Assembly (NCBI GenBank): GCA_001447805.1
Contig: CP013099.1
Coordinates: forward strand, 1,364,001 to 1,428,000
Source of the DNA: Candidatus Tenderia electrophaga
Lineage (GTDB): Bacteria > Pseudomonadota > Gammaproteobacteria > Tenderiales > Tenderiaceae
Reading direction: 5' to 3'
Length of the DNA: 64,000 nt
This document shows positions 1 through 64,000 of this stretch, in pieces. Every line of letters begins with the position of its first letter. Positions within the stretch are counted from its first letter, which is position 1. The notes below the pieces were generated by a model, which saw nothing but the letters and a program-made list of their open reading frames with translations, was not told the DNA's origin and searched no databases. A program made the position numbers and the translations under genes.

Positions 1-27
1 CGGCTTGGCAATAAGGTAGACTGAGCC

Positions 28-777
28 ATGCGCATTTTGGTTAGTAATGATGATGGTTTCCAGGCCCCGGGCATCCAGGTCTTGGCCCAGATCTTGCGCA
101 GCATGGCGGAGGTCACCGTCGTGGCCCCGGATCGCAATCGCAGCGGTGCCAGCAACTCCCTCACTCTGGAACGTCCCCTCAGGCCGCGCACTATCGAAGA
201 GAATCTGATTTCCGTGGACGGCACGCCGACCGATTGCGTGCACCTGGCCATTACCGGATTGTTGCAGCATGAGCCGGACATGGTGATTGCCGGCATCAAC
301 GCCGGGGCCAATCTGGGCGATGATGTGCTGTACTCCGGTACCGTGGCGGCGGCGACGGAAGGACGATTTCTCGGTCTGCCCGCCATCGCCGTATCGCTGG
401 TGGGTGAGCAGCTGATCCATTACGATACCGCGGCGCGGGCCGCCATCACCTTGATCAAGCGCTTGCACAATAACCCGCTGCCGGTCGATACCATCCTCAA
501 TATCAATGTGCCCGACGTGCCGTGGGACAAGCTGGAAGGCTTCGAGGCCACGCGCCTGGGACGACGCCACAAATCGGAGCCGGTGATCCGCAGTCACGAT
601 CCGCGCGGCCGCGAAATCTTCTGGGTTGGTCCCGCCGGCGCCGAGCAGGACGCCGGCCCCGGCACGGATTTTCACGCCATCCGTTATAACCGCGTTTCGG
701 TAACCCCTATCCAAATCGATTTGACCCGCTACACGGCTCTGGATCAGGTGGCGAGCTGGCTGCATGGAGTGAAGTAA
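28..777 (+). CDS. surE: 5'/3'-nucleotidase SurE
   Basis: SurE is a metal-dependent phosphatase acting on nucleoside 5'- and 3'-monophosphates in the cytoplasm. The 249 residues match the usual family length. The N-terminal metal-binding motif VSNDDGF is at residues 5-11, the NRSGASNS motif is near residue 40, and the [20 protein letters not shown] block is near residues 90-109. It starts the surE-pcm-yqaA-nlpD-rpoS series seen in many gammaproteobacteria, and its stop codon is one base from the pcm start, which suggests co-translation. Function is taken from the family; nothing looks unusual. Confidence 0.97.
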
Positions 778-778
778 A

Positions 779-1441
779 GTGGCTGTGGGTATTCATAACG
801 GCATCGGCATGACGTCGCAGCGCACCCGTGAACGCCTGGTGAGCCGGTTGCGCGAGTCGGGCATCCGCAACAAGAAGGTGCTGGAGGTGATGCTGAAGAC
901 ACCACGCCACGTCTTCGTCGACGAAGCCTTGGGCAGCCGCGCCTATGATGATACCGCCCTGCCTATCGGCTTTGGTCAGACCATTTCCCAGCCCTACATC
1001 GTCGCCCGTATGACTGAGATCCTGCTCGAGACCGGTCTCTGCGACAAGGTGCTTGAGATCGGCACCGGCTCCGGTTATCAGGCCGCGGTGCTGTCCCAGC
1101 TCGTGGGGCAAGTGTATAGCGTGGAACGTATCGGCGCATTGTTGACCCGGGCGCGCAAACGTATTCGCGCACTCAATCTCTACAACGTGCGCATGAAGAC
1201 CTTCGACGGCCACCTGGGCTGGCGCGAAAACGCGCCTTACGACGCGATCATTCTCACCGCCGCGCCGGAGGAGATACCGCCGGAATTGCTGGCGCAATTG
1301 AAGCACGGCGGGCGCCTGATCGCGCCGGTGGGGGTTGCCGGGCAGCAGCAGCTCCATTTGATTATGCACACGCCCAGCGGTTACGAATGTTCGATTATTG
1401 AGGATGTGAGTTTCGTCCCCTTGTTGCCGGGGAATCGGTAA
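779..1441 (+). CDS. pcm: Protein-L-isoaspartate O-methyltransferase
   Basis: Pcm methylates isoaspartyl residues in damaged proteins using S-adenosylmethionine. The substrate-binding segment GQTISQPYIVARM is at residues 66-78 and SAM motif I, VLEIGTGSGY, at residues 91-100, followed by the DAIILTAAPEEIP block. At 220 residues the length is normal. The GTG start at 779 is preceded by GGAG at 766-769 inside the end of surE. An alternative ATG at 809 would remove ten poorly conserved residues. Co-occurrence with surE, nlpD and rpoS fits a stress or stationary-phase role. Confidence 0.96.
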   Translation: MAVGIHNGIGMTSQRTRERLVSRLRESGIRNKKVLEVMLKTPRHVFVDEALGSRAYDDTALPIGFGQTISQPYIVARMTEILLETGLCDKVLEIGTGSGYQAAVLSQLVGQVYSVERIGALLTRARKRIRALNLYNVRMKTFDGHLGWRENAPYDAIILTAAPEEIPPELLAQLKHGGRLIAPVGVAGQQQLHLIMHTPSGYECSIIEDVSFVPLLPGNR

Positions 1442-1447
1442 GCGTCC

Positions 1448-2029
1448 ATGGGTTTCTTCTCCCGCCTCTATGACAAGGTGCTGATCTGGGCCGCGCATCG
1501 TCATGCCGCCTGGTACCTGGGCGGGCTGAGTTTCGCCGAGTCGTCGTTCTTTCCCATTCCGCCCGATGTGATGCTGGCCCCCATGGCCCTGGCGCGACCC
1601 GAGCGCGCCTGGCACTACGCCCTGATCACCACCGTCACCTCGGCGCTGGGCGGTGTGTTCGGCTATTTGATCGGCGTGTTCGCCTTTGAGCTGATCGAAC
1701 CCTTGTTGCATGAGTTCGGGTATTGGGAGAACTTTCAGTCGGCGGTGGAATGGTTTAAGGAGTGGGGCTTCTGGGTGGTGTTTCTGGCCGGTTTCTCGCC
1801 CATTCCCTATAAGGTCTTCACCATCTCCGCCGGCACCGTCGGCATGGCGTTTTTGCCCTTCCTGGTGGCGTCGTTGATCGGACGCGGCGCGCGCTTCTTT
1901 TTAGTGGCCGGTTTAATTCGCTGGGGTGGGGTGCGCATGGACCGCATGTTGCGTAGCTATATCGACCGTCTCGGCTGGATTTTTGTTGTGGCGGCGATCG
2001 TGCTATATCTAGTGCTTAATGGCGTTTAA
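1448..2029 (+). CDS. YqaA-family (DedA/SNARE-associated-like) inner membrane protein
   Basis: This 193-residue membrane protein belongs to the YqaA branch of the DedA/VTT (SNARE-associated Golgi protein) superfamily. The branch motif AESSFFPIPPDVML is near residues 31-44, and the second re-entrant motif FSPIPYKVFTISAG is near residues 116-129. Hydrophobic segments flank both. DedA-type proteins are linked to lipid scrambling and membrane energetics, but the exact substrate of YqaA is not established. The gene sits 6 bp after pcm and overlaps the start of nlpD by 11 bp, so it appears to be translated within the same unit. Confidence 0.9.
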   Translation: MGFFSRLYDKVLIWAAHRHAAWYLGGLSFAESSFFPIPPDVMLAPMALARPERAWHYALITTVTSALGGVFGYLIGVFAFELIEPLLHEFGYWENFQSAVEWFKEWGFWVVFLAGFSPIPYKVFTISAGTVGMAFLPFLVASLIGRGARFFLVAGLIRWGGVRMDRMLRSYIDRLGWIFVVAAIVLYLVLNGV

Positions 2030-2774
2030 ATGTAAGCGATTATTTCATTCCGTCCGCCTCGGCCTATGCGTGCTTCTCGGTGTTTTGCTTTCCGGCTGCG
2101 GCGCGCATGTATATCATCAGGTGCGGCCGGGCGACACCCTGTATTCCATCAGTTGGCATTACAAGCAGGATTACCGCGAACTGGCGGCCTGGAACGGCCT
2201 CGCGCCGCCGTACACCATTCGCCAAGGCCAGTGGCTGCGCGTCGCCCCGCCCGGCCCCGAGGCCGGACTGGCGCCGCCGGTCTATACCCAGCGGCCGGAC
2301 CTGGCCGAGGGCAAAAATGCCTCTAAAACTATGGAAACTAGCCGTCGTCCTGATTCCACCGCGACACAAGCAGAGGAATCGCTAGCCTCTCTCTCTGCAT
2401 CGTCGCCAAGTGATTGGATCTGGCCGGTAAAGGGGACGCTGTTACGCAAGTTTGCCGCCGGCACGCCCGGTAAGCAGGGTATCGATATCGGCGGCGAGGC
2501 CGGTGCCGTGGTGCGGGCCGCCGCCGGCGGCAAGGTGGTCTATAGCGGCAATGGTTTGCGCGGTTACGGCAATCTGATCATTATCAAACACAATGAAAAG
2601 TTTCTCAGCGCCTACGCCCATAATCAGAGTATTCTGGTTCGCGAAGGGGCTCTGGTAAAACAGGGTGACGCGGTTGCCCGCATGGGTAACAGCGAAACCC
2701 GTGAGCCAAAGTTGCATTTCCAGATCCGCATTAGCGGCCAGCCGGTCGACCCGTTACGCTACCTTCCCGAGTGA
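2019..2774 (+). CDS. nlpD: Lipoprotein NlpD, LysM plus degenerate LytM (M23) domain
   Basis: NlpD activates the septal amidase AmiC during cell separation. A lipoprotein signal peptide ends in LLSGC with the lipidated Cys at residue 27. A LysM peptidoglycan-binding module follows (about residues 31-76), then a linker and a C-terminal M23/LytM domain (about residues 130-250). The zinc site is degenerate: the first ligand position reads KQGIDIGG where active M23 enzymes have a His, and the last reads LHFQIR. This matches E. coli NlpD, which is an activator rather than an enzyme. Its coding region probably carries an rpoS promoter, as in E. coli (inference). Confidence 0.95.
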   Translation: MAFKCKRLFHSVRLGLCVLLGVLLSGCGAHVYHQVRPGDTLYSISWHYKQDYRELAAWNGLAPPYTIRQGQWLRVAPPGPEAGLAPPVYTQRPDLAEGKNASKTMETSRRPDSTATQAEESLASLSASSPSDWIWPVKGTLLRKFAAGTPGKQGIDIGGEAGAVVRAAAGGKVVYSGNGLRGYGNLIIIKHNEKFLSAYAHNQSILVREGALVKQGDAVARMGNSETREPKLHFQIRISGQPVDPLRYLPE

Positions 2775-2903
2775 TTTTCATGTTAGGCTTTTGTGGACAA
2801 TGAAACACATACTGGGTTACCCAATTTCATCAAACAAAGACGTGAGCGGCGAATCTTTATCTCTTCGCCGGCGGGTCACGCAAAGCAGCGAGGGGGCTTT
2901 GTA

Positions 2904-3905
2904 GTGGTTGATAAGCGGGATGATGACAGCGCCGTTGACGAGAATGTTGAATTGAAAGGCGTTGATGAAGAGTTGAAAACGAGGTCGTCATGGCCCGAAG
3001 ATGAGGACAGCGGCAGCAAGCCGGCTGCAACAGCTCCCCAGGAAAATGCAGAGTCATCCTGGCAATCGGTGGAAACCTCCCTGGACGCGACGCGCCTGTA
3101 TCTCAATGAGATCGGATTTTCGCCTTTGCTGACGGCGGAGCAAGAGGTCTATTACTCGCGCCTGGCCCAAAAAGGGGACGAGGCGGCGCGTAAGAAAATG
3201 ATCGAGAGCAACCTGCGCCTGGTAGTCAAGATTGCGCGTTACTACATGAAACGCGGTCTGGCCTTTCTCGATCTGATCGAAGAGGGCAACCTGGGTCTGA
3301 TTCATGCGGTGGAGAAGTTCGATCCCGAACGCGGTTTTCGTTTTTCCACCTATGCCACCTGGTGGATTCGCCAGACCATCGAACGCGCACTGATGAATCA
3401 AACCCGCACCATTCGTCTGCCAGTGCACGTGGTCAAGCAAATCAACAGCTATCAAAAGGCGGCGCGCAGGCTGGCCCAGACCCTCGACCACGAGCCCAGC
3501 GCCGAAGAGGTGGCAGAGAACCTGGATCTGCCGCTCAAGGATGTGCAGAACATCCTCGGCCTGAGCGAACAACTGTCCACGGTGGAGTCGGCCAATCTCG
3601 ACAAGGACAAAATGCTGCAAGAGACGGTGGCCGACGACAAGCAGCTCGATCCCTCATCCGTGCTGCAAATGGAAGAGGTGCAGGCCTGTCTGCATGACTG
3701 GCTGGCCCAGCTCAATGACAAGCAACGGCAAGTGGTGGAGCAGCGCTTCGGCCTCAACGGCGACGACGTGGCTACCCTGGAAGAAGTGGGCGAGCGTATC
3801 GGCGTGACCCGCGAACGGGTCCGCCAAATTCAGGTGGAGGCGCTGAAAAAGCTGCGCAAGATTCTGGAAAAAGAGGGTGTGTCCGGCGACCAACTATTGG
3901 GCTAG
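2904..3905 (+). CDS. rpoS: RNA polymerase sigma factor RpoS
   Basis: This is the stationary-phase and general-stress sigma factor. It has an acidic N-terminus, region 1.2 ([20 protein letters not shown]), a highly conserved region 2 with [19 protein letters not shown] and [16 protein letters not shown], region 3, and a region 4 helix-turn-helix ending in [18 protein letters not shown] place the start at GTG 2904, giving 333 residues against about 330 in E. coli, because a G-rich ribosome site (gaggggg, 2890-2896) lies just upstream. An upstream in-frame GTG at 2793 would add 37 basic residues unlike any RpoS N-terminus. It directly follows nlpD. Confidence 0.95.
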
Positions 3906-3923
3906 CCCGCGTCCTGCGCGGGC
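3905..3923. terminator. GC-rich hairpin between convergent genes
   Basis: A perfect 7-bp stem (GCCCGCG/CGCGGGC) with a 5-base loop fills the whole gap between the rpoS stop codon and the stop codon of the convergent gene at 3924. There is no T-run on either side, so it is a terminator-like hairpin by position rather than a textbook intrinsic terminator. Confidence 0.5.
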
Positions 3924-4361
3924 TTAGATCATCATCAAGGCCGCCGCGACGCGGCGTTCTTCATACGACAACACATTGTAGGTACGGCAGGCGGCCGCCG
4001 TATCCATGATCTCGAAACCGATACCCGCCTCGACCAGCGGTCGCAGCAGGGCCCGCTTCGGCCACTGCAGCCGGGCGCCGGTGCCGATGATGGCCACCTC
4101 CGGATTCAATTGCGCCAGCGCCGCCACATGCGCTTGGGTCAATTCTTCGACGCACTGCGGCGGCCAGTCGCGGATCAGCTGTTTCGCGGTAATGATGGCG
4201 CTGCTGGTGAGGCTCTCCTGCTGCAGGCCCTTGGCCGGGTTTCCCGCGGCATCGGTCTCTTCATTGAGTTCTGCCAGCAGGGGGACCAGCACCACGACTT
4301 CGCCCCTGTCATAGCCCTTGATGCTGTAGTGGTGGATGTCCAGATCCTGGTGGATTTGCAT
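3924..4361 (-). CDS. Mth938-like domain (DUF498) protein
   Basis: This 145-residue protein matches the Mth938-like/NDUFAF3-related fold found as small single-domain proteins in many proteobacteria. Recognisable features are the N-terminal SIKGYDRGEVVV segment, the central PEVAIIGTGARLQWPKRALL strand-turn and the C-terminal GFEIMDTAAACRTYNVLSYEERRVAAALM block. The biochemical role in bacteria is not settled; in mitochondria the related NDUFAF3 assists complex I assembly. It is transcribed toward rpoS and diverges from the aminotransferase gene beyond 4440. Confidence 0.85.
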   Translation of the reverse strand: MQIHQDLDIHHYSIKGYDRGEVVVLVPLLAELNEETDAAGNPAKGLQQESLTSSAIITAKQLIRDWPPQCVEELTQAHVAALAQLNPEVAIIGTGARLQWPKRALLRPLVEAGIGFEIMDTAAACRTYNVLSYEERRVAAALMMI

Positions 4362-4517
4362 CGTCCCCGTCCCTTGATGATAAAAATGTCTATTTTTACT
4401 GACTGTAACGCTGGGTTCAAGGGTGAAAATCTAGCATAATTGACAGTTTTTGGGGCCGTCGGTATGTTACGCCCTTTGGTTCGGGTGCCCGCGAACCCGC
4501 TAGCTGGAAGTACGACT

Positions 4518-5705
4518 TTGATCGAAGAATTTCCGAGAATAAAACGACTGCCGCCGTATGTCTTTAATATCGTCAACGACCTCAAGGCCAAGGCCCGGGC
4601 CCGCGGCGAGGACATTATCGATTTCGGCATGGGCAACCCGGATCAGCCCACGCCCAAGCACATTGTCGACAAGCTGGTGGAGGCGGCGCAACGCGGCGAT
4701 ACCCACCGTTATTCCCTCTCGCGCGGCATTCCGCGGCTGAGGAAGGCGATCTGCACCTGGTACCGCAACCGCTACCAGGTTGAGTTGGACTATGACAGCG
4801 AGGCCATCGTCACCATCGGCTCCAAGGAAGGGCTGGCCCATCTGGCCCTGGCCACCGTGGGGCCGGGCGACGCCGTGCTGGTGCCCAATCCCTCGTATCC
4901 GATACATCCCTACGGCTTCGTCATCGCCGGGGCGGACATCCGCCACGTGCCCATCGTGCCGGGCGGTGACTTTTTCGACGAGCTGGAAAAGGCCATCCGC
5001 GACTCCTGGCCCAAGCCCAAGATGCTGGTGCTGAATTTCCCCAGCAATCCCACCACTCAGTGCGTCGAGCTGGAATTCTTCGAAAAGGTGGTGGCCATCG
5101 CCAAGGAGCACCAGATCTGGGTGGTCCATGATCTGGCCTATGCGGATATCGTCTTCGACGGCTACAAGGCGCCCTCCATCCTGCAGGTGCCGGGGGCCAA
5201 AGAGGTGGCGGTGGAATTCTTCACCCTGTCGAAAAGCTACAACATGCCCGGCTGGCGCGTCGGTTTCATGGTGGGCAATCCCGTCCTGGTGGCGGCGCTG
5301 GCGCGCATGAAATCCTATCTCGACTACGGCATGTTCACGCCGGTGCAGGTGGCCGCCATCCACGCCCTGGAGGCCTCGCAGGAATGCGTCACGGAGATCT
5401 GCGCCATGTACCAGAGTCGCCGCGACGTGCTCTGCAACGGCCTTAACTCCATCGGTTGGCAGGTGGAGCCGCCCAAGGGCACCATGTTCGTGTGGGCGCC
5501 GATCCCCGAGCAATATCGCCACATGGGCTCGCTGGAGTTTTCGAAAAAGCTGCTCAAAGAGGCTAAAGTTGCCGTATCGCCCGGGGTCGGGTTCGGCGAA
5601 TACGGCGATGATTTTGTGCGCTTCGGTCTGATCGAAAACGAACATCGCACGCGCCAGGCGATTCGCGGTATTCGTGATATGCTGCGCCACGATGCGCAAG
5701 CATAA
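4518..5705 (+). CDS. alaC: AlaC-type PLP-dependent aminotransferase (probable glutamate-pyruvate transaminase)
   Basis: This class I/II aminotransferase closely resembles AlaC/YfdZ, which makes alanine from pyruvate with glutamate as donor. It has the N-terminal signature [17 protein letters not shown], the substrate-loop [13 protein letters not shown], and the PLP lysine in [18 protein letters not shown] choose TTG 4518, preceded by GGAAG at 4506-4510, giving 395 residues that begin exactly where homologues begin. An upstream TTG at 4440 would add 26 residues of unlike sequence. The next gene on the same strand is hom, an arrangement common in beta- and gammaproteobacteria. Exact substrate preference is inferred. 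Confidence 0.9.
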
Positions 5706-5748
5706 ATCAAATAAAATATATTATAAATAACAGGTTAGGAGATATATC

Positions 5749-7062
5749 TTGAAACCAGTTAAAGTCGGTTTGTTGGGCTTAGGAACGGTCGGCGGCGGTA
5801 CCGTCAGTGTTTTGCAACGCAATGCGGAGGAGATCCAGCGCCGTGCCGGGCGCGGCATCGAAATCGCCATCGCCGCCGCCCGGGACCTCGATAAAGAACG
5901 CCCCTTCGACAGCTCCAAAATCGAACTCACCACCGATCCTCAGGCCGTGGTCAGCCACCCCGAGGTGGAGGTGGTGATCGAGCTCATCGGCGGCACCGAC
6001 ACCGCCCGCGAATTGGTGATGCAGGCCATCGCCAACGACAAGCACGTGGTCACCGCCAATAAGGCGCTGATCGCCAAGCACGGCAACGAAATCTTCGCCG
6101 CCGCGCAAAAGCAGGGCGTGATGGTGGCCTTCGAGGCCGCCGTGGCCGGCGGCATCCCCATCATCAAGGCCATCCGCGAGGGCCTGGCGGGCAATCGCAT
6201 CGAATGGCTGGCCGGCATTATCAACGGCACCGGCAACTTCATCCTCACCGAGATGCGCGACAAGGGCCGCGACTTCGCCGACGTACTGGCCGAGGCGCAG
6301 AAACTGGGATATGCCGAGGCCGATCCCACCTTCGATGTGGAAGGTATCGATGCCGCCCACAAGCTCACTATCCTGGCCTCTATCGCCTTCGGCATCCCCT
6401 TGCAATTCGACGCCTGTTATACCGAAGGCATCAGCCACATCACCCCCGAAGACGTGGAATACGCCGAGGAACTGGGCTATCGCATCAAGCACCTGGGCGT
6501 GTCGCGCCGCACCGATAGCGGCGTAGAATTGCGCGTGCATCCGACCCTGATCCCGTATCGTCGCCTGATCGCCAATGTGGACGGGGTCATGAACGCCGTG
6601 CTGGTCAAGGGTGATGCCGTCGGGCCCACACTGTATTACGGCGCCGGCGCCGGCGCCGACCCCACCGCCTCCGCCGTGGTGGCTGACGTGGTCGACGTGG
6701 TGCGGGTGCTGACCGCCGATCCGGAGAACCGGGTGCCGCATCTGGCCTTCCAGCCCGACCAGCTGTCGGATCTGCCGGTGTTGCCCATGGCCGATATCGA
6801 GACCGCCTACTACCTGCGCCTGGAGGCCAGCGACAAGCCCGGCGTGTTGGCCGACGTCACCCGTATCCTGGCCGACTTGGATATCAGCATCGAGGCCCTG
6901 CTGCAGAAAGAGCCGGCCGAAGAGGCCGCCAGCGTGCCGGTGATCATCCTCACCCATCGCATCCGCGAGGGGCGCATGAATGACGCCATCAGCCGCATCG
7001 AGGCGCTGGCGACCATCCAGGGCAAGGTGACGCGCATCCGACTTGAGGCCTTAGACGCCTAA
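5749..7062 (+). CDS. hom: Homoserine dehydrogenase
   Basis: Hom reduces aspartate semialdehyde to homoserine in threonine and methionine synthesis. The N-terminal dinucleotide fold KVGLLGLGTVGGGTV is at residues 4-18, and the catalytic domain includes AAVAGGIPIIKAIREGLAGNRI and GTGNFILTEM. A C-terminal ACT domain (about residues 345-425) begins YYLRLEASDKPGVLADVTRIL and implies feedback inhibition by threonine. The 437-residue length is that of the monofunctional enzyme without a fused aspartokinase. The TTG start is supported by TAGGAG at 5736-5741. It lies upstream of thrC, separated by a repeat-filled gap. Confidence 0.96.
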   Translation: MKPVKVGLLGLGTVGGGTVSVLQRNAEEIQRRAGRGIEIAIAAARDLDKERPFDSSKIELTTDPQAVVSHPEVEVVIELIGGTDTARELVMQAIANDKHVVTANKALIAKHGNEIFAAAQKQGVMVAFEAAVAGGIPIIKAIREGLAGNRIEWLAGIINGTGNFILTEMRDKGRDFADVLAEAQKLGYAEADPTFDVEGIDAAHKLTILASIAFGIPLQFDACYTEGISHITPEDVEYAEELGYRIKHLGVSRRTDSGVELRVHPTLIPYRRLIANVDGVMNAVLVKGDAVGPTLYYGAGAGADPTASAVVADVVDVVRVLTADPENRVPHLAFQPDQLSDLPVLPMADIETAYYLRLEASDKPGVLADVTRILADLDISIEALLQKEPAEEAASVPVIILTHRIREGRMNDAISRIEALATIQGKVTRIRLEALDA

Positions 7063-7076
7063 TCGAGCCCAACTAA

Positions 7077-7300
7077 TAGGCCCCCCCCCTTTGAAAAGGG
7101 GGGCTAGGGGGGATTTAAGGCCGAGCCCCCACACCCGGCAATGGAATAAAATCCCCCCAACCCCCCTTTACAAAAGGGGGGAACAGGGCGAGGTGGCCAA
7201 TAACTGGTGCTGCCCTGCGGTCTGGGGATCGTTTATAATTGCCCGCCCGATAAAGAGTTTTTGTAAAAGTTAAAGCAGTTTCTCAAGGAGCCGCAGCCAT
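7077..7300. repeat. First unit of a 224-bp tandem duplication of the thrC leader
   Basis: This unit is nearly identical to 7301-7524. It begins with an inverted C-tract/G-tract palindrome (cccccctttgaaaagggggg and its reverse partner near 7150-7182), then carries a TATAAT box at 7234-7239, a conserved AAAAGTTAAAG stretch, and a caaggag ribosome site at about 7284-7290 followed by CCATT. The position equivalent to the thrC ATG is ATT, so it cannot start translation there. The C/G-tract palindrome resembles dispersed non-coding palindromic repeats known in several bacteria. Confidence 0.9.
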
Positions 7301-7524
7301 TAGGTTCCCCCCTTTGAAAAGGGGGGCTAGGGGGGATTTAAGGCCGAGCCCCCACACCCGGCGATGAAATGAAATCCCCCCCAACCCCCCTTTACAAAAA
7401 GGGGGAACAGGGCGGGGCGGCCAATAACTGGTGCTGCCCTGCGGTCTGGGAATCGTTTATAATCGCCCGTCCAACAACACATTTTTGCAAAAGTTAAAGT
7501 AGTTCCTCAAGGAGTCACAGCCAT
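7301..7524. repeat. Second unit of the tandem duplication, forming the active thrC leader
   Basis: This is the second 224-bp copy. Its TATAAT box is at 7458-7463, exactly 224 bp after the first, and its ribosome site caaggag (about 7508-7514) serves the thrC ATG at 7523-7525. It differs from the first copy by scattered substitutions, so the duplication is not brand new. Confidence 0.9.
7458..7463 (+). promoter_or_regulatory. Candidate thrC promoter -10 box
   Basis: TATAAT lies 59 bp before the thrC start and is conserved in both repeat units. The matching -35 region (about 7435-7440, tgccct) is weak, so the promoter assignment rests mainly on the -10 box. Confidence 0.45.
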
Positions 7525-8605
7525 GCCTTTCCGTCCCCGCTATACCGGCCTGATCGAAAAATACCGCGACCGCCTGCCGGTGCACGACGACACCCGCATC
7601 ATCAGCCTGGGCGAGGGCAACACGCCGCTGATCCGCCTTAACAACATCCCGCGTGAGCTGGGCAAGGACGTGGATATCTACGTCAAATACGAAGGCCTCA
7701 ACCCCACCGGTTCCTTCAAGGACCGCGGCATGACCATGGCCGTGACCAAGGCGGTGGAAGAGGGCAGCAAGGCCATCATCTGCGCCTCCACCGGCAATAC
7801 TTCGGCTGCTGCCGCGGCCTATGCCGCACGCGCCGGTATCACCGCCTTCGTGCTGATCCCGGAAGGCAAGATCGCCCTGGGCAAGCTCTCCCAGGCCATG
7901 ATGCACGGCGCCGTGGTGATCCAGATCAGGGGCAACTTCGACGCCGGCATGCAGATCGTGAAGGACGTGGCTAAACAGGCGCCGGTCACCATCGTCAACT
8001 CCATCAATCCCTATCGCCTGCAGGGCCAGAAGACCGCCGCCTTCGAGATCGTCGAAGAGCTGGAGTGCGCGCCCGACTACCACTGCCTGCCGGTGGGCAA
8101 CGCCGGTAACATCTCGGCCCACTGGATGGGGTACAAAGAGTACAAAGAGCACGGCATCGTCAACAAGCTGCCGCACATGGTGGGTTATCAGGCCACCGGT
8201 TCCGCGCCCTTCATGCGCGGCGCGATGGTTGACGACCCCGACACCGTCGCCACCGCCATCCGCATCGGTCATCCGCAGAGCTGGGATCTGGCCTGGAAAC
8301 TGAAAGAGGAGTCCAACGGCTGGTTCGACGAGTGCAGCGATGCAGAGATCCTGGCGGCGCAGAAACTGCTGGCGCAGAAAGAGGGTGTCTTCTGCGAGCC
8401 CGCCTCCGCCGCCTCCCTGGCCGGCGCCATGCGCGATATCCAGAGCGGCAAGATCCCCGAAGGCAGCAAGATCGTCTGCACCCTTACCGGGCACGGTTTG
8501 AAGGATCCGGACGTGGCCATCGAGCAAAGCAAGGGCGGCATGGTCACCGTCGAGGCCAGCATGGATGCGGTCAAGCAGGCGATTCTGGACAATATGGCGG
8601 ATTAA
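7523..8605 (+). CDS. thrC: Threonine synthase
   Basis: ThrC converts O-phosphohomoserine to threonine with PLP. The PLP-lysine motif NPTGSFKDRGM is near residues 57-67, and the phosphate/cofactor loop ICASTGNTSAAAAAYAARAG follows at about residue 91. PVGNAGNISAHWMGYKEY and the C-terminal CTLTGHGLKDPD are also family hallmarks. At 360 residues it is the compact type common outside enterics. It follows hom and completes the two last committed steps of threonine synthesis. Confidence 0.96.
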   Translation: MPFRPRYTGLIEKYRDRLPVHDDTRIISLGEGNTPLIRLNNIPRELGKDVDIYVKYEGLNPTGSFKDRGMTMAVTKAVEEGSKAIICASTGNTSAAAAAYAARAGITAFVLIPEGKIALGKLSQAMMHGAVVIQIRGNFDAGMQIVKDVAKQAPVTIVNSINPYRLQGQKTAAFEIVEELECAPDYHCLPVGNAGNISAHWMGYKEYKEHGIVNKLPHMVGYQATGSAPFMRGAMVDDPDTVATAIRIGHPQSWDLAWKLKEESNGWFDECSDAEILAAQKLLAQKEGVFCEPASAASLAGAMRDIQSGKIPEGSKIVCTLTGHGLKDPDVAIEQSKGGMVTVEASMDAVKQAILDNMAD

Positions 8606-8633
8606 GGCTTGAGCGCATCCGGCTGAAAGGGGG

Positions 8634-8662
8634 TTGACAAACCGGCAACCGACCGTGAGAAT
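8634..8662 (+). promoter_or_regulatory. Candidate promoter of the metal-efflux cluster
   Basis: TTGACA (8634-8639) and GAGAAT (8657-8662) are separated by 17 bp, 9 bp before the ATG of the His-rich gene. If this is the promoter, its transcript would have almost no leader, and no ribosome site is visible before that ATG. Confidence 0.4.
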
Positions 8663-8671
8663 CATTCGCTA

Positions 8672-8983
8672 ATGAAGCAGACGATCTCATTAATGCTGTT
8701 AATCACCACCCTTTGGTCGGGGCTGGCCTTCGCTTGGGATAGCCACCCCGAGGCCGCCATGGGCCATGGGGCGGCGCTCGTGTTGGCCGACGACCCCGCC
8801 GACCATCCTGATAACGATCTCCATCACGCCGATCACTGTTGTCACGGCGCCTCACACCTGACGGGGATTTTCAACGACTTCGCGATGCACCTGGATGCCC
8901 CGCACGGGGCTTATCAACGGCCTCGCGCCATTGCACTACCCTCGCTGTATATTCCCCCTTTCCTGAAACCGCCCATCGTTTAA
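8672..8983 (+). CDS. Small exported His-rich protein of a metal-efflux cluster (CzcI-like by position)
   Basis: The 103-residue product has a signal peptide (MKQTISLMLLITTLWSGLAFA, cut near residue 21). The mature part is rich in His and Asp, with HHADHCCHGASHL in the centre and a proline-rich tail ending LKPPIV. Small periplasmic proteins of this type precede czcCBA genes in heavy-metal resistance clusters. Metal binding by the His/Cys segment is inferred from composition. A regulatory or buffering role is likely but not shown. It is transcribed toward the efflux trio. Confidence 0.65.
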   Translation: MKQTISLMLLITTLWSGLAFAWDSHPEAAMGHGAALVLADDPADHPDNDLHHADHCCHGASHLTGIFNDFAMHLDAPHGAYQRPRAIALPSLYIPPFLKPPIV

Positions 8984-9063
8984 ATCCTTCGTCACCCGAT
9001 ATGTGCCGCGTCCCCGTTGACGGCGGTGCCTAGATTCGTCACCTCTCCGAAGGATTGAACAAT

Positions 9064-10371
9064 ATGTCTCTGAAACGCGTGTTTTGCGCGGCCGTGTCCG
9101 TCTGTCTGGCACTGCCCGCGTGGGCGGTCACCGCGCCCGCTACGAAAACGACGCCGTTATCGATCGCCGCCGGCCCGGCAGCGCAGATCGATCCGGCGTT
9201 GCAGATCTTCATACAGCAGGTGTGGGCCGAAAGTCCGGCGCTGCAAAAGGCCCAGGCCGAACTCGAAGCGGCCCGCGCCCATGCCGCCGGTGCCGACAAA
9301 CCGTTGCACAATCCGGTGCTGGAACTGGAGACCGAGCGCACGGAGATCAACACCACCACCGTCGGCGTGAGTCAGACCCTTGACTGGAGCGATAAGCGTG
9401 ACGCCGCAAGCCGCATCGCCGCGCGCGAAGTGGAGGCGGCGCAGGCACAACGCGACCAGGCCCGGCAACGGGTTGCGATCGACGCATTGAATGCCCTGGC
9501 CGATTACTACAGCGCCGGCGAGATGCAGGCCCTGGCGCTGCGGCGCAGCCAGTTGATGAAGGGGTTTATCGACGTGATCGACAAACGCCAGGCGGCGGGC
9601 GACGTGACGGCGTTGGAAGCCAATTTGGCCCAGGTCGCCTACAGCGAGGCGTTGATGGCGCAGGCCAACAGCGAAAGCGCGTTGGCCGAAGCCGAAGCGG
9701 CATTGCAGGCCGCCAGCGGCCTGGCGCCGCCGCAATGGCCCGGCCTGCCGGACAGGCTGTCGCCGCCGCCCGAACAGGCCGACATCGCACAGCTTGATGC
9801 GCTGCCCGAACTGGTGGCGCTGAAAAAGCGTCTGCAGGCCGCCACGGCGCGCATCGACTTGGCGCGGCGCGAGGGGCGCATCGACCCTACTGTCGGTTTG
9901 CGCGCCGGGCGCGAAGACTCCGAAACCCTGCTGGGCGTGACGCTGGAGATCCCCCTGTTTGTGCGCAACAACTTTCAATCCGGGGTGCGTGCCGCCGGCC
10001 GCAATGCCGCCGCCGAAGAGCAGGCCTATCGTCAGGCGCATCGCCTCGCCGTCGGCCGACTCCGGGCCGCCCTGGGCCGCTACCACCACACCAGTCGCGC
10101 TTGGCGTGCCTGGGTCAGCACCGGCTTGCAGGCCCATCGCGAGCAGGCGGCGCTATTGGAACGCATGTGGCGCGCCGGCGAGTTGAGCGCCACCGATTTT
10201 CTGGTGCAGGCCAAGCAGAACATCGACACCCAGGTCAGCGCCACCCGGTTGAAGGGTGAAGTGTGGCAGGCCTTTTTCGAATGGCTGGACGCCACCGGCC
10301 AAGTGGAACAGTGGCTGGGGCTTACACCTGAGTCAGCCAGCCGGACAAACACTTTTGGAGCACAACAATGA
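9064..10371 (+). CDS. Outer-membrane efflux protein, TolC/CzcC-like
   Basis: This is the outer-membrane channel subunit of a tripartite heavy-metal RND pump. A signal peptide (MSLKRVFCAAVSVCLALPAWA) is followed by two repeats rich in Ala, Gln and Glu helices typical of the OEP family, including PVLELETERTEINTTTVGVSQTLDW and FLVQAKQNIDTQVSATRL. GAAGG at about 9048-9052 can serve ATG 9064 or a TTG at 9055; I prefer ATG. The length of about 435 residues is normal. The stop overlaps the next ATG by 4 bp, showing translational coupling. Confidence 0.88.
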   Translation: MSLKRVFCAAVSVCLALPAWAVTAPATKTTPLSIAAGPAAQIDPALQIFIQQVWAESPALQKAQAELEAARAHAAGADKPLHNPVLELETERTEINTTTVGVSQTLDWSDKRDAASRIAAREVEAAQAQRDQARQRVAIDALNALADYYSAGEMQALALRRSQLMKGFIDVIDKRQAAGDVTALEANLAQVAYSEALMAQANSESALAEAEAALQAASGLAPPQWPGLPDRLSPPPEQADIAQLDALPELVALKKRLQAATARIDLARREGRIDPTVGLRAGREDSETLLGVTLEIPLFVRNNFQSGVRAAGRNAAAEEQAYRQAHRLAVGRLRAALGRYHHTSRAWRAWVSTGLQAHREQAALLERMWRAGELSATDFLVQAKQNIDTQVSATRLKGEVWQAFFEWLDATGQVEQWLGLTPESASRTNTFGAQQ

Positions 10372-11645
10372 AACCGATTTTTTTACTGATTATGTTGGCC
10401 TTTTGCGCACCTGCCGCATTTGCCCAGATGGACAATCACAATCACGATCACGAAGCCGAAGCGGCCTCGGGGCACGACGAAGCAGAGCATGAAGCCGAAG
10501 CGGCCTCGGAGCACGACGAAGCAGAGCATGAAGCCGAGGCGGCCTCGGGGCACGATGAAGCAGAGCACGAAGCGCATGGTGACCATGGTGAAGACCAGCA
10601 CGATGCACACGGCGAGGAGGAGGCACAACACGCCCAACTCGACGCCGCACAGCGCACCACTGCCGCGATCACCACGGTAACGGCACAGCGACAAGCACTG
10701 CCGCAATTGATCACCGCCCCGGGCGAGGCGGTGGTCAACCGCTATCGCACCAGTGTGGTCACGCCGCGGGTCGATGCCCAGGTCGTCAAACGGCACGTGC
10801 AGCTCGGCGATCATGTCGATGCCGGCCAGGCGCTGGTCACCTTGAGCAGCGTGGCCATGGCCACAGCCCAGGGGGCTTTGTTGGAGGCGGATACCGAATT
10901 GCGCCGGGTGAAACAGCTGGGGCGCGACGTGGTGTCGGAAAAGCGTTTCGTCACCGCCCAGGTGGCCTACCAACAGGCGCGTGCCCAAGTCGGCGCCTAC
11001 GGCATGAGCGATCGCCAGATCGACGCGTTGATTCGCCAGGGCGATGCCGCCCGGGCCGACGGCCGCTTTCAACTGCTGGCGCCGCAAGCCGGTACCGTTA
11101 TCAACGACCCGTTCGTTATCGGCCAGATCGTGGCACCGGGCTATGAATTGTTGCGTATCACCGATGAATCACGCATCTGGGTGGAGGCGCGCTTACCGGT
11201 CAATGAAGCGGAGTGGATTATGAAAGACGTTGCCGCCATTGTCACCGTGGGCGACACCCAGCTCAACGGCAAAGTGGTGCAGCTACACCATCAACTGGAC
11301 GACACCACCCGCACCCGCGCGGTACACATCGAGGTGGCCAATCCCGACCACCGTTTGCACCCCGGTCAGTTTGTGAACGTGGTCATTGAAGGCAAAGCGC
11401 AGCAGGCACAACAAGGCATCGTGGTGCCGAAGGCGGCCGTCATGCGCAGCAAAGACGGCGATTGGCAGGTGTTCGTCGAGACCGCACCCGGGCGTTTTGA
11501 AGCCAAAGAGGTGGCACTGCTGCGCACGGCGGGCGAGCGGGTCATGATCGACGGCATCGCGCCAGGCACCACCGTCGTCGCCCGAGGGGCCTTCTTCGTG
11601 CAATCCGAAATCGCCAAGGGCGGTTTTGAAATCCACAATCACTGA
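10368..11645 (+). CDS. Periplasmic membrane-fusion protein of a heavy-metal RND pump (CzcB/CusB-like)
   Basis: This adaptor links the RND pump to the outer-membrane channel. A signal peptide ends near residue 19. Residues 22-90 form a His/Asp/Glu-rich segment including three tandem 13-residue repeats (EAEAASGHDEAEH). The adaptor core then follows: a barrel-sandwich segment around VVTPRVDAQVVKRHVQLGDHV, a helical hairpin and a beta-barrel with RTRAVHIEVANPDHRLHPGQFVNV. A His-rich N-terminus suggests periplasmic metal capture before export (inference). It starts 4 bp inside the upstream gene. Confidence 0.88.
   Translation: MKPIFLLIMLAFCAPAAFAQMDNHNHDHEAEAASGHDEAEHEAEAASEHDEAEHEAEAASGHDEAEHEAHGDHGEDQHDAHGEEEAQHAQLDAAQRTTAAITTVTAQRQALPQLITAPGEAVVNRYRTSVVTPRVDAQVVKRHVQLGDHVDAGQALVTLSSVAMATAQGALLEADTELRRVKQLGRDVVSEKRFVTAQVAYQQARAQVGAYGMSDRQIDALIRQGDAARADGRFQLLAPQAGTVINDPFVIGQIVAPGYELLRITDESRIWVEARLPVNEAEWIMKDVAAIVTVGDTQLNGKVVQLHHQLDDTTRTRAVHIEVANPDHRLHPGQFVNVVIEGKAQQAQQGIVVPKAAVMRSKDGDWQVFVETAPGRFEAKEVALLRTAGERVMIDGIAPGTTVVARGAFFVQSEIAKGGFEIHNH
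10452..10568 (+). repeat. Three 39-bp tandem repeats encoding a His/Glu-rich segment
   Basis: Three consecutive 39-bp units encode EAEAASGHDEAEH, EAEAASEHDEAEH and EAEAASGHDEAEH. Units are almost identical at DNA level, so the number of units could change by slippage without breaking the frame. Confidence 0.9.
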
Positions 11646-11657
11646 GGTGTGTGAACG

Positions 11658-14600
11658 ATGCTGAATAGACTCATAGACCTCGGCGTGCAAAACCGCCTGC
11701 TGGTAGTGCTGGCCCTGCTCGCCACCCTGGTGGGCGCGGTGCTGGTACTGCCCAAACTCAATCTCGACGCCTTTCCCGATGTCACCAACGTTCAGGTGCA
11801 GATCAACACCGAGGCGCGCGGCCTGGCGGCGGAAGAGGTGGAGCAACTCATCACCTTTCCCATCGAGGCGGTGATGTATGCCCTGCCCGATGTGGAAGAG
11901 GTGCGCTCCATCTCCAAGACCGGCCTGTCGGTCATCACCGTGGTGTTCGAAGAGGGCACCGATATCTACTTCGCCCGTCAGTTGGTGTTCGAACGTTTGC
12001 AGGCCGCGCGCGAGGAGATCCCCGCCGGCATCGGCACCCCCGAAATGGGGCCCAACAGTTCGGGGCTGGGGCAGGTGTTCCAGTATGTACTGGAGGCCGA
12101 GAGCGGTTCGCAATATGATGCCACCGCCCTGCGCAGCCTCAATGACTGGGTGGTGAAACTGATGCTGATGCCGGTGGAAGGGGTGACCGAGGTACTCTCC
12201 TTCGGCGGTGAGGTACGTCAGTATCAGGTGCAGCTCCAACCGCAACAGCTATTGGCCCATGGCCTGGATGCCCACGATGTGGCCGACGCCATCGAGGCCA
12301 ACAACCGCAACGCCGGCGGCTGGTATCTGGATCGCGGTGAGGAGCAGTTGGTGATCCGCGGCGTGGGTTGGGTGCGCAGCGGCGCGGCCGGCTTGCGCGA
12401 CATCGGCAACGTACCGCTGAAAACGGTCGACGGCACGGCGGTGCGCGTCGCCGATGTGGCCACGGTTGAATTCGGCCCCGAGATCCGCCAGGGCGCGGTC
12501 ACCATGACCCGCCGCGCCGCCGACGGCAATCCGGAACCCATGGGTGAAGTGGTCGCCGGCGTGGTGCTCAAACGCATGGGGGCCAACACCCAGGCCACCA
12601 TCGAAGGTATCAAACAGCGCCTGCCCGCCATTCAACAGGCCCTGCCCGACGGCGTCAAACTGGACGCCTTCTACGATCAGTCCGACCTGGTGAACAAGGC
12701 AGTCAACACAGTCAGCAAGGCATTGCTGGAAGCGTTTGTGTTGATCGTGATTATTTTGATGCTGTTTCTGCTCAATCTGCGCGCCACTTTGTTGGTATTG
12801 ATCTCGGTGCCCGTCTCCATCCTGCTGGCCTTGATGGTGATGGCGCAGTGGGGGGTGTCCGCCAACCTCATGTCGCTGGGTGGGCTGACCATCGCCATCG
12901 GCATGATGGTGGACGGCTCGGTGGTGATGATGGAGCACATCTTCCGCCACCTCACCACGCCGGATCGTGAGCATCACGCCCAGGCGCAGCAATTGGCCGC
13001 GGGTGAGGCACACCCGTATAACGCCGCCCAGGATCGCCACGGCATCGCCCTGCGCATCCGGCAGGCGGCGCGCGAAGTGGGGCGGCCGGTGTTCTTCGCG
13101 GTGATGATTATCATCATCGTCTTCGCACCGTTGTTCACCCTTGAAGGGGTGGAGGGCAAACTGTTTCAGCCCATGGCGATCTCGATCGTGCTGGCCATGC
13201 TCGCCTCGCTGCTGGTGGCCTTGATCGTGGTGCCGGCGCTGGCCACCTATCTGTTCAAAACCGGCGTGCGTGAGCGCCGCAATCTGCTGATGGAAAAGCT
13301 GGAGGCGCTTTACCGTCGTGCCCTGAACGGGGCGCTGAAGATGCGCGCCCTGGTGATCGGCACGGCGCTGGCGCTGTTCGTCGGTGCTTTGGCACTGGTG
13401 CCGTTTCTGGGCACGGAGTTCGTACCGGAGCTGGAAGAGGGTACGCTCAACATCCGTGTCACCCTGGCGCCGTCGGCCAGTCTCGATACTTCGCTCAAGG
13501 TGGCGCAGAAACTGGAGCAGCGTTTGATGACCATTCCCGAAGTCACCTACGCCTCCAGCCGTGTCGGTCGCGCCGAACTGGGCGGTGACCCGGAGCCGGT
13601 CTCCAATATCGAAATCTATGTCGGTCTGAAACCGACCGGGCAGTGGCGCAGCGCTGAAACGCGTGAAGGTTTGCAGGCGTTGATGGAGCAGAAGATGTCG
13701 GTCCACCCCGGTCTGCTGTTCACCTTCTCCCAACCCATCGCCACCCGTGTCGATGAACTGCTCTCGGGTGTCAAGGCGCAACTGGCCGTCAAACTGTTCG
13801 GCCCGGAGCTGGAGCAACTGGCCGACTACGGCAAACGCATCGAAGCGCTGGTGCGTGAGGTGGACGGCACCCGCGACGTGGAGATGGAACAAATCGCCGG
13901 AGAATCCCAACTGGTGGTACGTCCCGACCGCGACCGGTTGGCGCGTTACGGCATCCCGGTGGCCCAAGTGATGGAGGTGGTGGAGGATGCCATCGGCGGT
14001 CGTCAGGCCGGGCAAGTCATCAAGGGCAACGAACGTTACGACATCTATGTGCGTCTGGCCCAACAGCACCGTGACAGTGTGGAGGCGCTACGCGCCCTGA
14101 TACTGCAGGCCGCCGACGGCGCCTGGGTACGACTGGGTGATGTGGCCAGTGTGGGCATTGAATCGGGCCCGCCGCAGATTCGCCGCGACGACGTGCAGCG
14201 CCGGGTGGTGATCCAGTCCAATGTCGAAGGGCGCGACATGGGCGGCCTGGTGGCCGAGTTGCGCCAACGCATCGATCGCGAAATCGAGCTGCCGCCGGGC
14301 TACAGCGTGGTCTTCGGCGGTCAGTTCGAAAACCAACAGCGCGCCCAGGCGCGCCTGATGATCGTGGTGCCGTTGTCGCTGGGGTTGATCTTCCTGCTGC
14401 TCTATTTTGCTTTCAACTCCGTCGGCCAGGCGCTGTTGATTATGCTCAACGTGCCGCTGGCGTTGATCGGCGGCATTGCTGCCTTGTTTGTTTCCGGACA
14501 ATACCTCTCGGTACCCGGCTCCATCGGCTTTATCGCCCTGTTCGGCGTTGCCGTGCTCAACGGCGTGGTGATGGTCAATGCCATCAATCAACGGCTGGCG

Positions 14601-14858
14601 GGCGGCAGTGACCCACGCAATGCCGTGTTCGAAGGCGCTCTGTCACGGCTGCGGCCGGTGCTCATGACCGCCTCCATCGCGGCATTAGGGCTTATTCCCA
14701 TGCTGTTGGCCAGCGGCGTGGGCTCGGAGGTGCAACGCCCCCTGGCCACGGTGGTGGTCGGCGGACTGTTGTCCTCGACACTGCTGACTTTGTTCGTGCT
14801 GCCCGTGCTCTATGCCGTTTTTTCGCGCGCTGTCACGTCATCTTCCAACGACAAATAA
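11658..14858 (+). CDS. Heavy-metal efflux RND transporter (CzcA/CusA family)
   Basis: This 1066-residue inner-membrane pump has the full RND layout: TM1, a large periplasmic domain, TM2-7, a second periplasmic domain and TM8-12. In TM4 the motif is LTIAIGMMVDGSVVMMEH (about residues 407-424): the proton-relay Asp of VDG and the following Glu are kept, but the first Asp of the CzcA DFG motif is Ala, as in CusA-type pumps. Residues 433-468 form an extra His-containing cytoplasmic insert. The metal cannot be assigned safely; Zn/Co/Cd or Ni are possible given the neighbouring CDF genes, Cu/Ag given the TM4 motif. Confidence 0.9.
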   Translation: MLNRLIDLGVQNRLLVVLALLATLVGAVLVLPKLNLDAFPDVTNVQVQINTEARGLAAEEVEQLITFPIEAVMYALPDVEEVRSISKTGLSVITVVFEEGTDIYFARQLVFERLQAAREEIPAGIGTPEMGPNSSGLGQVFQYVLEAESGSQYDATALRSLNDWVVKLMLMPVEGVTEVLSFGGEVRQYQVQLQPQQLLAHGLDAHDVADAIEANNRNAGGWYLDRGEEQLVIRGVGWVRSGAAGLRDIGNVPLKTVDGTAVRVADVATVEFGPEIRQGAVTMTRRAADGNPEPMGEVVAGVVLKRMGANTQATIEGIKQRLPAIQQALPDGVKLDAFYDQSDLVNKAVNTVSKALLEAFVLIVIILMLFLLNLRATLLVLISVPVSILLALMVMAQWGVSANLMSLGGLTIAIGMMVDGSVVMMEHIFRHLTTPDREHHAQAQQLAAGEAHPYNAAQDRHGIALRIRQAAREVGRPVFFAVMIIIIVFAPLFTLEGVEGKLFQPMAISIVLAMLASLLVALIVVPALATYLFKTGVRERRNLLMEKLEALYRRALNGALKMRALVIGTALALFVGALALVPFLGTEFVPELEEGTLNIRVTLAPSASLDTSLKVAQKLEQRLMTIPEVTYASSRVGRAELGGDPEPVSNIEIYVGLKPTGQWRSAETREGLQALMEQKMSVHPGLLFTFSQPIATRVDELLSGVKAQLAVKLFGPELEQLADYGKRIEALVREVDGTRDVEMEQIAGESQLVVRPDRDRLARYGIPVAQVMEVVEDAIGGRQAGQVIKGNERYDIYVRLAQQHRDSVEALRALILQAADGAWVRLGDVASVGIESGPPQIRRDDVQRRVVIQSNVEGRDMGGLVAELRQRIDREIELPPGYSVVFGGQFENQQRAQARLMIVVPLSLGLIFLLLYFAFNSVGQALLIMLNVPLALIGGIAALFVSGQYLSVPGSIGFIALFGVAVLNGVVMVNAINQRLAGGSDPRNAVFEGALSRLRPVLMTASIAALGLIPMLLASGVGSEVQRPLATVVVGGLLSSTLLTLFVLPVLYAVFSRAVTSSSNDK

Positions 14859-14874
14859 TTGCAGGAGATTTATC

Positions 14875-15229
14875 ATGAACACACGTTTGATCATGTTGGG
14901 CCTGCACGGTGGTGCTCCTCGGCATGCCGATCACCGGCATGGGCCAAGCACCCGTGCCAGTCACTGGTGTGACCATCGAAATCGAGGGCTCTCTGCTGGC
15001 GGTGCCGGAGGACATCCAGCTGCGGCGCACCGATCAGGTCATTGAGGTAACGGGCAAACTTAATCGTAGGCGGCACAACAACCAAGGCCTACGCGGCCAC
15101 GTGGATGTGGAACTGGTGGTTGAAGCCGGTCGGATGATGAAGAGCGAAAGCGTGGCGATTCCACGTTCGCTCGTGTCCGCCAAGCATGATCATTTTCGGG
15201 AGTTCAGCGTCATGCTGCCGTTGCTGTAA
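14875..15229 (+). pseudogene. Small exported protein with a frameshift in its signal peptide
   Basis: AGGAG at 14863-14867 is ideally placed for ATG 14875, which opens MNTRLIMLGL, the start of a signal peptide. That frame then runs into unrelated residues. The +1 frame from about 14909 reads VLLGMPITGMGQAPVPVTGV, the natural second half of a signal peptide, and continues for about 100 residues to 15229. One base therefore appears lost or gained between about 14900 and 14912. The mature part includes IEIEGSLLAVPEDIQLRRTDQVIEVTGKL and lacks a recognised domain. It lies between the RND pump and a CDF exporter. Either a true pseudogene or a sequencing error. Confidence 0.7.
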
Positions 15230-15303
15230 TCGCAGCATTACAGCGCGCGCGTGCGACACAGTATGGGCTCCTAAGACCACAAGTAGAGCCGTGAGGGTTA
15301 GCT

Positions 15304-16188
15304 ATGGGGCATATACATCAGCATGACACCGAGGCCATGGGCGACCGTCGGCTGCTGGCGGCCATCGCCGCGAATATGCTGTTGACCCTGGCCCAGGTCG
15401 TCGGTGGTATCCTCTCCGGCAGTCTCGCCCTGATCGCCGATGCCCTGCACAACTTCAGCGATGCCGCGGCCCTGCTGATCGCCTGGGTGGCGCGCAGGAT
15501 CGGCAGGCAACCCGCCGACCATTTGAAGACCTTCGGCTACAAGCGCGCCGAGCTGATCGCCGCTCTGATCAATCTGGTGGTGTTGGTGGTCATCGGCCTC
15601 TATCTGGTCTACCAGGCCCTGTGGCGCGTGTTCGAACCCCAGGTTATCCAGGGCTGGACAGTGGTGATCGTGGCCGGCATCGCCCTGGCCGTCGATGTCG
15701 TCACCGCCATGCTCACCTATCGCCTGTCGAAACAGAGCATGAACGTGCGCGCCGCCTTCCTCCATAACGTCTCCGACGCTCTGGCCTCGGTGGGGGTGAT
15801 CGTCGCCGGCACCCTGATTCTGCTCTACGATTGGTACTGGACCGACACTGTGCTCACCCTGGTCATCGCCGGATACGTGCTCTATCAGGCCTTTACCCTG
15901 CTGCCCAAGACCATTCACATCCTGATGCAGGGCACGCCGGAAGGCATCTCCATCGATGAGGTGATCAAGGCCATGGAGCAGGTGGACAAGGTATTGAACG
16001 TCCACCATGTGCATCTATGGCAAGTGGACGAACACCGCAACAGTGTCGAGGCCCACGTGGTGATCGCCGATTTTGCCGATACCGAAACCGTCAAGGCCGC
16101 CCTGAAACAGGAACTGGAACAACGCTTCGCCATCGCCCACTCGACGCTGGAGTTCGAGGTCGAGCATTGTGGCTTTGGGCGTTGTTGA
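15304..16188 (+). CDS. czcD: Cation diffusion facilitator, CzcD/ZitB-like
   Basis: CDF proteins export Zn2+ and related divalent metals from cytoplasm to periplasm in exchange for protons. This 294-residue protein has six TM helices with the paired metal-site motifs DALHNFSD (about residues 50-57) and HNVSD (about residues 155-159), and a C-terminal ferredoxin-like cytoplasmic domain from about residue 210 (VHHVHLWQVDEHRNSVEAHVVI). The N-terminus HIHQHD is His-rich. HxxxD pairs in both TM2 and TM5 indicate a Zn-CDF. It follows the efflux operon and likely pre-loads the periplasm for that pump. Confidence 0.9.
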   Translation: MGHIHQHDTEAMGDRRLLAAIAANMLLTLAQVVGGILSGSLALIADALHNFSDAAALLIAWVARRIGRQPADHLKTFGYKRAELIAALINLVVLVVIGLYLVYQALWRVFEPQVIQGWTVVIVAGIALAVDVVTAMLTYRLSKQSMNVRAAFLHNVSDALASVGVIVAGTLILLYDWYWTDTVLTLVIAGYVLYQAFTLLPKTIHILMQGTPEGISIDEVIKAMEQVDKVLNVHHVHLWQVDEHRNSVEAHVVIADFADTETVKAALKQELEQRFAIAHSTLEFEVEHCGFGRC

Positions 16189-16224
16189 GGGGGCGCGGGT
16201 TATGCCCATAAGGCGCAAATGCTA

Positions 16225-16344
16225 AGTGCAGCGCACCCCAATACGTCCAGCCGGCGAGGCAACGCCATGCGCCTGGACAGGGTATATTCCCCGCCCAACA
16301 GCTTAGGCGTTTCCGCGCCGGCCAATGTTCGCTTGCGCTGCACT
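16225..16344. repeat. Widely spaced inverted repeat between czcD and the CDF fragment
   Basis: A perfect 11-bp inverted pair, AGTGCAGCGCA at 16225-16235 and TGCGCTGCACT at 16334-16344, brackets about 98 bp. Similar outer segments (cataaggcgc near 16207 and cttatggcgc near 16353) extend the symmetry imperfectly. It lies between convergent genes; it may be the ends of a small non-coding element or a terminator region. Confidence 0.5.
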
Positions 16345-16353
16345 CACCCCAAC

Positions 16354-16608
16354 TTATGGCGCACGTTTGAATAGCGGCAGGGCGTCCGTGTTGACGCTGC
16401 TGATGGGGACCTGATGAATCACCACATCGGCGCTGGGAACCGCCTCCTTGATCTTGCGCTCCACCTCGTCGGCAATGGCGTAGGCCTTCACCAGGGGCAG
16501 ATTGTCGTCCAGCTCCAGATGCATCTGGATGATCAGTTCGCGCTTGTCCTGCGGCAGTTCATGATCGAGCAGGTCGGTCTTGTAGTGCAGGGCGTCGGCG
16601 CGCGACAA
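16354..16608 (-). pseudogene. Decayed fragment of a FieF-like CDF transporter
   Basis: The 84-residue reading frame matches three separate pieces of the intact FieF-like protein encoded at 21332-22255: ADALHYKTDLL, DHELP-to-LIIQ, and MHLELDD to the C-terminus. Two internal segments are missing, 141 bp and 78 bp compared with the intact gene, both multiples of three, and each missing segment is bounded in the intact copy by a short direct repeat (gagcaggtcg and atctggat). The first 180 or so residues are absent. No ribosome site precedes the TTG at 16608. It most likely is a remnant of a CDF duplication. Confidence 0.85.
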
Positions 16609-16610
16609 GC

Positions 16611-16627
16611 TGCGACATTATGTCGCA
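16611..16627. promoter_or_regulatory. Perfect 17-bp palindromic operator candidate
   Basis: TGCGACATTATGTCGCA is a perfect 8-bp inverted repeat around a single central base, immediately upstream of the candidate -35 element of the receptor operon. Position and symmetry fit a dimeric repressor site. The regulator is not identified in this window; Zur- or Fur-type control would suit a metal-receptor operon, but the sequence is not a textbook box for either. Confidence 0.6.
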
Positions 16628-16654
16628 TTGTCTGCCGCGCGCCCCGTCGATAAT
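16628..16654 (+). promoter_or_regulatory. Candidate promoter of the TonB-receptor operon
   Basis: TTGTCT (16628-16633) and GATAAT (16649-16654) with a 15-bp spacer lie 39 bp before the receptor ATG. The palindrome at 16611-16627 abuts the -35 box. Confidence 0.4.
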
Positions 16655-16692
16655 CTTCTTTTCTCACAGAAAAATAATAAGCGGGAGAATGA

Positions 16693-18756
16693 ATGCGCAG
16701 ATTATCCAAACCCACGGTGGCCTTGATCACCCTGGCGCTGGCCCATACCGGTCGCGCCGCCGAGCCTGTCACTCTGGACGAGGTCACCGTGACGGGCACC
16801 CGCGAGGCCCAGGCGATCGCCGAAACCCCCGCCTCGGTGGGTGTGATCATCACCAAGGACATCGATGAGCTGAAGGCCTCCCATCCAAGCGAGATCATGG
16901 GTACGGTGCCCGGCGTCCACGTCAATGTCACCGGCGGAGAGGGCCACATGACCGCCATCCGTCAGCCCATCACCACCGCACCGGTCTATCTGTTTCTGGA
17001 AGACGGCGTGCCGACCCGGTCCACCGGCTTTTTCAATCACAACGCCCTGTACGAGATCAACCTGCCCCAGGCCGGCGGCATCGAGGTGACCAAAGGGCCG
17101 GGCTCCGCCCTCTACGGCAGCGACGCCATCGGCGGTGTGATCAATGTGCTGACCCGCCCTGCGCCGCTGCAGCCGGAGGCGGAGGTGAGCGCGGAGGCGG
17201 GCGGGCATGGCTGGCGGCGGTTGCTGCTCAGCGGCGGCGACAGCGACAGCACGGGCACGGACGGCTATCGCGGCGACCTCAACCTGACCCATACCGACGG
17301 CTGGCGCGACACCACCGATTACGACCGCCAGAGCGCCACCCTGCGCTGGGACCGCTTCCTCGACAGCGGCGCCGCGCTCAAGACCGTCATCAGCGCCGCG
17401 AACATCGACCAGCAGACCGCCGGCACCTCACGCCTATCGAAACAGGATTACCTGCACAACCCCACGCTCAACTACACCCCGGTCTCGTTCCGCGAAGTCG
17501 AGGCCTTGCGTATCTCCACCGCCTACGAAGACGAGACCCAGGACAGCCTGCTCAGCCTCACCCCCTACGTGCGCTACAACCGCATGGAGATCCTGCCTAA
17601 CTGGTCGCTGAGCTACGACCCGCAGCGCTACACCACCGAGAACACCTCGGTCGGCCTGCTGAGCAAGTACCGCCGCGATTTCGCGCCGCGGCGTAGCCGC
17701 ATGATCGTCGGCCTGGATCTGGATTACAGCCCCGGCAGCTACCAGGAAAACGCCATTGACCCGACCCGGGTCGGCGCGATCTACGTCAGCTACACCGAGC
17801 TGGCGCGTACCTATGACTATGACATCAGCTTCACCAGCGTCTCGCCCTATGTGCACCTGGAGACCTCGCCGACAGAGAAACTGCGTCTCCAGGCCGGCCT
17901 GCGTTTCGACTACATGCACTACGACTACGACAACCACCTCGGGGTGCAGAGCAGCGGCGCGCACCGCCGTCCCGCCAGCACCGACGTCGACTTCGATCAT
18001 ATCAGTCCCAAGCTCGGACTGACCTATGCCCTTAGCGAGCGGCTCAATACCTTCGCCGCCTACCGCAACAGCTTTCGCGCGCCCAGCCAGAGCCAGCTGT
18101 TCCGCCAGGGCCAGGCCGAAAACACCGTCGGCCTGAAACCGGTGGATGCGCACAGCTACGAAATCGGCCTGCGCGGCCAGGCCGGGCCGGGCAGTTACGA
18201 GGTGTCGCTGTACTACATGCGCGTCGAGGACGACATCGTCAGTTTCCGCAACACCGTCGACGGCACCCGCGAGACCCAGAACGCCGGCGAAACCCTGCAC
18301 CGCGGCATCGAGATCGGCCTCGAGACCCCGCTCACGGCCAGCGTGCAACTGGACATCGCCTACAGCTATGCCAAGCACAGCTACGAGGAGTGGCGCCCGG
18401 CCACCGGCACCAACTACGGCGGTAATGAGATCAACTCGGCGCCGCGCCAGATCGGCGACGTGCGCCTGAGTTGGCGTCCCGCCCTGCTCAAGGGCGGTCG
18501 CCTCGAACTCAACTGGGAACACCTGGGCGACTACTGGCTCGACGACGAAAACACCCATCGCTACGACGGTCACGACCTCTATCACCTGCGCGCCAACTAC
18601 AAGGTGACCACGCAACTGGAGCTGTTCGGGCGGCTGGAAAACCTCACCGACGAGCGTTACGCCACCGGTGCTTCCTACAGCCAGTTCCGCGGCGAGGAGT
18701 TCGCCCCCGGTCTGCCGCGCACCTTTTATGCCGGTGTCAGCTACCACTGGAGATAA
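16693..18756 (+). CDS. TonB-dependent outer-membrane receptor
   Basis: The 687-residue protein has a signal peptide (cut near residue 23), a TonB box region (TLDEVTVTGTRE), a plug domain with the conserved GGIEVTKGPGSALYGSDAIGGVINV (about residues 127-151), a 22-strand barrel and the C-terminal LPRTFYAGVSYHWR ending. Such receptors import scarce metal chelates, vitamins or metallophores using TonB energy. The substrate is not readable from sequence. The neighbourhood, a secreted Asp-box protein, a thioredoxin-like protein, a dedicated TonB and several metal exporters, points to a metal or metal-complex ligand. GGGAG at about 16682-16686 supports the start. Confidence 0.92.
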   Translation: MRRLSKPTVALITLALAHTGRAAEPVTLDEVTVTGTREAQAIAETPASVGVIITKDIDELKASHPSEIMGTVPGVHVNVTGGEGHMTAIRQPITTAPVYLFLEDGVPTRSTGFFNHNALYEINLPQAGGIEVTKGPGSALYGSDAIGGVINVLTRPAPLQPEAEVSAEAGGHGWRRLLLSGGDSDSTGTDGYRGDLNLTHTDGWRDTTDYDRQSATLRWDRFLDSGAALKTVISAANIDQQTAGTSRLSKQDYLHNPTLNYTPVSFREVEALRISTAYEDETQDSLLSLTPYVRYNRMEILPNWSLSYDPQRYTTENTSVGLLSKYRRDFAPRRSRMIVGLDLDYSPGSYQENAIDPTRVGAIYVSYTELARTYDYDISFTSVSPYVHLETSPTEKLRLQAGLRFDYMHYDYDNHLGVQSSGAHRRPASTDVDFDHISPKLGLTYALSERLNTFAAYRNSFRAPSQSQLFRQGQAENTVGLKPVDAHSYEIGLRGQAGPGSYEVSLYYMRVEDDIVSFRNTVDGTRETQNAGETLHRGIEIGLETPLTASVQLDIAYSYAKHSYEEWRPATGTNYGGNEINSAPRQIGDVRLSWRPALLKGGRLELNWEHLGDYWLDDENTHRYDGHDLYHLRANYKVTTQLELFGRLENLTDERYATGASYSQFRGEEFAPGLPRTFYAGVSYHWR

Positions 18757-18759
18757 ACC

Positions 18760-19983
18760 ATGAAACGCCCCCGCGCGGTATTGTTCGCTGTGATCTTCCT
18801 GCTGGCCGGCCCCGCGCCCGGCCATGCCCAGCCCCACGCCCATGCCGGGCACACACCGGTCGCGGCGGACGCGCCGGTCAGCATCGCCAACGGCCGCGTC
18901 CCCAGCGCCGCCTTCGATGCGCGCGGCCGCCTGTGGCTGGCCTGGGTGCAGAATGATCATGTCTACGTCAACTACTCCGACGACCTGGGCCAACGCTTCA
19001 GCCCGCCGGTGGCGGTGAACCCGGAACCGGAACAGATCCACGACAACGGCGAGGCGCGGCCCAAAGTGGCGCTGGACCGGGACGGCCGGGTCTTCGTCGC
19101 CTACACCCGGAAACTGCCAAAACGCTTCACCGGCAATATCCGTTTCAGCCGTTCGCTTGATGGCGGGCGCAGTTTCAGCCGCCCGCTCACCGTCAACGAC
19201 GACCGCGAGATGATCAGCCACCGCTTCGTCTCCATGGCCGTCGACGCCCGCGGAGGTGTCCATCTCGCCTGGCTGGATGCGCGCGACGCCGTCGCCGCCG
19301 CGGACAGCGGGCGGCCCTACGACGGCTCGGCGCTGTACTACAGCTATTCCGACGACCATGGCGCCGCCTTCCAGCCCAATCGCAAGCTCGCCGACACTAC
19401 TTGTCAGTGCTGCCGCATCGCCCTGGCGCTGGATGGCACTCAGCGGCCGGTGTTTTTCTGGCGCCACATCTTCGCCAATGCCAGCGGCCCGGGCAGCCGC
19501 GACCATGCCCTGTTGCGTCTGGGGACGGACGCGGCACCGCAACGCATCAGTCACGAAAATTGGCGCGTGGAGAGCTGTCCCCACCACGGCCCGGCGCTGG
19601 CCATCGGCGCGGACGGCCGCCGCCACATGGCCTGGTTCAATATTGCGGCGGGCGCTCCGGGGCTCTACTACGCCTACAGCGACGACGGGGGCCGCACGCG
19701 CTCGCCTGTCCATCCCTTCGGCGGCGCCGACAGCCAGGCCCAGCATCCCCATCTGCTCGAACGCGACGGCCGCGTCTATCTGGTATGGAAGGCCTTCGAC
19801 GGCCGCCGGACCACGGTGCAGCTGATGCGCTCCAGTGACGGCGGCGCCAGCTGGGGCGCACCCGAGGCGCTGGCCGCCACCTCCGGCGAATCGGACCATC
19901 CCTTCCTGTTGCAGCACGACGGCCAGGTCTATCTTTCGTGGCACAGTGCCGCCGACGGCTACCGCCTGGTGGCCATCCCATGA
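18760..19983 (+). CDS. Secreted Asp-box (sialidase-fold) beta-propeller protein
   Basis: A signal peptide (cut near residue 24) precedes a roughly 380-residue propeller. Five Asp-box-like turns are visible: SDDLGQRFS, SLDGGRSFS, SDDHGAAFQ, SDDGGRTRS and SSDGGASWG. These turns occur in sialidases but also in many non-enzymatic beta-propellers. The sialidase arginine triad cannot be confirmed, so sialidase activity should not be assumed. An unusual CQCCR cluster at residues 215-219 could bind metal or form disulfides, which fits the thioredoxin-like gene that follows with a 4-bp overlap. His-rich N-terminus (HAHAGH). Confidence 0.75.
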   Translation: MKRPRAVLFAVIFLLAGPAPGHAQPHAHAGHTPVAADAPVSIANGRVPSAAFDARGRLWLAWVQNDHVYVNYSDDLGQRFSPPVAVNPEPEQIHDNGEARPKVALDRDGRVFVAYTRKLPKRFTGNIRFSRSLDGGRSFSRPLTVNDDREMISHRFVSMAVDARGGVHLAWLDARDAVAAADSGRPYDGSALYYSYSDDHGAAFQPNRKLADTTCQCCRIALALDGTQRPVFFWRHIFANASGPGSRDHALLRLGTDAAPQRISHENWRVESCPHHGPALAIGADGRRHMAWFNIAAGAPGLYYAYSDDGGRTRSPVHPFGGADSQAQHPHLLERDGRVYLVWKAFDGRRTTVQLMRSSDGGASWGAPEALAATSGESDHPFLLQHDGQVYLSWHSAADGYRLVAIP

Positions 19984-20462
19984 GGCGGCGGCTGGCCTTG
20001 GTGCTGTTGCTGCTGTTGCCGCCGGTGCTGCTGGCGGCCGAAGTGCGGCCCTTCGTCAGCGGTTCCATGGCCGCGATCACGGCCCGGCAGGCCGACGAAC
20101 CACTGATCGTCAGCTTCTGGTCCATCGACTGTCCGCCCTGTTACAAGGAGCTGGACCTGTGGCGCGCGCTGAGTCGCCGCTATCCGGCCCTCGATCTGGT
20201 GCTGGTCTCCACCGACGCCCCGGCGGCGGGCGCCGAGGTGAACCGGGTGTTGCGGCAGCGCGGTGTAGCGCATCTGGAGTCGTGGCAGTTCGCCATCAGC
20301 GAGGTGCAGCGGCTGCGCTACGAGATCGACAGGCGCTGGTACGGCGAGCTGCCGCGCAGCTATTTCTTTTCCCCCGACGGTGACGTGTCCGCCGTCAGCG
20401 GCGTCATCGACGACGAGCAGGTGGACGCATGGTTGGCGCAGTACTATCCGGCCACCGACTAG
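19980..20462 (+). CDS. Thioredoxin-fold (TlpA-like) exported protein
   Basis: The ATG at 19980 overlaps the previous stop by 4 bp, and gives a 160-residue product with a leucine-rich signal peptide or anchor (RRRLALVLLLLLPPVLLAAE). The thioredoxin active site is CPPC at residues 51-54 in FWSIDCPPCYKELD, and the cis-Pro loop is LPRSYFF near residue 124. The family acts in periplasmic thiol chemistry. Position between the Cys-rich propeller gene and tonB suggests it serves maturation of a partner in this operon, perhaps the CQCCR segment (inference). Confidence 0.85.
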   Translation: MRRRLALVLLLLLPPVLLAAEVRPFVSGSMAAITARQADEPLIVSFWSIDCPPCYKELDLWRALSRRYPALDLVLVSTDAPAAGAEVNRVLRQRGVAHLESWQFAISEVQRLRYEIDRRWYGELPRSYFFSPDGDVSAVSGVIDDEQVDAWLAQYYPATD

Positions 20463-21223
20463 CCGGCCTGCCTGCGCCATTGGCGGCGGGGGTTGCCGGC
20501 GAAGGCTGGGGATTCCCGGCCCGCACGCGGCGCCATTTTGCTTTCGCGCTGGCCGCCGCCATCCTGCTGCACCTGCTCTCCTTCGCCGCCCTGATCGACG
20601 CCGGTCCGGCGGTGGTCGGGCCGCTGTCGCAACCGGCTATCAGCCTCACCCTGGTGACAGCGCCGGCAACGGCGCCCGCCCCGCCGCCCCCGGCCGTCCC
20701 GTCCACGCCACCCGCTGCTCACCCCCCGCCGCCCAGGCCCGCCCCGACACAGCCGGCGCCAACGCCAACGCCGCCCGAACCGGCGGCCAGCGTCGCGCCC
20801 ACCACTCCGGCACCGCCCGCGCCGGTTGCCGCCGTGCCGGCATCTCCGGCACCGTCGGAAGCGGACATTCCCGTCGCCGCCGAGCCCGCCGTGGCCGAGG
20901 CGCCTCCGGCGCAGCCGGTCGCGTCCGCCCAACGCCATACGCCGCCCTCCAGCGAGGTGGCCTATCACCGCAATCCCGATCCGCATTACCCCCGCGCCGC
21001 CCGGCGCCGCGGCATGGAAGGGGTGGTCGAGCTGGCGGTAACGGTGGATCGCGATGGCCTGCCATTGGAGATCCGCATCAGGCAGTCCTCCGGTTTCGAG
21101 GTGCTCGACCGCGAGGCGCAGCGGGCGGTGCGGCAGTGGCGTTTTGAACCGGCGCGGCGCGGCGGCATCGCTGTGACGGGTGAGGTGGTGGTGCCGATAC
21201 GCTTCCGCTTGCAAGCGGGCTAG
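20429..21223 (+). CDS. tonB: TonB energy-transducing protein
   Basis: This 264-residue protein has a short cytoplasmic N-terminus, one transmembrane anchor (FAFALAAAILLHLLSFAALI, about residues 38-57), a long proline/alanine-rich periplasmic spacer, and a C-terminal TonB domain (about residues 175-263) with YHRNPDPHYPRAARRRGMEGVVELAVTV and the RQSSGFEVLDREAQRAVRQWRFEPA block. It overlaps the preceding gene by 34 bp, so it is the last gene of the receptor operon and probably energises that receptor specifically. ExbB and ExbD are not encoded in the window. Confidence 0.9.
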   Translation: MVGAVLSGHRLAGLPAPLAAGVAGEGWGFPARTRRHFAFALAAAILLHLLSFAALIDAGPAVVGPLSQPAISLTLVTAPATAPAPPPPAVPSTPPAAHPPPPRPAPTQPAPTPTPPEPAASVAPTTPAPPAPVAAVPASPAPSEADIPVAAEPAVAEAPPAQPVASAQRHTPPSSEVAYHRNPDPHYPRAARRRGMEGVVELAVTVDRDGLPLEIRIRQSSGFEVLDREAQRAVRQWRFEPARRGGIAVTGEVVVPIRFRLQAG

Positions 21224-21331
21224 GCCGAAATTCTCACGCCTTTAACGAGCGACCTCCGTGACGGAGGGCGCGCGCGGGCGTTGGCGGATGCCAGCGGGAT
21301 GCTGCAGCCGGCGGCGGGGGAGAAATCGGGG

Positions 21332-22255
21332 TCAGGGCAGGCGCTTGAACACCGGCAGCGTGTGCAGGTCGACGCTGCTGACCGGGTCCTGGTGGATCAC
21401 CACGTCGGCGCCGGGGATGGCCTGTTTGATCTTTCTCTCCACCTCGTCGGCGATGGCGTGCGCCTCGATCAGGGGCAGATTGTCGTCCAGCTCCAGGTGC
21501 ATCTGGATGAATTCGGTGCGGCCGGAGAGCCGGGTGCGCAGGTCATGCATGCCCTCCACCTTGGCGTGGTCTTTGGCGATCTGGATAATCAGCTGTCGTT
21601 TCTCGTCCGGCAGTTCGTGGTCGAGCAGGTCGTGGAAAGCGTCGTTGCCGATGCCCCAGGCGCTGTAGAGGACGTAGGCGGCAATGGCCAGGGCGAAGAC
21701 CGGGTCGATGCCCAGCCAGCCCAGTTCCGACAACAGCAGCGCGGCGATGATGGCGCCGTTGGTGAGCAGGTCGGTCTTGTAGTGCAGCGCGTCGGCGCGG
21801 ATGGCTGTGGAGTGGGTGCGCTTGATGACATAGTGCTGGAAGGTCATGAGGATGCCGGTGGCGATGATGGCGAAGACGATCACCCCCAGGCCGATACCCA
21901 CAGCTTCTAAGGGTTTGGGATGCAGTAGCCGGTCCACCGCCTCGATGATCAGGAACACGCCGGAGCCGGCGATGAAGGTCGCCTGGGCCAGGCCGGCAAT
22001 GGATTCGGCCTTGCCGTGGCCGTAGCGGTGTTCGCGGTCGGGCGGCGCCAGGGCGTAGTGCACCGCCAGCAGATTGATCAGCGAGGCCCCGGCATCCATG
22101 AGCGAATCCACCAGCGAGGCCAGTACGCTCACCGAGTTGGTGAGCAGGTAGGCGGCTAGCTTGGCGGCGATGAGAATGGCAGCGGTGACGACTGAGGCAT
22201 AGGTCGCCAGTTTCAGCAGCCGCGAGCTTTCGGCCTGGGTAATGGGTTCGGACAT
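21332..22255 (-). CDS. fieF: Cation diffusion facilitator, FieF-like
   Basis: This is an intact CDF exporter for Zn2+/Fe2+-type cations. Metal-site residues are visible in VDSLMDAGASL (TM2) and ADALHYKTDLLTN (TM5), and the C-terminal cytoplasmic domain runs from about residue 205 (FIQMHLELDDNLPLIEAHAIADEVERKI). I start at the internal Met (MSEPITQAESS, 22255), giving 307 residues as in FieF; an upstream ATG at 22303 adds 16 atypical residues. It is convergent with tonB. A degraded relative of this gene lies at 16354-16608. Confidence 0.9.
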   Translation of the reverse strand: MSEPITQAESSRLLKLATYASVVTAAILIAAKLAAYLLTNSVSVLASLVDSLMDAGASLINLLAVHYALAPPDREHRYGHGKAESIAGLAQATFIAGSGVFLIIEAVDRLLHPKPLEAVGIGLGVIVFAIIATGILMTFQHYVIKRTHSTAIRADALHYKTDLLTNGAIIAALLLSELGWLGIDPVFALAIAAYVLYSAWGIGNDAFHDLLDHELPDEKRQLIIQIAKDHAKVEGMHDLRTRLSGRTEFIQMHLELDDNLPLIEAHAIADEVERKIKQAIPGADVVIHQDPVSSVDLHTLPVFKRLP

Positions 22256-22668
22256 GGGCGGGTTCTTTTGGTTTTTTACTGCCGGGCGAAAATCCGGACT
22301 CATTATAAATGAGTTGAGCGGGGTTCTCGAATTGCGTTTTTCGGCGGGTGTGAGGGGAGGGGGTTTGCGCGCGATGAGTAGATCAAAGGAGCCGCAATCA
22401 ATGACTCTGACCCTGTTGATTCGGGCCCTGTTGATTCGCTGGTGAGCTGGGTATTCCGCTTCACGTCGCTGCTTACACCATCACGCCAAAGATTGGCCCG
22501 TAGCGGGCGATCTTTCAACAGCCTGTCAATCTCGGTAAGCGCCATGACTTCGCTTTTGCGGTGTTGCCTTCCACACAGGCGTACTTAATTTTATAGGCGC
22601 CAGAAAAACCCAGCCGCTTCAGCTTGATAGCGTTTCACAATAAAAGCCAAGCCGGTTAAGCTAGCCGC
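22256..22668. other. Gene-free gap with a REP-like hairpin and a possible gene remnant
   Basis: No supported gene lies here. A degenerate copy of the REP-like hairpin (ATCAATG, loop actctgacc, tgttgat) is at 22397-22420, the same unit found repeatedly in the 30-44 kb island. On the minus strand 22545-22440 reads MALTEIDRLLKDRPLRANLW before running into the hairpin; it may be the beginning of a truncated gene, unidentified. The mrpA promoter should lie in the last 150 bp, but I see no convincing boxes. Confidence 0.5.
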
Positions 22669-25467
22669 ATGACCTTGTCTCTATTTCTTATCGTCTTTGC
22701 TGGCAGCGCCCTCACCGCCTGGGTGTCGCGCTTTGGGCGCCTATATTCGGCCTGGGCCGCGGGGGCGGTGACCAGTCTGGCGTTGCTGCAACTCGTGTGG
22801 CAACTGCCTGCGGTCTTCGCCGGCGAGACCCTCATCGAACGCTGGACCTGGATCCCCAGTGCAGGCTTGGACCTGGTGTTCCGCATCGATGGTCTGGGTC
22901 TGCTATTTGCCTTATTGATCTTGTGTATTGGTCTGCTGGTAATTTTTTATGCACGCTACTATCTGTCGGCGCGGGACTGCATGGGACGGTTTTACAGTTA
23001 TCTGCTCCTGTTTATGGGCGCCATGCTGGGCATTGCATTGTCGGAAAACATCATCCAGTTGCTGGTATTTTGGGAGCTGACCAGCCTTACCTCCTTCCTG
23101 CTCATCAGTTACTGGCAGTTCCGTGCCGACGCCCGCCAGGGGGCACGCATGGCGCTAGCCATTACCGGCGCTGGCGGGCTGGCCCTGCTGGGCGGCTTTA
23201 TCATGCTGGGCGAGATTACCGGCAGCTATGAGTTGTCGGTGATACTGGCCTCGGGGGATATCATCCGCGCCCATCCGCTCTATTTATCCATGCTGGTCCT
23301 GGTGCTGCTGGGGGCCTTTACCAAGTCGGCGCAATTCCCCTTTCACTTCTGGTTACCCAATGCCATGGCCGCGCCAACGCCGGTGTCTGCCTATTTACAT
23401 TCGGCCACCATGGTCAAGGCCGGCCTGTTTCTGCTGGCGCGGTTGTTCCCGGCCCTGTCAGGCACCCCGGAATGGTCATGGCTAGTCGGTGGCGTGGGCC
23501 TGGCGACGTTTCTGGTGGGTGCCTTTTTTGCCCTGTTTCAGCACGACCTCAAGGGGCTGCTGGCCTACTCCACCATCAGTCACCTTGGCCTGATTGCGGT
23601 GCTGTTTGGTATCGGCACGCCACTGGCGGCCGTAGCGGGGGTGTTTCACATCATCAACCATGCGATTTTCAAGGCCTCACTGTTCATGGCCGCCGGGATT
23701 ATCGACCACGAGAGTGGCAGCCGGGACATGCGCAAGCTCAATGGCCTGTGGAAATGCATGCCCCACACCGCGCTGCTGGCCATGGTGGCCGCCGCCGCTA
23801 TGGCCGGGGTGCCGCTGCTCAACGGCTTCTTGTCCAAGGAAATGTTCTTTGCCGAGGCCGTGAGCGCCGGCACGCACTTTAAACTCGGCTGGATCCTGCC
23901 GGCCTTGATCACCCTGGGCGGTATTTTTGCGGTGGCCTATTCGTTTCGTTTCATTCACGATGTGTTCTTCAACGGCGACCCCATCGACCTGCCCAAGATT
24001 CCGCACGAGCCACCGCGTTGGATGAAAGTGCCGGTGGAGATGTTGGTGGCGCTGTGTCTGCTGGTGGGCATTCTGCCGGGGCTGACCGTGGAGCCCATAT
24101 TGCGCATCGCCGCCGCCGGTCTGTTACAGGCCCCGTTACCGGAGTTTGACCTGGCCATCTGGCACGGCTTTAGTGCCGCATTGCTCATGAGTGTGGTGGC
24201 CATAGTCGGTGGCGGCATGCTCTATGCCGTACGTAAGCCTCTGTTTGCCCTGCAGGAAAAAAGCGCTGGCCTCCAGGGCAAGGTGCTTTTCGATGCGCTG
24301 ATCGCGGGCTTGCTGGCCTCGGCGCGCGGCGTCACCCGCCTACTGGATACCGGTAGCCTACAGCGCCTGGTGCTGTTGTTCTTTTGCGCGGTTCTGGTGC
24401 TGGGCGTGGCAGGTTACTGGAGCAGTGGCAGCCCGCTCAGCGGCGAACGTGAATTGTTGCCCCTGGACGGCATTAGTCTTATCGCCGTGGTCGGTCTGTT
24501 CCTTACAGCCATTGCCACAGTGGTGATGCATCGGCAACGCTTTATCGCACTGGTATTGATTGGCGCCGTCGGCCTGGTGGTCGCGCTGATTTTCGTCAAG
24601 TTCTCCGCCCCCGACCTTGCCCTGACCCAACTGTCGGTCGAGATTGTCACCATTGTCCTGCTATTGCTGGCCCTCTATTTTCTACCACAACAACCCGCGC
24701 CTGAGTCCGGCCGGACCCGGGTCGTACGCGATGGCGTGGTCGCCACGCTGGTCGGTGGATGTGCCGCCCTGCTGAGCTGGTCGGTGCTCACCCGGCCCTA
24801 CCAGAGTATTGCCGATTTCTTCCTCGCCAATGCGAAACCTGGCGGTGGCGGCAATAATGTGGTCAATGTCATTCTGGTGGATTTTCGCGGCTACGATACC
24901 CTGGGTGAGATTGCCGTGCTGGCGCTGGCCGCGCTGGGTATCTTCGCCATGCTGGAACGACTGCGCCTGCCAGGGCTACAACATGACGGCAAACGCCCCT
25001 GGAACTGGGATCTGCATCCGCCGGTCATGGCCTCGCTCACCCGCCTGTTGCTACCCCTGGCCTTACTGGTATCGATATTCATTTTGCTGCGCGGCCATAA
25101 CCTGCCGGGTGGCGGTTTCATTGCCGGCCTGATTACCGCGATAGCATTGATTATGCAGTACCTGGCCAACGGTGCGGTCTGGACCCAGTCACGTCTGCCG
25201 GACAACATGCACCCCACCATTGCCGTGGGCCTGCTCATCGCCACCCTGACCGGGCTGGGCAGCTGGCTGGTGGGACATCCCTTTTTGACCTCCACCTTCA
25301 CCTACCTGACCTGGCCGCTGGTAGGCAAATTCGAAGTAGCCTCTGCCATGGTCTTCGACCTCGGGGTTTATCTGGTCGTGGTCGGTGCGACGCTGCTGAT
25401 CCTGATTCACCTCGGCCTGCTGCACGACAGCAGCCACGCCCCGGCAAAAACTGAGGCATCCCACTGA
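22669..25467 (+). CDS. mrpA: Mrp-type Na+/H+ antiporter, fused MrpA-MrpB subunit
   Basis: MrpA is the largest subunit of the multi-subunit Na+(Li+)/H+ antiporter, related to complex I subunit L. The 932 residues contain the N-terminal and central proton-channel core (for example LLVFWELTSLTSFLLISYW and STISHLGLIAVLFGIGTPLAAVAGVFHIINHAIFKASLFM, which includes the conserved His/Lys pathway residues). After about residue 780 the MrpB domain follows (SIFILLRGHNLPGGGFIAGLITAIA). Fusion of A and B is usual in many proteobacteria (PhaAB). It heads an operon A/B-C-D-E-F-G with overlapping or abutting genes. Confidence 0.95.
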   Translation: MTLSLFLIVFAGSALTAWVSRFGRLYSAWAAGAVTSLALLQLVWQLPAVFAGETLIERWTWIPSAGLDLVFRIDGLGLLFALLILCIGLLVIFYARYYLSARDCMGRFYSYLLLFMGAMLGIALSENIIQLLVFWELTSLTSFLLISYWQFRADARQGARMALAITGAGGLALLGGFIMLGEITGSYELSVILASGDIIRAHPLYLSMLVLVLLGAFTKSAQFPFHFWLPNAMAAPTPVSAYLHSATMVKAGLFLLARLFPALSGTPEWSWLVGGVGLATFLVGAFFALFQHDLKGLLAYSTISHLGLIAVLFGIGTPLAAVAGVFHIINHAIFKASLFMAAGIIDHESGSRDMRKLNGLWKCMPHTALLAMVAAAAMAGVPLLNGFLSKEMFFAEAVSAGTHFKLGWILPALITLGGIFAVAYSFRFIHDVFFNGDPIDLPKIPHEPPRWMKVPVEMLVALCLLVGILPGLTVEPILRIAAAGLLQAPLPEFDLAIWHGFSAALLMSVVAIVGGGMLYAVRKPLFALQEKSAGLQGKVLFDALIAGLLASARGVTRLLDTGSLQRLVLLFFCAVLVLGVAGYWSSGSPLSGERELLPLDGISLIAVVGLFLTAIATVVMHRQRFIALVLIGAVGLVVALIFVKFSAPDLALTQLSVEIVTIVLLLLALYFLPQQPAPESGRTRVVRDGVVATLVGGCAALLSWSVLTRPYQSIADFFLANAKPGGGGNNVVNVILVDFRGYDTLGEIAVLALAALGIFAMLERLRLPGLQHDGKRPWNWDLHPPVMASLTRLLLPLALLVSIFILLRGHNLPGGGFIAGLITAIALIMQYLANGAVWTQSRLPDNMHPTIAVGLLIATLTGLGSWLVGHPFLTSTFTYLTWPLVGKFEVASAMVFDLGVYLVVVGATLLILIHLGLLHDSSHAPAKTEASH

Positions 25468-25799
25468 TGGAGGCCTTGCTTTCCCTGGTCATTGGCGTGC
25501 TTACGGCCTGCGGGGTCTATCTGGCACTGCGCGCCAGGACCTTTCCCGTTGTCCTCGGGCTCACCTTGCTGTCCTACGCCGTAAACCTGTTTCTGTTCAG
25601 TATGGGCCGTCTGACCATTGGCCAGCCCCCCATTATTGACGCGGCGGCCGCCGGCTACGCCGATCCTTTACCCCAGGCCCTGGTGCTCACCGCTATTGTG
25701 ATCAGCTTTGCCATGACGGCCTTTATCATTGTGCTGGCACTCAAGGCCCGCGCCGAGCTGGGGAACGACCACGTCGATGGCAAAGAGGACGACGCATGA
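25467..25799 (+). CDS. mrpC: Mrp antiporter subunit C
   Basis: This 110-residue, three-helix subunit is homologous to NuoK. It contains VLGLTLLSYAVNLFLFSMGRL and the PLPQALVLTAIVISFAMTAF block typical of MrpC/PhaC. Its ATG shares a base with the mrpA stop and its end overlaps mrpD by 4 bp, as expected for stoichiometric production of a membrane complex. Confidence 0.95.
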   Translation: MEALLSLVIGVLTACGVYLALRARTFPVVLGLTLLSYAVNLFLFSMGRLTIGQPPIIDAAAAGYADPLPQALVLTAIVISFAMTAFIIVLALKARAELGNDHVDGKEDDA

Positions 25800-27400
25800 A
25801 TCATCTGGTTTTCGCGCCGGTACTCTTGCCATTGCTCGCCGCTATTCTGCTACTGCTATTGCGCCCGCTTGATCTCGGCCTGCGCCGCTTGTTGAGCCTG
25901 TTCGCCGTCGTGGCACAGATCGGCCTGGCTGCGGCGCTACTGCCGGATGTCCATAGTGGCGAAATCCTCACCTACGCCCTCGGTGACTGGGCGCCCCCCT
26001 TCGGCATTGTCCTGGTAGCCGACCGACTGGCGGTGTGGATGCTGCTGATTACCGCACTGCTAGCGTTGTTTGCCCTGTTGCATGCCGTGCGTGGCAGTGA
26101 CAGCAGTGGCCGCCATTTTCATGTCCTGTTCCAGTTACAATTGTTTGGTCTCAACGGCGCCTTTCTCACCGGCGACCTGTTCAACCTGTTTGTCTTTTTC
26201 GAAATCCTGCTGCTGGCCTCATACGGGCTGTTGTTGCATGGCGGCGGCCGCCGGCGCACCCGCGCCGGTCTACACTTTGTGGTCATCAACCTCGCCGGTT
26301 CAACCCTGTTCCTGTTCGCCGCCGGAACCCTCTATGGAGTGCTCGGCACGCTCAACATGGCCGACCTGGCGCGTCAGGTGGCGACGCTGCCGCCGGAAAA
26401 TCTCGGCCCGGTCAAGGCCGCCGCTCTGCTGCTGTTCGGGGTGTTTGCCTTAAAAAGCGCCCTACTGCCGCTGCACCTGTGGCTACCGGCGGCCTATGCC
26501 AATACCAGTGCCCCGGTGGCGGCCCTGTTCGCCATCATGACCAAAGTCGGGGCCTACAGTATCCTGCGCATCGATACACTGATTTTCGGCGGCAGCGCCG
26601 GCCCCCTGGCGGGCATGCTCGGCGGCTGGTTATTACCCCTGGCCCTGCTGACCCTGGTCGTCGGCATGCTCGGCGTGCTTGCGGCGACTGCCCTGCGACA
26701 GCAGATCGCCTACCTGGTGGTAGCCTCGGTGGGCTCACTACTCACCGCCTTCGCCCTCGGCTCCACGGCCGGTATCGCCGCAGGACTCTACTATTTACCC
26801 CATGCCACCTTCGCCGCGGCGGCCTTCTTTTTACTCGCCGACACGCTGGCCTGCCGCCGCGGCAAATACGATGATCGCTTTGTCCCTGAGGTCGCCCTGG
26901 CCGATCGGAAAATCCTCGGTAGCCTGTTCTTTGTGGTGGCGGTACTCATGGCGGGCCTGCCGCCGCTGTCGGGATTTATTGGTAAGTGGCTCACCTTGCA
27001 GGCCGCCATCCAGCACCCGCACATGCCCTGGATCATGGGCGTGATTCTCGTCACCAGTCTGCTCGCCATTATTGCCCTGGCACGCGCCGGCAATGTGTTG
27101 TTCTATCGCGCCGAAACGGCGGTGATGCGTAGCGACCCCGGTGCTACGCACCATCCCGAGGGTAGTCAGAGAGGGGGCCGGGGATTGGCGCTCGAATTGT
27201 TACCCACCGTGGCTCTGCTACTGCTTTGCGGGGCCCTGGTGGTCGGGGCCGGCCCCGTCGATGAATATACCCGCGCCACCTCCATGCAGTTGTTACAACC
27301 CGATGCCTATGTACACGCCGTGCTGGGTTCGCCGACGACAACTCATCTGGGCGCCATGCCGGTCTTGACGCAGGAAGACATTCTCGGGGGCAGGCCATGA
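25796..27400 (+). CDS. mrpD: Mrp antiporter subunit D
   Basis: MrpD (534 residues) is a NuoN/M-like channel subunit with about 14 TM helices. The region LFNLFVFFEILLLASYGLLLHGGG contains the conserved Glu of TM5, and ALKSALLPLHLWLPAAYANTSAPVAALFAIMTKVGAYSI contains conserved Lys and His residues of the proton pathway. It overlaps mrpC and mrpE by 4 bp each. Confidence 0.95.
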   Translation: MNHLVFAPVLLPLLAAILLLLLRPLDLGLRRLLSLFAVVAQIGLAAALLPDVHSGEILTYALGDWAPPFGIVLVADRLAVWMLLITALLALFALLHAVRGSDSSGRHFHVLFQLQLFGLNGAFLTGDLFNLFVFFEILLLASYGLLLHGGGRRRTRAGLHFVVINLAGSTLFLFAAGTLYGVLGTLNMADLARQVATLPPENLGPVKAAALLLFGVFALKSALLPLHLWLPAAYANTSAPVAALFAIMTKVGAYSILRIDTLIFGGSAGPLAGMLGGWLLPLALLTLVVGMLGVLAATALRQQIAYLVVASVGSLLTAFALGSTAGIAAGLYYLPHATFAAAAFFLLADTLACRRGKYDDRFVPEVALADRKILGSLFFVVAVLMAGLPPLSGFIGKWLTLQAAIQHPHMPWIMGVILVTSLLAIIALARAGNVLFYRAETAVMRSDPGATHHPEGSQRGGRGLALELLPTVALLLLCGALVVGAGPVDEYTRATSMQLLQPDAYVHAVLGSPTTTHLGAMPVLTQEDILGGRP

Positions 27401-27888
27401 TCAGACGACTGCTCCCGCACCCCCTGCTGATTCTGATCCTGACGATGGTCTGGGCACTGCTGGCCAATAGCTTTTCCTTCGGCAATCTTGTTCTCGGTTT
27501 ACTGCTGGGCTGGACCATTCCCCTGTTCACTGCGAACTTCTGGCCCGAGCGCGTGAATATCCGCCACCCGCTGACACTGCTGCGCTTTATTGCCACGGTG
27601 TTGATGGACATTATCCTTGCCAACTTTATTGTCGCCGGTCTGATCCTGCGGGGCCCGAAGCGACTCAAGCCTGCCTTTATGCGCCTGCCCCTGGATCTGC
27701 AATCGGATCTCGCCATCAGTCTACTTTCCAACACCATCTGCCTGACACCGGGCACGGTCTCAGCGGAACTTTCCGCCGATCGCCGCTACCTGCTGGTACA
27801 CGCGCTCAATACCGATGACGCCGATGCCCTGCTGCGGACCATCAAGCAACGCTATGAAGCACCGCTGAAGGAGGTTTTTGAATCATGA
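27397..27888 (+). CDS. mrpE: Mrp antiporter subunit E
   Basis: MrpE is a small subunit (163 residues) with no complex I counterpart. The N-terminal membrane part (LLILILTMVWALLANSFSFGNLVLGLLLGW) and the C-terminal cytoplasmic part (LSNTICLTPGTVSAELSADRRYLLVHAL) match MnhE/PhaE. It overlaps mrpD and mrpF by 4 bp each. Confidence 0.94.
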   Translation: MIRRLLPHPLLILILTMVWALLANSFSFGNLVLGLLLGWTIPLFTANFWPERVNIRHPLTLLRFIATVLMDIILANFIVAGLILRGPKRLKPAFMRLPLDLQSDLAISLLSNTICLTPGTVSAELSADRRYLLVHALNTDDADALLRTIKQRYEAPLKEVFES

Positions 27889-28154
27889 TCCATACCGCCT
27901 TAATCATCGCCTTCACTCTGGTGGGCATTGCCGTGATCTTCGCCTTCTGGCGGCTGTTGCGCGGCCCCAGCGCCCCGGATCGCATCCTCGCGCTGGACAC
28001 GCTGTATGTGAACACCATTGCACTGCTGGTGTTATTCGGCATTTATCTTGGCAACAACATTTACTTCGAAGCCGCCTTGTTGATCGCGCTCATGGGTTTT
28101 GTCGGCACCGTGGCACTCTGCAAATACCTGTTGCGCGGCGATATCATCGAATAA
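27885..28154 (+). CDS. mrpF: Mrp antiporter subunit F
   Basis: This 89-residue, three-helix subunit has the MrpF signature LLRGPSAPDRILALDTLYVN in its first loop. It overlaps the end of mrpE by 4 bp and is followed 11 bp later by mrpG. Confidence 0.93.
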   Translation: MIHTALIIAFTLVGIAVIFAFWRLLRGPSAPDRILALDTLYVNTIALLVLFGIYLGNNIYFEAALLIALMGFVGTVALCKYLLRGDIIE

Positions 28155-28165
28155 AGGAAATATTT

Positions 28166-28486
28166 ATGGAGATTCTGTTTTCACTGCTCATCATTGCCGG
28201 TGCGGCCTTCACCTTCATCGGCTCGCTCGGTCTGGTACGCCTCAAGGACTTCTACACCCGCCTGCACGGCCCCACCAAAGCAACAACGCTGGGCGTTGGC
28301 TGTATCCTGATCGCCTCGGCGGTGTATTTCAGCCATCACGACGATGGCATTAGCCTGCACGAAATTCTGGTGACCCTGTTCCTGTTTATCACCGCACCGG
28401 TAAGCGCCCATCTGCTGGGCAAGGCGGCGTTGCACCTGCAGATCGATACACAGGCTCGTCACCAGGACAAAGACAGGCCGCGCTAG
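28166..28486 (+). CDS. mrpG: Mrp antiporter subunit G
   Basis: MrpG is the last subunit of the antiporter, here 106 residues. The ATG at 28166 follows an AAAGGAA ribosome site (28153-28159). The family motif GSLGLVRLKDFYTRLHGPTKATTLGVG is at about residues 19-45, followed by two more membrane helices (LVTLFLFITAPVSAHLLGKAAL). The operon is then complete: a Na+/H+ antiporter for pH and salt homeostasis. Confidence 0.94.
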   Translation: MEILFSLLIIAGAAFTFIGSLGLVRLKDFYTRLHGPTKATTLGVGCILIASAVYFSHHDDGISLHEILVTLFLFITAPVSAHLLGKAALHLQIDTQARHQDKDRPR

Positions 28487-28539
28487 CTCAAGAAGTGGTG
28501 GCACTGCCGACCAGAAAACGGCGAACCACTTAAAGTGGG

Positions 28540-29610
28540 TCAGAGCCCCTTAGACTCTTGGCGCGGAAACCAGTGCTGTGTGCGGTTGGCGAAAGCCACC
28601 AGCGACAGCATTACCGGCACTTCCACCAGCACGCCCACCACGGTCACCAGGGCCGCGCCCGAGTTGAGCCCGAACAGGCCGATAGCCACGGCCACCGCCA
28701 GTTCGAAAAAGTTTGAGGTGCCGATCAGGGCGCAGGGGGCGGCGATGTTGTAGGGCACGCGCCAGGCGCGCGCCGCGGCATAGGCGATGGCGAAGATGCC
28801 GTAGGATTGGAACAGCAGCGGCACCGCGATCAGGGCGATGAGCAGCGGTTGTTCGACGATGACATGGCCCTGAAAGCCGAACAACAGCACTACGGTGGCC
28901 AGCAGGCCGAGCACCGACAGGGGTTTGACCCGGTGGGTGAAGCGGGCCACCGCCTGTTCAGCTGCTGCCGCCGAGGCGGCCCGGGCGCTGAGCAGCATGC
29001 GCGTGGCAATACCGGCGGCCAGCGGGATCACCACGTACAGCAACACCGACAGCAGCAAGGTGTCCCAGGGTACCTCGATATCGGTGACGCCGAGCAGCAG
29101 GGCGACGATGGGGGCGAAGGCGAACACCATGATGACGTCGTTGAGCGATACCTGCACCAGGGTGTAATTGGGGTCGCCGCGGGTGAGTTGGGACCAGACG
29201 AATACCATGGCGGTGCAGGGGGCGGCGCCCAGCAGGATCAGGCCGGCGATGTACTGGTCGGCGTTGGCCGGATCGATCAGGTCGGCGAACAGGTATTCAA
29301 AGAACAGCACCCCCAGGGCCGCCATGCTGAAGGGTTTGAGCAGCCAGTTGACCGCCAGGGTGATGATCAGCCCTTTGGGTCGGGTGTGGACGCGTTTGAG
29401 GCTGGTGAAATCCACCGACACCATCATGGGGTAGACCATGCACCAGATCAGGACGGCGACGACGAAATTGACCGAGCCGTATTCGAATCTGGCCAATCGC
29501 TGAAACAGGCCCGGAAACAGGTTGGCCAGGGCGATGCCGGCAAAAATGCACAACGCCACCCAGAGTGACAGATAACGCTCGAAAAAGCCGATGGCCTGCG
29601 GTTTGCTCAT
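28540..29610 (-). CDS. acr3: Arsenite efflux permease Acr3
   Basis: Acr3 exports arsenite using the proton motive force. The 356-residue protein has about ten TM helices, the essential Cys in [15 protein letters not shown] and the conserved Glu in [27 protein letters not shown] use the internal ATG at 29610 ([16 protein letters not shown]), which overlaps the stop of the preceding ArsD-like gene by 4 bp. It is the last gene of an arsR-arsC-arsD-like-acr3 operon and is convergent with mrpG. Confidence 0.95.
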
Positions 29611-29726
29611 GATGACGGTTCTTCCATGTGGGGCAGGGCGGTGAACTCGTCGAAGGCGGCGATCTCGGCGTCGCAGACACCGGTGCTGCAGCACAGGGCG
29701 GGGTCACAGATAGGGATGGTTTTCAT
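29607..29726 (-). CDS. Short ArsD-like metalloid-binding peptide (39 residues)
   Basis: The 39-residue product reads [19 protein letters not shown] at its start, matching the N-terminus of the arsenic chaperone ArsD (M-x-x-FDPAMCCSTGVCG), including the vicinal Cys pair and third Cys that bind As(III). Full-length ArsD has about 110-120 residues, so this gene keeps only the metalloid-binding loop. GGAG at 29733-29736 is well placed upstream, and its stop overlaps the acr3 start by 4 bp, so it is likely translated. No arsA is present to receive arsenite, so a direct hand-over to Acr3 or simple buffering is possible (inference). Confidence 0.75.
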
Positions 29727-29741
29727 TTTAATGCTCCATCG

Positions 29742-29755
29742 ATTATTGAAATAAT
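29742..29755. promoter_or_regulatory. Palindromic ArsR operator candidate, internal
   Basis: ATTATTGAAATAAT (6-bp arms, GA centre) lies between the arsC end and the arsD-like start. The identical 14 bp occurs at 30629-30642 upstream of arsR. It may control a separate promoter for the arsD-like and acr3 genes. Confidence 0.65.
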
Positions 29756-29757
29756 GC

Positions 29758-30237
29758 TTACGGCAAAAGGCGGCCGATGCGATCCAGCTCGGCCTTGAGG
29801 CGTTCGCGGTCCTGCTCAAGCGCGTCCAGCGGCAGGGCCAGAAAGGCCTCGATGCGGGCGCGCAGGATGCGGTAGGCGGTCATGAAGGCGGCATGGATCT
29901 CGGCGTCGCTGCCGCTGGCGTGGGCCGGGTCATCGACGCCCCAGTGGCTGCGCAGCACCGGGCCCAGGTAGGCCGGGCAGGTCTCGCCGGCGGCGCTGGC
30001 GCAGACGGTGATGACGATGTCGGGTGTGACCGGCAGGTCGTCCCAGGATTTGCTGTGGTAGCCCGCGGTGGCGATACCCTCGCGCTGCAACAGGGCCAGG
30101 GAACGCGGATGGACCTGGCCGGTGGGCCGGCTGCCGGCGCTGACGGCGCGCCAGCCGGCGGGCGCCAGGTGGTTGAAGGTGGCTTCGCCGAGGATGGAGC
30201 GGCACGAGTTGCCGGTGCAGAGAAACAGGACATTCAT
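29758..30237 (-). CDS. arsC: Arsenate reductase, thioredoxin-coupled LMW phosphatase type
   Basis: ArsC reduces arsenate to arsenite for export. The 159-residue protein has the phosphatase P-loop LFLCTGNSCRS (Cys at residue 7-8 region) and the second redox pair in VCASAAGETCP, the three-Cys relay of thioredoxin-linked ArsC enzymes, then WGVDDPA with the catalytic Asp. The ATG at 30237 overlaps the arsR stop by 4 bp, so the two are coupled. Confidence 0.94.
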   Translation of the reverse strand: MNVLFLCTGNSCRSILGEATFNHLAPAGWRAVSAGSRPTGQVHPRSLALLQREGIATAGYHSKSWDDLPVTPDIVITVCASAAGETCPAYLGPVLRSHWGVDDPAHASGSDAEIHAAFMTAYRILRARIEAFLALPLDALEQDRERLKAELDRIGRLLP

Positions 30238-30611
30238 GATTTTGATCGCGTCGGGATTGGGGACTCGGGAGATGACACGGGCGGCGCGCAGGGCGACAAC
30301 GTGCCCGGATCCAGGCATTGTTCCGGCTGGCCGGCGCAGCACTCCTCGGTCAGGTAGGCGATCAGGTCCAGCATCTGGGGCAGGTTGGCGCGGTAACGCT
30401 GATAGCGCCCCTCCTGCGTCACCGTCAGCATGCCGGCCTGGGTCAGCGCCTTGAGGTGGAATGACAGGTTGGTGGGCGGCACATCCAGGGTGCTGGCGAT
30501 CTCACCCGCCACCATGCCCGCGTTGCACTGTCTGACCAGCAGGCGATAGATGTCCAGCCGTACGCCGGAGGCGAGCGATTCAAACAGGGTGATTGCCGTG
30601 ATCTTGTCCAT
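30234..30611 (-). CDS. arsR: ArsR-family repressor
   Basis: ArsR represses the arsenic operon until As(III) binds. The 125-residue protein has a winged helix-turn-helix (GEIASTLDVPPTNLSFHLKALTQAGMLTVTQEGRYQRY, about residues 37-74). It lacks the ELCVCDL motif of the enteric protein; instead Cys residues are grouped after the wing in EECCAGQPEQC (about residues 89-99), which is the As(III) site in a different ArsR subgroup. It is the first gene of the operon, with its probable operator just upstream. Confidence 0.94.
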   Translation of the reverse strand: MDKITAITLFESLASGVRLDIYRLLVRQCNAGMVAGEIASTLDVPPTNLSFHLKALTQAGMLTVTQEGRYQRYRANLPQMLDLIAYLTEECCAGQPEQCLDPGTLSPCAPPVSSPESPIPTRSKS

Positions 30612-30628
30612 ATTTTGATTCTACAACT

Positions 30629-30642
30629 ATTATTGAAATAAT
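30629..30642. promoter_or_regulatory. Palindromic ArsR operator candidate, upstream of arsR
   Basis: ATTATTGAAATAAT is identical to the palindrome at 29742-29755. It ends 18 bp before the arsR ATG on the minus strand, where a repressor would block transcription. Confidence 0.7.
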
Positions 30643-30826
30643 GGCAAGGGTGGCGGAACGGGGATATTCAATAAAGCAAGTTTGGAGGTCTGAAGGGCGG
30701 AATTCCGCCCGCCAGGCTGTTGCGGCTAATGACGGCTTTTCATAGAGAAGACGCCGGACAATTCCATGTCGATGGCAAACACGTAGTCGAGGGATCCATA
30801 GGGTCGGATCAATAGGATCAATAGAG

Positions 30827-30840
30827 TCAGAGTCATTGAT
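30827..30840. repeat. REP-like half unit left of the first RAYT gene
   Basis: TCAGAGTCATTGAT is the reverse complement of ATCAATGACTCTGA at 31600-31613, so the transposase gene between them is bracketed by a 14-bp inverted pair. The rest of the 30612-30893 gap holds the arsR operator and no supported gene. Confidence 0.7.
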
Positions 30841-30893
30841 TGCTAGTCCCGGCGGGATTAACTTCGTATGCTGATCTCAACAAGGAAGATCAA

Positions 30894-31607
30894 ATGGCCC
30901 GGTTACCACGACTCTATTTACCCGGCTGTGCCCAGCATATCATCCAACGGGGCAATAACCGGGACGCCTGCTTCTATGGCGAAGCGGATTACCAGGCCTA
31001 TCTGGCATTCCTCAAAGACGCCGCAGCCAAATACCAGGTTGATATTCATGCCTTTGTATTAATGACCAACCATGTACATTTGCTGGCGACCCCGGCTGAT
31101 GAACAGGGAATTGGCCGTCTGATGCAGGCACAAGGCCGCAAGTATGTTCAATATTTTAATCACACCTATGGCCGCACAGGAACGCTGTGGGAAGGGCGCT
31201 ATAAATCGACCCTGGTTGATGCTAACGCCTACCTGCTTACCGTGTATCGCTATATCGAACTGAATCCGGTGCGGGCGGGAATGGTCACACACGCCTCTGA
31301 ATACCCCTGGTCCAGTTACTCATCCAATGCGATGGGTAAAGCAATCCAACTGTTAACACCCCACCCTCAGTATGCTCAACTGGGCAAGACGGCGAAGGAA
31401 CGGCAACAAGCTTACCGGTCGTTATTCCGGGGTAGGATGTCGGAGCGAGACCTGATGGCGATCCGTGAATCGACGAATAAAGCCTGGGCGCTCGGAAATG
31501 ATCGATTCAAGGCTCAAATTGAAGCCAAGACGGGGCGACGGGCTATCCCACTCGGTCGGGGAGGGGATAGGAAATCGGAGAAGTACCGGAGGACTAAATA
31601 TCAATGA
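30894..31607 (+). CDS. REP-associated tyrosine transposase (RAYT, Y1 family), copy 1
   Basis: This 237-residue single-domain Y1 HUH transposase belongs to the RAYT group that moves or maintains REP hairpins. The HUH motif HVHLL is in VLMTNHVHLLATP, and the catalytic Tyr is probably in YRYIELNPVRAGMV. GTLWEGRYKSTLVD and YPWSSY are further group hallmarks. ATG 30894 has AAGGAAG at 30882-30888. The gene is flanked by inverted copies of the REP-like hairpin sequence found throughout the island. Confidence 0.9.
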   Translation: MARLPRLYLPGCAQHIIQRGNNRDACFYGEADYQAYLAFLKDAAAKYQVDIHAFVLMTNHVHLLATPADEQGIGRLMQAQGRKYVQYFNHTYGRTGTLWEGRYKSTLVDANAYLLTVYRYIELNPVRAGMVTHASEYPWSSYSSNAMGKAIQLLTPHPQYAQLGKTAKERQQAYRSLFRGRMSERDLMAIRESTNKAWALGNDRFKAQIEAKTGRRAIPLGRGGDRKSEKYRRTKYQ

Positions 31608-31620
31608 CTCTGATCCCATT
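31600..31620. repeat. REP-like hairpin unit right of the first RAYT gene
   Basis: ATCAATG, loop ACTCTGATCC, CATTGA: a near-complete hairpin unit overlapping the last codons of the RAYT gene. Confidence 0.7.
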
Positions 31621-31656
31621 GAACTATCTGCTAACACATACTGGAGCGGAGGCTAA

Positions 31657-32484
31657 ATGAGAAAGTTTACAGGTTTACTATTGGCATTGTTCATACATGC
31701 GTTATTCCTTCAAACAGCATTAGCACAGGAAGAAAAAACAGCTTTGGTGCCTTTGCCTTCGATCGACGACTTCACGAGGGGTAATGATGGCTGGAGCTTT
31801 GGGCTGGGCCTGGGTGTTGAATACGAATCTGCCTACGAAGGATCGGATGAGTTTGGCTTCGAAGTCCAGCCTGCTGGTGCAGTACAATGGCGTAGAGGTG
31901 ATGATATTTTCTTCTGGGCCGGTGAGGCGCTGGGGTGGCGTGGTCTTCGTTCTGACACGTGGCTATTAGAGGCCATCGTCGGCTTCGAAGAGGGCCGCGA
32001 AGAAAGTGATTCCGATGACGGTCGGTTGGATGGACTCGGCGATACAGATGAGGGTTTTGAACTCGCGCTGCAGGCGCGTCGTGCTTTCGATGCTGATTGG
32101 CGTTATTGGTTAGATGGTCGAATTGTAACCGGTGAAAACGGAAGTCTTGGTATTTTTGGGGTGGGTCGTCGCTTCGGCGAGCGGAAAGACGGCTCCGGTT
32201 CTGAATTTTCTATCGTTGCGGTTTTTCATGATAGCGATCTTGCCAATACAGAGTTTGGCGTAGACCCAATGCAGGCAGCTGCATCTGGACTGAATGAGAC
32301 CAACCTAAGCGGAGGATTCCGCGCGATTGGAGCCCATTACAATTATCGTAATTATATCAACGATAATTGGCAGATTTTCGGCGAGGTGCTCTATGAACGA
32401 TATAGCAGCGACATTGCGGACAGCCCAATAGCACGCAACAACTATGAAGCCGAAGTAGGCGTCGGAGTCATTTACGTATTCTAG
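31657..32484 (+). CDS. MipA/OmpV-family outer membrane protein
   Basis: The 275-residue protein has a signal peptide (cut after residue 24, ALAQ) and a beta-barrel ending in the typical C-terminal Phe (GVGVIYVF). Segments such as WSFGLGLGVEYESAYEGSDEFGFEVQPAG and the C-terminal NWQIFGEVLYERYSSDIADSPI match MipA/OmpV proteins, which act as small outer-membrane barrels or scaffolds for murein enzymes. It sits alone between a RAYT gene and an IS element, so it may be a passenger of the island. GGAGGCTAA precedes the ATG. Confidence 0.85.
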   Translation: MRKFTGLLLALFIHALFLQTALAQEEKTALVPLPSIDDFTRGNDGWSFGLGLGVEYESAYEGSDEFGFEVQPAGAVQWRRGDDIFFWAGEALGWRGLRSDTWLLEAIVGFEEGREESDSDDGRLDGLGDTDEGFELALQARRAFDADWRYWLDGRIVTGENGSLGIFGVGRRFGERKDGSGSEFSIVAVFHDSDLANTEFGVDPMQAAASGLNETNLSGGFRAIGAHYNYRNYINDNWQIFGEVLYERYSSDIADSPIARNNYEAEVGVGVIYVF

Positions 32485-32578
32485 ACCGCCTAACGTGAAT
32501 TAGTTTCGACTTGATCTGATAGTCACTTCCGCAAAATCGGTATCTGTCAGATCAGGTCGCGACTACTACAACTAAAAA

Positions 32579-32594
32579 TCAATGACTCTGACCC
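32579..32594. repeat. REP-like half unit and target of IS-A copy 1
   Basis: tcaatGACTCTGACCC precedes IS-A; the last 11 bases are repeated directly after the element at 34098-34108. Confidence 0.85.
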
Positions 32595-34097
32595 GAATGG
32601 CACTTACTTAAGCCCAAGCACTTGATTATCAAATAGAAAGACCGGCACCATGGTAGGGTGTAAATCGCCAAACCCACAACCTACCAAAAGGAACCGGTCT
32701 CGATGAAGCTTAGCCATACTGCCAAAAAACATCAACATACTCGAGTTGAGGCATACCGTGGAAACAGCAACAGCTATCGTTTCTTCAATCTTCTCACCAG
32801 CGACACGCTGCTGGACAAAGTGGAAGCGCTCTTGCCCGAGCACCGGGAACGCCTCTATCCACCTACGGAAACCTTATCCATGTTCCTGGCCCAAGCCATG
32901 AGCGCCGATCGTTCCTGTCAGAGCATTGTTAACCAGGCAGCAGTCCAGCGACTCGCCGGCGGGTTTAGCGCCCGAAGCACATACACGGGTGGCTATTGTC
33001 GTGCCAGGCAACGATTGCCTTTGACGATGGTCGCAGAACTGACCCAACATCTGGGCGACCAGCTTGACGAACGAGCGCCTGATGAATGGCAATGGCAGGG
33101 TCGACACATCAGGATTATCGACGGCACCACCGTCACGATGCCCGACACGGCTGCCAACCAAGCCGTATTCCCACAACAACGCGGTCAACAGCCTGGTTTA
33201 GGGTTTCCCATTTGTCGCATCGTCGGCATCACCAGTCTGGCCAGCGGTGCGCTATTGAATGCAGCGATCGGCCGTTTCAACGGCAAGGGGGGTGACGAAC
33301 AAACCCTGTTGCGCGCCATACAGAACACCTTGCAGCCCGGTGATATCGCGCTCGGCGATGCCTTCTTTGCCACCTATTTCTTTATTGCCGCCATGCAGGC
33401 CGACGGGATCGATATTCTAATGGAGCAGAACGGTTCCAGAAAGCGCGTGACAGATTTTCGTCTCGGTCAAAGGCTGGGAGAACGCGATCATCTGATCGTG
33501 ATCGACAAGCCCAAGCGACGACCGGAGTGGATGAGTGAAGAGGACTATAACGCGGCGCCAGAAAGACTCACGGTCAGGGAATTCCAGGCCGGCGGCAAAA
33601 CAATGATCACGACTTTGGACGATCACAACAACTACCCGAAAGAGAAGCTAAAAGCCCTGTACAAAATGCGCTGGCATATCGAACTGGACCTGCGCAACAT
33701 CAAAGACACTATGGGCATGAATGTGCTCAGTTGCAAAACGCCCGAGATGGCGATCAAGGAAATATGGATCCATCTACTTGCCTATAACCTGATCCGCCTC
33801 ATGATGGCGCAATCCGCCTTGCTGGCGGATATCAGCCCAAGACGTATAAGTTTCAAGCACTGCTTGCAGATATGGCTGATCTATCTACAAAACGCGCAGT
33901 ATTTGGATGATGAATATATCGGTTATTTATTCCGCATGATGGTGCAGAAAAAGGTGGGGAATCGTCCTGGCCGAATCGAACCGAGAGCGGTGAAGCGAAG
34001 ACCAAAAGCCTATCCCTTATTGACGAGAACACGGCATGAAGCAAGAGCGGAAGTGATGAAAAATGGTCACCCTAAGAAGCTTAAGTAAGTGCCATTC
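32595..34097 (+). mobile_element. IS-A copy 1, complete IS4-family insertion sequence, 1503 bp
   Basis: Perfect 19-bp terminal inverted repeats GAATGGCACTTACTTAAGC bound the element. An 11-bp direct repeat GACTCTGACCC flanks it (32584-32594 and 34098-34108), as expected for IS4-family target duplication. It holds a single transposase gene. Confidence 0.93.
32703..34088 (+). CDS. IS-A transposase (IS4 family), copy 1
   Basis: The 461-residue DDE transposase has the first Asp in IRIIDGTTVTMPDT, the second in IALGDAFFATYF and the IS4-family Y-R-E-K signature in YKMRWHIELDLRNIKDTMGM (Y-x2-R-x3-E-x6-K). It starts at ATG 32703 just after an AAAGGAACCGG ribosome site and ends inside the right terminal repeat. 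Copies 1 and 2 differ by a single residue (Ala versus Thr in EDYNxAPERL). Confidence 0.93.
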   Translation: MKLSHTAKKHQHTRVEAYRGNSNSYRFFNLLTSDTLLDKVEALLPEHRERLYPPTETLSMFLAQAMSADRSCQSIVNQAAVQRLAGGFSARSTYTGGYCRARQRLPLTMVAELTQHLGDQLDERAPDEWQWQGRHIRIIDGTTVTMPDTAANQAVFPQQRGQQPGLGFPICRIVGITSLASGALLNAAIGRFNGKGGDEQTLLRAIQNTLQPGDIALGDAFFATYFFIAAMQADGIDILMEQNGSRKRVTDFRLGQRLGERDHLIVIDKPKRRPEWMSEEDYNAAPERLTVREFQAGGKTMITTLDDHNNYPKEKLKALYKMRWHIELDLRNIKDTMGMNVLSCKTPEMAIKEIWIHLLAYNLIRLMMAQSALLADISPRRISFKHCLQIWLIYLQNAQYLDDEYIGYLFRMMVQKKVGNRPGRIEPRAVKRRPKAYPLLTRTRHEARAEVMKNGHPKKLK

Positions 34098-34108
34098 GAC
34101 TCTGACCC

Positions 34109-35379
34109 ACTGCTGTCCCATAAACTTTTACACCAAGCATAGCTGCCGTATTTCCAGAGCATTTTGTTTTGGCGGATCACCACGAAGTAATGCCATCAGG
34201 TCTCTTCGTAGAAACAAATTCAGATGCAATAATCGCAACATACTTTGTAAGGACCATCCTAGCTTGGCACTGAATTTCAAATAGGCCAGTATCAAATAGG
34301 TACAGAGCGCGATCCATATCTGCGTCATAATGGCATTCTTGCTATTGCCCACGAAGGCCTTGATCTTTAGATTTTGTTTGATCCATTTGAAGAATAATTC
34401 TACTTGCCACCGTTCTTTATAAATCTCTGCGATGGTCTGTGCACTTAAAGCGAAATTATTTGTCAGGAACTCATAGGCTTTTCCGCTCTCAGGATCTCGA
34501 TAGCCAATTCGTCGTAGCTTTGGCATGCCGATCTTTTTTGGCTTAACACCTGTTAAAACGATTGTTTGATCCGATGTCAGTCCTTTGGATTTATCGACGG
34601 CTCTTCGCTCTTCAATCTTCCATATGGCATTCTTCCTGATCCGGGTAACAAAGAAAATACCCTTGTTATTAAGGGCCTTAAACCATTCATAGTCCGTATA
34701 TCCTTTGTCAAAGACGACGATGCTGCCTTTGCTATAGTGGAGTGTTCTCCCTATTTCTATATCGGATGCTTTACCTTCGGTAATAGCTGCGAAATTCGGG
34801 ATGTATCCATCATGATCTAAACTCAGGTGGAGTTTCATTGCTGATTTTCCCAAGGCATAGTGGGCCCAGGGAAATATTTTTAGTGATAAGTCAATCAAGG
34901 AGGCGTCTAATGAATAGAGCTTGTTCTTGAAACGGAACCGGTGGCCGGACGTCAGCTTCTGACAGTTGGCATAAAGCTTTGCAAACAAGGCCTCATATAA
35001 CTTAGCAGGTTGCTTTTCATTTAATCTGGCCAGGCTTGAGCGTGCAATGGGTTTGGCTCCTAAGTGATAAAGACGACTGGATTGTGCGCTCATATTGCTC
35101 TCAATATCCCTTAGGCTATGGCGGCCTGCCAATTGCCCCAGAGACAACGCGACAAACTGGGACCAGCGGCTTGTTTTCCGCAACTGTCTACCTTCATGAT
35201 GCGTTTTTGAGAGGCTTTCAAATTCATGTCTCGGTACGAATTTTAGCAATTGTGCGAAAATAGTATTATGATGTGCCATGGCTTAAATCTCTCTGTTATT
35301 ACAGTGTTTGGTCGCACTTTCATTGTAACAACTTGTTGGGATTTAAGCCTTTTTTATTCCATGTTTATGGGACAGCAGT
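34109..35379 (-). mobile_element. IS-B copy 1, complete IS4-family insertion sequence, 1271 bp
   Basis: The element runs from ACTGCTGTCCCATAAAC to its inverse. Copies 1-3 all measure 1271 bp. This copy is flanked by GACTCTGACCC on the left and its reverse complement GGGTCAGAGTC on the right, so it does not have a direct target duplication of its own; an inversion or recombination explains this. Confidence 0.9.
34128..35279 (-). CDS. IS-B transposase (IS4 family, DUF4372-type N-terminus), copy 1
   Basis: The 383-residue protein has an N-terminal domain beginning MAHHNTIFAQLLKFVPRHEF, the first catalytic Asp in YSLDASLIDLSL, the second in VVFDKGYTDYEWF, and the Y-R-E-K signature in YKERWQVELFFKWIKQNLK. 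All three copies in the window encode identical proteins, so they spread recently. It is more AT-rich than the surrounding chromosome. Confidence 0.92.
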   Translation of the reverse strand: MAHHNTIFAQLLKFVPRHEFESLSKTHHEGRQLRKTSRWSQFVALSLGQLAGRHSLRDIESNMSAQSSRLYHLGAKPIARSSLARLNEKQPAKLYEALFAKLYANCQKLTSGHRFRFKNKLYSLDASLIDLSLKIFPWAHYALGKSAMKLHLSLDHDGYIPNFAAITEGKASDIEIGRTLHYSKGSIVVFDKGYTDYEWFKALNNKGIFFVTRIRKNAIWKIEERRAVDKSKGLTSDQTIVLTGVKPKKIGMPKLRRIGYRDPESGKAYEFLTNNFALSAQTIAEIYKERWQVELFFKWIKQNLKIKAFVGNSKNAIMTQIWIALCTYLILAYLKFSAKLGWSLQSMLRLLHLNLFLRRDLMALLRGDPPKQNALEIRQLCLV

Positions 35380-35390
35380 GGGTCAGAGTC

Positions 35391-36893
35391 GAATGGCACT
35401 TACTTAAGCTTCTTAGGGTGACCATTTTTCATCACTTCCGCTCTTGCTTCATGCCGTGTTCTCGTCAATAAGGGATAGGCTTTCGGTCTTCGCTTCACCG
35501 CTCTCGGTTCGATTCGGCCGGGACGATTCCCCACCTTTTTCTGCACCATCATGCGGAATAAATAACCGATATATTCATCATCCAAATACTGCGCGTTTTG
35601 TAGATAGATCAGCCATATCTGCAAGCAGTGCTTGAAACTTATACGTCTTGGGCTGATATCCGCCAGCAAGGCGGATTGTGCCATCATGAGGCGGATCAGG
35701 TTATAGGCAAGTAGATGGATCCATATTTCCTTGATCGCCATCTCGGGCGTTTTGCAACTGAGCACATTCATGCCCATAGTGTCTTTGATGTTGCGCAGGT
35801 CCAGCTCGATATGCCAGCGCATTTTGTACAGGGCTTTTAGCTTCTCTTTCGGGTAGTTGTTGTGATCGTCCAAAGTCGTGATCATTGTTTTGCCGCCGGC
35901 CTGGAATTCCCTGACCGTGAGTCTTTCTGGCGCCGTGTTATAGTCCTCTTCACTCATCCACTCCGGTCGTCGCTTGGGCTTGTCGATCACGATCAGATGA
36001 TCGCGTTCTCCCAGCCTTTGACCGAGACGAAAATCTGTCACGCGCTTTCTGGAACCGTTCTGCTCCATTAGAATATCGATCCCGTCGGCCTGCATGGCGG
36101 CAATAAAGAAATAGGTGGCAAAGAAGGCATCGCCGAGCGCGATATCACCGGGCTGCAAGGTGTTCTGTATGGCGCGCAACAGGGTTTGTTCGTCACCCCC
36201 CTTGCCGTTGAAACGGCCGATCGCTGCATTCAATAGCGCACCGCTGGCCAGACTGGTGATGCCGACGATGCGACAAATGGGAAACCCTAAACCAGGCTGT
36301 TGACCGCGTTGTTGTGGGAATACGGCTTGGTTGGCAGCCGTGTCGGGCATCGTGACGGTGGTGCCGTCGATAATCCTGATGTGTCGACCCTGCCATTGCC
36401 ATTCATCAGGCGCTCGTTCGTCAAGCTGGTCGCCCAGATGTTGGGTCAGTTCTGCGACCATCGTCAAAGGCAACCGTTGCCTGGCACGACAATAGCCACC
36501 CGTGTATGTGCTTCGGGCGCTAAACCCGCCGGCGAGTCGCTGGACTGCTGCCTGGTTAACAATGCTCTGACAGGAACGATCGGCGCTCATGGCTTGGGCC
36601 AGGAACATGGATAAGGTTTCCGTAGGTGGATAGAGGCGTTCCCGGTGCTCGGGCAAGAGCGCTTCCACTTTGTCCAGCAGCGTGTCGCTGGTGAGAAGAT
36701 TGAAGAAACGATAGCTGTTGCTGTTTCCACGGTATGCCTCAACTCGAGTATGTTGATGTTTTTTGGCAGTATGGCTAAGCTTCATCGAGACCGGTTCCTT
36801 TTGGTAGGTTGTGGGTTTGGCGATTTACACCCTACCATGGTGCCGGTCTTTCTATTTGATAATCAAGTGCTTGGGCTTAAGTAAGTGCCATTC
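35391..36893 (-). mobile_element. IS-A copy 2, complete, inverted relative to copy 1
   Basis: 1503 bp with both 19-bp terminal repeats. Left neighbour is GGGTCAGAGTC (35380-35390), right neighbour gtatctgaccc (36894-36904); these are not direct repeats of each other. Together with copy 1 it forms a 1.5-kb inverted repeat around IS-B copy 1. Confidence 0.92.
35400..36785 (-). CDS. IS-A transposase (IS4 family), copy 2
   Basis: 461 residues, with all the catalytic motifs of copy 1. The only difference from copy 1 is Thr for Ala in EDYNTAPERL. It is intact and probably functional. Confidence 0.92.
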   Translation of the reverse strand: MKLSHTAKKHQHTRVEAYRGNSNSYRFFNLLTSDTLLDKVEALLPEHRERLYPPTETLSMFLAQAMSADRSCQSIVNQAAVQRLAGGFSARSTYTGGYCRARQRLPLTMVAELTQHLGDQLDERAPDEWQWQGRHIRIIDGTTVTMPDTAANQAVFPQQRGQQPGLGFPICRIVGITSLASGALLNAAIGRFNGKGGDEQTLLRAIQNTLQPGDIALGDAFFATYFFIAAMQADGIDILMEQNGSRKRVTDFRLGQRLGERDHLIVIDKPKRRPEWMSEEDYNTAPERLTVREFQAGGKTMITTLDDHNNYPKEKLKALYKMRWHIELDLRNIKDTMGMNVLSCKTPEMAIKEIWIHLLAYNLIRLMMAQSALLADISPRRISFKHCLQIWLIYLQNAQYLDDEYIGYLFRMMVQKKVGNRPGRIEPRAVKRRPKAYPLLTRTRHEARAEVMKNGHPKKLK

Positions 36894-37025
36894 GTATCTG
36901 ACCCCATTGACCCTTGTCTGGCACCATGTCCTTTTGAACGCCTGCGTTGATCTATAGTCTTATTCGCAACGCATTTGTTTGCATGTCATATTTAAGCTTG
37001 GATTTAAAAGCGTCTAAATTGCCCT
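36894..37025. other. REP-like remnant and leader of selO
   Basis: gtatctgaccccattgaccc at 36894-36913 is a degenerate REP-like unit directly abutting IS-A copy 2. The remaining about 110 bp is AT-rich and should contain the selO promoter, but no clear boxes or strong ribosome site are visible. Confidence 0.5.
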
Positions 37026-38756
37026 ATGAAAAATCAACTATTCCAGGAATCTGCCCCTAGCGTCTCGACGTTAGAAGACCTCGCTAAACTCGCCGACTAT
37101 TCCTTCATGGACACGCTCAATAGCGATCCTGAGGCGAATGAAAGCGGCGCTGATCACGCACCGCGTCAGGTGTTCTCGGGACATTATGTCCCGGTTAAAC
37201 CCACGCCCCTCGATAACCCCGAGTACGTCGCGCATAGCAAGCACTTTTTTCAGGAACTGGGCTTTGCCGACAGCCTGGCAGAGTCCGACGGGTTTATGCG
37301 TGTGTTCAGCGGCGACCTTTCGCAGGTTCCGGAACCGATGCGCAACGTGGGCTGGGCGACGGGTTACGCCCTCTCTATTTTCGGCACTGAATACGTCCGG
37401 CAGTGTCCGTTTCAGACTGGGAATGGCTATGGTGATGGCCGTGCCGTGTCTGTGCTTGAAGCGGTGATGCCTGATCGGAACGGGGATCGGAACAGGGGTC
37501 GACGCTGGGAGATGCAACTCAAAGGGGGCGGTCGCACGCCCTACTGCCGCGGCGGAGACGGCCGCGCGGTGTTGCGCTCGAGTGTCCGGGAGTTCCTGGC
37601 ACAGGAGCACATGCACGCCCTGGGGGTACCGACATCCCGGTCTTTGAGCCTGTATGTATCGAAAACGGAGCAGGTGCAGCGGCCCTGGTATTCGGAGGGC
37701 TCGCGCTCACGCGATCCCGACAGAATGGTCTCTGAAGCGGTGGCGATCGCGACGCGCGTGGCACCGTCATTCATTCGGGTGGGTCAGCTCGAGCTGTTTG
37801 GTCGCCGTGCGCGTAAGCAGGAACACCCCGCTGCGATAGAGGAGCTGGAAAAGCTGGTGCTGCACCTGATTGACCGTGAGTACCCGGATGTCATCGACCG
37901 GAATCTGAGCACCCCCGAGAAAGTGGTGTCGCTGGCGCGGGAATTTCGCAGCCGCCTGACCTCACTGGTGGCGAACTGGATCCGTGTCGGTTATTGCCAG
38001 GGCAATTTCAACAGCGACAACTGCGCCGCCGGTGGCTTTACCCTGGATTACGGCCCGTTCGGCTTCATGGAAGTCTTTGATCCCTATTACCAGCCCTGGA
38101 CGGGCGGCGGGGAGCACTTCGCGTTCTGGAATCAACCCGTGGCAGCGGAACGCAACTTCGAGATGTTCTGTACGGCGTTGATGCCGTTACTGGAAAAGCA
38201 TTCTGAAATGTTGCAACAGCTTGACGAGCTGCGAAATGGCTTTGCCGCAGTGATGCAAACGGAAATTGAAAAGGTGTTTGCGGACAAGCTGGGACTGGAT
38301 GCGTTTGACACAGAGTTGTTCGGTGAACTCGTCAAACTCATGATGAAAACGTCTGTCGATTATACCATCTTCTTTCGCGAACTCTCGTCGATACCGGGTG
38401 ATATTGGCCCACTTAAAAAGAGCTTCTACAGTCATTTGAATGCAGAGATGGAAAAGCACTGGTCTGAATGGCTGACAAAATGGAAGTCGCTCGTTACCGA
38501 TACACCGCGCACGCTGGAAGACATTTCAGCACAGATGAAACGCGTTAATCCAAAATACAGTTTGCGAGAATGGTTGCTTGCCCCCGCATATCAGCAAGCG
38601 GCCCTGGGTGACTACGCGCTAATCAGAGAACTGCAAGACGTGATGACGCAACCTTACGCCGAGCAATCGCCAGAGGTGGAAGAGAAATACTATCGACCGA
38701 AACCCCCTGAATTCAAGGAGCTCGGTGGGGTGTCGCATATGAGCTGCTCGTCATGA
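37026..38756 (+). CDS. selO: SelO/YdiU-type pseudokinase, probable protein AMPylase
   Basis: SelO proteins have a kinase fold but transfer AMP to Ser, Thr or Tyr of target proteins, linked to oxidative stress. The 576 residues carry the nucleotide-binding block [18 protein letters not shown] (about residues 164-181) and [24 protein letters not shown]. The catalytic segment reads [23 protein letters not shown] (about 325-347), where most bacterial members have HGVMNTDN; the Asn and Asp residues needed for catalysis remain. It is about 100 residues longer than E. coli YdiU. It ends SCSS, with a Cys third from the end, the place of selenocysteine in animal SelO. It lies alone between IS copies. 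Confidence 0.92.
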
Positions 38757-38905
38757 AGACCTGGGCGGGGTCTGACTCGCGTAAGTTAAGGCAACGGCGT
38801 GTGCCTTGTAATGGTGCGGATTGACGTTTTAAAGATTATTTTGGGGGCGCTTGGATGACCATCTGGCGCTTTGAGCGTTGGTTGACACAGAGTTTTGAAC
38901 ACCCT

Positions 38906-38971
38906 CCTTGTAGCATTCGGCCACAAACGAGCACCGCGGAAGACTGTCCGAACTAATTGGTATGGTTAGGT
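38906..38971. repeat. Degenerate attC-like half site
   Basis: cttgtagcattcggccacaa and the following bases up to gttaggt resemble the segment 45889-45953 of the long attC-like site at 45848-45953 (shared blocks: ccacaaacgagc, gcgga, tgtccga). It ends in GTTAGGT, which fits the GTTRRRY core. The other arm is missing. No gene is supported in 38757-39018. Confidence 0.45.
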
Positions 38972-39018
38972 GTATTCGCCCAGATAGAATCGCGTTTATA
39001 CGAATACAAGTACAACCC

Positions 39019-40289
39019 ACTGCTGTCCCATAAACTTTTACACCAAGCATAGCTGCCGTATTTCCAGAGCATTTTGTTTTGGCGGATCACCACGAAGTAA
39101 TGCCATCAGGTCTCTTCGTAGAAACAAATTCAGATGCAATAATCGCAACATACTTTGTAAGGACCATCCTAGCTTGGCACTGAATTTCAAATAGGCCAGT
39201 ATCAAATAGGTACAGAGCGCGATCCATATCTGCGTCATAATGGCATTCTTGCTATTGCCCACGAAGGCCTTGATCTTTAGATTTTGTTTGATCCATTTGA
39301 AGAATAATTCTACTTGCCACCGTTCTTTATAAATCTCTGCGATGGTCTGTGCACTTAAAGCGAAATTATTTGTCAGGAACTCATAGGCTTTTCCGCTCTC
39401 AGGATCTCGATAGCCAATTCGTCGTAGCTTTGGCATGCCGATCTTTTTTGGCTTAACACCTGTTAAAACGATTGTTTGATCCGATGTCAGTCCTTTGGAT
39501 TTATCGACGGCTCTTCGCTCTTCAATCTTCCATATGGCATTCTTCCTGATCCGGGTAACAAAGAAAATACCCTTGTTATTAAGGGCCTTAAACCATTCAT
39601 AGTCCGTATATCCTTTGTCAAAGACGACGATGCTGCCTTTGCTATAGTGGAGTGTTCTCCCTATTTCTATATCGGATGCTTTACCTTCGGTAATAGCTGC
39701 GAAATTCGGGATGTATCCATCATGATCTAAACTCAGGTGGAGTTTCATTGCTGATTTTCCCAAGGCATAGTGGGCCCAGGGAAATATTTTTAGTGATAAG
39801 TCAATCAAGGAGGCGTCTAATGAATAGAGCTTGTTCTTGAAACGGAACCGGTGGCCGGACGTCAGCTTCTGACAGTTGGCATAAAGCTTTGCAAACAAGG
39901 CCTCATATAACTTAGCAGGTTGCTTTTCATTTAATCTGGCCAGGCTTGAGCGTGCAATGGGTTTGGCTCCTAAGTGATAAAGACGACTGGATTGTGCGCT
40001 CATATTGCTCTCAATATCCCTTAGGCTATGGCGGCCTGCCAATTGCCCCAGAGACAACGCGACAAACTGGGACCAGCGGCTTGTTTTCCGCAACTGTCTA
40101 CCTTCATGATGCGTTTTTGAGAGGCTTTCAAATTCATGTCTCGGTACGAATTTTAGCAATTGTGCGAAAATAGTATTATGATGTGCCATGGCTTAAATCT
40201 CTCTGTTATTACAGTGTTTGGTCGCACTTTCATTGTAACAACTTGTTGGGATTTAAGCCTTTTTTATTCCATGTTTATGGGACAGCAGT
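39019..40289 (-). mobile_element. IS-B copy 2, complete
   Basis: 1271 bp with both terminal repeats. The right flank is GACTCTGACCCC from a REP-like unit, but the left flank (caagtacaaccc) is unrelated, so one flank was replaced after insertion. Confidence 0.92.
39038..40189 (-). CDS. IS-B transposase, copy 2
   Basis: 383 residues, identical in protein sequence to copies 1 and 3, with both catalytic Asp motifs and the Y-R-E-K motif intact. Confidence 0.92.
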   Translation of the reverse strand: MAHHNTIFAQLLKFVPRHEFESLSKTHHEGRQLRKTSRWSQFVALSLGQLAGRHSLRDIESNMSAQSSRLYHLGAKPIARSSLARLNEKQPAKLYEALFAKLYANCQKLTSGHRFRFKNKLYSLDASLIDLSLKIFPWAHYALGKSAMKLHLSLDHDGYIPNFAAITEGKASDIEIGRTLHYSKGSIVVFDKGYTDYEWFKALNNKGIFFVTRIRKNAIWKIEERRAVDKSKGLTSDQTIVLTGVKPKKIGMPKLRRIGYRDPESGKAYEFLTNNFALSAQTIAEIYKERWQVELFFKWIKQNLKIKAFVGNSKNAIMTQIWIALCTYLILAYLKFSAKLGWSLQSMLRLLHLNLFLRRDLMALLRGDPPKQNALEIRQLCLV

Positions 40290-40652
40290 GACTCTGACCC
40301 CATTGATCTTGACCCCATTGATCTCCCAGCCGCTCAGCAACGTTGCGGTTAGTATCGCGACTAAACTTCGCAGCATCGTTATGTGATGGCTAACGCCATG
40401 CTCAGCGTCCGCTGCAGCAACTTATTGGGCTACAACTCATATATCAGCAAATACCTTCAGGATGGCTGCAGAAGGGTAGCTCGATAAAGATGCAACACCG
40501 TTGGCAAGCTCTACCGGAACCAAAGCGCATTCGTGTCGATGACTGAGAATCGGCGGCAAAGAAACAAGTATTTTATTCAGGCTCAGAAATACATCGAGTG
40601 AACCGGTGTCAGTGTAATGTCCGGTAGGAGAAAACCGGGTCAGGAGAAAACC
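40290..40652. other. Gene-free segment with REP-like units, an attC-like site and a short tandem repeat
   Basis: At 40290-40322 a REP-like arm (gactctgaccccattgatc) is followed by a second, partial one. At 40388-40430 ggctaac...attgggc is laid out like a short attC on the plus strand with the usual ctcagcg/gctgc centre, though the right core is mutated. At about 40628-40659 gagaaaaccgggtcag occurs twice in tandem. No coding region is supported. Confidence 0.5.
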
Positions 40653-41483
40653 GGGTCAGAGAGCAATAGTTTCTAATATACTAGTCAATCAAATATACCC
40701 CATCATTCTCCTCAACTCTTGGTCGTCCTGGCTGACCTAGACGGGCTTGCCTTTGCGTAACTCTCTCAATTTTGTCTTTGAAATATGAGCGCCCCAAAAC
40801 CAACTCATGATTCAATGTTTCCCGTATCTCATGTAGGACATCATTATCCATGTGATGCCTAAATAATTCCCTATATGATACTTGGCGCACTTCTCTTTTC
40901 GAACCCAATTCCTCGTAAAGAGGATGTGCCTCGACAACCGGATCAATACTTCCTTGGGCATTTGCATGATAACTCGACCATTTATACTCACCAGGATGTT
41001 CAACCATATTGGCACGAATGGGATTAAGTTCGATATAGCGCATACACGTCAATAAATACCTGTCACTGTCAATCAGGCTGGATTTATATCTGCCTTCCCA
41101 GAGTGTCCCCGTCCGTTTGTAGGTTTTATTAATATAGTAAACATATCGCCGCCCCAACGCCTGCATCATTTGAGAAACACCCGAATCGACCATAGGCGTC
41201 ACCAATAGGTGAACATGATTGGTCATAAGAACGTAGGCGTGAATATGACAATTGTACTTAGTCGCCGACTTGGCCAAATCGTCTAAATAACGCCGGTAAT
41301 CTTCTTCTGCAAAAAAACATGGCTCGCGATTATTGCCACGCTGGATAACGTGCTGAGGTATACCAACAAGATTAAATCTAGCTTTTCTCGGCATTATTCG
41401 CCCCCGTAAAGAATGCCTGTTAGATAGGTGCCTAATCCCTATCTTACCCATAAACCATATTAGAAACTATTGCTCTCTGACCC
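40653..41483 (-). mobile_element. RAYT-2 unit with perfect 27-bp terminal inverted repeats
   Basis: The 27 bp at 40653-40679 (beginning GGGTCAGAGAGCAATAG) are the exact reverse complement of 41457-41483. They bracket the RAYT-2 gene, giving an 831-bp unit whose outer ends carry the same GGGTCAGAG motif as the other REP-like units. Confidence 0.85.
40681..41394 (-). CDS. REP-associated tyrosine transposase (RAYT, Y1 family), copy 2
   Basis: From the ATG at 41394 this gives 237 residues, the same length as RAYT-1 but clearly diverged from it. The HUH motif is in VLMTNHVHLLVTP, the catalytic Tyr region is MRYIELNPIRANMV, and the GTLWEGRYKSSLID and YKWSSY motifs are conserved. An upstream start at 41451 would add 19 residues. 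The gene is more AT-rich than RAYT-1, suggesting a separate origin. Confidence 0.9.
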   Translation of the reverse strand: MPRKARFNLVGIPQHVIQRGNNREPCFFAEEDYRRYLDDLAKSATKYNCHIHAYVLMTNHVHLLVTPMVDSGVSQMMQALGRRYVYYINKTYKRTGTLWEGRYKSSLIDSDRYLLTCMRYIELNPIRANMVEHPGEYKWSSYHANAQGSIDPVVEAHPLYEELGSKREVRQVSYRELFRHHMDNDVLHEIRETLNHELVLGRSYFKDKIERVTQRQARLGQPGRPRVEENDGVYLID

Positions 41484-42211
41484 GAATGGCACTCTTTATT
41501 GCCGCCATGCAGGCCGACGGGATCGATATTCTAATGGAGCAGAACGGTTCCAGAAAGCGCGTGACAGATTTTCGTCTCGGTCAAAGGCTGGGAGAACGCG
41601 ATCATCTGATCGTGATCGACAAGCCCAAGCGACGACCGGAGTGGATGAGTGAAGAGGACTATAACGCGGCGCCAGAAAGACTCACGGTCAGGGAATTCCA
41701 GGCCGGCGGCAAAACAATGATCACGACTTTGGACGATCACAACAACTACCCGAAAGAGAAGCTAAAAGCCCTGTACAAAATGCGCTGGCATATCGAGCTG
41801 GACCTGCGCAACATCAAAGACACTATGGGCATGAATGTGCTCAGTTGCAAAACGCCCGAGATGGCGATCAAGGAAATATGGATCCATCTACTTGCCTATA
41901 ACCTGATCCGCCTCATGATGGCACAATCCGCCTTGCTGGCGGATATCAGCCCAAGACGTATAAGTTTCAAGCACTGCTTGCAGATATGGCTGATCTATCT
42001 ACAAAACGCGCAGTATTTGGATGATGAATATATCGGTTATTTATTCCGCATGATGGTGCAGAAAAAGGTGGGGAATCGTCCCGGCCGAATCGAACCGAGA
42101 GCGGTGAAGCGAAGACCGAAAGCCTATCCCTTATTGACGAGAACACGGCATGAAGCAAGAGCGGAAGTGATGAAGAATGGTCACCCTAAGAAGCTTAAGT
42201 AAGTGCCATTC
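41484..42211 (+). mobile_element. IS-A copy 3, internally deleted (728 bp)
   Basis: Only the first 9-10 bp of the left end (GAATGGCACT) are kept, joined directly to the sequence equivalent to about 33380 in copy 1; 775 bp are missing. The right end is complete and followed by GACTCTGACCC (42212-42222). The left neighbour is CTCTCTGACCC, the end of the RAYT-2 repeat. Confidence 0.9.
41486..42202 (+). pseudogene. Truncated IS-A transposase, copy 3
   Basis: The frame holds the C-terminal 235 or so residues of the IS-A transposase from FIAAMQADGID onward, after a few residues read from the terminal repeat. It keeps the Y-R-E-K motif but lacks the first two catalytic Asp residues, so it cannot be active. 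Confidence 0.92.
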
Positions 42212-42222
42212 GACTCTGACCC

Positions 42223-43493
42223 ACTGCTGTCCCATAAACTTTTACACCAAGCATAGCTGCCGTATTTCCAGAGCATTTTGTTTTGGCGGATCACCACGAA
42301 GTAATGCCATCAGGTCTCTTCGTAGAAACAAATTCAGATGCAATAATCGCAACATACTTTGTAAGGACCATCCTAGCTTGGCACTGAATTTCAAATAGGC
42401 CAGTATCAAATAGGTACAGAGCGCGATCCATATCTGCGTCATAATGGCATTCTTGCTATTGCCCACGAAGGCCTTGATCTTTAGATTTTGTTTGATCCAT
42501 TTGAAGAATAATTCTACTTGCCACCGTTCTTTATAAATCTCTGCGATGGTCTGTGCACTTAAAGCGAAATTATTTGTCAGGAACTCATAGGCTTTTCCGC
42601 TCTCAGGATCTCGATAGCCAATTCGTCGTAGCTTTGGCATGCCGATCTTTTTTGGCTTAACACCTGTTAAAACGATTGTTTGATCCGATGTCAGTCCTTT
42701 GGATTTATCGACGGCTCTTCGCTCTTCAATCTTCCATATGGCATTCTTCCTGATCCGGGTAACAAAGAAAATACCCTTGTTATTAAGGGCCTTAAACCAT
42801 TCATAGTCCGTATATCCTTTGTCAAAGACGACGATGCTGCCTTTGCTATAGTGGAGTGTTCTCCCTATTTCTATATCGGATGCTTTACCTTCGGTAATAG
42901 CTGCGAAATTCGGGATGTATCCATCATGATCTAAACTCAGGTGGAGTTTCATTGCTGATTTTCCCAAGGCATAGTGGGCCCAGGGAAATATTTTTAGTGA
43001 TAAGTCAATCAAGGAGGCGTCTAATGAATAGAGCTTGTTCTTGAAACGGAACCGGTGGCCGGACGTCAGCTTCTGACAGTTGGCATAAAGCTTTGCAAAC
43101 AAGGCCTCATATAACTTAGCAGGTTGCTTTTCATTTAATCTGGCCAGGCTTGAGCGTGCAATGGGTTTGGCTCCTAAGTGATAAAGACGACTGGATTGTG
43201 CGCTCATATTGCTCTCAATATCCCTTAGGCTATGGCGGCCTGCCAATTGCCCCAGAGACAACGCGACAAACTGGGACCAGCGGCTTGTTTTCCGCAACTG
43301 TCTACCTTCATGATGCGTTTTTGAGAGGCTTTCAAATTCATGTCTCGGTACGAATTTTAGCAATTGTGCGAAAATAGTATTATGATGTGCCATGGCTTAA
43401 ATCTCTCTGTTATTACAGTGTTTGGTCGCACTTTCATTGTAACAACTTGTTGGGATTTAAGCCTTTTTTATTCCATGTTTATGGGACAGCAGT
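42223..43493 (-). mobile_element. IS-B copy 3, complete with target duplication
   Basis: 1271 bp, flanked by direct copies of GACTCTGACCC at 42212-42222 and 43494-43504. The left copy also is the right-hand target sequence of IS-A copy 3, so IS-B entered a site already next to IS-A. Confidence 0.93.
42242..43393 (-). CDS. IS-B transposase, copy 3
   Basis: 383 residues, identical to copies 1 and 2, all catalytic motifs present. Confidence 0.92.
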   Translation of the reverse strand: MAHHNTIFAQLLKFVPRHEFESLSKTHHEGRQLRKTSRWSQFVALSLGQLAGRHSLRDIESNMSAQSSRLYHLGAKPIARSSLARLNEKQPAKLYEALFAKLYANCQKLTSGHRFRFKNKLYSLDASLIDLSLKIFPWAHYALGKSAMKLHLSLDHDGYIPNFAAITEGKASDIEIGRTLHYSKGSIVVFDKGYTDYEWFKALNNKGIFFVTRIRKNAIWKIEERRAVDKSKGLTSDQTIVLTGVKPKKIGMPKLRRIGYRDPESGKAYEFLTNNFALSAQTIAEIYKERWQVELFFKWIKQNLKIKAFVGNSKNAIMTQIWIALCTYLILAYLKFSAKLGWSLQSMLRLLHLNLFLRRDLMALLRGDPPKQNALEIRQLCLV

Positions 43494-43517
43494 GACTCTG
43501 ACCCCATTGATCTAAAA

Positions 43518-43541
43518 ATCAATGACTCTGACCCCATTGAT
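43518..43541. repeat. Complete REP-like hairpin (reference unit)
   Basis: Arms ATCAATG and CATTGAT are perfectly complementary and enclose the 10-base loop ACTCTGACCC. This is the intact form of the unit that appears, whole or cut by insertion elements, at many places between 22.4 and 43.5 kb. A second partial unit directly precedes it (43494-43513). Confidence 0.85.
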
Positions 43542-43544
43542 CTC

Positions 43545-53194: not shown

Positions 53195-53971
53195 CTACTT
53201 CAGATATGTCTGCAGGCGCGCACGCCAGCCCGGCAGCCAACGCGATTCGTCACGCGGCGCATTGGCCACCCGGCGCGTGAGCACCGCGTCGGCGGCGCGC
53301 ACGAATTCCGGCAGCGCCGGCGGCGTATCACGCATCGTTTCCAGCACCTGTAACAGGCCCCAGCCCTGCCCCCGGTAACGCTCCTTGGGTGACGTCCCTT
53401 CACCCTTGAAATTGACATAGTCGATCAGGGCATAGAGGCCGTTGGGTTGTTGCGCCACACGATAAAACTGATCTTTTACATGCCGGCGTTGTGCTTCAGT
53501 CGGCAGGGCGGCCAGTATTTGCGGCAGGGCCGCCTCCATGCGCGCGACGATGAAAGCGACCTGTTGCGGCACGGTCTGATGCAATAGATGGCGCAGTTGT
53601 TTCATCTCGGTGCTGTCGATGGCGGCATAAAATTGCTCACGATTGCGCCAGGGCGCAGCGGCGCTCTGCGTCAGCCAGCGCGGTAAGGCAGTGTGCTGTT
53701 TGAGGTGTTGTAGAAGTTGCGGAAAGCTTTCACGGAACGGACCCTCGATGCCGGCCGGGTACCAGATGAAATGGCCGATGCCGAAGGACGGGAAGTCCTC
53801 GCCCTTATTCCACACAGTCAGGTTTTCAATCTTACCGGCGCCTTCGTTGAGCCAGATACGCTCGCCGATGCTGTGCGCCTGGTTCGGTGTCAGGTGCAGA
53901 TTCGGCGCTGCCGCGACGGGCCAGATAAGCAGACACAGCAGGGTGAGCAGGGCGCCGCGTAATGACTTCAT
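53195..53971 (-). CDS. Exported protein of unknown function
   Basis: From ATG 53971 the product has 258 residues with a signal peptide (MKSLRGALLTLLCLLIWPVAAA). The segment RIWLNEGAGKIENLTVWNKGEDFPSFGIGHFIWYPAG is striking: an early Glu followed by SFGIGHF resembles the catalytic region of lysozyme-type folds, but this is only a resemblance. YALIDYVNFKGEGTSPKERYRGQGWGLLQVLE near the C-terminus also looks conserved. I would describe it as a periplasmic protein, possibly acting on the cell wall. Confidence 0.65.
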   Translation of the reverse strand: MKSLRGALLTLLCLLIWPVAAAPNLHLTPNQAHSIGERIWLNEGAGKIENLTVWNKGEDFPSFGIGHFIWYPAGIEGPFRESFPQLLQHLKQHTALPRWLTQSAAAPWRNREQFYAAIDSTEMKQLRHLLHQTVPQQVAFIVARMEAALPQILAALPTEAQRRHVKDQFYRVAQQPNGLYALIDYVNFKGEGTSPKERYRGQGWGLLQVLETMRDTPPALPEFVRAADAVLTRRVANAPRDESRWLPGWRARLQTYLK

Positions 53972-54109
53972 TGGCCTCCCCCTTTGTGTTTGAGCGCGAC
54001 GCGCGCGGCCTTTGGTGCGGCCGGGCAGATAGGACAGGGCATGTAGAATATACAGGGTCATGAGGTCAAAGGCTTATGCTGCTCCCGCCCATTGTAGCCC
54101 GAAGCGGCT

Positions 54110-54138
54110 CTGACCGGGTGGCCGCGCGATGTTAGAAT
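54110..54138 (+). promoter_or_regulatory. Candidate promoter of the cytochrome operon
   Basis: CTGACC (54110-54115) and TAGAAT (54133-54138) with 17-bp spacing lie 56 bp before the cytochrome ATG. Confidence 0.4.
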
Positions 54139-54144
54139 CGGGGC

Positions 54145-54163
54145 GCCGGCGTCAAACGCCGGC
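54145..54163 (+). promoter_or_regulatory. Leader hairpin before the cytochrome gene
   Basis: GCCGGCGT and ACGCCGGC form a perfect 8-bp stem with a CAA loop in what would be the 5' leader. It ends 30 bp before the ATG and lacks a T-run, so it is more likely an mRNA-stabilising or regulatory hairpin than a terminator. Confidence 0.45.
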
Positions 54164-54193
54164 ATTCAAACAATAGCTCTTAGGGAGAGGATT

Positions 54194-54514
54194 ATGAAAC
54201 CAGGCGTCACCGTATTCGCTGTAATGGCCCTGCTGGCGACGGGCTGCAGCCAGCCCAATAATTATGTGCCGCGCGTCGGTGCCAGTGGCGAAGATATGTT
54301 CAGGAATGCCTGTTTCGAATGCCACAAGCCGCAAGAAAACGGCCGTTATTTCGATTTGGACGCCGAGATGGCCAGTGTCGCGGCCATTGCCGACAAGATC
54401 TCCGAGGGCGGCTTCAGTATGCCCGCCTTCCCCCACATCGAAGGCGAAGAACTGCAGCGTCTGAGTGAATACGTGCTGGCACACAGCAAGACGCCAGAGG
54501 GCGACAACGACTGA
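54194..54514 (+). CDS. Monoheme cytochrome c lipoprotein
   Basis: The 106-residue product has a lipoprotein signal (LLATGCSQ, Cys at residue 18) and one heme-binding motif CFECH (about residues 40-44). GGFSMPAFPHIEGEEL near residue 75 provides the likely Met sixth ligand. It is a small membrane-anchored electron carrier of the cytochrome c5/c-553 type. TAGGGAGAGG lies just before the ATG. The partner oxidase or reductase is not in the window. Confidence 0.88.
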   Translation: MKPGVTVFAVMALLATGCSQPNNYVPRVGASGEDMFRNACFECHKPQENGRYFDLDAEMASVAAIADKISEGGFSMPAFPHIEGEELQRLSEYVLAHSKTPEGDND

Positions 54515-54518
54515 AACC

Positions 54519-54884
54519 ATGGCCGTTCAGTTGTTCATTCTACGCGGGGTCCCCGAGGACGAGGCGGAGGAAATACGCGCCTTGCTGGCTGAGCAACACA
54601 TCGATTACTACGAGACGCCGGCGGGCAGCTGGGGCATGTCCCTGCCCGCCCTGTGGCTGACGGACGAGACCCAGCTGGAGCGCGCCCAGGGTCTGTTGGC
54701 ACAGTATCAGCAGCAACGTCTGTCTCAAGCCCGGAGCGAATTCGAGGCCTTGAAGGCAGAGGGCCGACAACGCAGTATTATAGATTTGTTTCGCGAACAT
54801 CCGCTGCGGTATTTGTTGTACTTGGTGTTAGTGGGCGTGATCGCCTATTTTTCCATCTCCCCCTTCGTCACATTGGGTCAGTGA
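54519..54884 (+). CDS. DUF6164-type small membrane protein
   Basis: The ATG at 54519 lies 4 bp after the cytochrome stop, giving 121 residues. The N-terminal soluble part (FILRGVPEDEAEEIRALLAEQHIDYYETPAGSWGMSLPALWL) looks like a small alpha/beta signal-sensing domain of the DUF2007/DUF6164 kind. One C-terminal membrane helix follows (YLLYLVLVGVIAYFSISPFV). Function unknown. It is probably co-transcribed with the cytochrome. Confidence 0.75.
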   Translation: MAVQLFILRGVPEDEAEEIRALLAEQHIDYYETPAGSWGMSLPALWLTDETQLERAQGLLAQYQQQRLSQARSEFEALKAEGRQRSIIDLFREHPLRYLLYLVLVGVIAYFSISPFVTLGQ

Positions 54885-54968
54885 GCGTGACGCTCGCGAT
54901 TTATGCGCGGTTGTCCGATACTCGCTGGATATAAAGGAAAACGATCCATATGACCGACCGAGGCGATC

Positions 54969-56456
54969 ATGTTCGAAGCCGTTGAGCTGGGACAATCCCT
55001 GTCGAAAGCCGAATTCAAGCAGGCCGAGACGACGTTCCGCGCCGAGTTGCTGCAGTTGCAGCGGCAATTGGCCGAGGCCAAGGTGGCCGCCCTGATTGTC
55101 ATTGCCGGGGTCGAAGGGGCCGGCAAGGGCGCGGTGGTCAACCGTCTCAATAAGTGGTTGGACAACCGCGACATGGCCACCCACGCCTTTTGGGATGAAA
55201 CGGCGGCGGAGACACAGCGACCCGAATACTGGCGCTACTGGATGGGTCTGCCGGCGCGCGGCGCCATCGGCATTATGTTCGGCGCATGGTATTGGGATCC
55301 CATTTATCGTCACTGCCGCGGTCAGGCCAGCGATGCCGAACTGGACGATGGCGGCCAGCGCATCAAAGAGCTGGAGCACATGTTGCACCAGGACGGCATG
55401 TTGATCATAAAGCTCTGGTTTCACCTTTCCAAAAAGACCTTTCATCAGCGTATCAAGCAGCGCAGCGAGGCGGCCAAGCATGTGCGGGCTGAGAAAGGCG
55501 ATGAACACGGCGGCGTCGACTATAAGCCGTTTGTGCTCTCCGCCGCACGCCTGATCAGTCGCACCGACACCCGTGTGTGTCCGTGGAACTTGATCGAGGC
55601 GGAGGATGATTATTTTCGCGACATCAGTGTGGCGCAGGCGATCCGCGCCGGGCTTACGCAACGCTTGGCCGAGCATCGCGTCGCGGATCGTCGCCTGGCG
55701 GTGCCGAATCCTCTGGTCGGCGTCGATGCATCCGGCGCAAGTATCTTGGATACGCTGGATATGGGCACGGCCTTGGCCAAGTCGGACTACAAGGCGCAAC
55801 TCAAACACTATCAGAAGCAACTTTCCGAATTGGCCTGGCAGGCCTACGACGCCGGTATGTCCACGGTGATCGTGTTCGAGGGCTGGGATGCGGCCGGCAA
55901 GGGCGGCGCTATCCGTCGGCTTACCAGTGCCGTGGACGCGCGGTTGTATCGCAGCCATTCCGTCGCCGCGCCCAGCGACGAGGAGCTGGCTCACCATTAC
56001 CTGTGGCGGTTCTGGCGTCAGGTGCCCAGGGCCGGTTACATGACACTCTACGATCGCTCCTGGTACGGCCGGGTGCTGGTGGAGCGGGTGGAGCAACTGG
56101 CCCGGACGGATGAGTGGCAACGGGCCTATCAGGAAATCAATGATTTTGAAGAGCAGCTGGTGGACAGCGGGGCGGCGGTGCTCAAGTTCTGGCTGCACGT
56201 GACACCCGAGGAGCAATTGAAGCGTTTTGAGCAACGCCAACAAACACCGTGGAAACAATACAAGCTCACCGATGATGATTGGCGTAACCGCGACAAGCGT
56301 GATGCCTATGAGGCGGCGGTGAACGAAATGGTGCTGCGCACCAGCACCGGCAAGGCGCCCTGGTGTCTGATTCCGGCTGATGACAAATACTATGCCCGTA
56401 TCAATGTGCTGAAAGAGGTGTGTGAGCGTCTGGACCAGGCCTTACACACAAACTAA
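54969..56456 (+). CDS. pap: Polyphosphate:AMP phosphotransferase (two PPK2 domains)
   Basis: Pap transfers phosphate from polyphosphate to AMP, forming ADP. The 495 residues contain two PPK2 domains: the first with Walker A GVEGAGKGAVVNRL (about residues 47-60), the second with EGWDAAGKGGAIRRL (about residues 302-316) and the lid YDRSWYGRVLVERV. The second domain has the better-conserved catalytic residues. This two-domain layout is the class II PPK2 type known from Acinetobacter and Pseudomonas. It recycles AMP under energy stress. Confidence 0.93.
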   Translation: MFEAVELGQSLSKAEFKQAETTFRAELLQLQRQLAEAKVAALIVIAGVEGAGKGAVVNRLNKWLDNRDMATHAFWDETAAETQRPEYWRYWMGLPARGAIGIMFGAWYWDPIYRHCRGQASDAELDDGGQRIKELEHMLHQDGMLIIKLWFHLSKKTFHQRIKQRSEAAKHVRAEKGDEHGGVDYKPFVLSAARLISRTDTRVCPWNLIEAEDDYFRDISVAQAIRAGLTQRLAEHRVADRRLAVPNPLVGVDASGASILDTLDMGTALAKSDYKAQLKHYQKQLSELAWQAYDAGMSTVIVFEGWDAAGKGGAIRRLTSAVDARLYRSHSVAAPSDEELAHHYLWRFWRQVPRAGYMTLYDRSWYGRVLVERVEQLARTDEWQRAYQEINDFEEQLVDSGAAVLKFWLHVTPEEQLKRFEQRQQTPWKQYKLTDDDWRNRDKRDAYEAAVNEMVLRTSTGKAPWCLIPADDKYYARINVLKEVCERLDQALHTN

Positions 56457-56480
56457 GCCTGTTTCCGTTATTCTTAGGCG

Positions 56481-58022
56481 ATGGCTGCGCAAACCTCAAC
56501 AAGACTACTCGCCTGGGTCGAGCGAACCGGTAATCGCCTGCCCCATCCGGCCACGCTGTTTGGTTTTGCCGCCCTGGGGGTCATGCTGGTTTCACAATTG
56601 GCGGCCGCACTGGATTGGCGTGTCAGCAAAAGCGTCACCGACGTGGCGGGCGTGAAGCAACAGGTCGAGGTTGAAGCGGTGGGGCTGCTGGACAGCGACG
56701 GCATCTGGTGGGTGCTCAGCCATCTGGTGGATAACTTCATCAACTTTCCGCCCCTGGGCCTGGTGTTGGTGGCCATGATCGGCATCGGTGTGGCCGAGCG
56801 CAGCGGCCTGGTGGCCGCCCTGTTACAGAGCGGCGTGCGCAAAACCCCCGGTGGGTTGCTGACGCCCATGGTGTTTTTCCTGGGTGTCATGTCGTCCATG
56901 GCGCTGGATGCCGGTTATGTGGTGCTGCCGCCCTTGGCCGCAGCCTTGTATTTAGCCATGGGGCGTTCGCCCCTGGCGGGCATCGCCGTGGCCTTCGCCG
57001 CCGTGTCGGCGGGCTTCAGCGCCAATCTGTTGATCACGGCGCTGGATCCGCTGTTGGCGGGCTTTTCCCAGGCCGGTGCGCAATTGGTCGACCAGGCCTA
57101 TCGGGTCAGCGCCACGGCCAATTGGTGGTTTATGATCGCCTCCACTATTGTGTTAACGCTGACAGGTTGGTGGGTGACGGCGCGCATTGTCGAGCCTCGG
57201 TTGGCCGCGGCCGACTATGATTATGTCCGTGTAGATGACGACCCTGCCACGCAGATCTCCGCTGACAATATGCGCCGCGGGCTTAAAATGGCGCTTGTCT
57301 CAGTGGTGATCTCACTGGCTATCGTCTTGGCATTGATCTTTATTCCCGATGCCCCTTTGTACGGACAAGGCGAACGCTTCGCGCGTTGGATCGAGGCCAT
57401 TGTGCCCTTGATCCTGATCCTGTTTCTCATCCCCGGCCTGGCCTACGGCTTTGCCGCCCGCACCCTGCAGTCGGAAAAGGACGTGGCGCGGCTGATGAGC
57501 GAGACCATGTCGGCACTTGGTCCCTATATCGTGTTGGCCTTTTTCGCCGCCCAGTTCATCGCCTTTTTCAATCATTCCAACCTGGGCGAGATGTTGGCCG
57601 TGGTCGGCGGTCAATTACTGGCCCAGGCCCAAGTGGCGCCCTGGTTTCTGATCGCGGCCTTCGTCATGGTAGTGATGCTGGGTAATCTGTTCATCGGTTC
57701 GGCCTCGGCCAAGTACGCCTTTTTCGCGCCGGTATTCGTGCCCATGTTCATGCAGGTGGGCATCAGCCCGGAACTGACCCAGGCCGCCTACCGCGTCGGC
57801 GATTCGGTCAGCAATGTGATCACGCCGCTGAATCCTTACATGGTCATCGTGTTGGCGTTTCTGCAGCGTTATCTGCCTCAGGCCGGTTTCGGTACGCTGG
57901 CGGCCTTGATGTTGCCCTATGTCGTCGTCTTCGCGGTGATCTGGATTGCGCTGCTGCTGGTATGGATGGTAATTGGTGTGCCCTTGGGGCCCGCTGGACC
58001 GCTCTGGTATCAGGCGGGTTAG
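56481..58022 (+). CDS. AbgT-family transporter
   Basis: The 513-residue protein with about 11 membrane segments matches the AbgT family, which imports p-aminobenzoyl-glutamate or, in other members, exports antimetabolites such as sulfonamides. Visible family blocks are GNRLPHPATLFGFAALGVML at the N-terminus, FPPLGLVLVAMIGIGVAERSGL and GDSVSNVITPLNPYMVIVLAFLQRY near the C-terminus. No abgA/abgB peptidase genes adjoin it, so export or folate-precursor salvage are both open. Confidence 0.9.
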   Translation: MAAQTSTRLLAWVERTGNRLPHPATLFGFAALGVMLVSQLAAALDWRVSKSVTDVAGVKQQVEVEAVGLLDSDGIWWVLSHLVDNFINFPPLGLVLVAMIGIGVAERSGLVAALLQSGVRKTPGGLLTPMVFFLGVMSSMALDAGYVVLPPLAAALYLAMGRSPLAGIAVAFAAVSAGFSANLLITALDPLLAGFSQAGAQLVDQAYRVSATANWWFMIASTIVLTLTGWWVTARIVEPRLAAADYDYVRVDDDPATQISADNMRRGLKMALVSVVISLAIVLALIFIPDAPLYGQGERFARWIEAIVPLILILFLIPGLAYGFAARTLQSEKDVARLMSETMSALGPYIVLAFFAAQFIAFFNHSNLGEMLAVVGGQLLAQAQVAPWFLIAAFVMVVMLGNLFIGSASAKYAFFAPVFVPMFMQVGISPELTQAAYRVGDSVSNVITPLNPYMVIVLAFLQRYLPQAGFGTLAALMLPYVVVFAVIWIALLLVWMVIGVPLGPAGPLWYQAG

Positions 58023-58031
58023 GAGTTTCCT

Positions 58032-59093
58032 TTGACGCAGATTCACAGGCGCGAAAGGAAACGCTTGCTGCGTGACATCCTCAAAGGGGTGTCGCGCAGT
58101 TTCTATCTCACCCTGCGCGTGTTGCCGGGGCCCTTGCGCGAGCCCATCGGCCTGGCCTATTTATTGGCGCGTGCCGCCGATACCCTGGCCGATACTCCCG
58201 TGGTGCCGCCAAATCGGCGGCTGCAGTATCTGCAGTGTTTTAAAACCTATATTGCAAGCCCGGGCGCGGCCGGTGGCTGCGACGAGATTCAATTCGCATT
58301 GCGGAACAGGCTGGCCAATCGGGATGAGGCACGTTTGCTGGAAAGCTTGCCGCAACTGTTCACCTTATTCGCGGCACAGCCCGCGGCGGACCGTGAGCGC
58401 ATGCGCCAGGTGGTCACGACACTGACCGACGGCATGGTGTTTGATCTAAATACCTTTCCGGCCGAGGAGAGCGGCGCGATCAAGGCATTGCAGCGGGAGG
58501 ATGAACTCGACCGGTACACCTATCTCGTGGCCGGCTGCGTCGGGCAGTTCTGGACCGAAATGAGCATGGTCCATGTCGCCGCACTGAAGCACTGGGACCA
58601 AGACGCACTGGTGGAGAAGGGCGTGCGTTTCGGCAAGGCTTTGCAGCTCACCAATATCCTGCGCGACCTGCCGCGCGACCTGCGCATCGGCCGCTGTTAT
58701 CTGCCCCGGCAATGGCTGCGGCAATACGATCTGAGCGTGGCGCAGTTATTGGAACCGAACAACAGCGCTCACGCCAAGCCCTTGCTCGAGCACGGCATCA
58801 CCCTGGCGCTGCAACACTTTGCGGCGGCGGAGGCGTATGTGCTGGCTATCCCGCGCCGGTGTGTGCGTCTGCGCCTGGCAGCGCTGTGGCCCTTGATGAT
58901 CGGCTTGGAGACGTTGGCAAGGCTGGCGTCCAGCGATCACTGCTTGGATGCGGACATCAGCATCAAGGTGGAACGGCGGCGGGTCTATGCCATCATGCTC
59001 AGGTCGGCATTACTGGTGCTGTCGAATACCGCCTTGCGGCGTTGGCTGGTTGCGGCCAGGGGCGCTGCTCACGCGCGCCGCCAAAGCGGGTAG
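58032..59093 (+). CDS. Squalene/phytoene synthase family protein
   Basis: The enzyme joins two C15 (or C20) prenyl diphosphates. The two Asp-rich Mg2+ motifs are visible: DTLAD in LARAADTLADTP (about residues 49-53) and DLPRD in LTNILRDLPRDLRIGRCYLP (about 213-217), and SRSFYLTLRVLP matches the N-terminal substrate site. The 353-residue length and single-enzyme arrangement favour a squalene synthase-like role in hopanoid or sterol formation, but no hpn genes are adjacent to confirm this. The start TTG 58032 has AGGAG at 58021-58025. Confidence 0.88.
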   Translation: MTQIHRRERKRLLRDILKGVSRSFYLTLRVLPGPLREPIGLAYLLARAADTLADTPVVPPNRRLQYLQCFKTYIASPGAAGGCDEIQFALRNRLANRDEARLLESLPQLFTLFAAQPAADRERMRQVVTTLTDGMVFDLNTFPAEESGAIKALQREDELDRYTYLVAGCVGQFWTEMSMVHVAALKHWDQDALVEKGVRFGKALQLTNILRDLPRDLRIGRCYLPRQWLRQYDLSVAQLLEPNNSAHAKPLLEHGITLALQHFAAAEAYVLAIPRRCVRLRLAALWPLMIGLETLARLASSDHCLDADISIKVERRRVYAIMLRSALLVLSNTALRRWLVAARGAAHARRQSG

Positions 59094-59153
59094 AATGGGC
59101 GCGTGGGGGCGCCGAGGCAATCAATAAATCAGCAGCATAAGTGTGGATGGACT

Positions 59154-59786
59154 ATGTCATCAGCCGTGATATCGATTTCGAATCAAAAAGGGGGAACGGG
59201 TAAAACCACCCTGACCATGAATCTGGCCGCCGGCCTTGCGCGGCGCGGGCGTACCCTGGTGGTCGACGCCGACCCACAGGGCTCGGCGCTGCAATGGGCC
59301 GGTCTGTCGAGCGATGAAAAGCCGTTTCCGGTGTCGGTCATCGCGGTGGCCGATAATCTGGGGCGCGAGGTGGGGCGCTTCGCCGAGGACTATCAATACG
59401 TCCTGATCGATTGTCCGCCGACACTAGAGACCGAGGTAACCCGGGCGGCCATGCGCATCGCGGATACGGTGTTGATACCGACCCTGCCCTCGCCGGTGGA
59501 CCTGTGGGCCAGCCTGCGCCTGGCCAATGCCATCGAGGAGGTGAAGCTGCGCAACCCGCGCCTGGCGGCCTATATCCTGGTCAATCAACTGGAACCGCGT
59601 TCCGCATTGTCCCAGGGTATGAAACAGGCGCTGGAGGAATTTGATATCCCCGCACTGAACAGCCACCTGCGCCGTCGCGCCATCTATCGCAATGCGGCAC
59701 TGGAAGGGCTGAGTGTGTATTGTATGGGTAAGCGCGGCGAGCCCGCCGCGGCGGAAATTGATGCAATCATCGAGGAGGTGTTATGA
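59154..59786 (+). CDS. Orphan ParA/MinD-type ATPase
   Basis: The 210-residue ATPase has the deviant Walker A KGGTGKTT (residues 11-18 region), Walker A' VDADPQGSALQW and Walker B YVLIDCPP. It lacks the N-terminal helix-turn-helix of plasmid type Ia ParA proteins, so it is a small type Ib-like ParA of the kind that positions protein complexes such as carboxysomes or chemoreceptor clusters, or segregates plasmids. No parB or parS is seen. Its stop overlaps the ATG of a 54-residue gene, the likely partner. The ATG at 59154 is the natural start. Confidence 0.88.
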   Translation: MSSAVISISNQKGGTGKTTLTMNLAAGLARRGRTLVVDADPQGSALQWAGLSSDEKPFPVSVIAVADNLGREVGRFAEDYQYVLIDCPPTLETEVTRAAMRIADTVLIPTLPSPVDLWASLRLANAIEEVKLRNPRLAAYILVNQLEPRSALSQGMKQALEEFDIPALNSHLRRRAIYRNAALEGLSVYCMGKRGEPAAAEIDAIIEEVL

Positions 59787-59947
59787 GTGAAAGAGCGCAA
59801 ACCGGAACCAAACTGGCCAACAGCGTGCGCCAGGCCAAGATGAAACAGGCGGCCGGGCAGCACACGCCCGCGGTGCGGCCCCGGATCTCGGCCGAGCAGG
59901 ACGCGCCGGCGATAGTGTTTGCTGCGCGTCGGGTCTGGCCTGACTGA
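59783..59947 (+). CDS. 54-residue partner of the orphan ParA, unknown function
   Basis: The ATG overlaps the ParA stop (ATGA). The product is strongly basic at its N-terminus (TKLANSVRQAKMKQ), disordered in the middle and ends in the hydrophobic motif IVFAARRVWPD. Small proteins with a basic N-terminal peptide often stimulate ParA ATPases, and a conserved C-terminal tail could dock onto a cargo. Coupled translation supports a real gene. Family not recognised. Confidence 0.7.
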   Translation: MSERAQTGTKLANSVRQAKMKQAAGQHTPAVRPRISAEQDAPAIVFAARRVWPD

Positions 59948-60383
59948 TGGGTGCGCCACCGGCTGTCGTACTTGGGGCGGCGCCGCGACAGACTTAGGGT
60001 TTGCGTCCGGCGCGGCGCGCGCGTGGCCAGCCGCCGCCAGGCCAAACCCGCCATGGCGGCACTGAATGAGTCCAACAGCATCCCGTGCTACGCCAGCAGC
60101 ACTAATTCCATCGTGTCGTCGTACACCAGAGCGGCGCTATGCAGCGACAGGGTGACGCCGGCGTCCGCGCACAGGCTCACACCGATGACGTGCGTGCGCC
60201 CGGTCTCGTCCGGCAGTTCACCCAGGCCGCTTTTGACACCTGTCCTGCCTAACGCGGTAACGCCGTTGGATTTGCCCGCACCCAACCCCAAGCGAACCCT
60301 GAAGTGACCGGATGCAGCAGGGGTGGCGCCAGGATGTCGGGATTAATATTGGAATTTCTTTAAAGTCGATGAAAGGGACGTAC
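59948..60383. other. Gap without a supported gene
   Basis: Two opposite frames cover this stretch: 59951-60307 on the plus strand, very Arg/Ser-rich, and on the minus strand 60088-60291, whose residues HVIGVSLCADAGVTLSLHSAALVYDD look more natural. Neither has a ribosome site or recognisable family. The minus-strand piece may be a decayed gene. The promoter of the ABC genes should lie near the right end. Confidence 0.4.
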
Positions 60384-61301
60384 GTGGAACCGGTAATATC
60401 GATCGCAGGTCTTGGCAAAACCTATGACTCCGGCTTTCAGGCCTTGGCCCATATCGATCTGGATATTCGGCGCGGCGAGATCTTCGCCTTGTTGGGCCCC
60501 AATGGCGCGGGCAAGACGACCCTGATCAATATCATCTGCGGCATCGTCACCCCGAGCGCGGGCAGCGTGCGTGTCGACGGCTGCGACATCATCAGCGACT
60601 ATCGTTCGGCGCGCGCCAAGATCGGCCTGGTGCCGCAGGAACTGTTCACCTCCGCCTTTGAAAGCGTGGAAGCCACCATGAAGTTCAGCCGCGGCCTGTT
60701 CGGCAAGTCAGCGAATGCGGGGGTGATCGAACGAATCCTGCGTGAGCTCGCCCTGTGGGATAAGCGTAAAACCAAGGTGATGGAGTTATCGGGCGGCATG
60801 AAGCGGCGCCTGCTCATCGCCAAGGCGCTGGCCCATGAACCAGAGATCCTGTTTCTCGACGAACCCAGCGCCGGTGTGGATGTGGAGCTGCGGCGTGACA
60901 TGTGGCAAATGGTGCGCCGCCTGAAGGCGCAGGGCGTGACTATTATTCTGACCACCCATTACATCGAAGAGGCGCAGGAGATGGCGGATCGTATCGGGGT
61001 GATCAACCGCGGCGAGATCGTCATCGTGGAAGAGAAGGCGGCACTGATGAAACAACTGGGCAAGAAGCGGTTGAGTCTGTCGCTTGCCAAGCCCTTGGCC
61101 GCCGTGCCGGAGGCACTGTCGGATTATCCCCTCGAACTGTCGGAAGACGGCTATACCCTCGACTACAGCTTCAATACCCAGAACGAACACAGCGGCATCC
61201 ATGAATTATTGCGGCGTCTGGATCAATTGGGCATCGAGTTTAGCGACTTGCACACCAGCGAAAGTTCGCTGGAAGATATCTTCGTCGATCTGGTGAAATG
61301 A
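60384..61301 (+). CDS. ABC-2 type exporter, ATP-binding subunit
   Basis: From GTG 60384, preceded by AAAGGGA at about 60372-60378, the product has 305 residues. Walker A is [10 protein letters not shown], the signature is LSGGMKRRL, Walker B is [12 protein letters not shown] and the switch His is in [17 protein letters not shown]. It is of the DrrA/YadG kind with a C-terminal extension ([17 protein letters not shown]). The permease overlaps by 4 bp. The substrate is unknown. An ATG at 60369 or 60312 could also be used. Confidence 0.9.
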
Positions 61302-62065
61302 ATATGAATATCTACGCTATCGGCGCAATCTATAGACATGAAATGGCGCGCACCGCCCGCACCCTGACCCAAAGCGTCGCCTCGCCCATATTGTCGACCT
61401 CGCTGTATTTCGTGGTGTTCGGGGCCGCCATCGGTTCACGTATGGGCGCGATCGACGGCATCAGCTACGGCGCCTTTATCATCCCCGGCCTGCTCATGCT
61501 GTCCCTGCTCAACGAAAGCATTTCCAATGCCTCGTTCGGAATCTACTTTCCGAAATTCATGGGCACGATTTACGAAGTGCTCTCCGCGCCCATTTCGCCA
61601 ATCGAAATCGTGCTTGGCTATGTTGGCGCGGCGGCGTCCAAGTCGATTGTGCTCGGTTTGTTGATCCTGGCCACGGCGCGATTGTTTGTCGATTACGATA
61701 TTGCCCACCCGGGCTGGATGGCGGCCTTTCTGCTGCTCACTGGGATTACCTTCAGCCTGTTCGGCTTTATCATCGGGCTGTGGGCGGACGATTTTCAAAA
61801 GCTGCAGATCGTGCCGCTGATGGTCGTCATGCCACTGACCTTCCTCGGTGGCGCCTTTTATTCCATCGATATGCTGCCGGAACCCTGGCACACCATTTCA
61901 CTGTTCAATCCGGTGGTCTATCTCATCAGTGGTTTCCGTTGGAGTTTTTACGGCGTCGCCGACGTCCACGTCGCGCTCAGCCTGGCTATGATCTGCCTGT
62001 TTATGCTTGCCTGCCTGGCCCTGATTGCCTGGATATTCAAGACCGGCTACCGCTTGAAGCAATGA
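61298..62065 (+). CDS. ABC-2 type exporter, permease subunit
   Basis: The 255-residue protein has six membrane segments in the ABC-2/DrrB-YadH layout, with the family block [34 protein letters not shown] and [45 protein letters not shown]. It pairs with the ATPase upstream through a 4-bp overlap. Homologues export lipids, polysaccharides or drugs; the substrate here is open. Confidence 0.9.
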
Positions 62066-62212
62066 CAGGTGGGCAGGCTTCGTGGCCAGCGCTAAACGCA
62101 ACAGCGGTGCGCCCCGCGCCTCGTCCAACAATGGATTTGCAGCCTTACCCGGCTCCATGCGCCGCCGGCGGAGGCGTGTCTCGGCCTGGGGCTGTAACCG
62201 CGGGGAGCCGCC

Positions 62213-62737
62213 TTAATCGAGGTGGCTGACGATCTCGTCCAGTCGCCGCCGTTGGGTGGGCTCGGGCAGTTCCGCGGGGTAGCCGAGGCTGAGCATGGCG
62301 ACGGGCACCGGCCCGGACTCAAGGCCAATGATCTCCCTCACCTTGGCTTCATCGAAATAGCCGACCCAGGTGGAGGCCATGCCGGCGGCGACCACGGCCA
62401 GCTGGGCGTAGGCGGCGGCGATGGTGGTGTCCTGCAGGGCGTAGAGGTCGCGCCCGCGCTCGCCGTATTTTTGCGCGGAGCGCTCCGGTTCGGCACAGAA
62501 GATCAGGCACACCGGGGCTTCGGCGATGAAGGCCTGTTGTTGTGCCGCGCCCGACAGCGCCCGGCGTTTTTCCGGGCTGCTGACCACTATGATCCGGTAG
62601 GACTGAAGGTCCCCGGCGGAGGGGGCGCTGCAGGCGGTCTCGAGAATGGCGTGGAGTTTTTCCTGTTCGACGGGCTGATCGCTCTGATAACTGCGTACCG
62701 AATGACGATGACGTACCGTTTCAAAAAAGTCCCACAT
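62213..62737 (-). CDS. Nitroreductase-family flavoprotein
   Basis: The 174-residue protein matches FMN-dependent nitroreductases: RHSVRSYQSDQPVEQEKL at the N-terminus with the FMN-phosphate Arg pair, CSAPSAGDLQSYRIIVV, and the C-terminal SLGYPAELPEPTQRRRLDEIV. It probably reduces quinones or nitro compounds with NAD(P)H. It lies 17 bp downstream of bamD on the same strand and may share its transcript. Confidence 0.9.
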   Translation of the reverse strand: MWDFFETVRHRHSVRSYQSDQPVEQEKLHAILETACSAPSAGDLQSYRIIVVSSPEKRRALSGAAQQQAFIAEAPVCLIFCAEPERSAQKYGERGRDLYALQDTTIAAAYAQLAVVAAGMASTWVGYFDEAKVREIIGLESGPVPVAMLSLGYPAELPEPTQRRRLDEIVSHLD

Positions 62738-62753
62738 GCGCTGGTTCCTCGCG

Positions 62754-63509
62754 TCAGTTGAGTTGGTTCAGGGCCTCGTGATCGGGGTAGTTCAGTTGCA
62801 TTACCTCTAAGGCATCGGCGGCCAGGTCTGCGACGCCGAGGCGGCGATAGGCCTTGATCATTATAACAAGGGCGTCGGGGATGGCCGGTGTCTGAGGATA
62901 GTTTTCCAGGGCGTATTTGGCGCGGTTGGCAGCGGACAGGTAGGCGCCGCGGCGGAAATAATAATCGGCTACATTGAGTTCGTAGCGCGCCAGTTGATTG
63001 CGCAGATGCAGCATGCGCTGTTTGGCGTCAGCGACGTATCGGCTGTCGGGAAAGCGCTTGATCAGTTCTTCAAAATAGCGGTAGGCGTTACGGGCGCTTT
63101 GCGGTTGACGCCTGTCGGCCTCCAGGCCGAGCCACAGGTCGAGACTGCCCATGCCGCGTTCGAAACTCACCAGGCCGCGCAGGTAGTAGGCGTAGTCCAC
63201 GTCTGCGGCGCGCGGATAAAGCTTGATGTAACGGTCGGCGGCGGCGATGGCCGACTCGGGCTCGTCGTATTTATAGTAGGCGTAGATCACTTCCAGCTGG
63301 GCCTGCTGGGCGAAGGGACTGAAGGGGTGGTGGATCTCCAGATCCTCGTAATATTTGATAGCGCTTTGATAATCCTCCACCTCCATGGCGTCGCGGGCTT
63401 CGTCATAAAAGCGCTTGGCGGACCAGGTGCTCGGGTCCTGCGTCGAGGCGCAGCCGCTCAGCAGGGCGAGTAGCAGGGAAAAGGCGACTATCTGTTTCAA
63501 AAATGACAT
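62754..63509 (-). CDS. bamD: Outer membrane assembly lipoprotein BamD
   Basis: BamD is an essential part of the beta-barrel assembly machine with BamA. The 251-residue protein has a lipoprotein signal (LLALLSGCAST, Cys at residue 20) and five TPR repeats beginning WSAKRFYDEARDAMEVEDYQSAIKYYEDLEIHHPFSPFAQQAQLE; the segment DYAYYLRGLVSFERGMG is a family hallmark. The length is normal. Confidence 0.95.
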   Translation of the reverse strand: MSFLKQIVAFSLLLALLSGCASTQDPSTWSAKRFYDEARDAMEVEDYQSAIKYYEDLEIHHPFSPFAQQAQLEVIYAYYKYDEPESAIAAADRYIKLYPRAADVDYAYYLRGLVSFERGMGSLDLWLGLEADRRQPQSARNAYRYFEELIKRFPDSRYVADAKQRMLHLRNQLARYELNVADYYFRRGAYLSAANRAKYALENYPQTPAIPDALVIMIKAYRRLGVADLAADALEVMQLNYPDHEALNQLN

Positions 63510-63595
63510 AGCGGTTCCGGAATGGTTTGTGCTGGTGCGGGTGTGCGGCGCGGTCCGGCGTAGCCTAGCATAGTGCTGCCGGCCTGTGGGCCGGA

Positions 63596-64000
63596 TTAAT
63601 TGTCGTGGCCTTCCATGATGGAGGCCTGCACGTCGTTAAAGCGCCGGATCCAGATATTGTCCAGCCCCAGTTCGGTCTTGAGCCGCTCGGCGGCGTCGAT
63701 GGCCTGGTCGCGGCTGCCGTAGTTGCCGTAGAGCAGGGAATACCAGGCTTTATTGTTGTGCATGCGGCGAAAGTAGGCGCTCTGATCCTGCAGCTGGTGC
63801 TGCTCGATATAGCGCTGCAGACCTTCCTGGCTGCTGGTGCCGGCGATCTGCAGGGTGAAGTGCCGGGGGTTTTGTTGTAGCAGCCATTCTTCGCGGTGAA
63901 TGGATTCCTGCGCCAAGGTGGGGGCGATGGGCGCGGTGACCGGCATTACCTCGACGCCCGAGATGGTGGTGCTGGCGGAGGAGGTGATCAGCTCCAAGGC
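63596..64000 (-). CDS. SPOR-domain protein, 3' end only
   Basis: The frame is open to the window edge, so the N-terminus is missing. The last about 80 residues (HFTLQIAGTSSQEGLQRYIEQHQL...AWYSLLYGNYGSRDQAIDAAERLKTELG...WIRRFNDVQ) form a SPOR domain, which binds denuded peptidoglycan at division sites. DamX-like proteins have this C-terminal layout. The apparent TTG at 63997 is more likely an internal Leu. Confidence 0.85.
   Translation of the reverse strand, partial: ALELITSSASTTISGVEVMPVTAPIAPTLAQESIHREEWLLQQNPRHFTLQIAGTSSQEGLQRYIEQHQLQDQSAYFRRMHNNKAWYSLLYGNYGSRDQAIDAAERLKTELGLDNIWIRRFNDVQASIMEGHDN

Follow-up and report, generated by a model that had tools for sequence, protein, structure and literature searches.

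We analyzed a 64,000-nucleotide stretch of the Candidatus Tenderia electrophaga genome (CP013099.1, positions 1,364,001 to 1,428,000; hereafter the window) around a group of four genes at positions 16693–21223. The ORF list of the window contains all four where the initial annotation had placed them: a receptor, a propeller, a thioredoxin-like protein and a TonB protein (Table 1). The receptor and propeller genes are separated by a gap of 3 bp, the propeller and thioredoxin genes overlap by 4 bp (ATGA), and the thioredoxin and TonB genes overlap by 34 bp. These spacings agree with the annotation and support its view that the four genes form one unit. For the thioredoxin gene, the ATG at 19980 is a better start than the mechanically called GTG at 19938, because the signal peptide starts at 19980. 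A scan for sigma-70 promoters upstream of the operon found nothing, and an Rfam scan of the window found no RNA element.

Table 1. The operon and its upstream box, in window coordinates.
Feature	Position	Strand	Basis
TonB-dependent receptor, 687 aa	16693..18756	+	ORF; Pfam TonB plug and barrel domains
Asp-box beta-propeller, 407 aa; signal peptide, sialidase-like fold, no named family	18760..19983	+	BNR_2
CQCCR motif, propeller residues 215-219; three Cys invariant	19402..19416	+	Homologue alignment
CPHHG motif, propeller residues 273-277; C, P and G invariant, first His nearly so	19576..19590	+	Homologue alignment
Exported thioredoxin-like protein, TlpA/ResA-like; CPPC at 20130-20141	19980..20462	+	ORF; weak domain matches
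TonB protein; N-terminal membrane segment, Pro-rich linker, TonB_C domain	20429..21223	+	ORF; Pfam
Perfect 17-bp palindrome TGCGACATTATGTCGCA, putative RegA-family operator; inner 15 bp match RegR box GNGRCRTTNNGNCGC	16611..16627	.	Box scan; position kept in relatives

The propeller belongs to the Pfam family BNR_2 (44.2 bits against a cut-off of 31.4). The initial annotation held that a known function for the propeller family would speak against its reading; no NCBIfam model names the window protein or any of the 23 homologues searched, and relatives are now annotated as "sialidase family protein." Residues that never vary across 24 homologues include C215, C217, C218, C273, P274, G277, H289 and R100; H275, F156, D379 and P381 are nearly invariant. 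We also considered the His-rich N-terminal tail as a conserved site and rejected it, the homologues having 0 to 5 His there. AlphaFold2 predicted a confident propeller (mean pLDDT 89.8). According to the predicted strand order, R100, SHRF (H154), CQCCR and CPHHG each fall at, or immediately ahead of, the innermost strand in consecutive blades, and QHPH (H329) and SDHP (H380) are placed likewise. Such positions would come together on a single face of the pore, which makes a single Cys/His metal site there likely on the predicted secondary structure. The protein shares Asp-box repeats and a related fold with bacterial sialidases (BNR/Asp-box propellers) but differs from them in its conserved Cys/His motifs, in its probable seven blades and in its low TM-scores. 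Its predicted strand count seems to suit a seven-bladed propeller better than a six-bladed one like that of sialidases; this may be why TM-scores reach only about 0.4–0.6.

The third gene product matches AhpC-TSA/thioredoxin models weakly, under the gathering cut-offs (Pfam, NCBIfam). Its CxxC is invariant and a W-GE-P block is kept among 17 homologues, and it has the signal peptide and CxxC that characterize the TlpA/ResA-type periplasmic thioredoxins. In one genome (L042), the propeller and the thioredoxin are a single 567-residue ORF with no second signal peptide before the thioredoxin domain. Both proteins therefore lie in one compartment, and the fusion supports their physical cooperation. 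The propeller had been described as secreted. A periplasmic protein is more likely than one released outside, because of the signal peptide, the fusion to thioredoxin in one genome and the lipoprotein-like starts of some homologues. The TonB protein had been called private to the operon: a TonB_C gene is indeed present here, yet it adjoins the module in several loci only and is thus an optional extra. ExbB/ExbD-sized genes, whose identity we judged from size and order, accompany the module in L011, L052 and L054.

How widespread is this arrangement? In a sample of 369 gammaproteobacterial genomes, 21 encode propellers at 37–62% identity and a further 20 gave weaker matches; two additional genomes from the same genus or family also have the propeller at this identity. 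L008 and other matches near or below 30 bits were left out of the membership. Close homologues also occur outside this set, in another class of the phylum and in beta-like lineages assigned by GTDB to the gamma class (the labels alphaproteobacteria and betaproteobacteria used below for these genomes are our own assignments). We read 24 gammaproteobacterial loci that encode a close propeller: a TonB-dependent receptor gene lies 5′ of the propeller gene on the same strand in 20 and is divergent in one, and a thioredoxin gene follows directly 3′ in 19 of the 21 loci uncut by a contig end (both neighbor counts were made by hand from locus tables). The order receptor-propeller-thioredoxin is kept even where propeller identity falls to 20–23% (L014, L065). 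Thus, the neighborhood search that the initial annotation had called for finds this order in about 20 gammaproteobacterial loci as well as in alpha- and betaproteobacteria. Many proteobacterial genomes contain this three-gene core, more than chance would allow.

The upstream palindrome is also conserved. It lies about 80 bp before the receptor start, and relatives carry GCGACA-N3-TGYCRC at nearly the same distance. In a mismatch-counting scan, a box with at most one mismatch was present in 18 of 24 operon starts, nearly always scoring better than the local background; counting the L042 box, which falls inside an over-extended ORF start, 19 of 24 starts are boxed, a count that is partly circular except for L041, L050, L053, L055, L056 and L057, which were not used to derive the pattern. 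The palindrome contains an exact match to the RegR box (16612–16626); the window has no other, and 0.26 would be expected by chance. GNGRCRTTNNGNCGC is the Bradyrhizobium consensus as quoted in PMC5506826. RegB/RegA-like pairs lie beside the operon in L011, L043, L044, L048 and L054. The RegB-like kinases carry GGxxNPF, HE(L/M)GTP and a conserved Cys, and the RegA-like regulator has a Fis-type helix. Together with the RegR-consensus box, these features are common to RegB/RegA systems (PrrBA, RegSR, ActSR), whereas the kinases found here score under the curated RegB cut-off. The window genome has one such pair, far from the operon (about C1:952850–954730), and its kinase scores 252 of the 350 bits of the RegB model. 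A kinase/regulator pair in L061 was examined and rejected as not of the RegBA type. With the palindrome as putative operator, RegB/RegA-type control of the operon in gammaproteobacteria is quite probable.

Other genes carry the box as well. In 19 genomes, the zero-mismatch box gave 26 matches versus 2 for a reversed control pattern. It precedes PCuAC and SCO1 genes in L121, an OprC-type receptor gene in L125 (622.6 bits, over the cut-off) and a CopC-CopD gene in L172, and it lies at divergent NosZ-like and NosR-like genes in L175, the NosZ assignment being supported by propeller domains. Boxes also precede genes for Met- or Cys-rich outer-membrane barrels with TlpA-like proteins (L173, L188, L191), joined in L191 by a CopA-like P-type ATPase, and the same barrel-TlpA-ATPase set lies beside the operon in L048. 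The second exact box of the window genome precedes genes for a His/Met-rich lipoprotein, a CCGGG barrel and two TlpA-like proteins. Of the 51 boxed loci read, which were chosen rather than random, 15 have a RegB-like kinase gene that starts no more than 400 bp from the box. Across 369 genomes, the box occurs in 17 of 21 propeller carriers versus 85 of 348 others (Fisher p = 2e-7, kinship ignored). The many RegB/RegA-like pairs beside copper genes suggest a copper-dedicated branch of these regulators; RegA of Rhodobacter itself binds copper (PMC9147068). The box is also found before ccmABC (L126) and before a DUF4198 gene near a NikR-like gene (L124), so either the regulon is not purely copper or some matches are due to chance.

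We then asked what the receptor resembles. In homologues, H85 and H116 of the plug are invariant and H436 and H536 of the barrel nearly so. The receptor scores under every specific NCBIfam cut-off shown, including those for siderophore, B12, haem, copper (OprC) and PqqU receptors: it reaches 38.8 bits against 472.45 for the OprC model TIGR01778, and 136.3 bits against the 1200 required by the PqqU model NF041535. The claim that this is not a standard siderophore or cobalamin system is thus borne out. Its best solved relative is the PQQ transporter PqqU/YncD (118 bits over nearly the full length), whereas the CrtA structure 9RVQ aligns over residues 18–208 (the plug) only, with 45.8 bits. By these scores the receptor is not CrtA, OprC or PqqU and constitutes its own subfamily of TonB-dependent receptors. 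Close relatives of it (957 and 923 bits) are found under the same box in two genomes (L167 and L169), and beside them a PepSY_TM protein replaces the propeller and the thioredoxin (shown for L167, similar by eye in L169). PepSY_TM usually partners CrtA and is a proposed copper reducer, and this swap suggests that the propeller-thioredoxin pair may do the job of PepSY_TM.

Copper genes accompany the alpha- and betaproteobacterial operons. A DUF2946/CruR gene lies immediately 5′ of the receptor gene in seven of ten such genomes, that of G545 barely exceeding the cut-off. In Bordetella pertussis, the DUF2946 protein CruR has been established experimentally as a leader that responds to copper, switching off the copper-uptake genes behind it in the presence of the metal (PMC9426467). 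A DUF2946 search of the window genome gave no match above the cut-off. In L228 and L229, the gene order is DUF2946, receptor, propeller, thioredoxin and PCuAC. Downstream of the module, L226 carries YcnI (DUF1775) and a CopC-CopD fusion, and CopC-CopD occupies the corresponding position in L223. A plasmid copper cluster of the roseobacter Pseudosulfitobacter encodes a distantly related propeller, with CTCC and CPV motifs, alongside a multicopper oxidase, copper-binding proteins, a plastocyanin-like protein and heavy-metal ATPases. A CopA-type ATPase gene lies downstream of the operon in L048. The window genome itself contains copper consumers, with three full-length COX1-type matches and two PCuAC genes.

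Taken together, the CruR leaders, the PCuAC/SCO1/YcnI/CopCD partners and the shared regulatory box point to copper, which on the combined comparative evidence is very probably the substrate. As a full explanation, the best that we have is that the four genes are a copper-acquisition operon, and it is probably correct. The annotation had proposed capture of a metal or metal-protein complex with redox control of the cysteines; the invariant CxCC and CP(H) of the propeller, the invariant CxxC of the thioredoxin and the natural fusion support this well, while copper had not been singled out. Several observations count against the copper-acquisition reading: the varying His content of the N-terminal tail of the propeller, the boxes at ccmABC and DUF4198, which are not clearly copper genes, the sub-cut-off scores of the RegB-like kinases and the distance of the window-genome pair from the operon, the lack of a DUF2946 match above the cut-off in that genome, and the fact that PqqU/YncD is the best solved relative of the receptor.

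We propose the following mechanism. The TonB-energized receptor would import copper, either free or bound to a small ligand, over the outer membrane. The periplasmic propeller would take the metal at its pore Cys/His site (CxCC, CPH and the neighboring His), probably as Cu(I), and the thioredoxin-like protein would hold those cysteines reduced and may thereby aid the conversion of Cu(II) to Cu(I). On balance, we somewhat favor the idea that the propeller accepts Cu(I) in the periplasm and that the thioredoxin maintains it in the reduced state. Copper would move onward to PCuAC, SCO1 and CopCD-type proteins and from there to cuproenzymes such as haem-copper oxidases. In gammaproteobacteria, the RegB/RegA-like two-component system would control transcription by way of the palindrome; in alpha- and betaproteobacteria, this would be the task of the copper-sensing CruR leader.

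The same anatomy could serve to take up a transition metal other than copper (Zn, Ni, Fe or Co). The initial annotation had inferred a metal from the exporters CzcA, ZitB and FieF near the operon, CzcA and ZitB are also nearby in G093, a box lies near a NikR-like gene in G010, and zinc too is bound by Cys/His sites. However, similar exporters lie near only two of the related loci read, so the exporters are not conserved with the operon and the inference from them fails. Moreover, we noticed no Zur-, Fur- or NikR-like box at the operon, and the proteins that recur with the module or the box (CruR, PCuAC, SCO1, CopC/CopD, YcnI and the OprC-type receptor) are copper proteins, which makes uptake of another metal improbable. 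We regard as equally improbable a role in copper defense or envelope redox repair, in which the propeller and the thioredoxin would protect thiols or sequester excess copper. The roseobacter homologue does lie in a cluster that resembles copper-resistance clusters, with its multicopper oxidase and P-type ATPase, and CopA-type ATPases occur downstream in L048 and in the boxed L191. Yet a TonB-dependent receptor with its own TonB is an importer, PCuAC, SCO1 and CopCD-type partners belong to copper supply, and the CruR leaders switch their operons off in copper, which is the opposite of defense. A third alternative is that the operon imports an organic compound, such as a PQQ-like cofactor or a glycan, and that the propeller serves as binding protein or glycosidase. 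This would agree with the PqqU/YncD likeness and with the sialidase-like fold and Asp boxes, but it is very unlikely given the low PqqU model score, the CxCC and CP(H) among the propeller invariants and the fact that no glycan genes were noticed near the operon, and it leaves the copper neighborhood unexplained. A copper-ligand complex is a possible substrate and fits the copper-acquisition reading.

Copper import over the Gram-negative outer membrane is poorly known and few receptors have been established. If the copper-acquisition reading is true, the operon would be one of the few known copper-entry routes in Gram-negative bacteria and would add a receptor subfamily. It would also give a function to an unnamed Cys/His propeller family so far without an assigned role, and it would predict a copper regulon under RegB/RegA-like control, a known redox sensor for which copper binding was demonstrated recently. 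No propeller or sialidase linked to copper and TonB-dependent receptors came up in literature searches.

Among known systems, the OprC/NosA receptor (TIGR01778) has outer-membrane copper import in common with the proposed operon, and an OprC-type receptor is boxed in G007, but the window receptor is far under the cut-off of that model. TccA of Caulobacter vibrioides (PMC12617631) and PcuB of the Bradyrhizobium pcuABCDE operon are TonB-dependent receptors tied to the copper supply of cytochrome oxidases. Alphaproteobacterial versions of the module likewise carry YcnI and CopC-CopD; the descriptions of TccA and PcuB consulted mention no propeller or thioredoxin partner, a distinction drawn from description rather than sequence. 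Deletion of the copper-induced PcuB had no phenotype, as reported in PMC12617631, so such copper systems can be redundant.

The nearest system in function is the CruR-CrtA-CrpH copper-uptake operon of B. pertussis (PMC12914433, PMC13038864, PMC9426467). Both are copper-regulated operons, by our reading, with a TonB-dependent receptor, a redox-type partner facing the periplasm and sometimes TonB/ExbBD and PCuAC/ScoI. A PepSY_TM gene, proposed to encode a copper reductase, lies directly 3′ in >75% of CrtA loci, and a CruR (DUF2946) leader precedes >40% of CrtA operons. Text searches of the CrtA, CrpH and CruR papers did not find the words "propeller" or "sialidase." Tentatively, and with somewhat less than even confidence, we suggest that propeller and thioredoxin together represent a new class of copper acceptor in the periplasm, acting also as a thiol-based Cu(II) reductase, which would do by disulfide chemistry the work of PepSY_TM in CrtA-type systems, within an unrecognized copper regulon of a dedicated RegB/RegA branch. 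The CruR leader is common to CrtA operons and to the alpha- and betaproteobacterial versions of the propeller module, whereas the propeller and the thioredoxin stand where CrtA operons have a downstream PepSY_TM gene, and control in gammaproteobacteria is apparently of the RegA type.

The RegA-type box of the uptake operon recurs in the window genome, where it is carried by another operon (L081/L084) that encodes a His/Met-rich lipoprotein (603 aa), a CCGGG-headed barrel, and two TlpA-like (thioredoxin-like) proteins. A similar gene set, plus a small cytochrome, was observed in further genomes of the genus (L128, L129, and L130). The window genome also has a RegA-type box immediately 5′ of a gene for an exported protein (L079); this ∼330-aa protein was read as barrel-like and had no Pfam match. 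In another genome, six boxes lie inside ∼6 kb (L158), and their neighbours are exported proteins of unknown family, one TlpA-like protein, and one DUF3570 protein.

Copies of the exporter gene fieF directly flank the uptake operon: the downstream copy is intact, whereas the upstream copy is decayed, a mosaic of C-terminal fieF pieces with ∼82% DNA identity to the intact gene. At locus L009, in a congeneric genome, a frameshift or an assembly error has broken the receptor gene into two overlapping ORFs.

Coordinates of the boxed loci, fieF copies, and split receptor gene
Feature	Location	Strand
Decayed fieF	window 16354-16608	-
Intact fieF	window 21332-22303	-
L081/L084 operon	window genome C1:3461618 onward	
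L079 box (site 3860)	window genome C1:1970859	
L158 region containing the six boxes	G331:C1:2055000-2071000	
Split receptor gene	L009 9305-11396	

At two loci (L181 and L186), boxed receptors resembling the TonB-dependent copper receptor OprC are divergent from nqrA-like genes (nqrA was assigned by eye). This arrangement possibly links copper uptake to the sodium-pumping quinone reductase.
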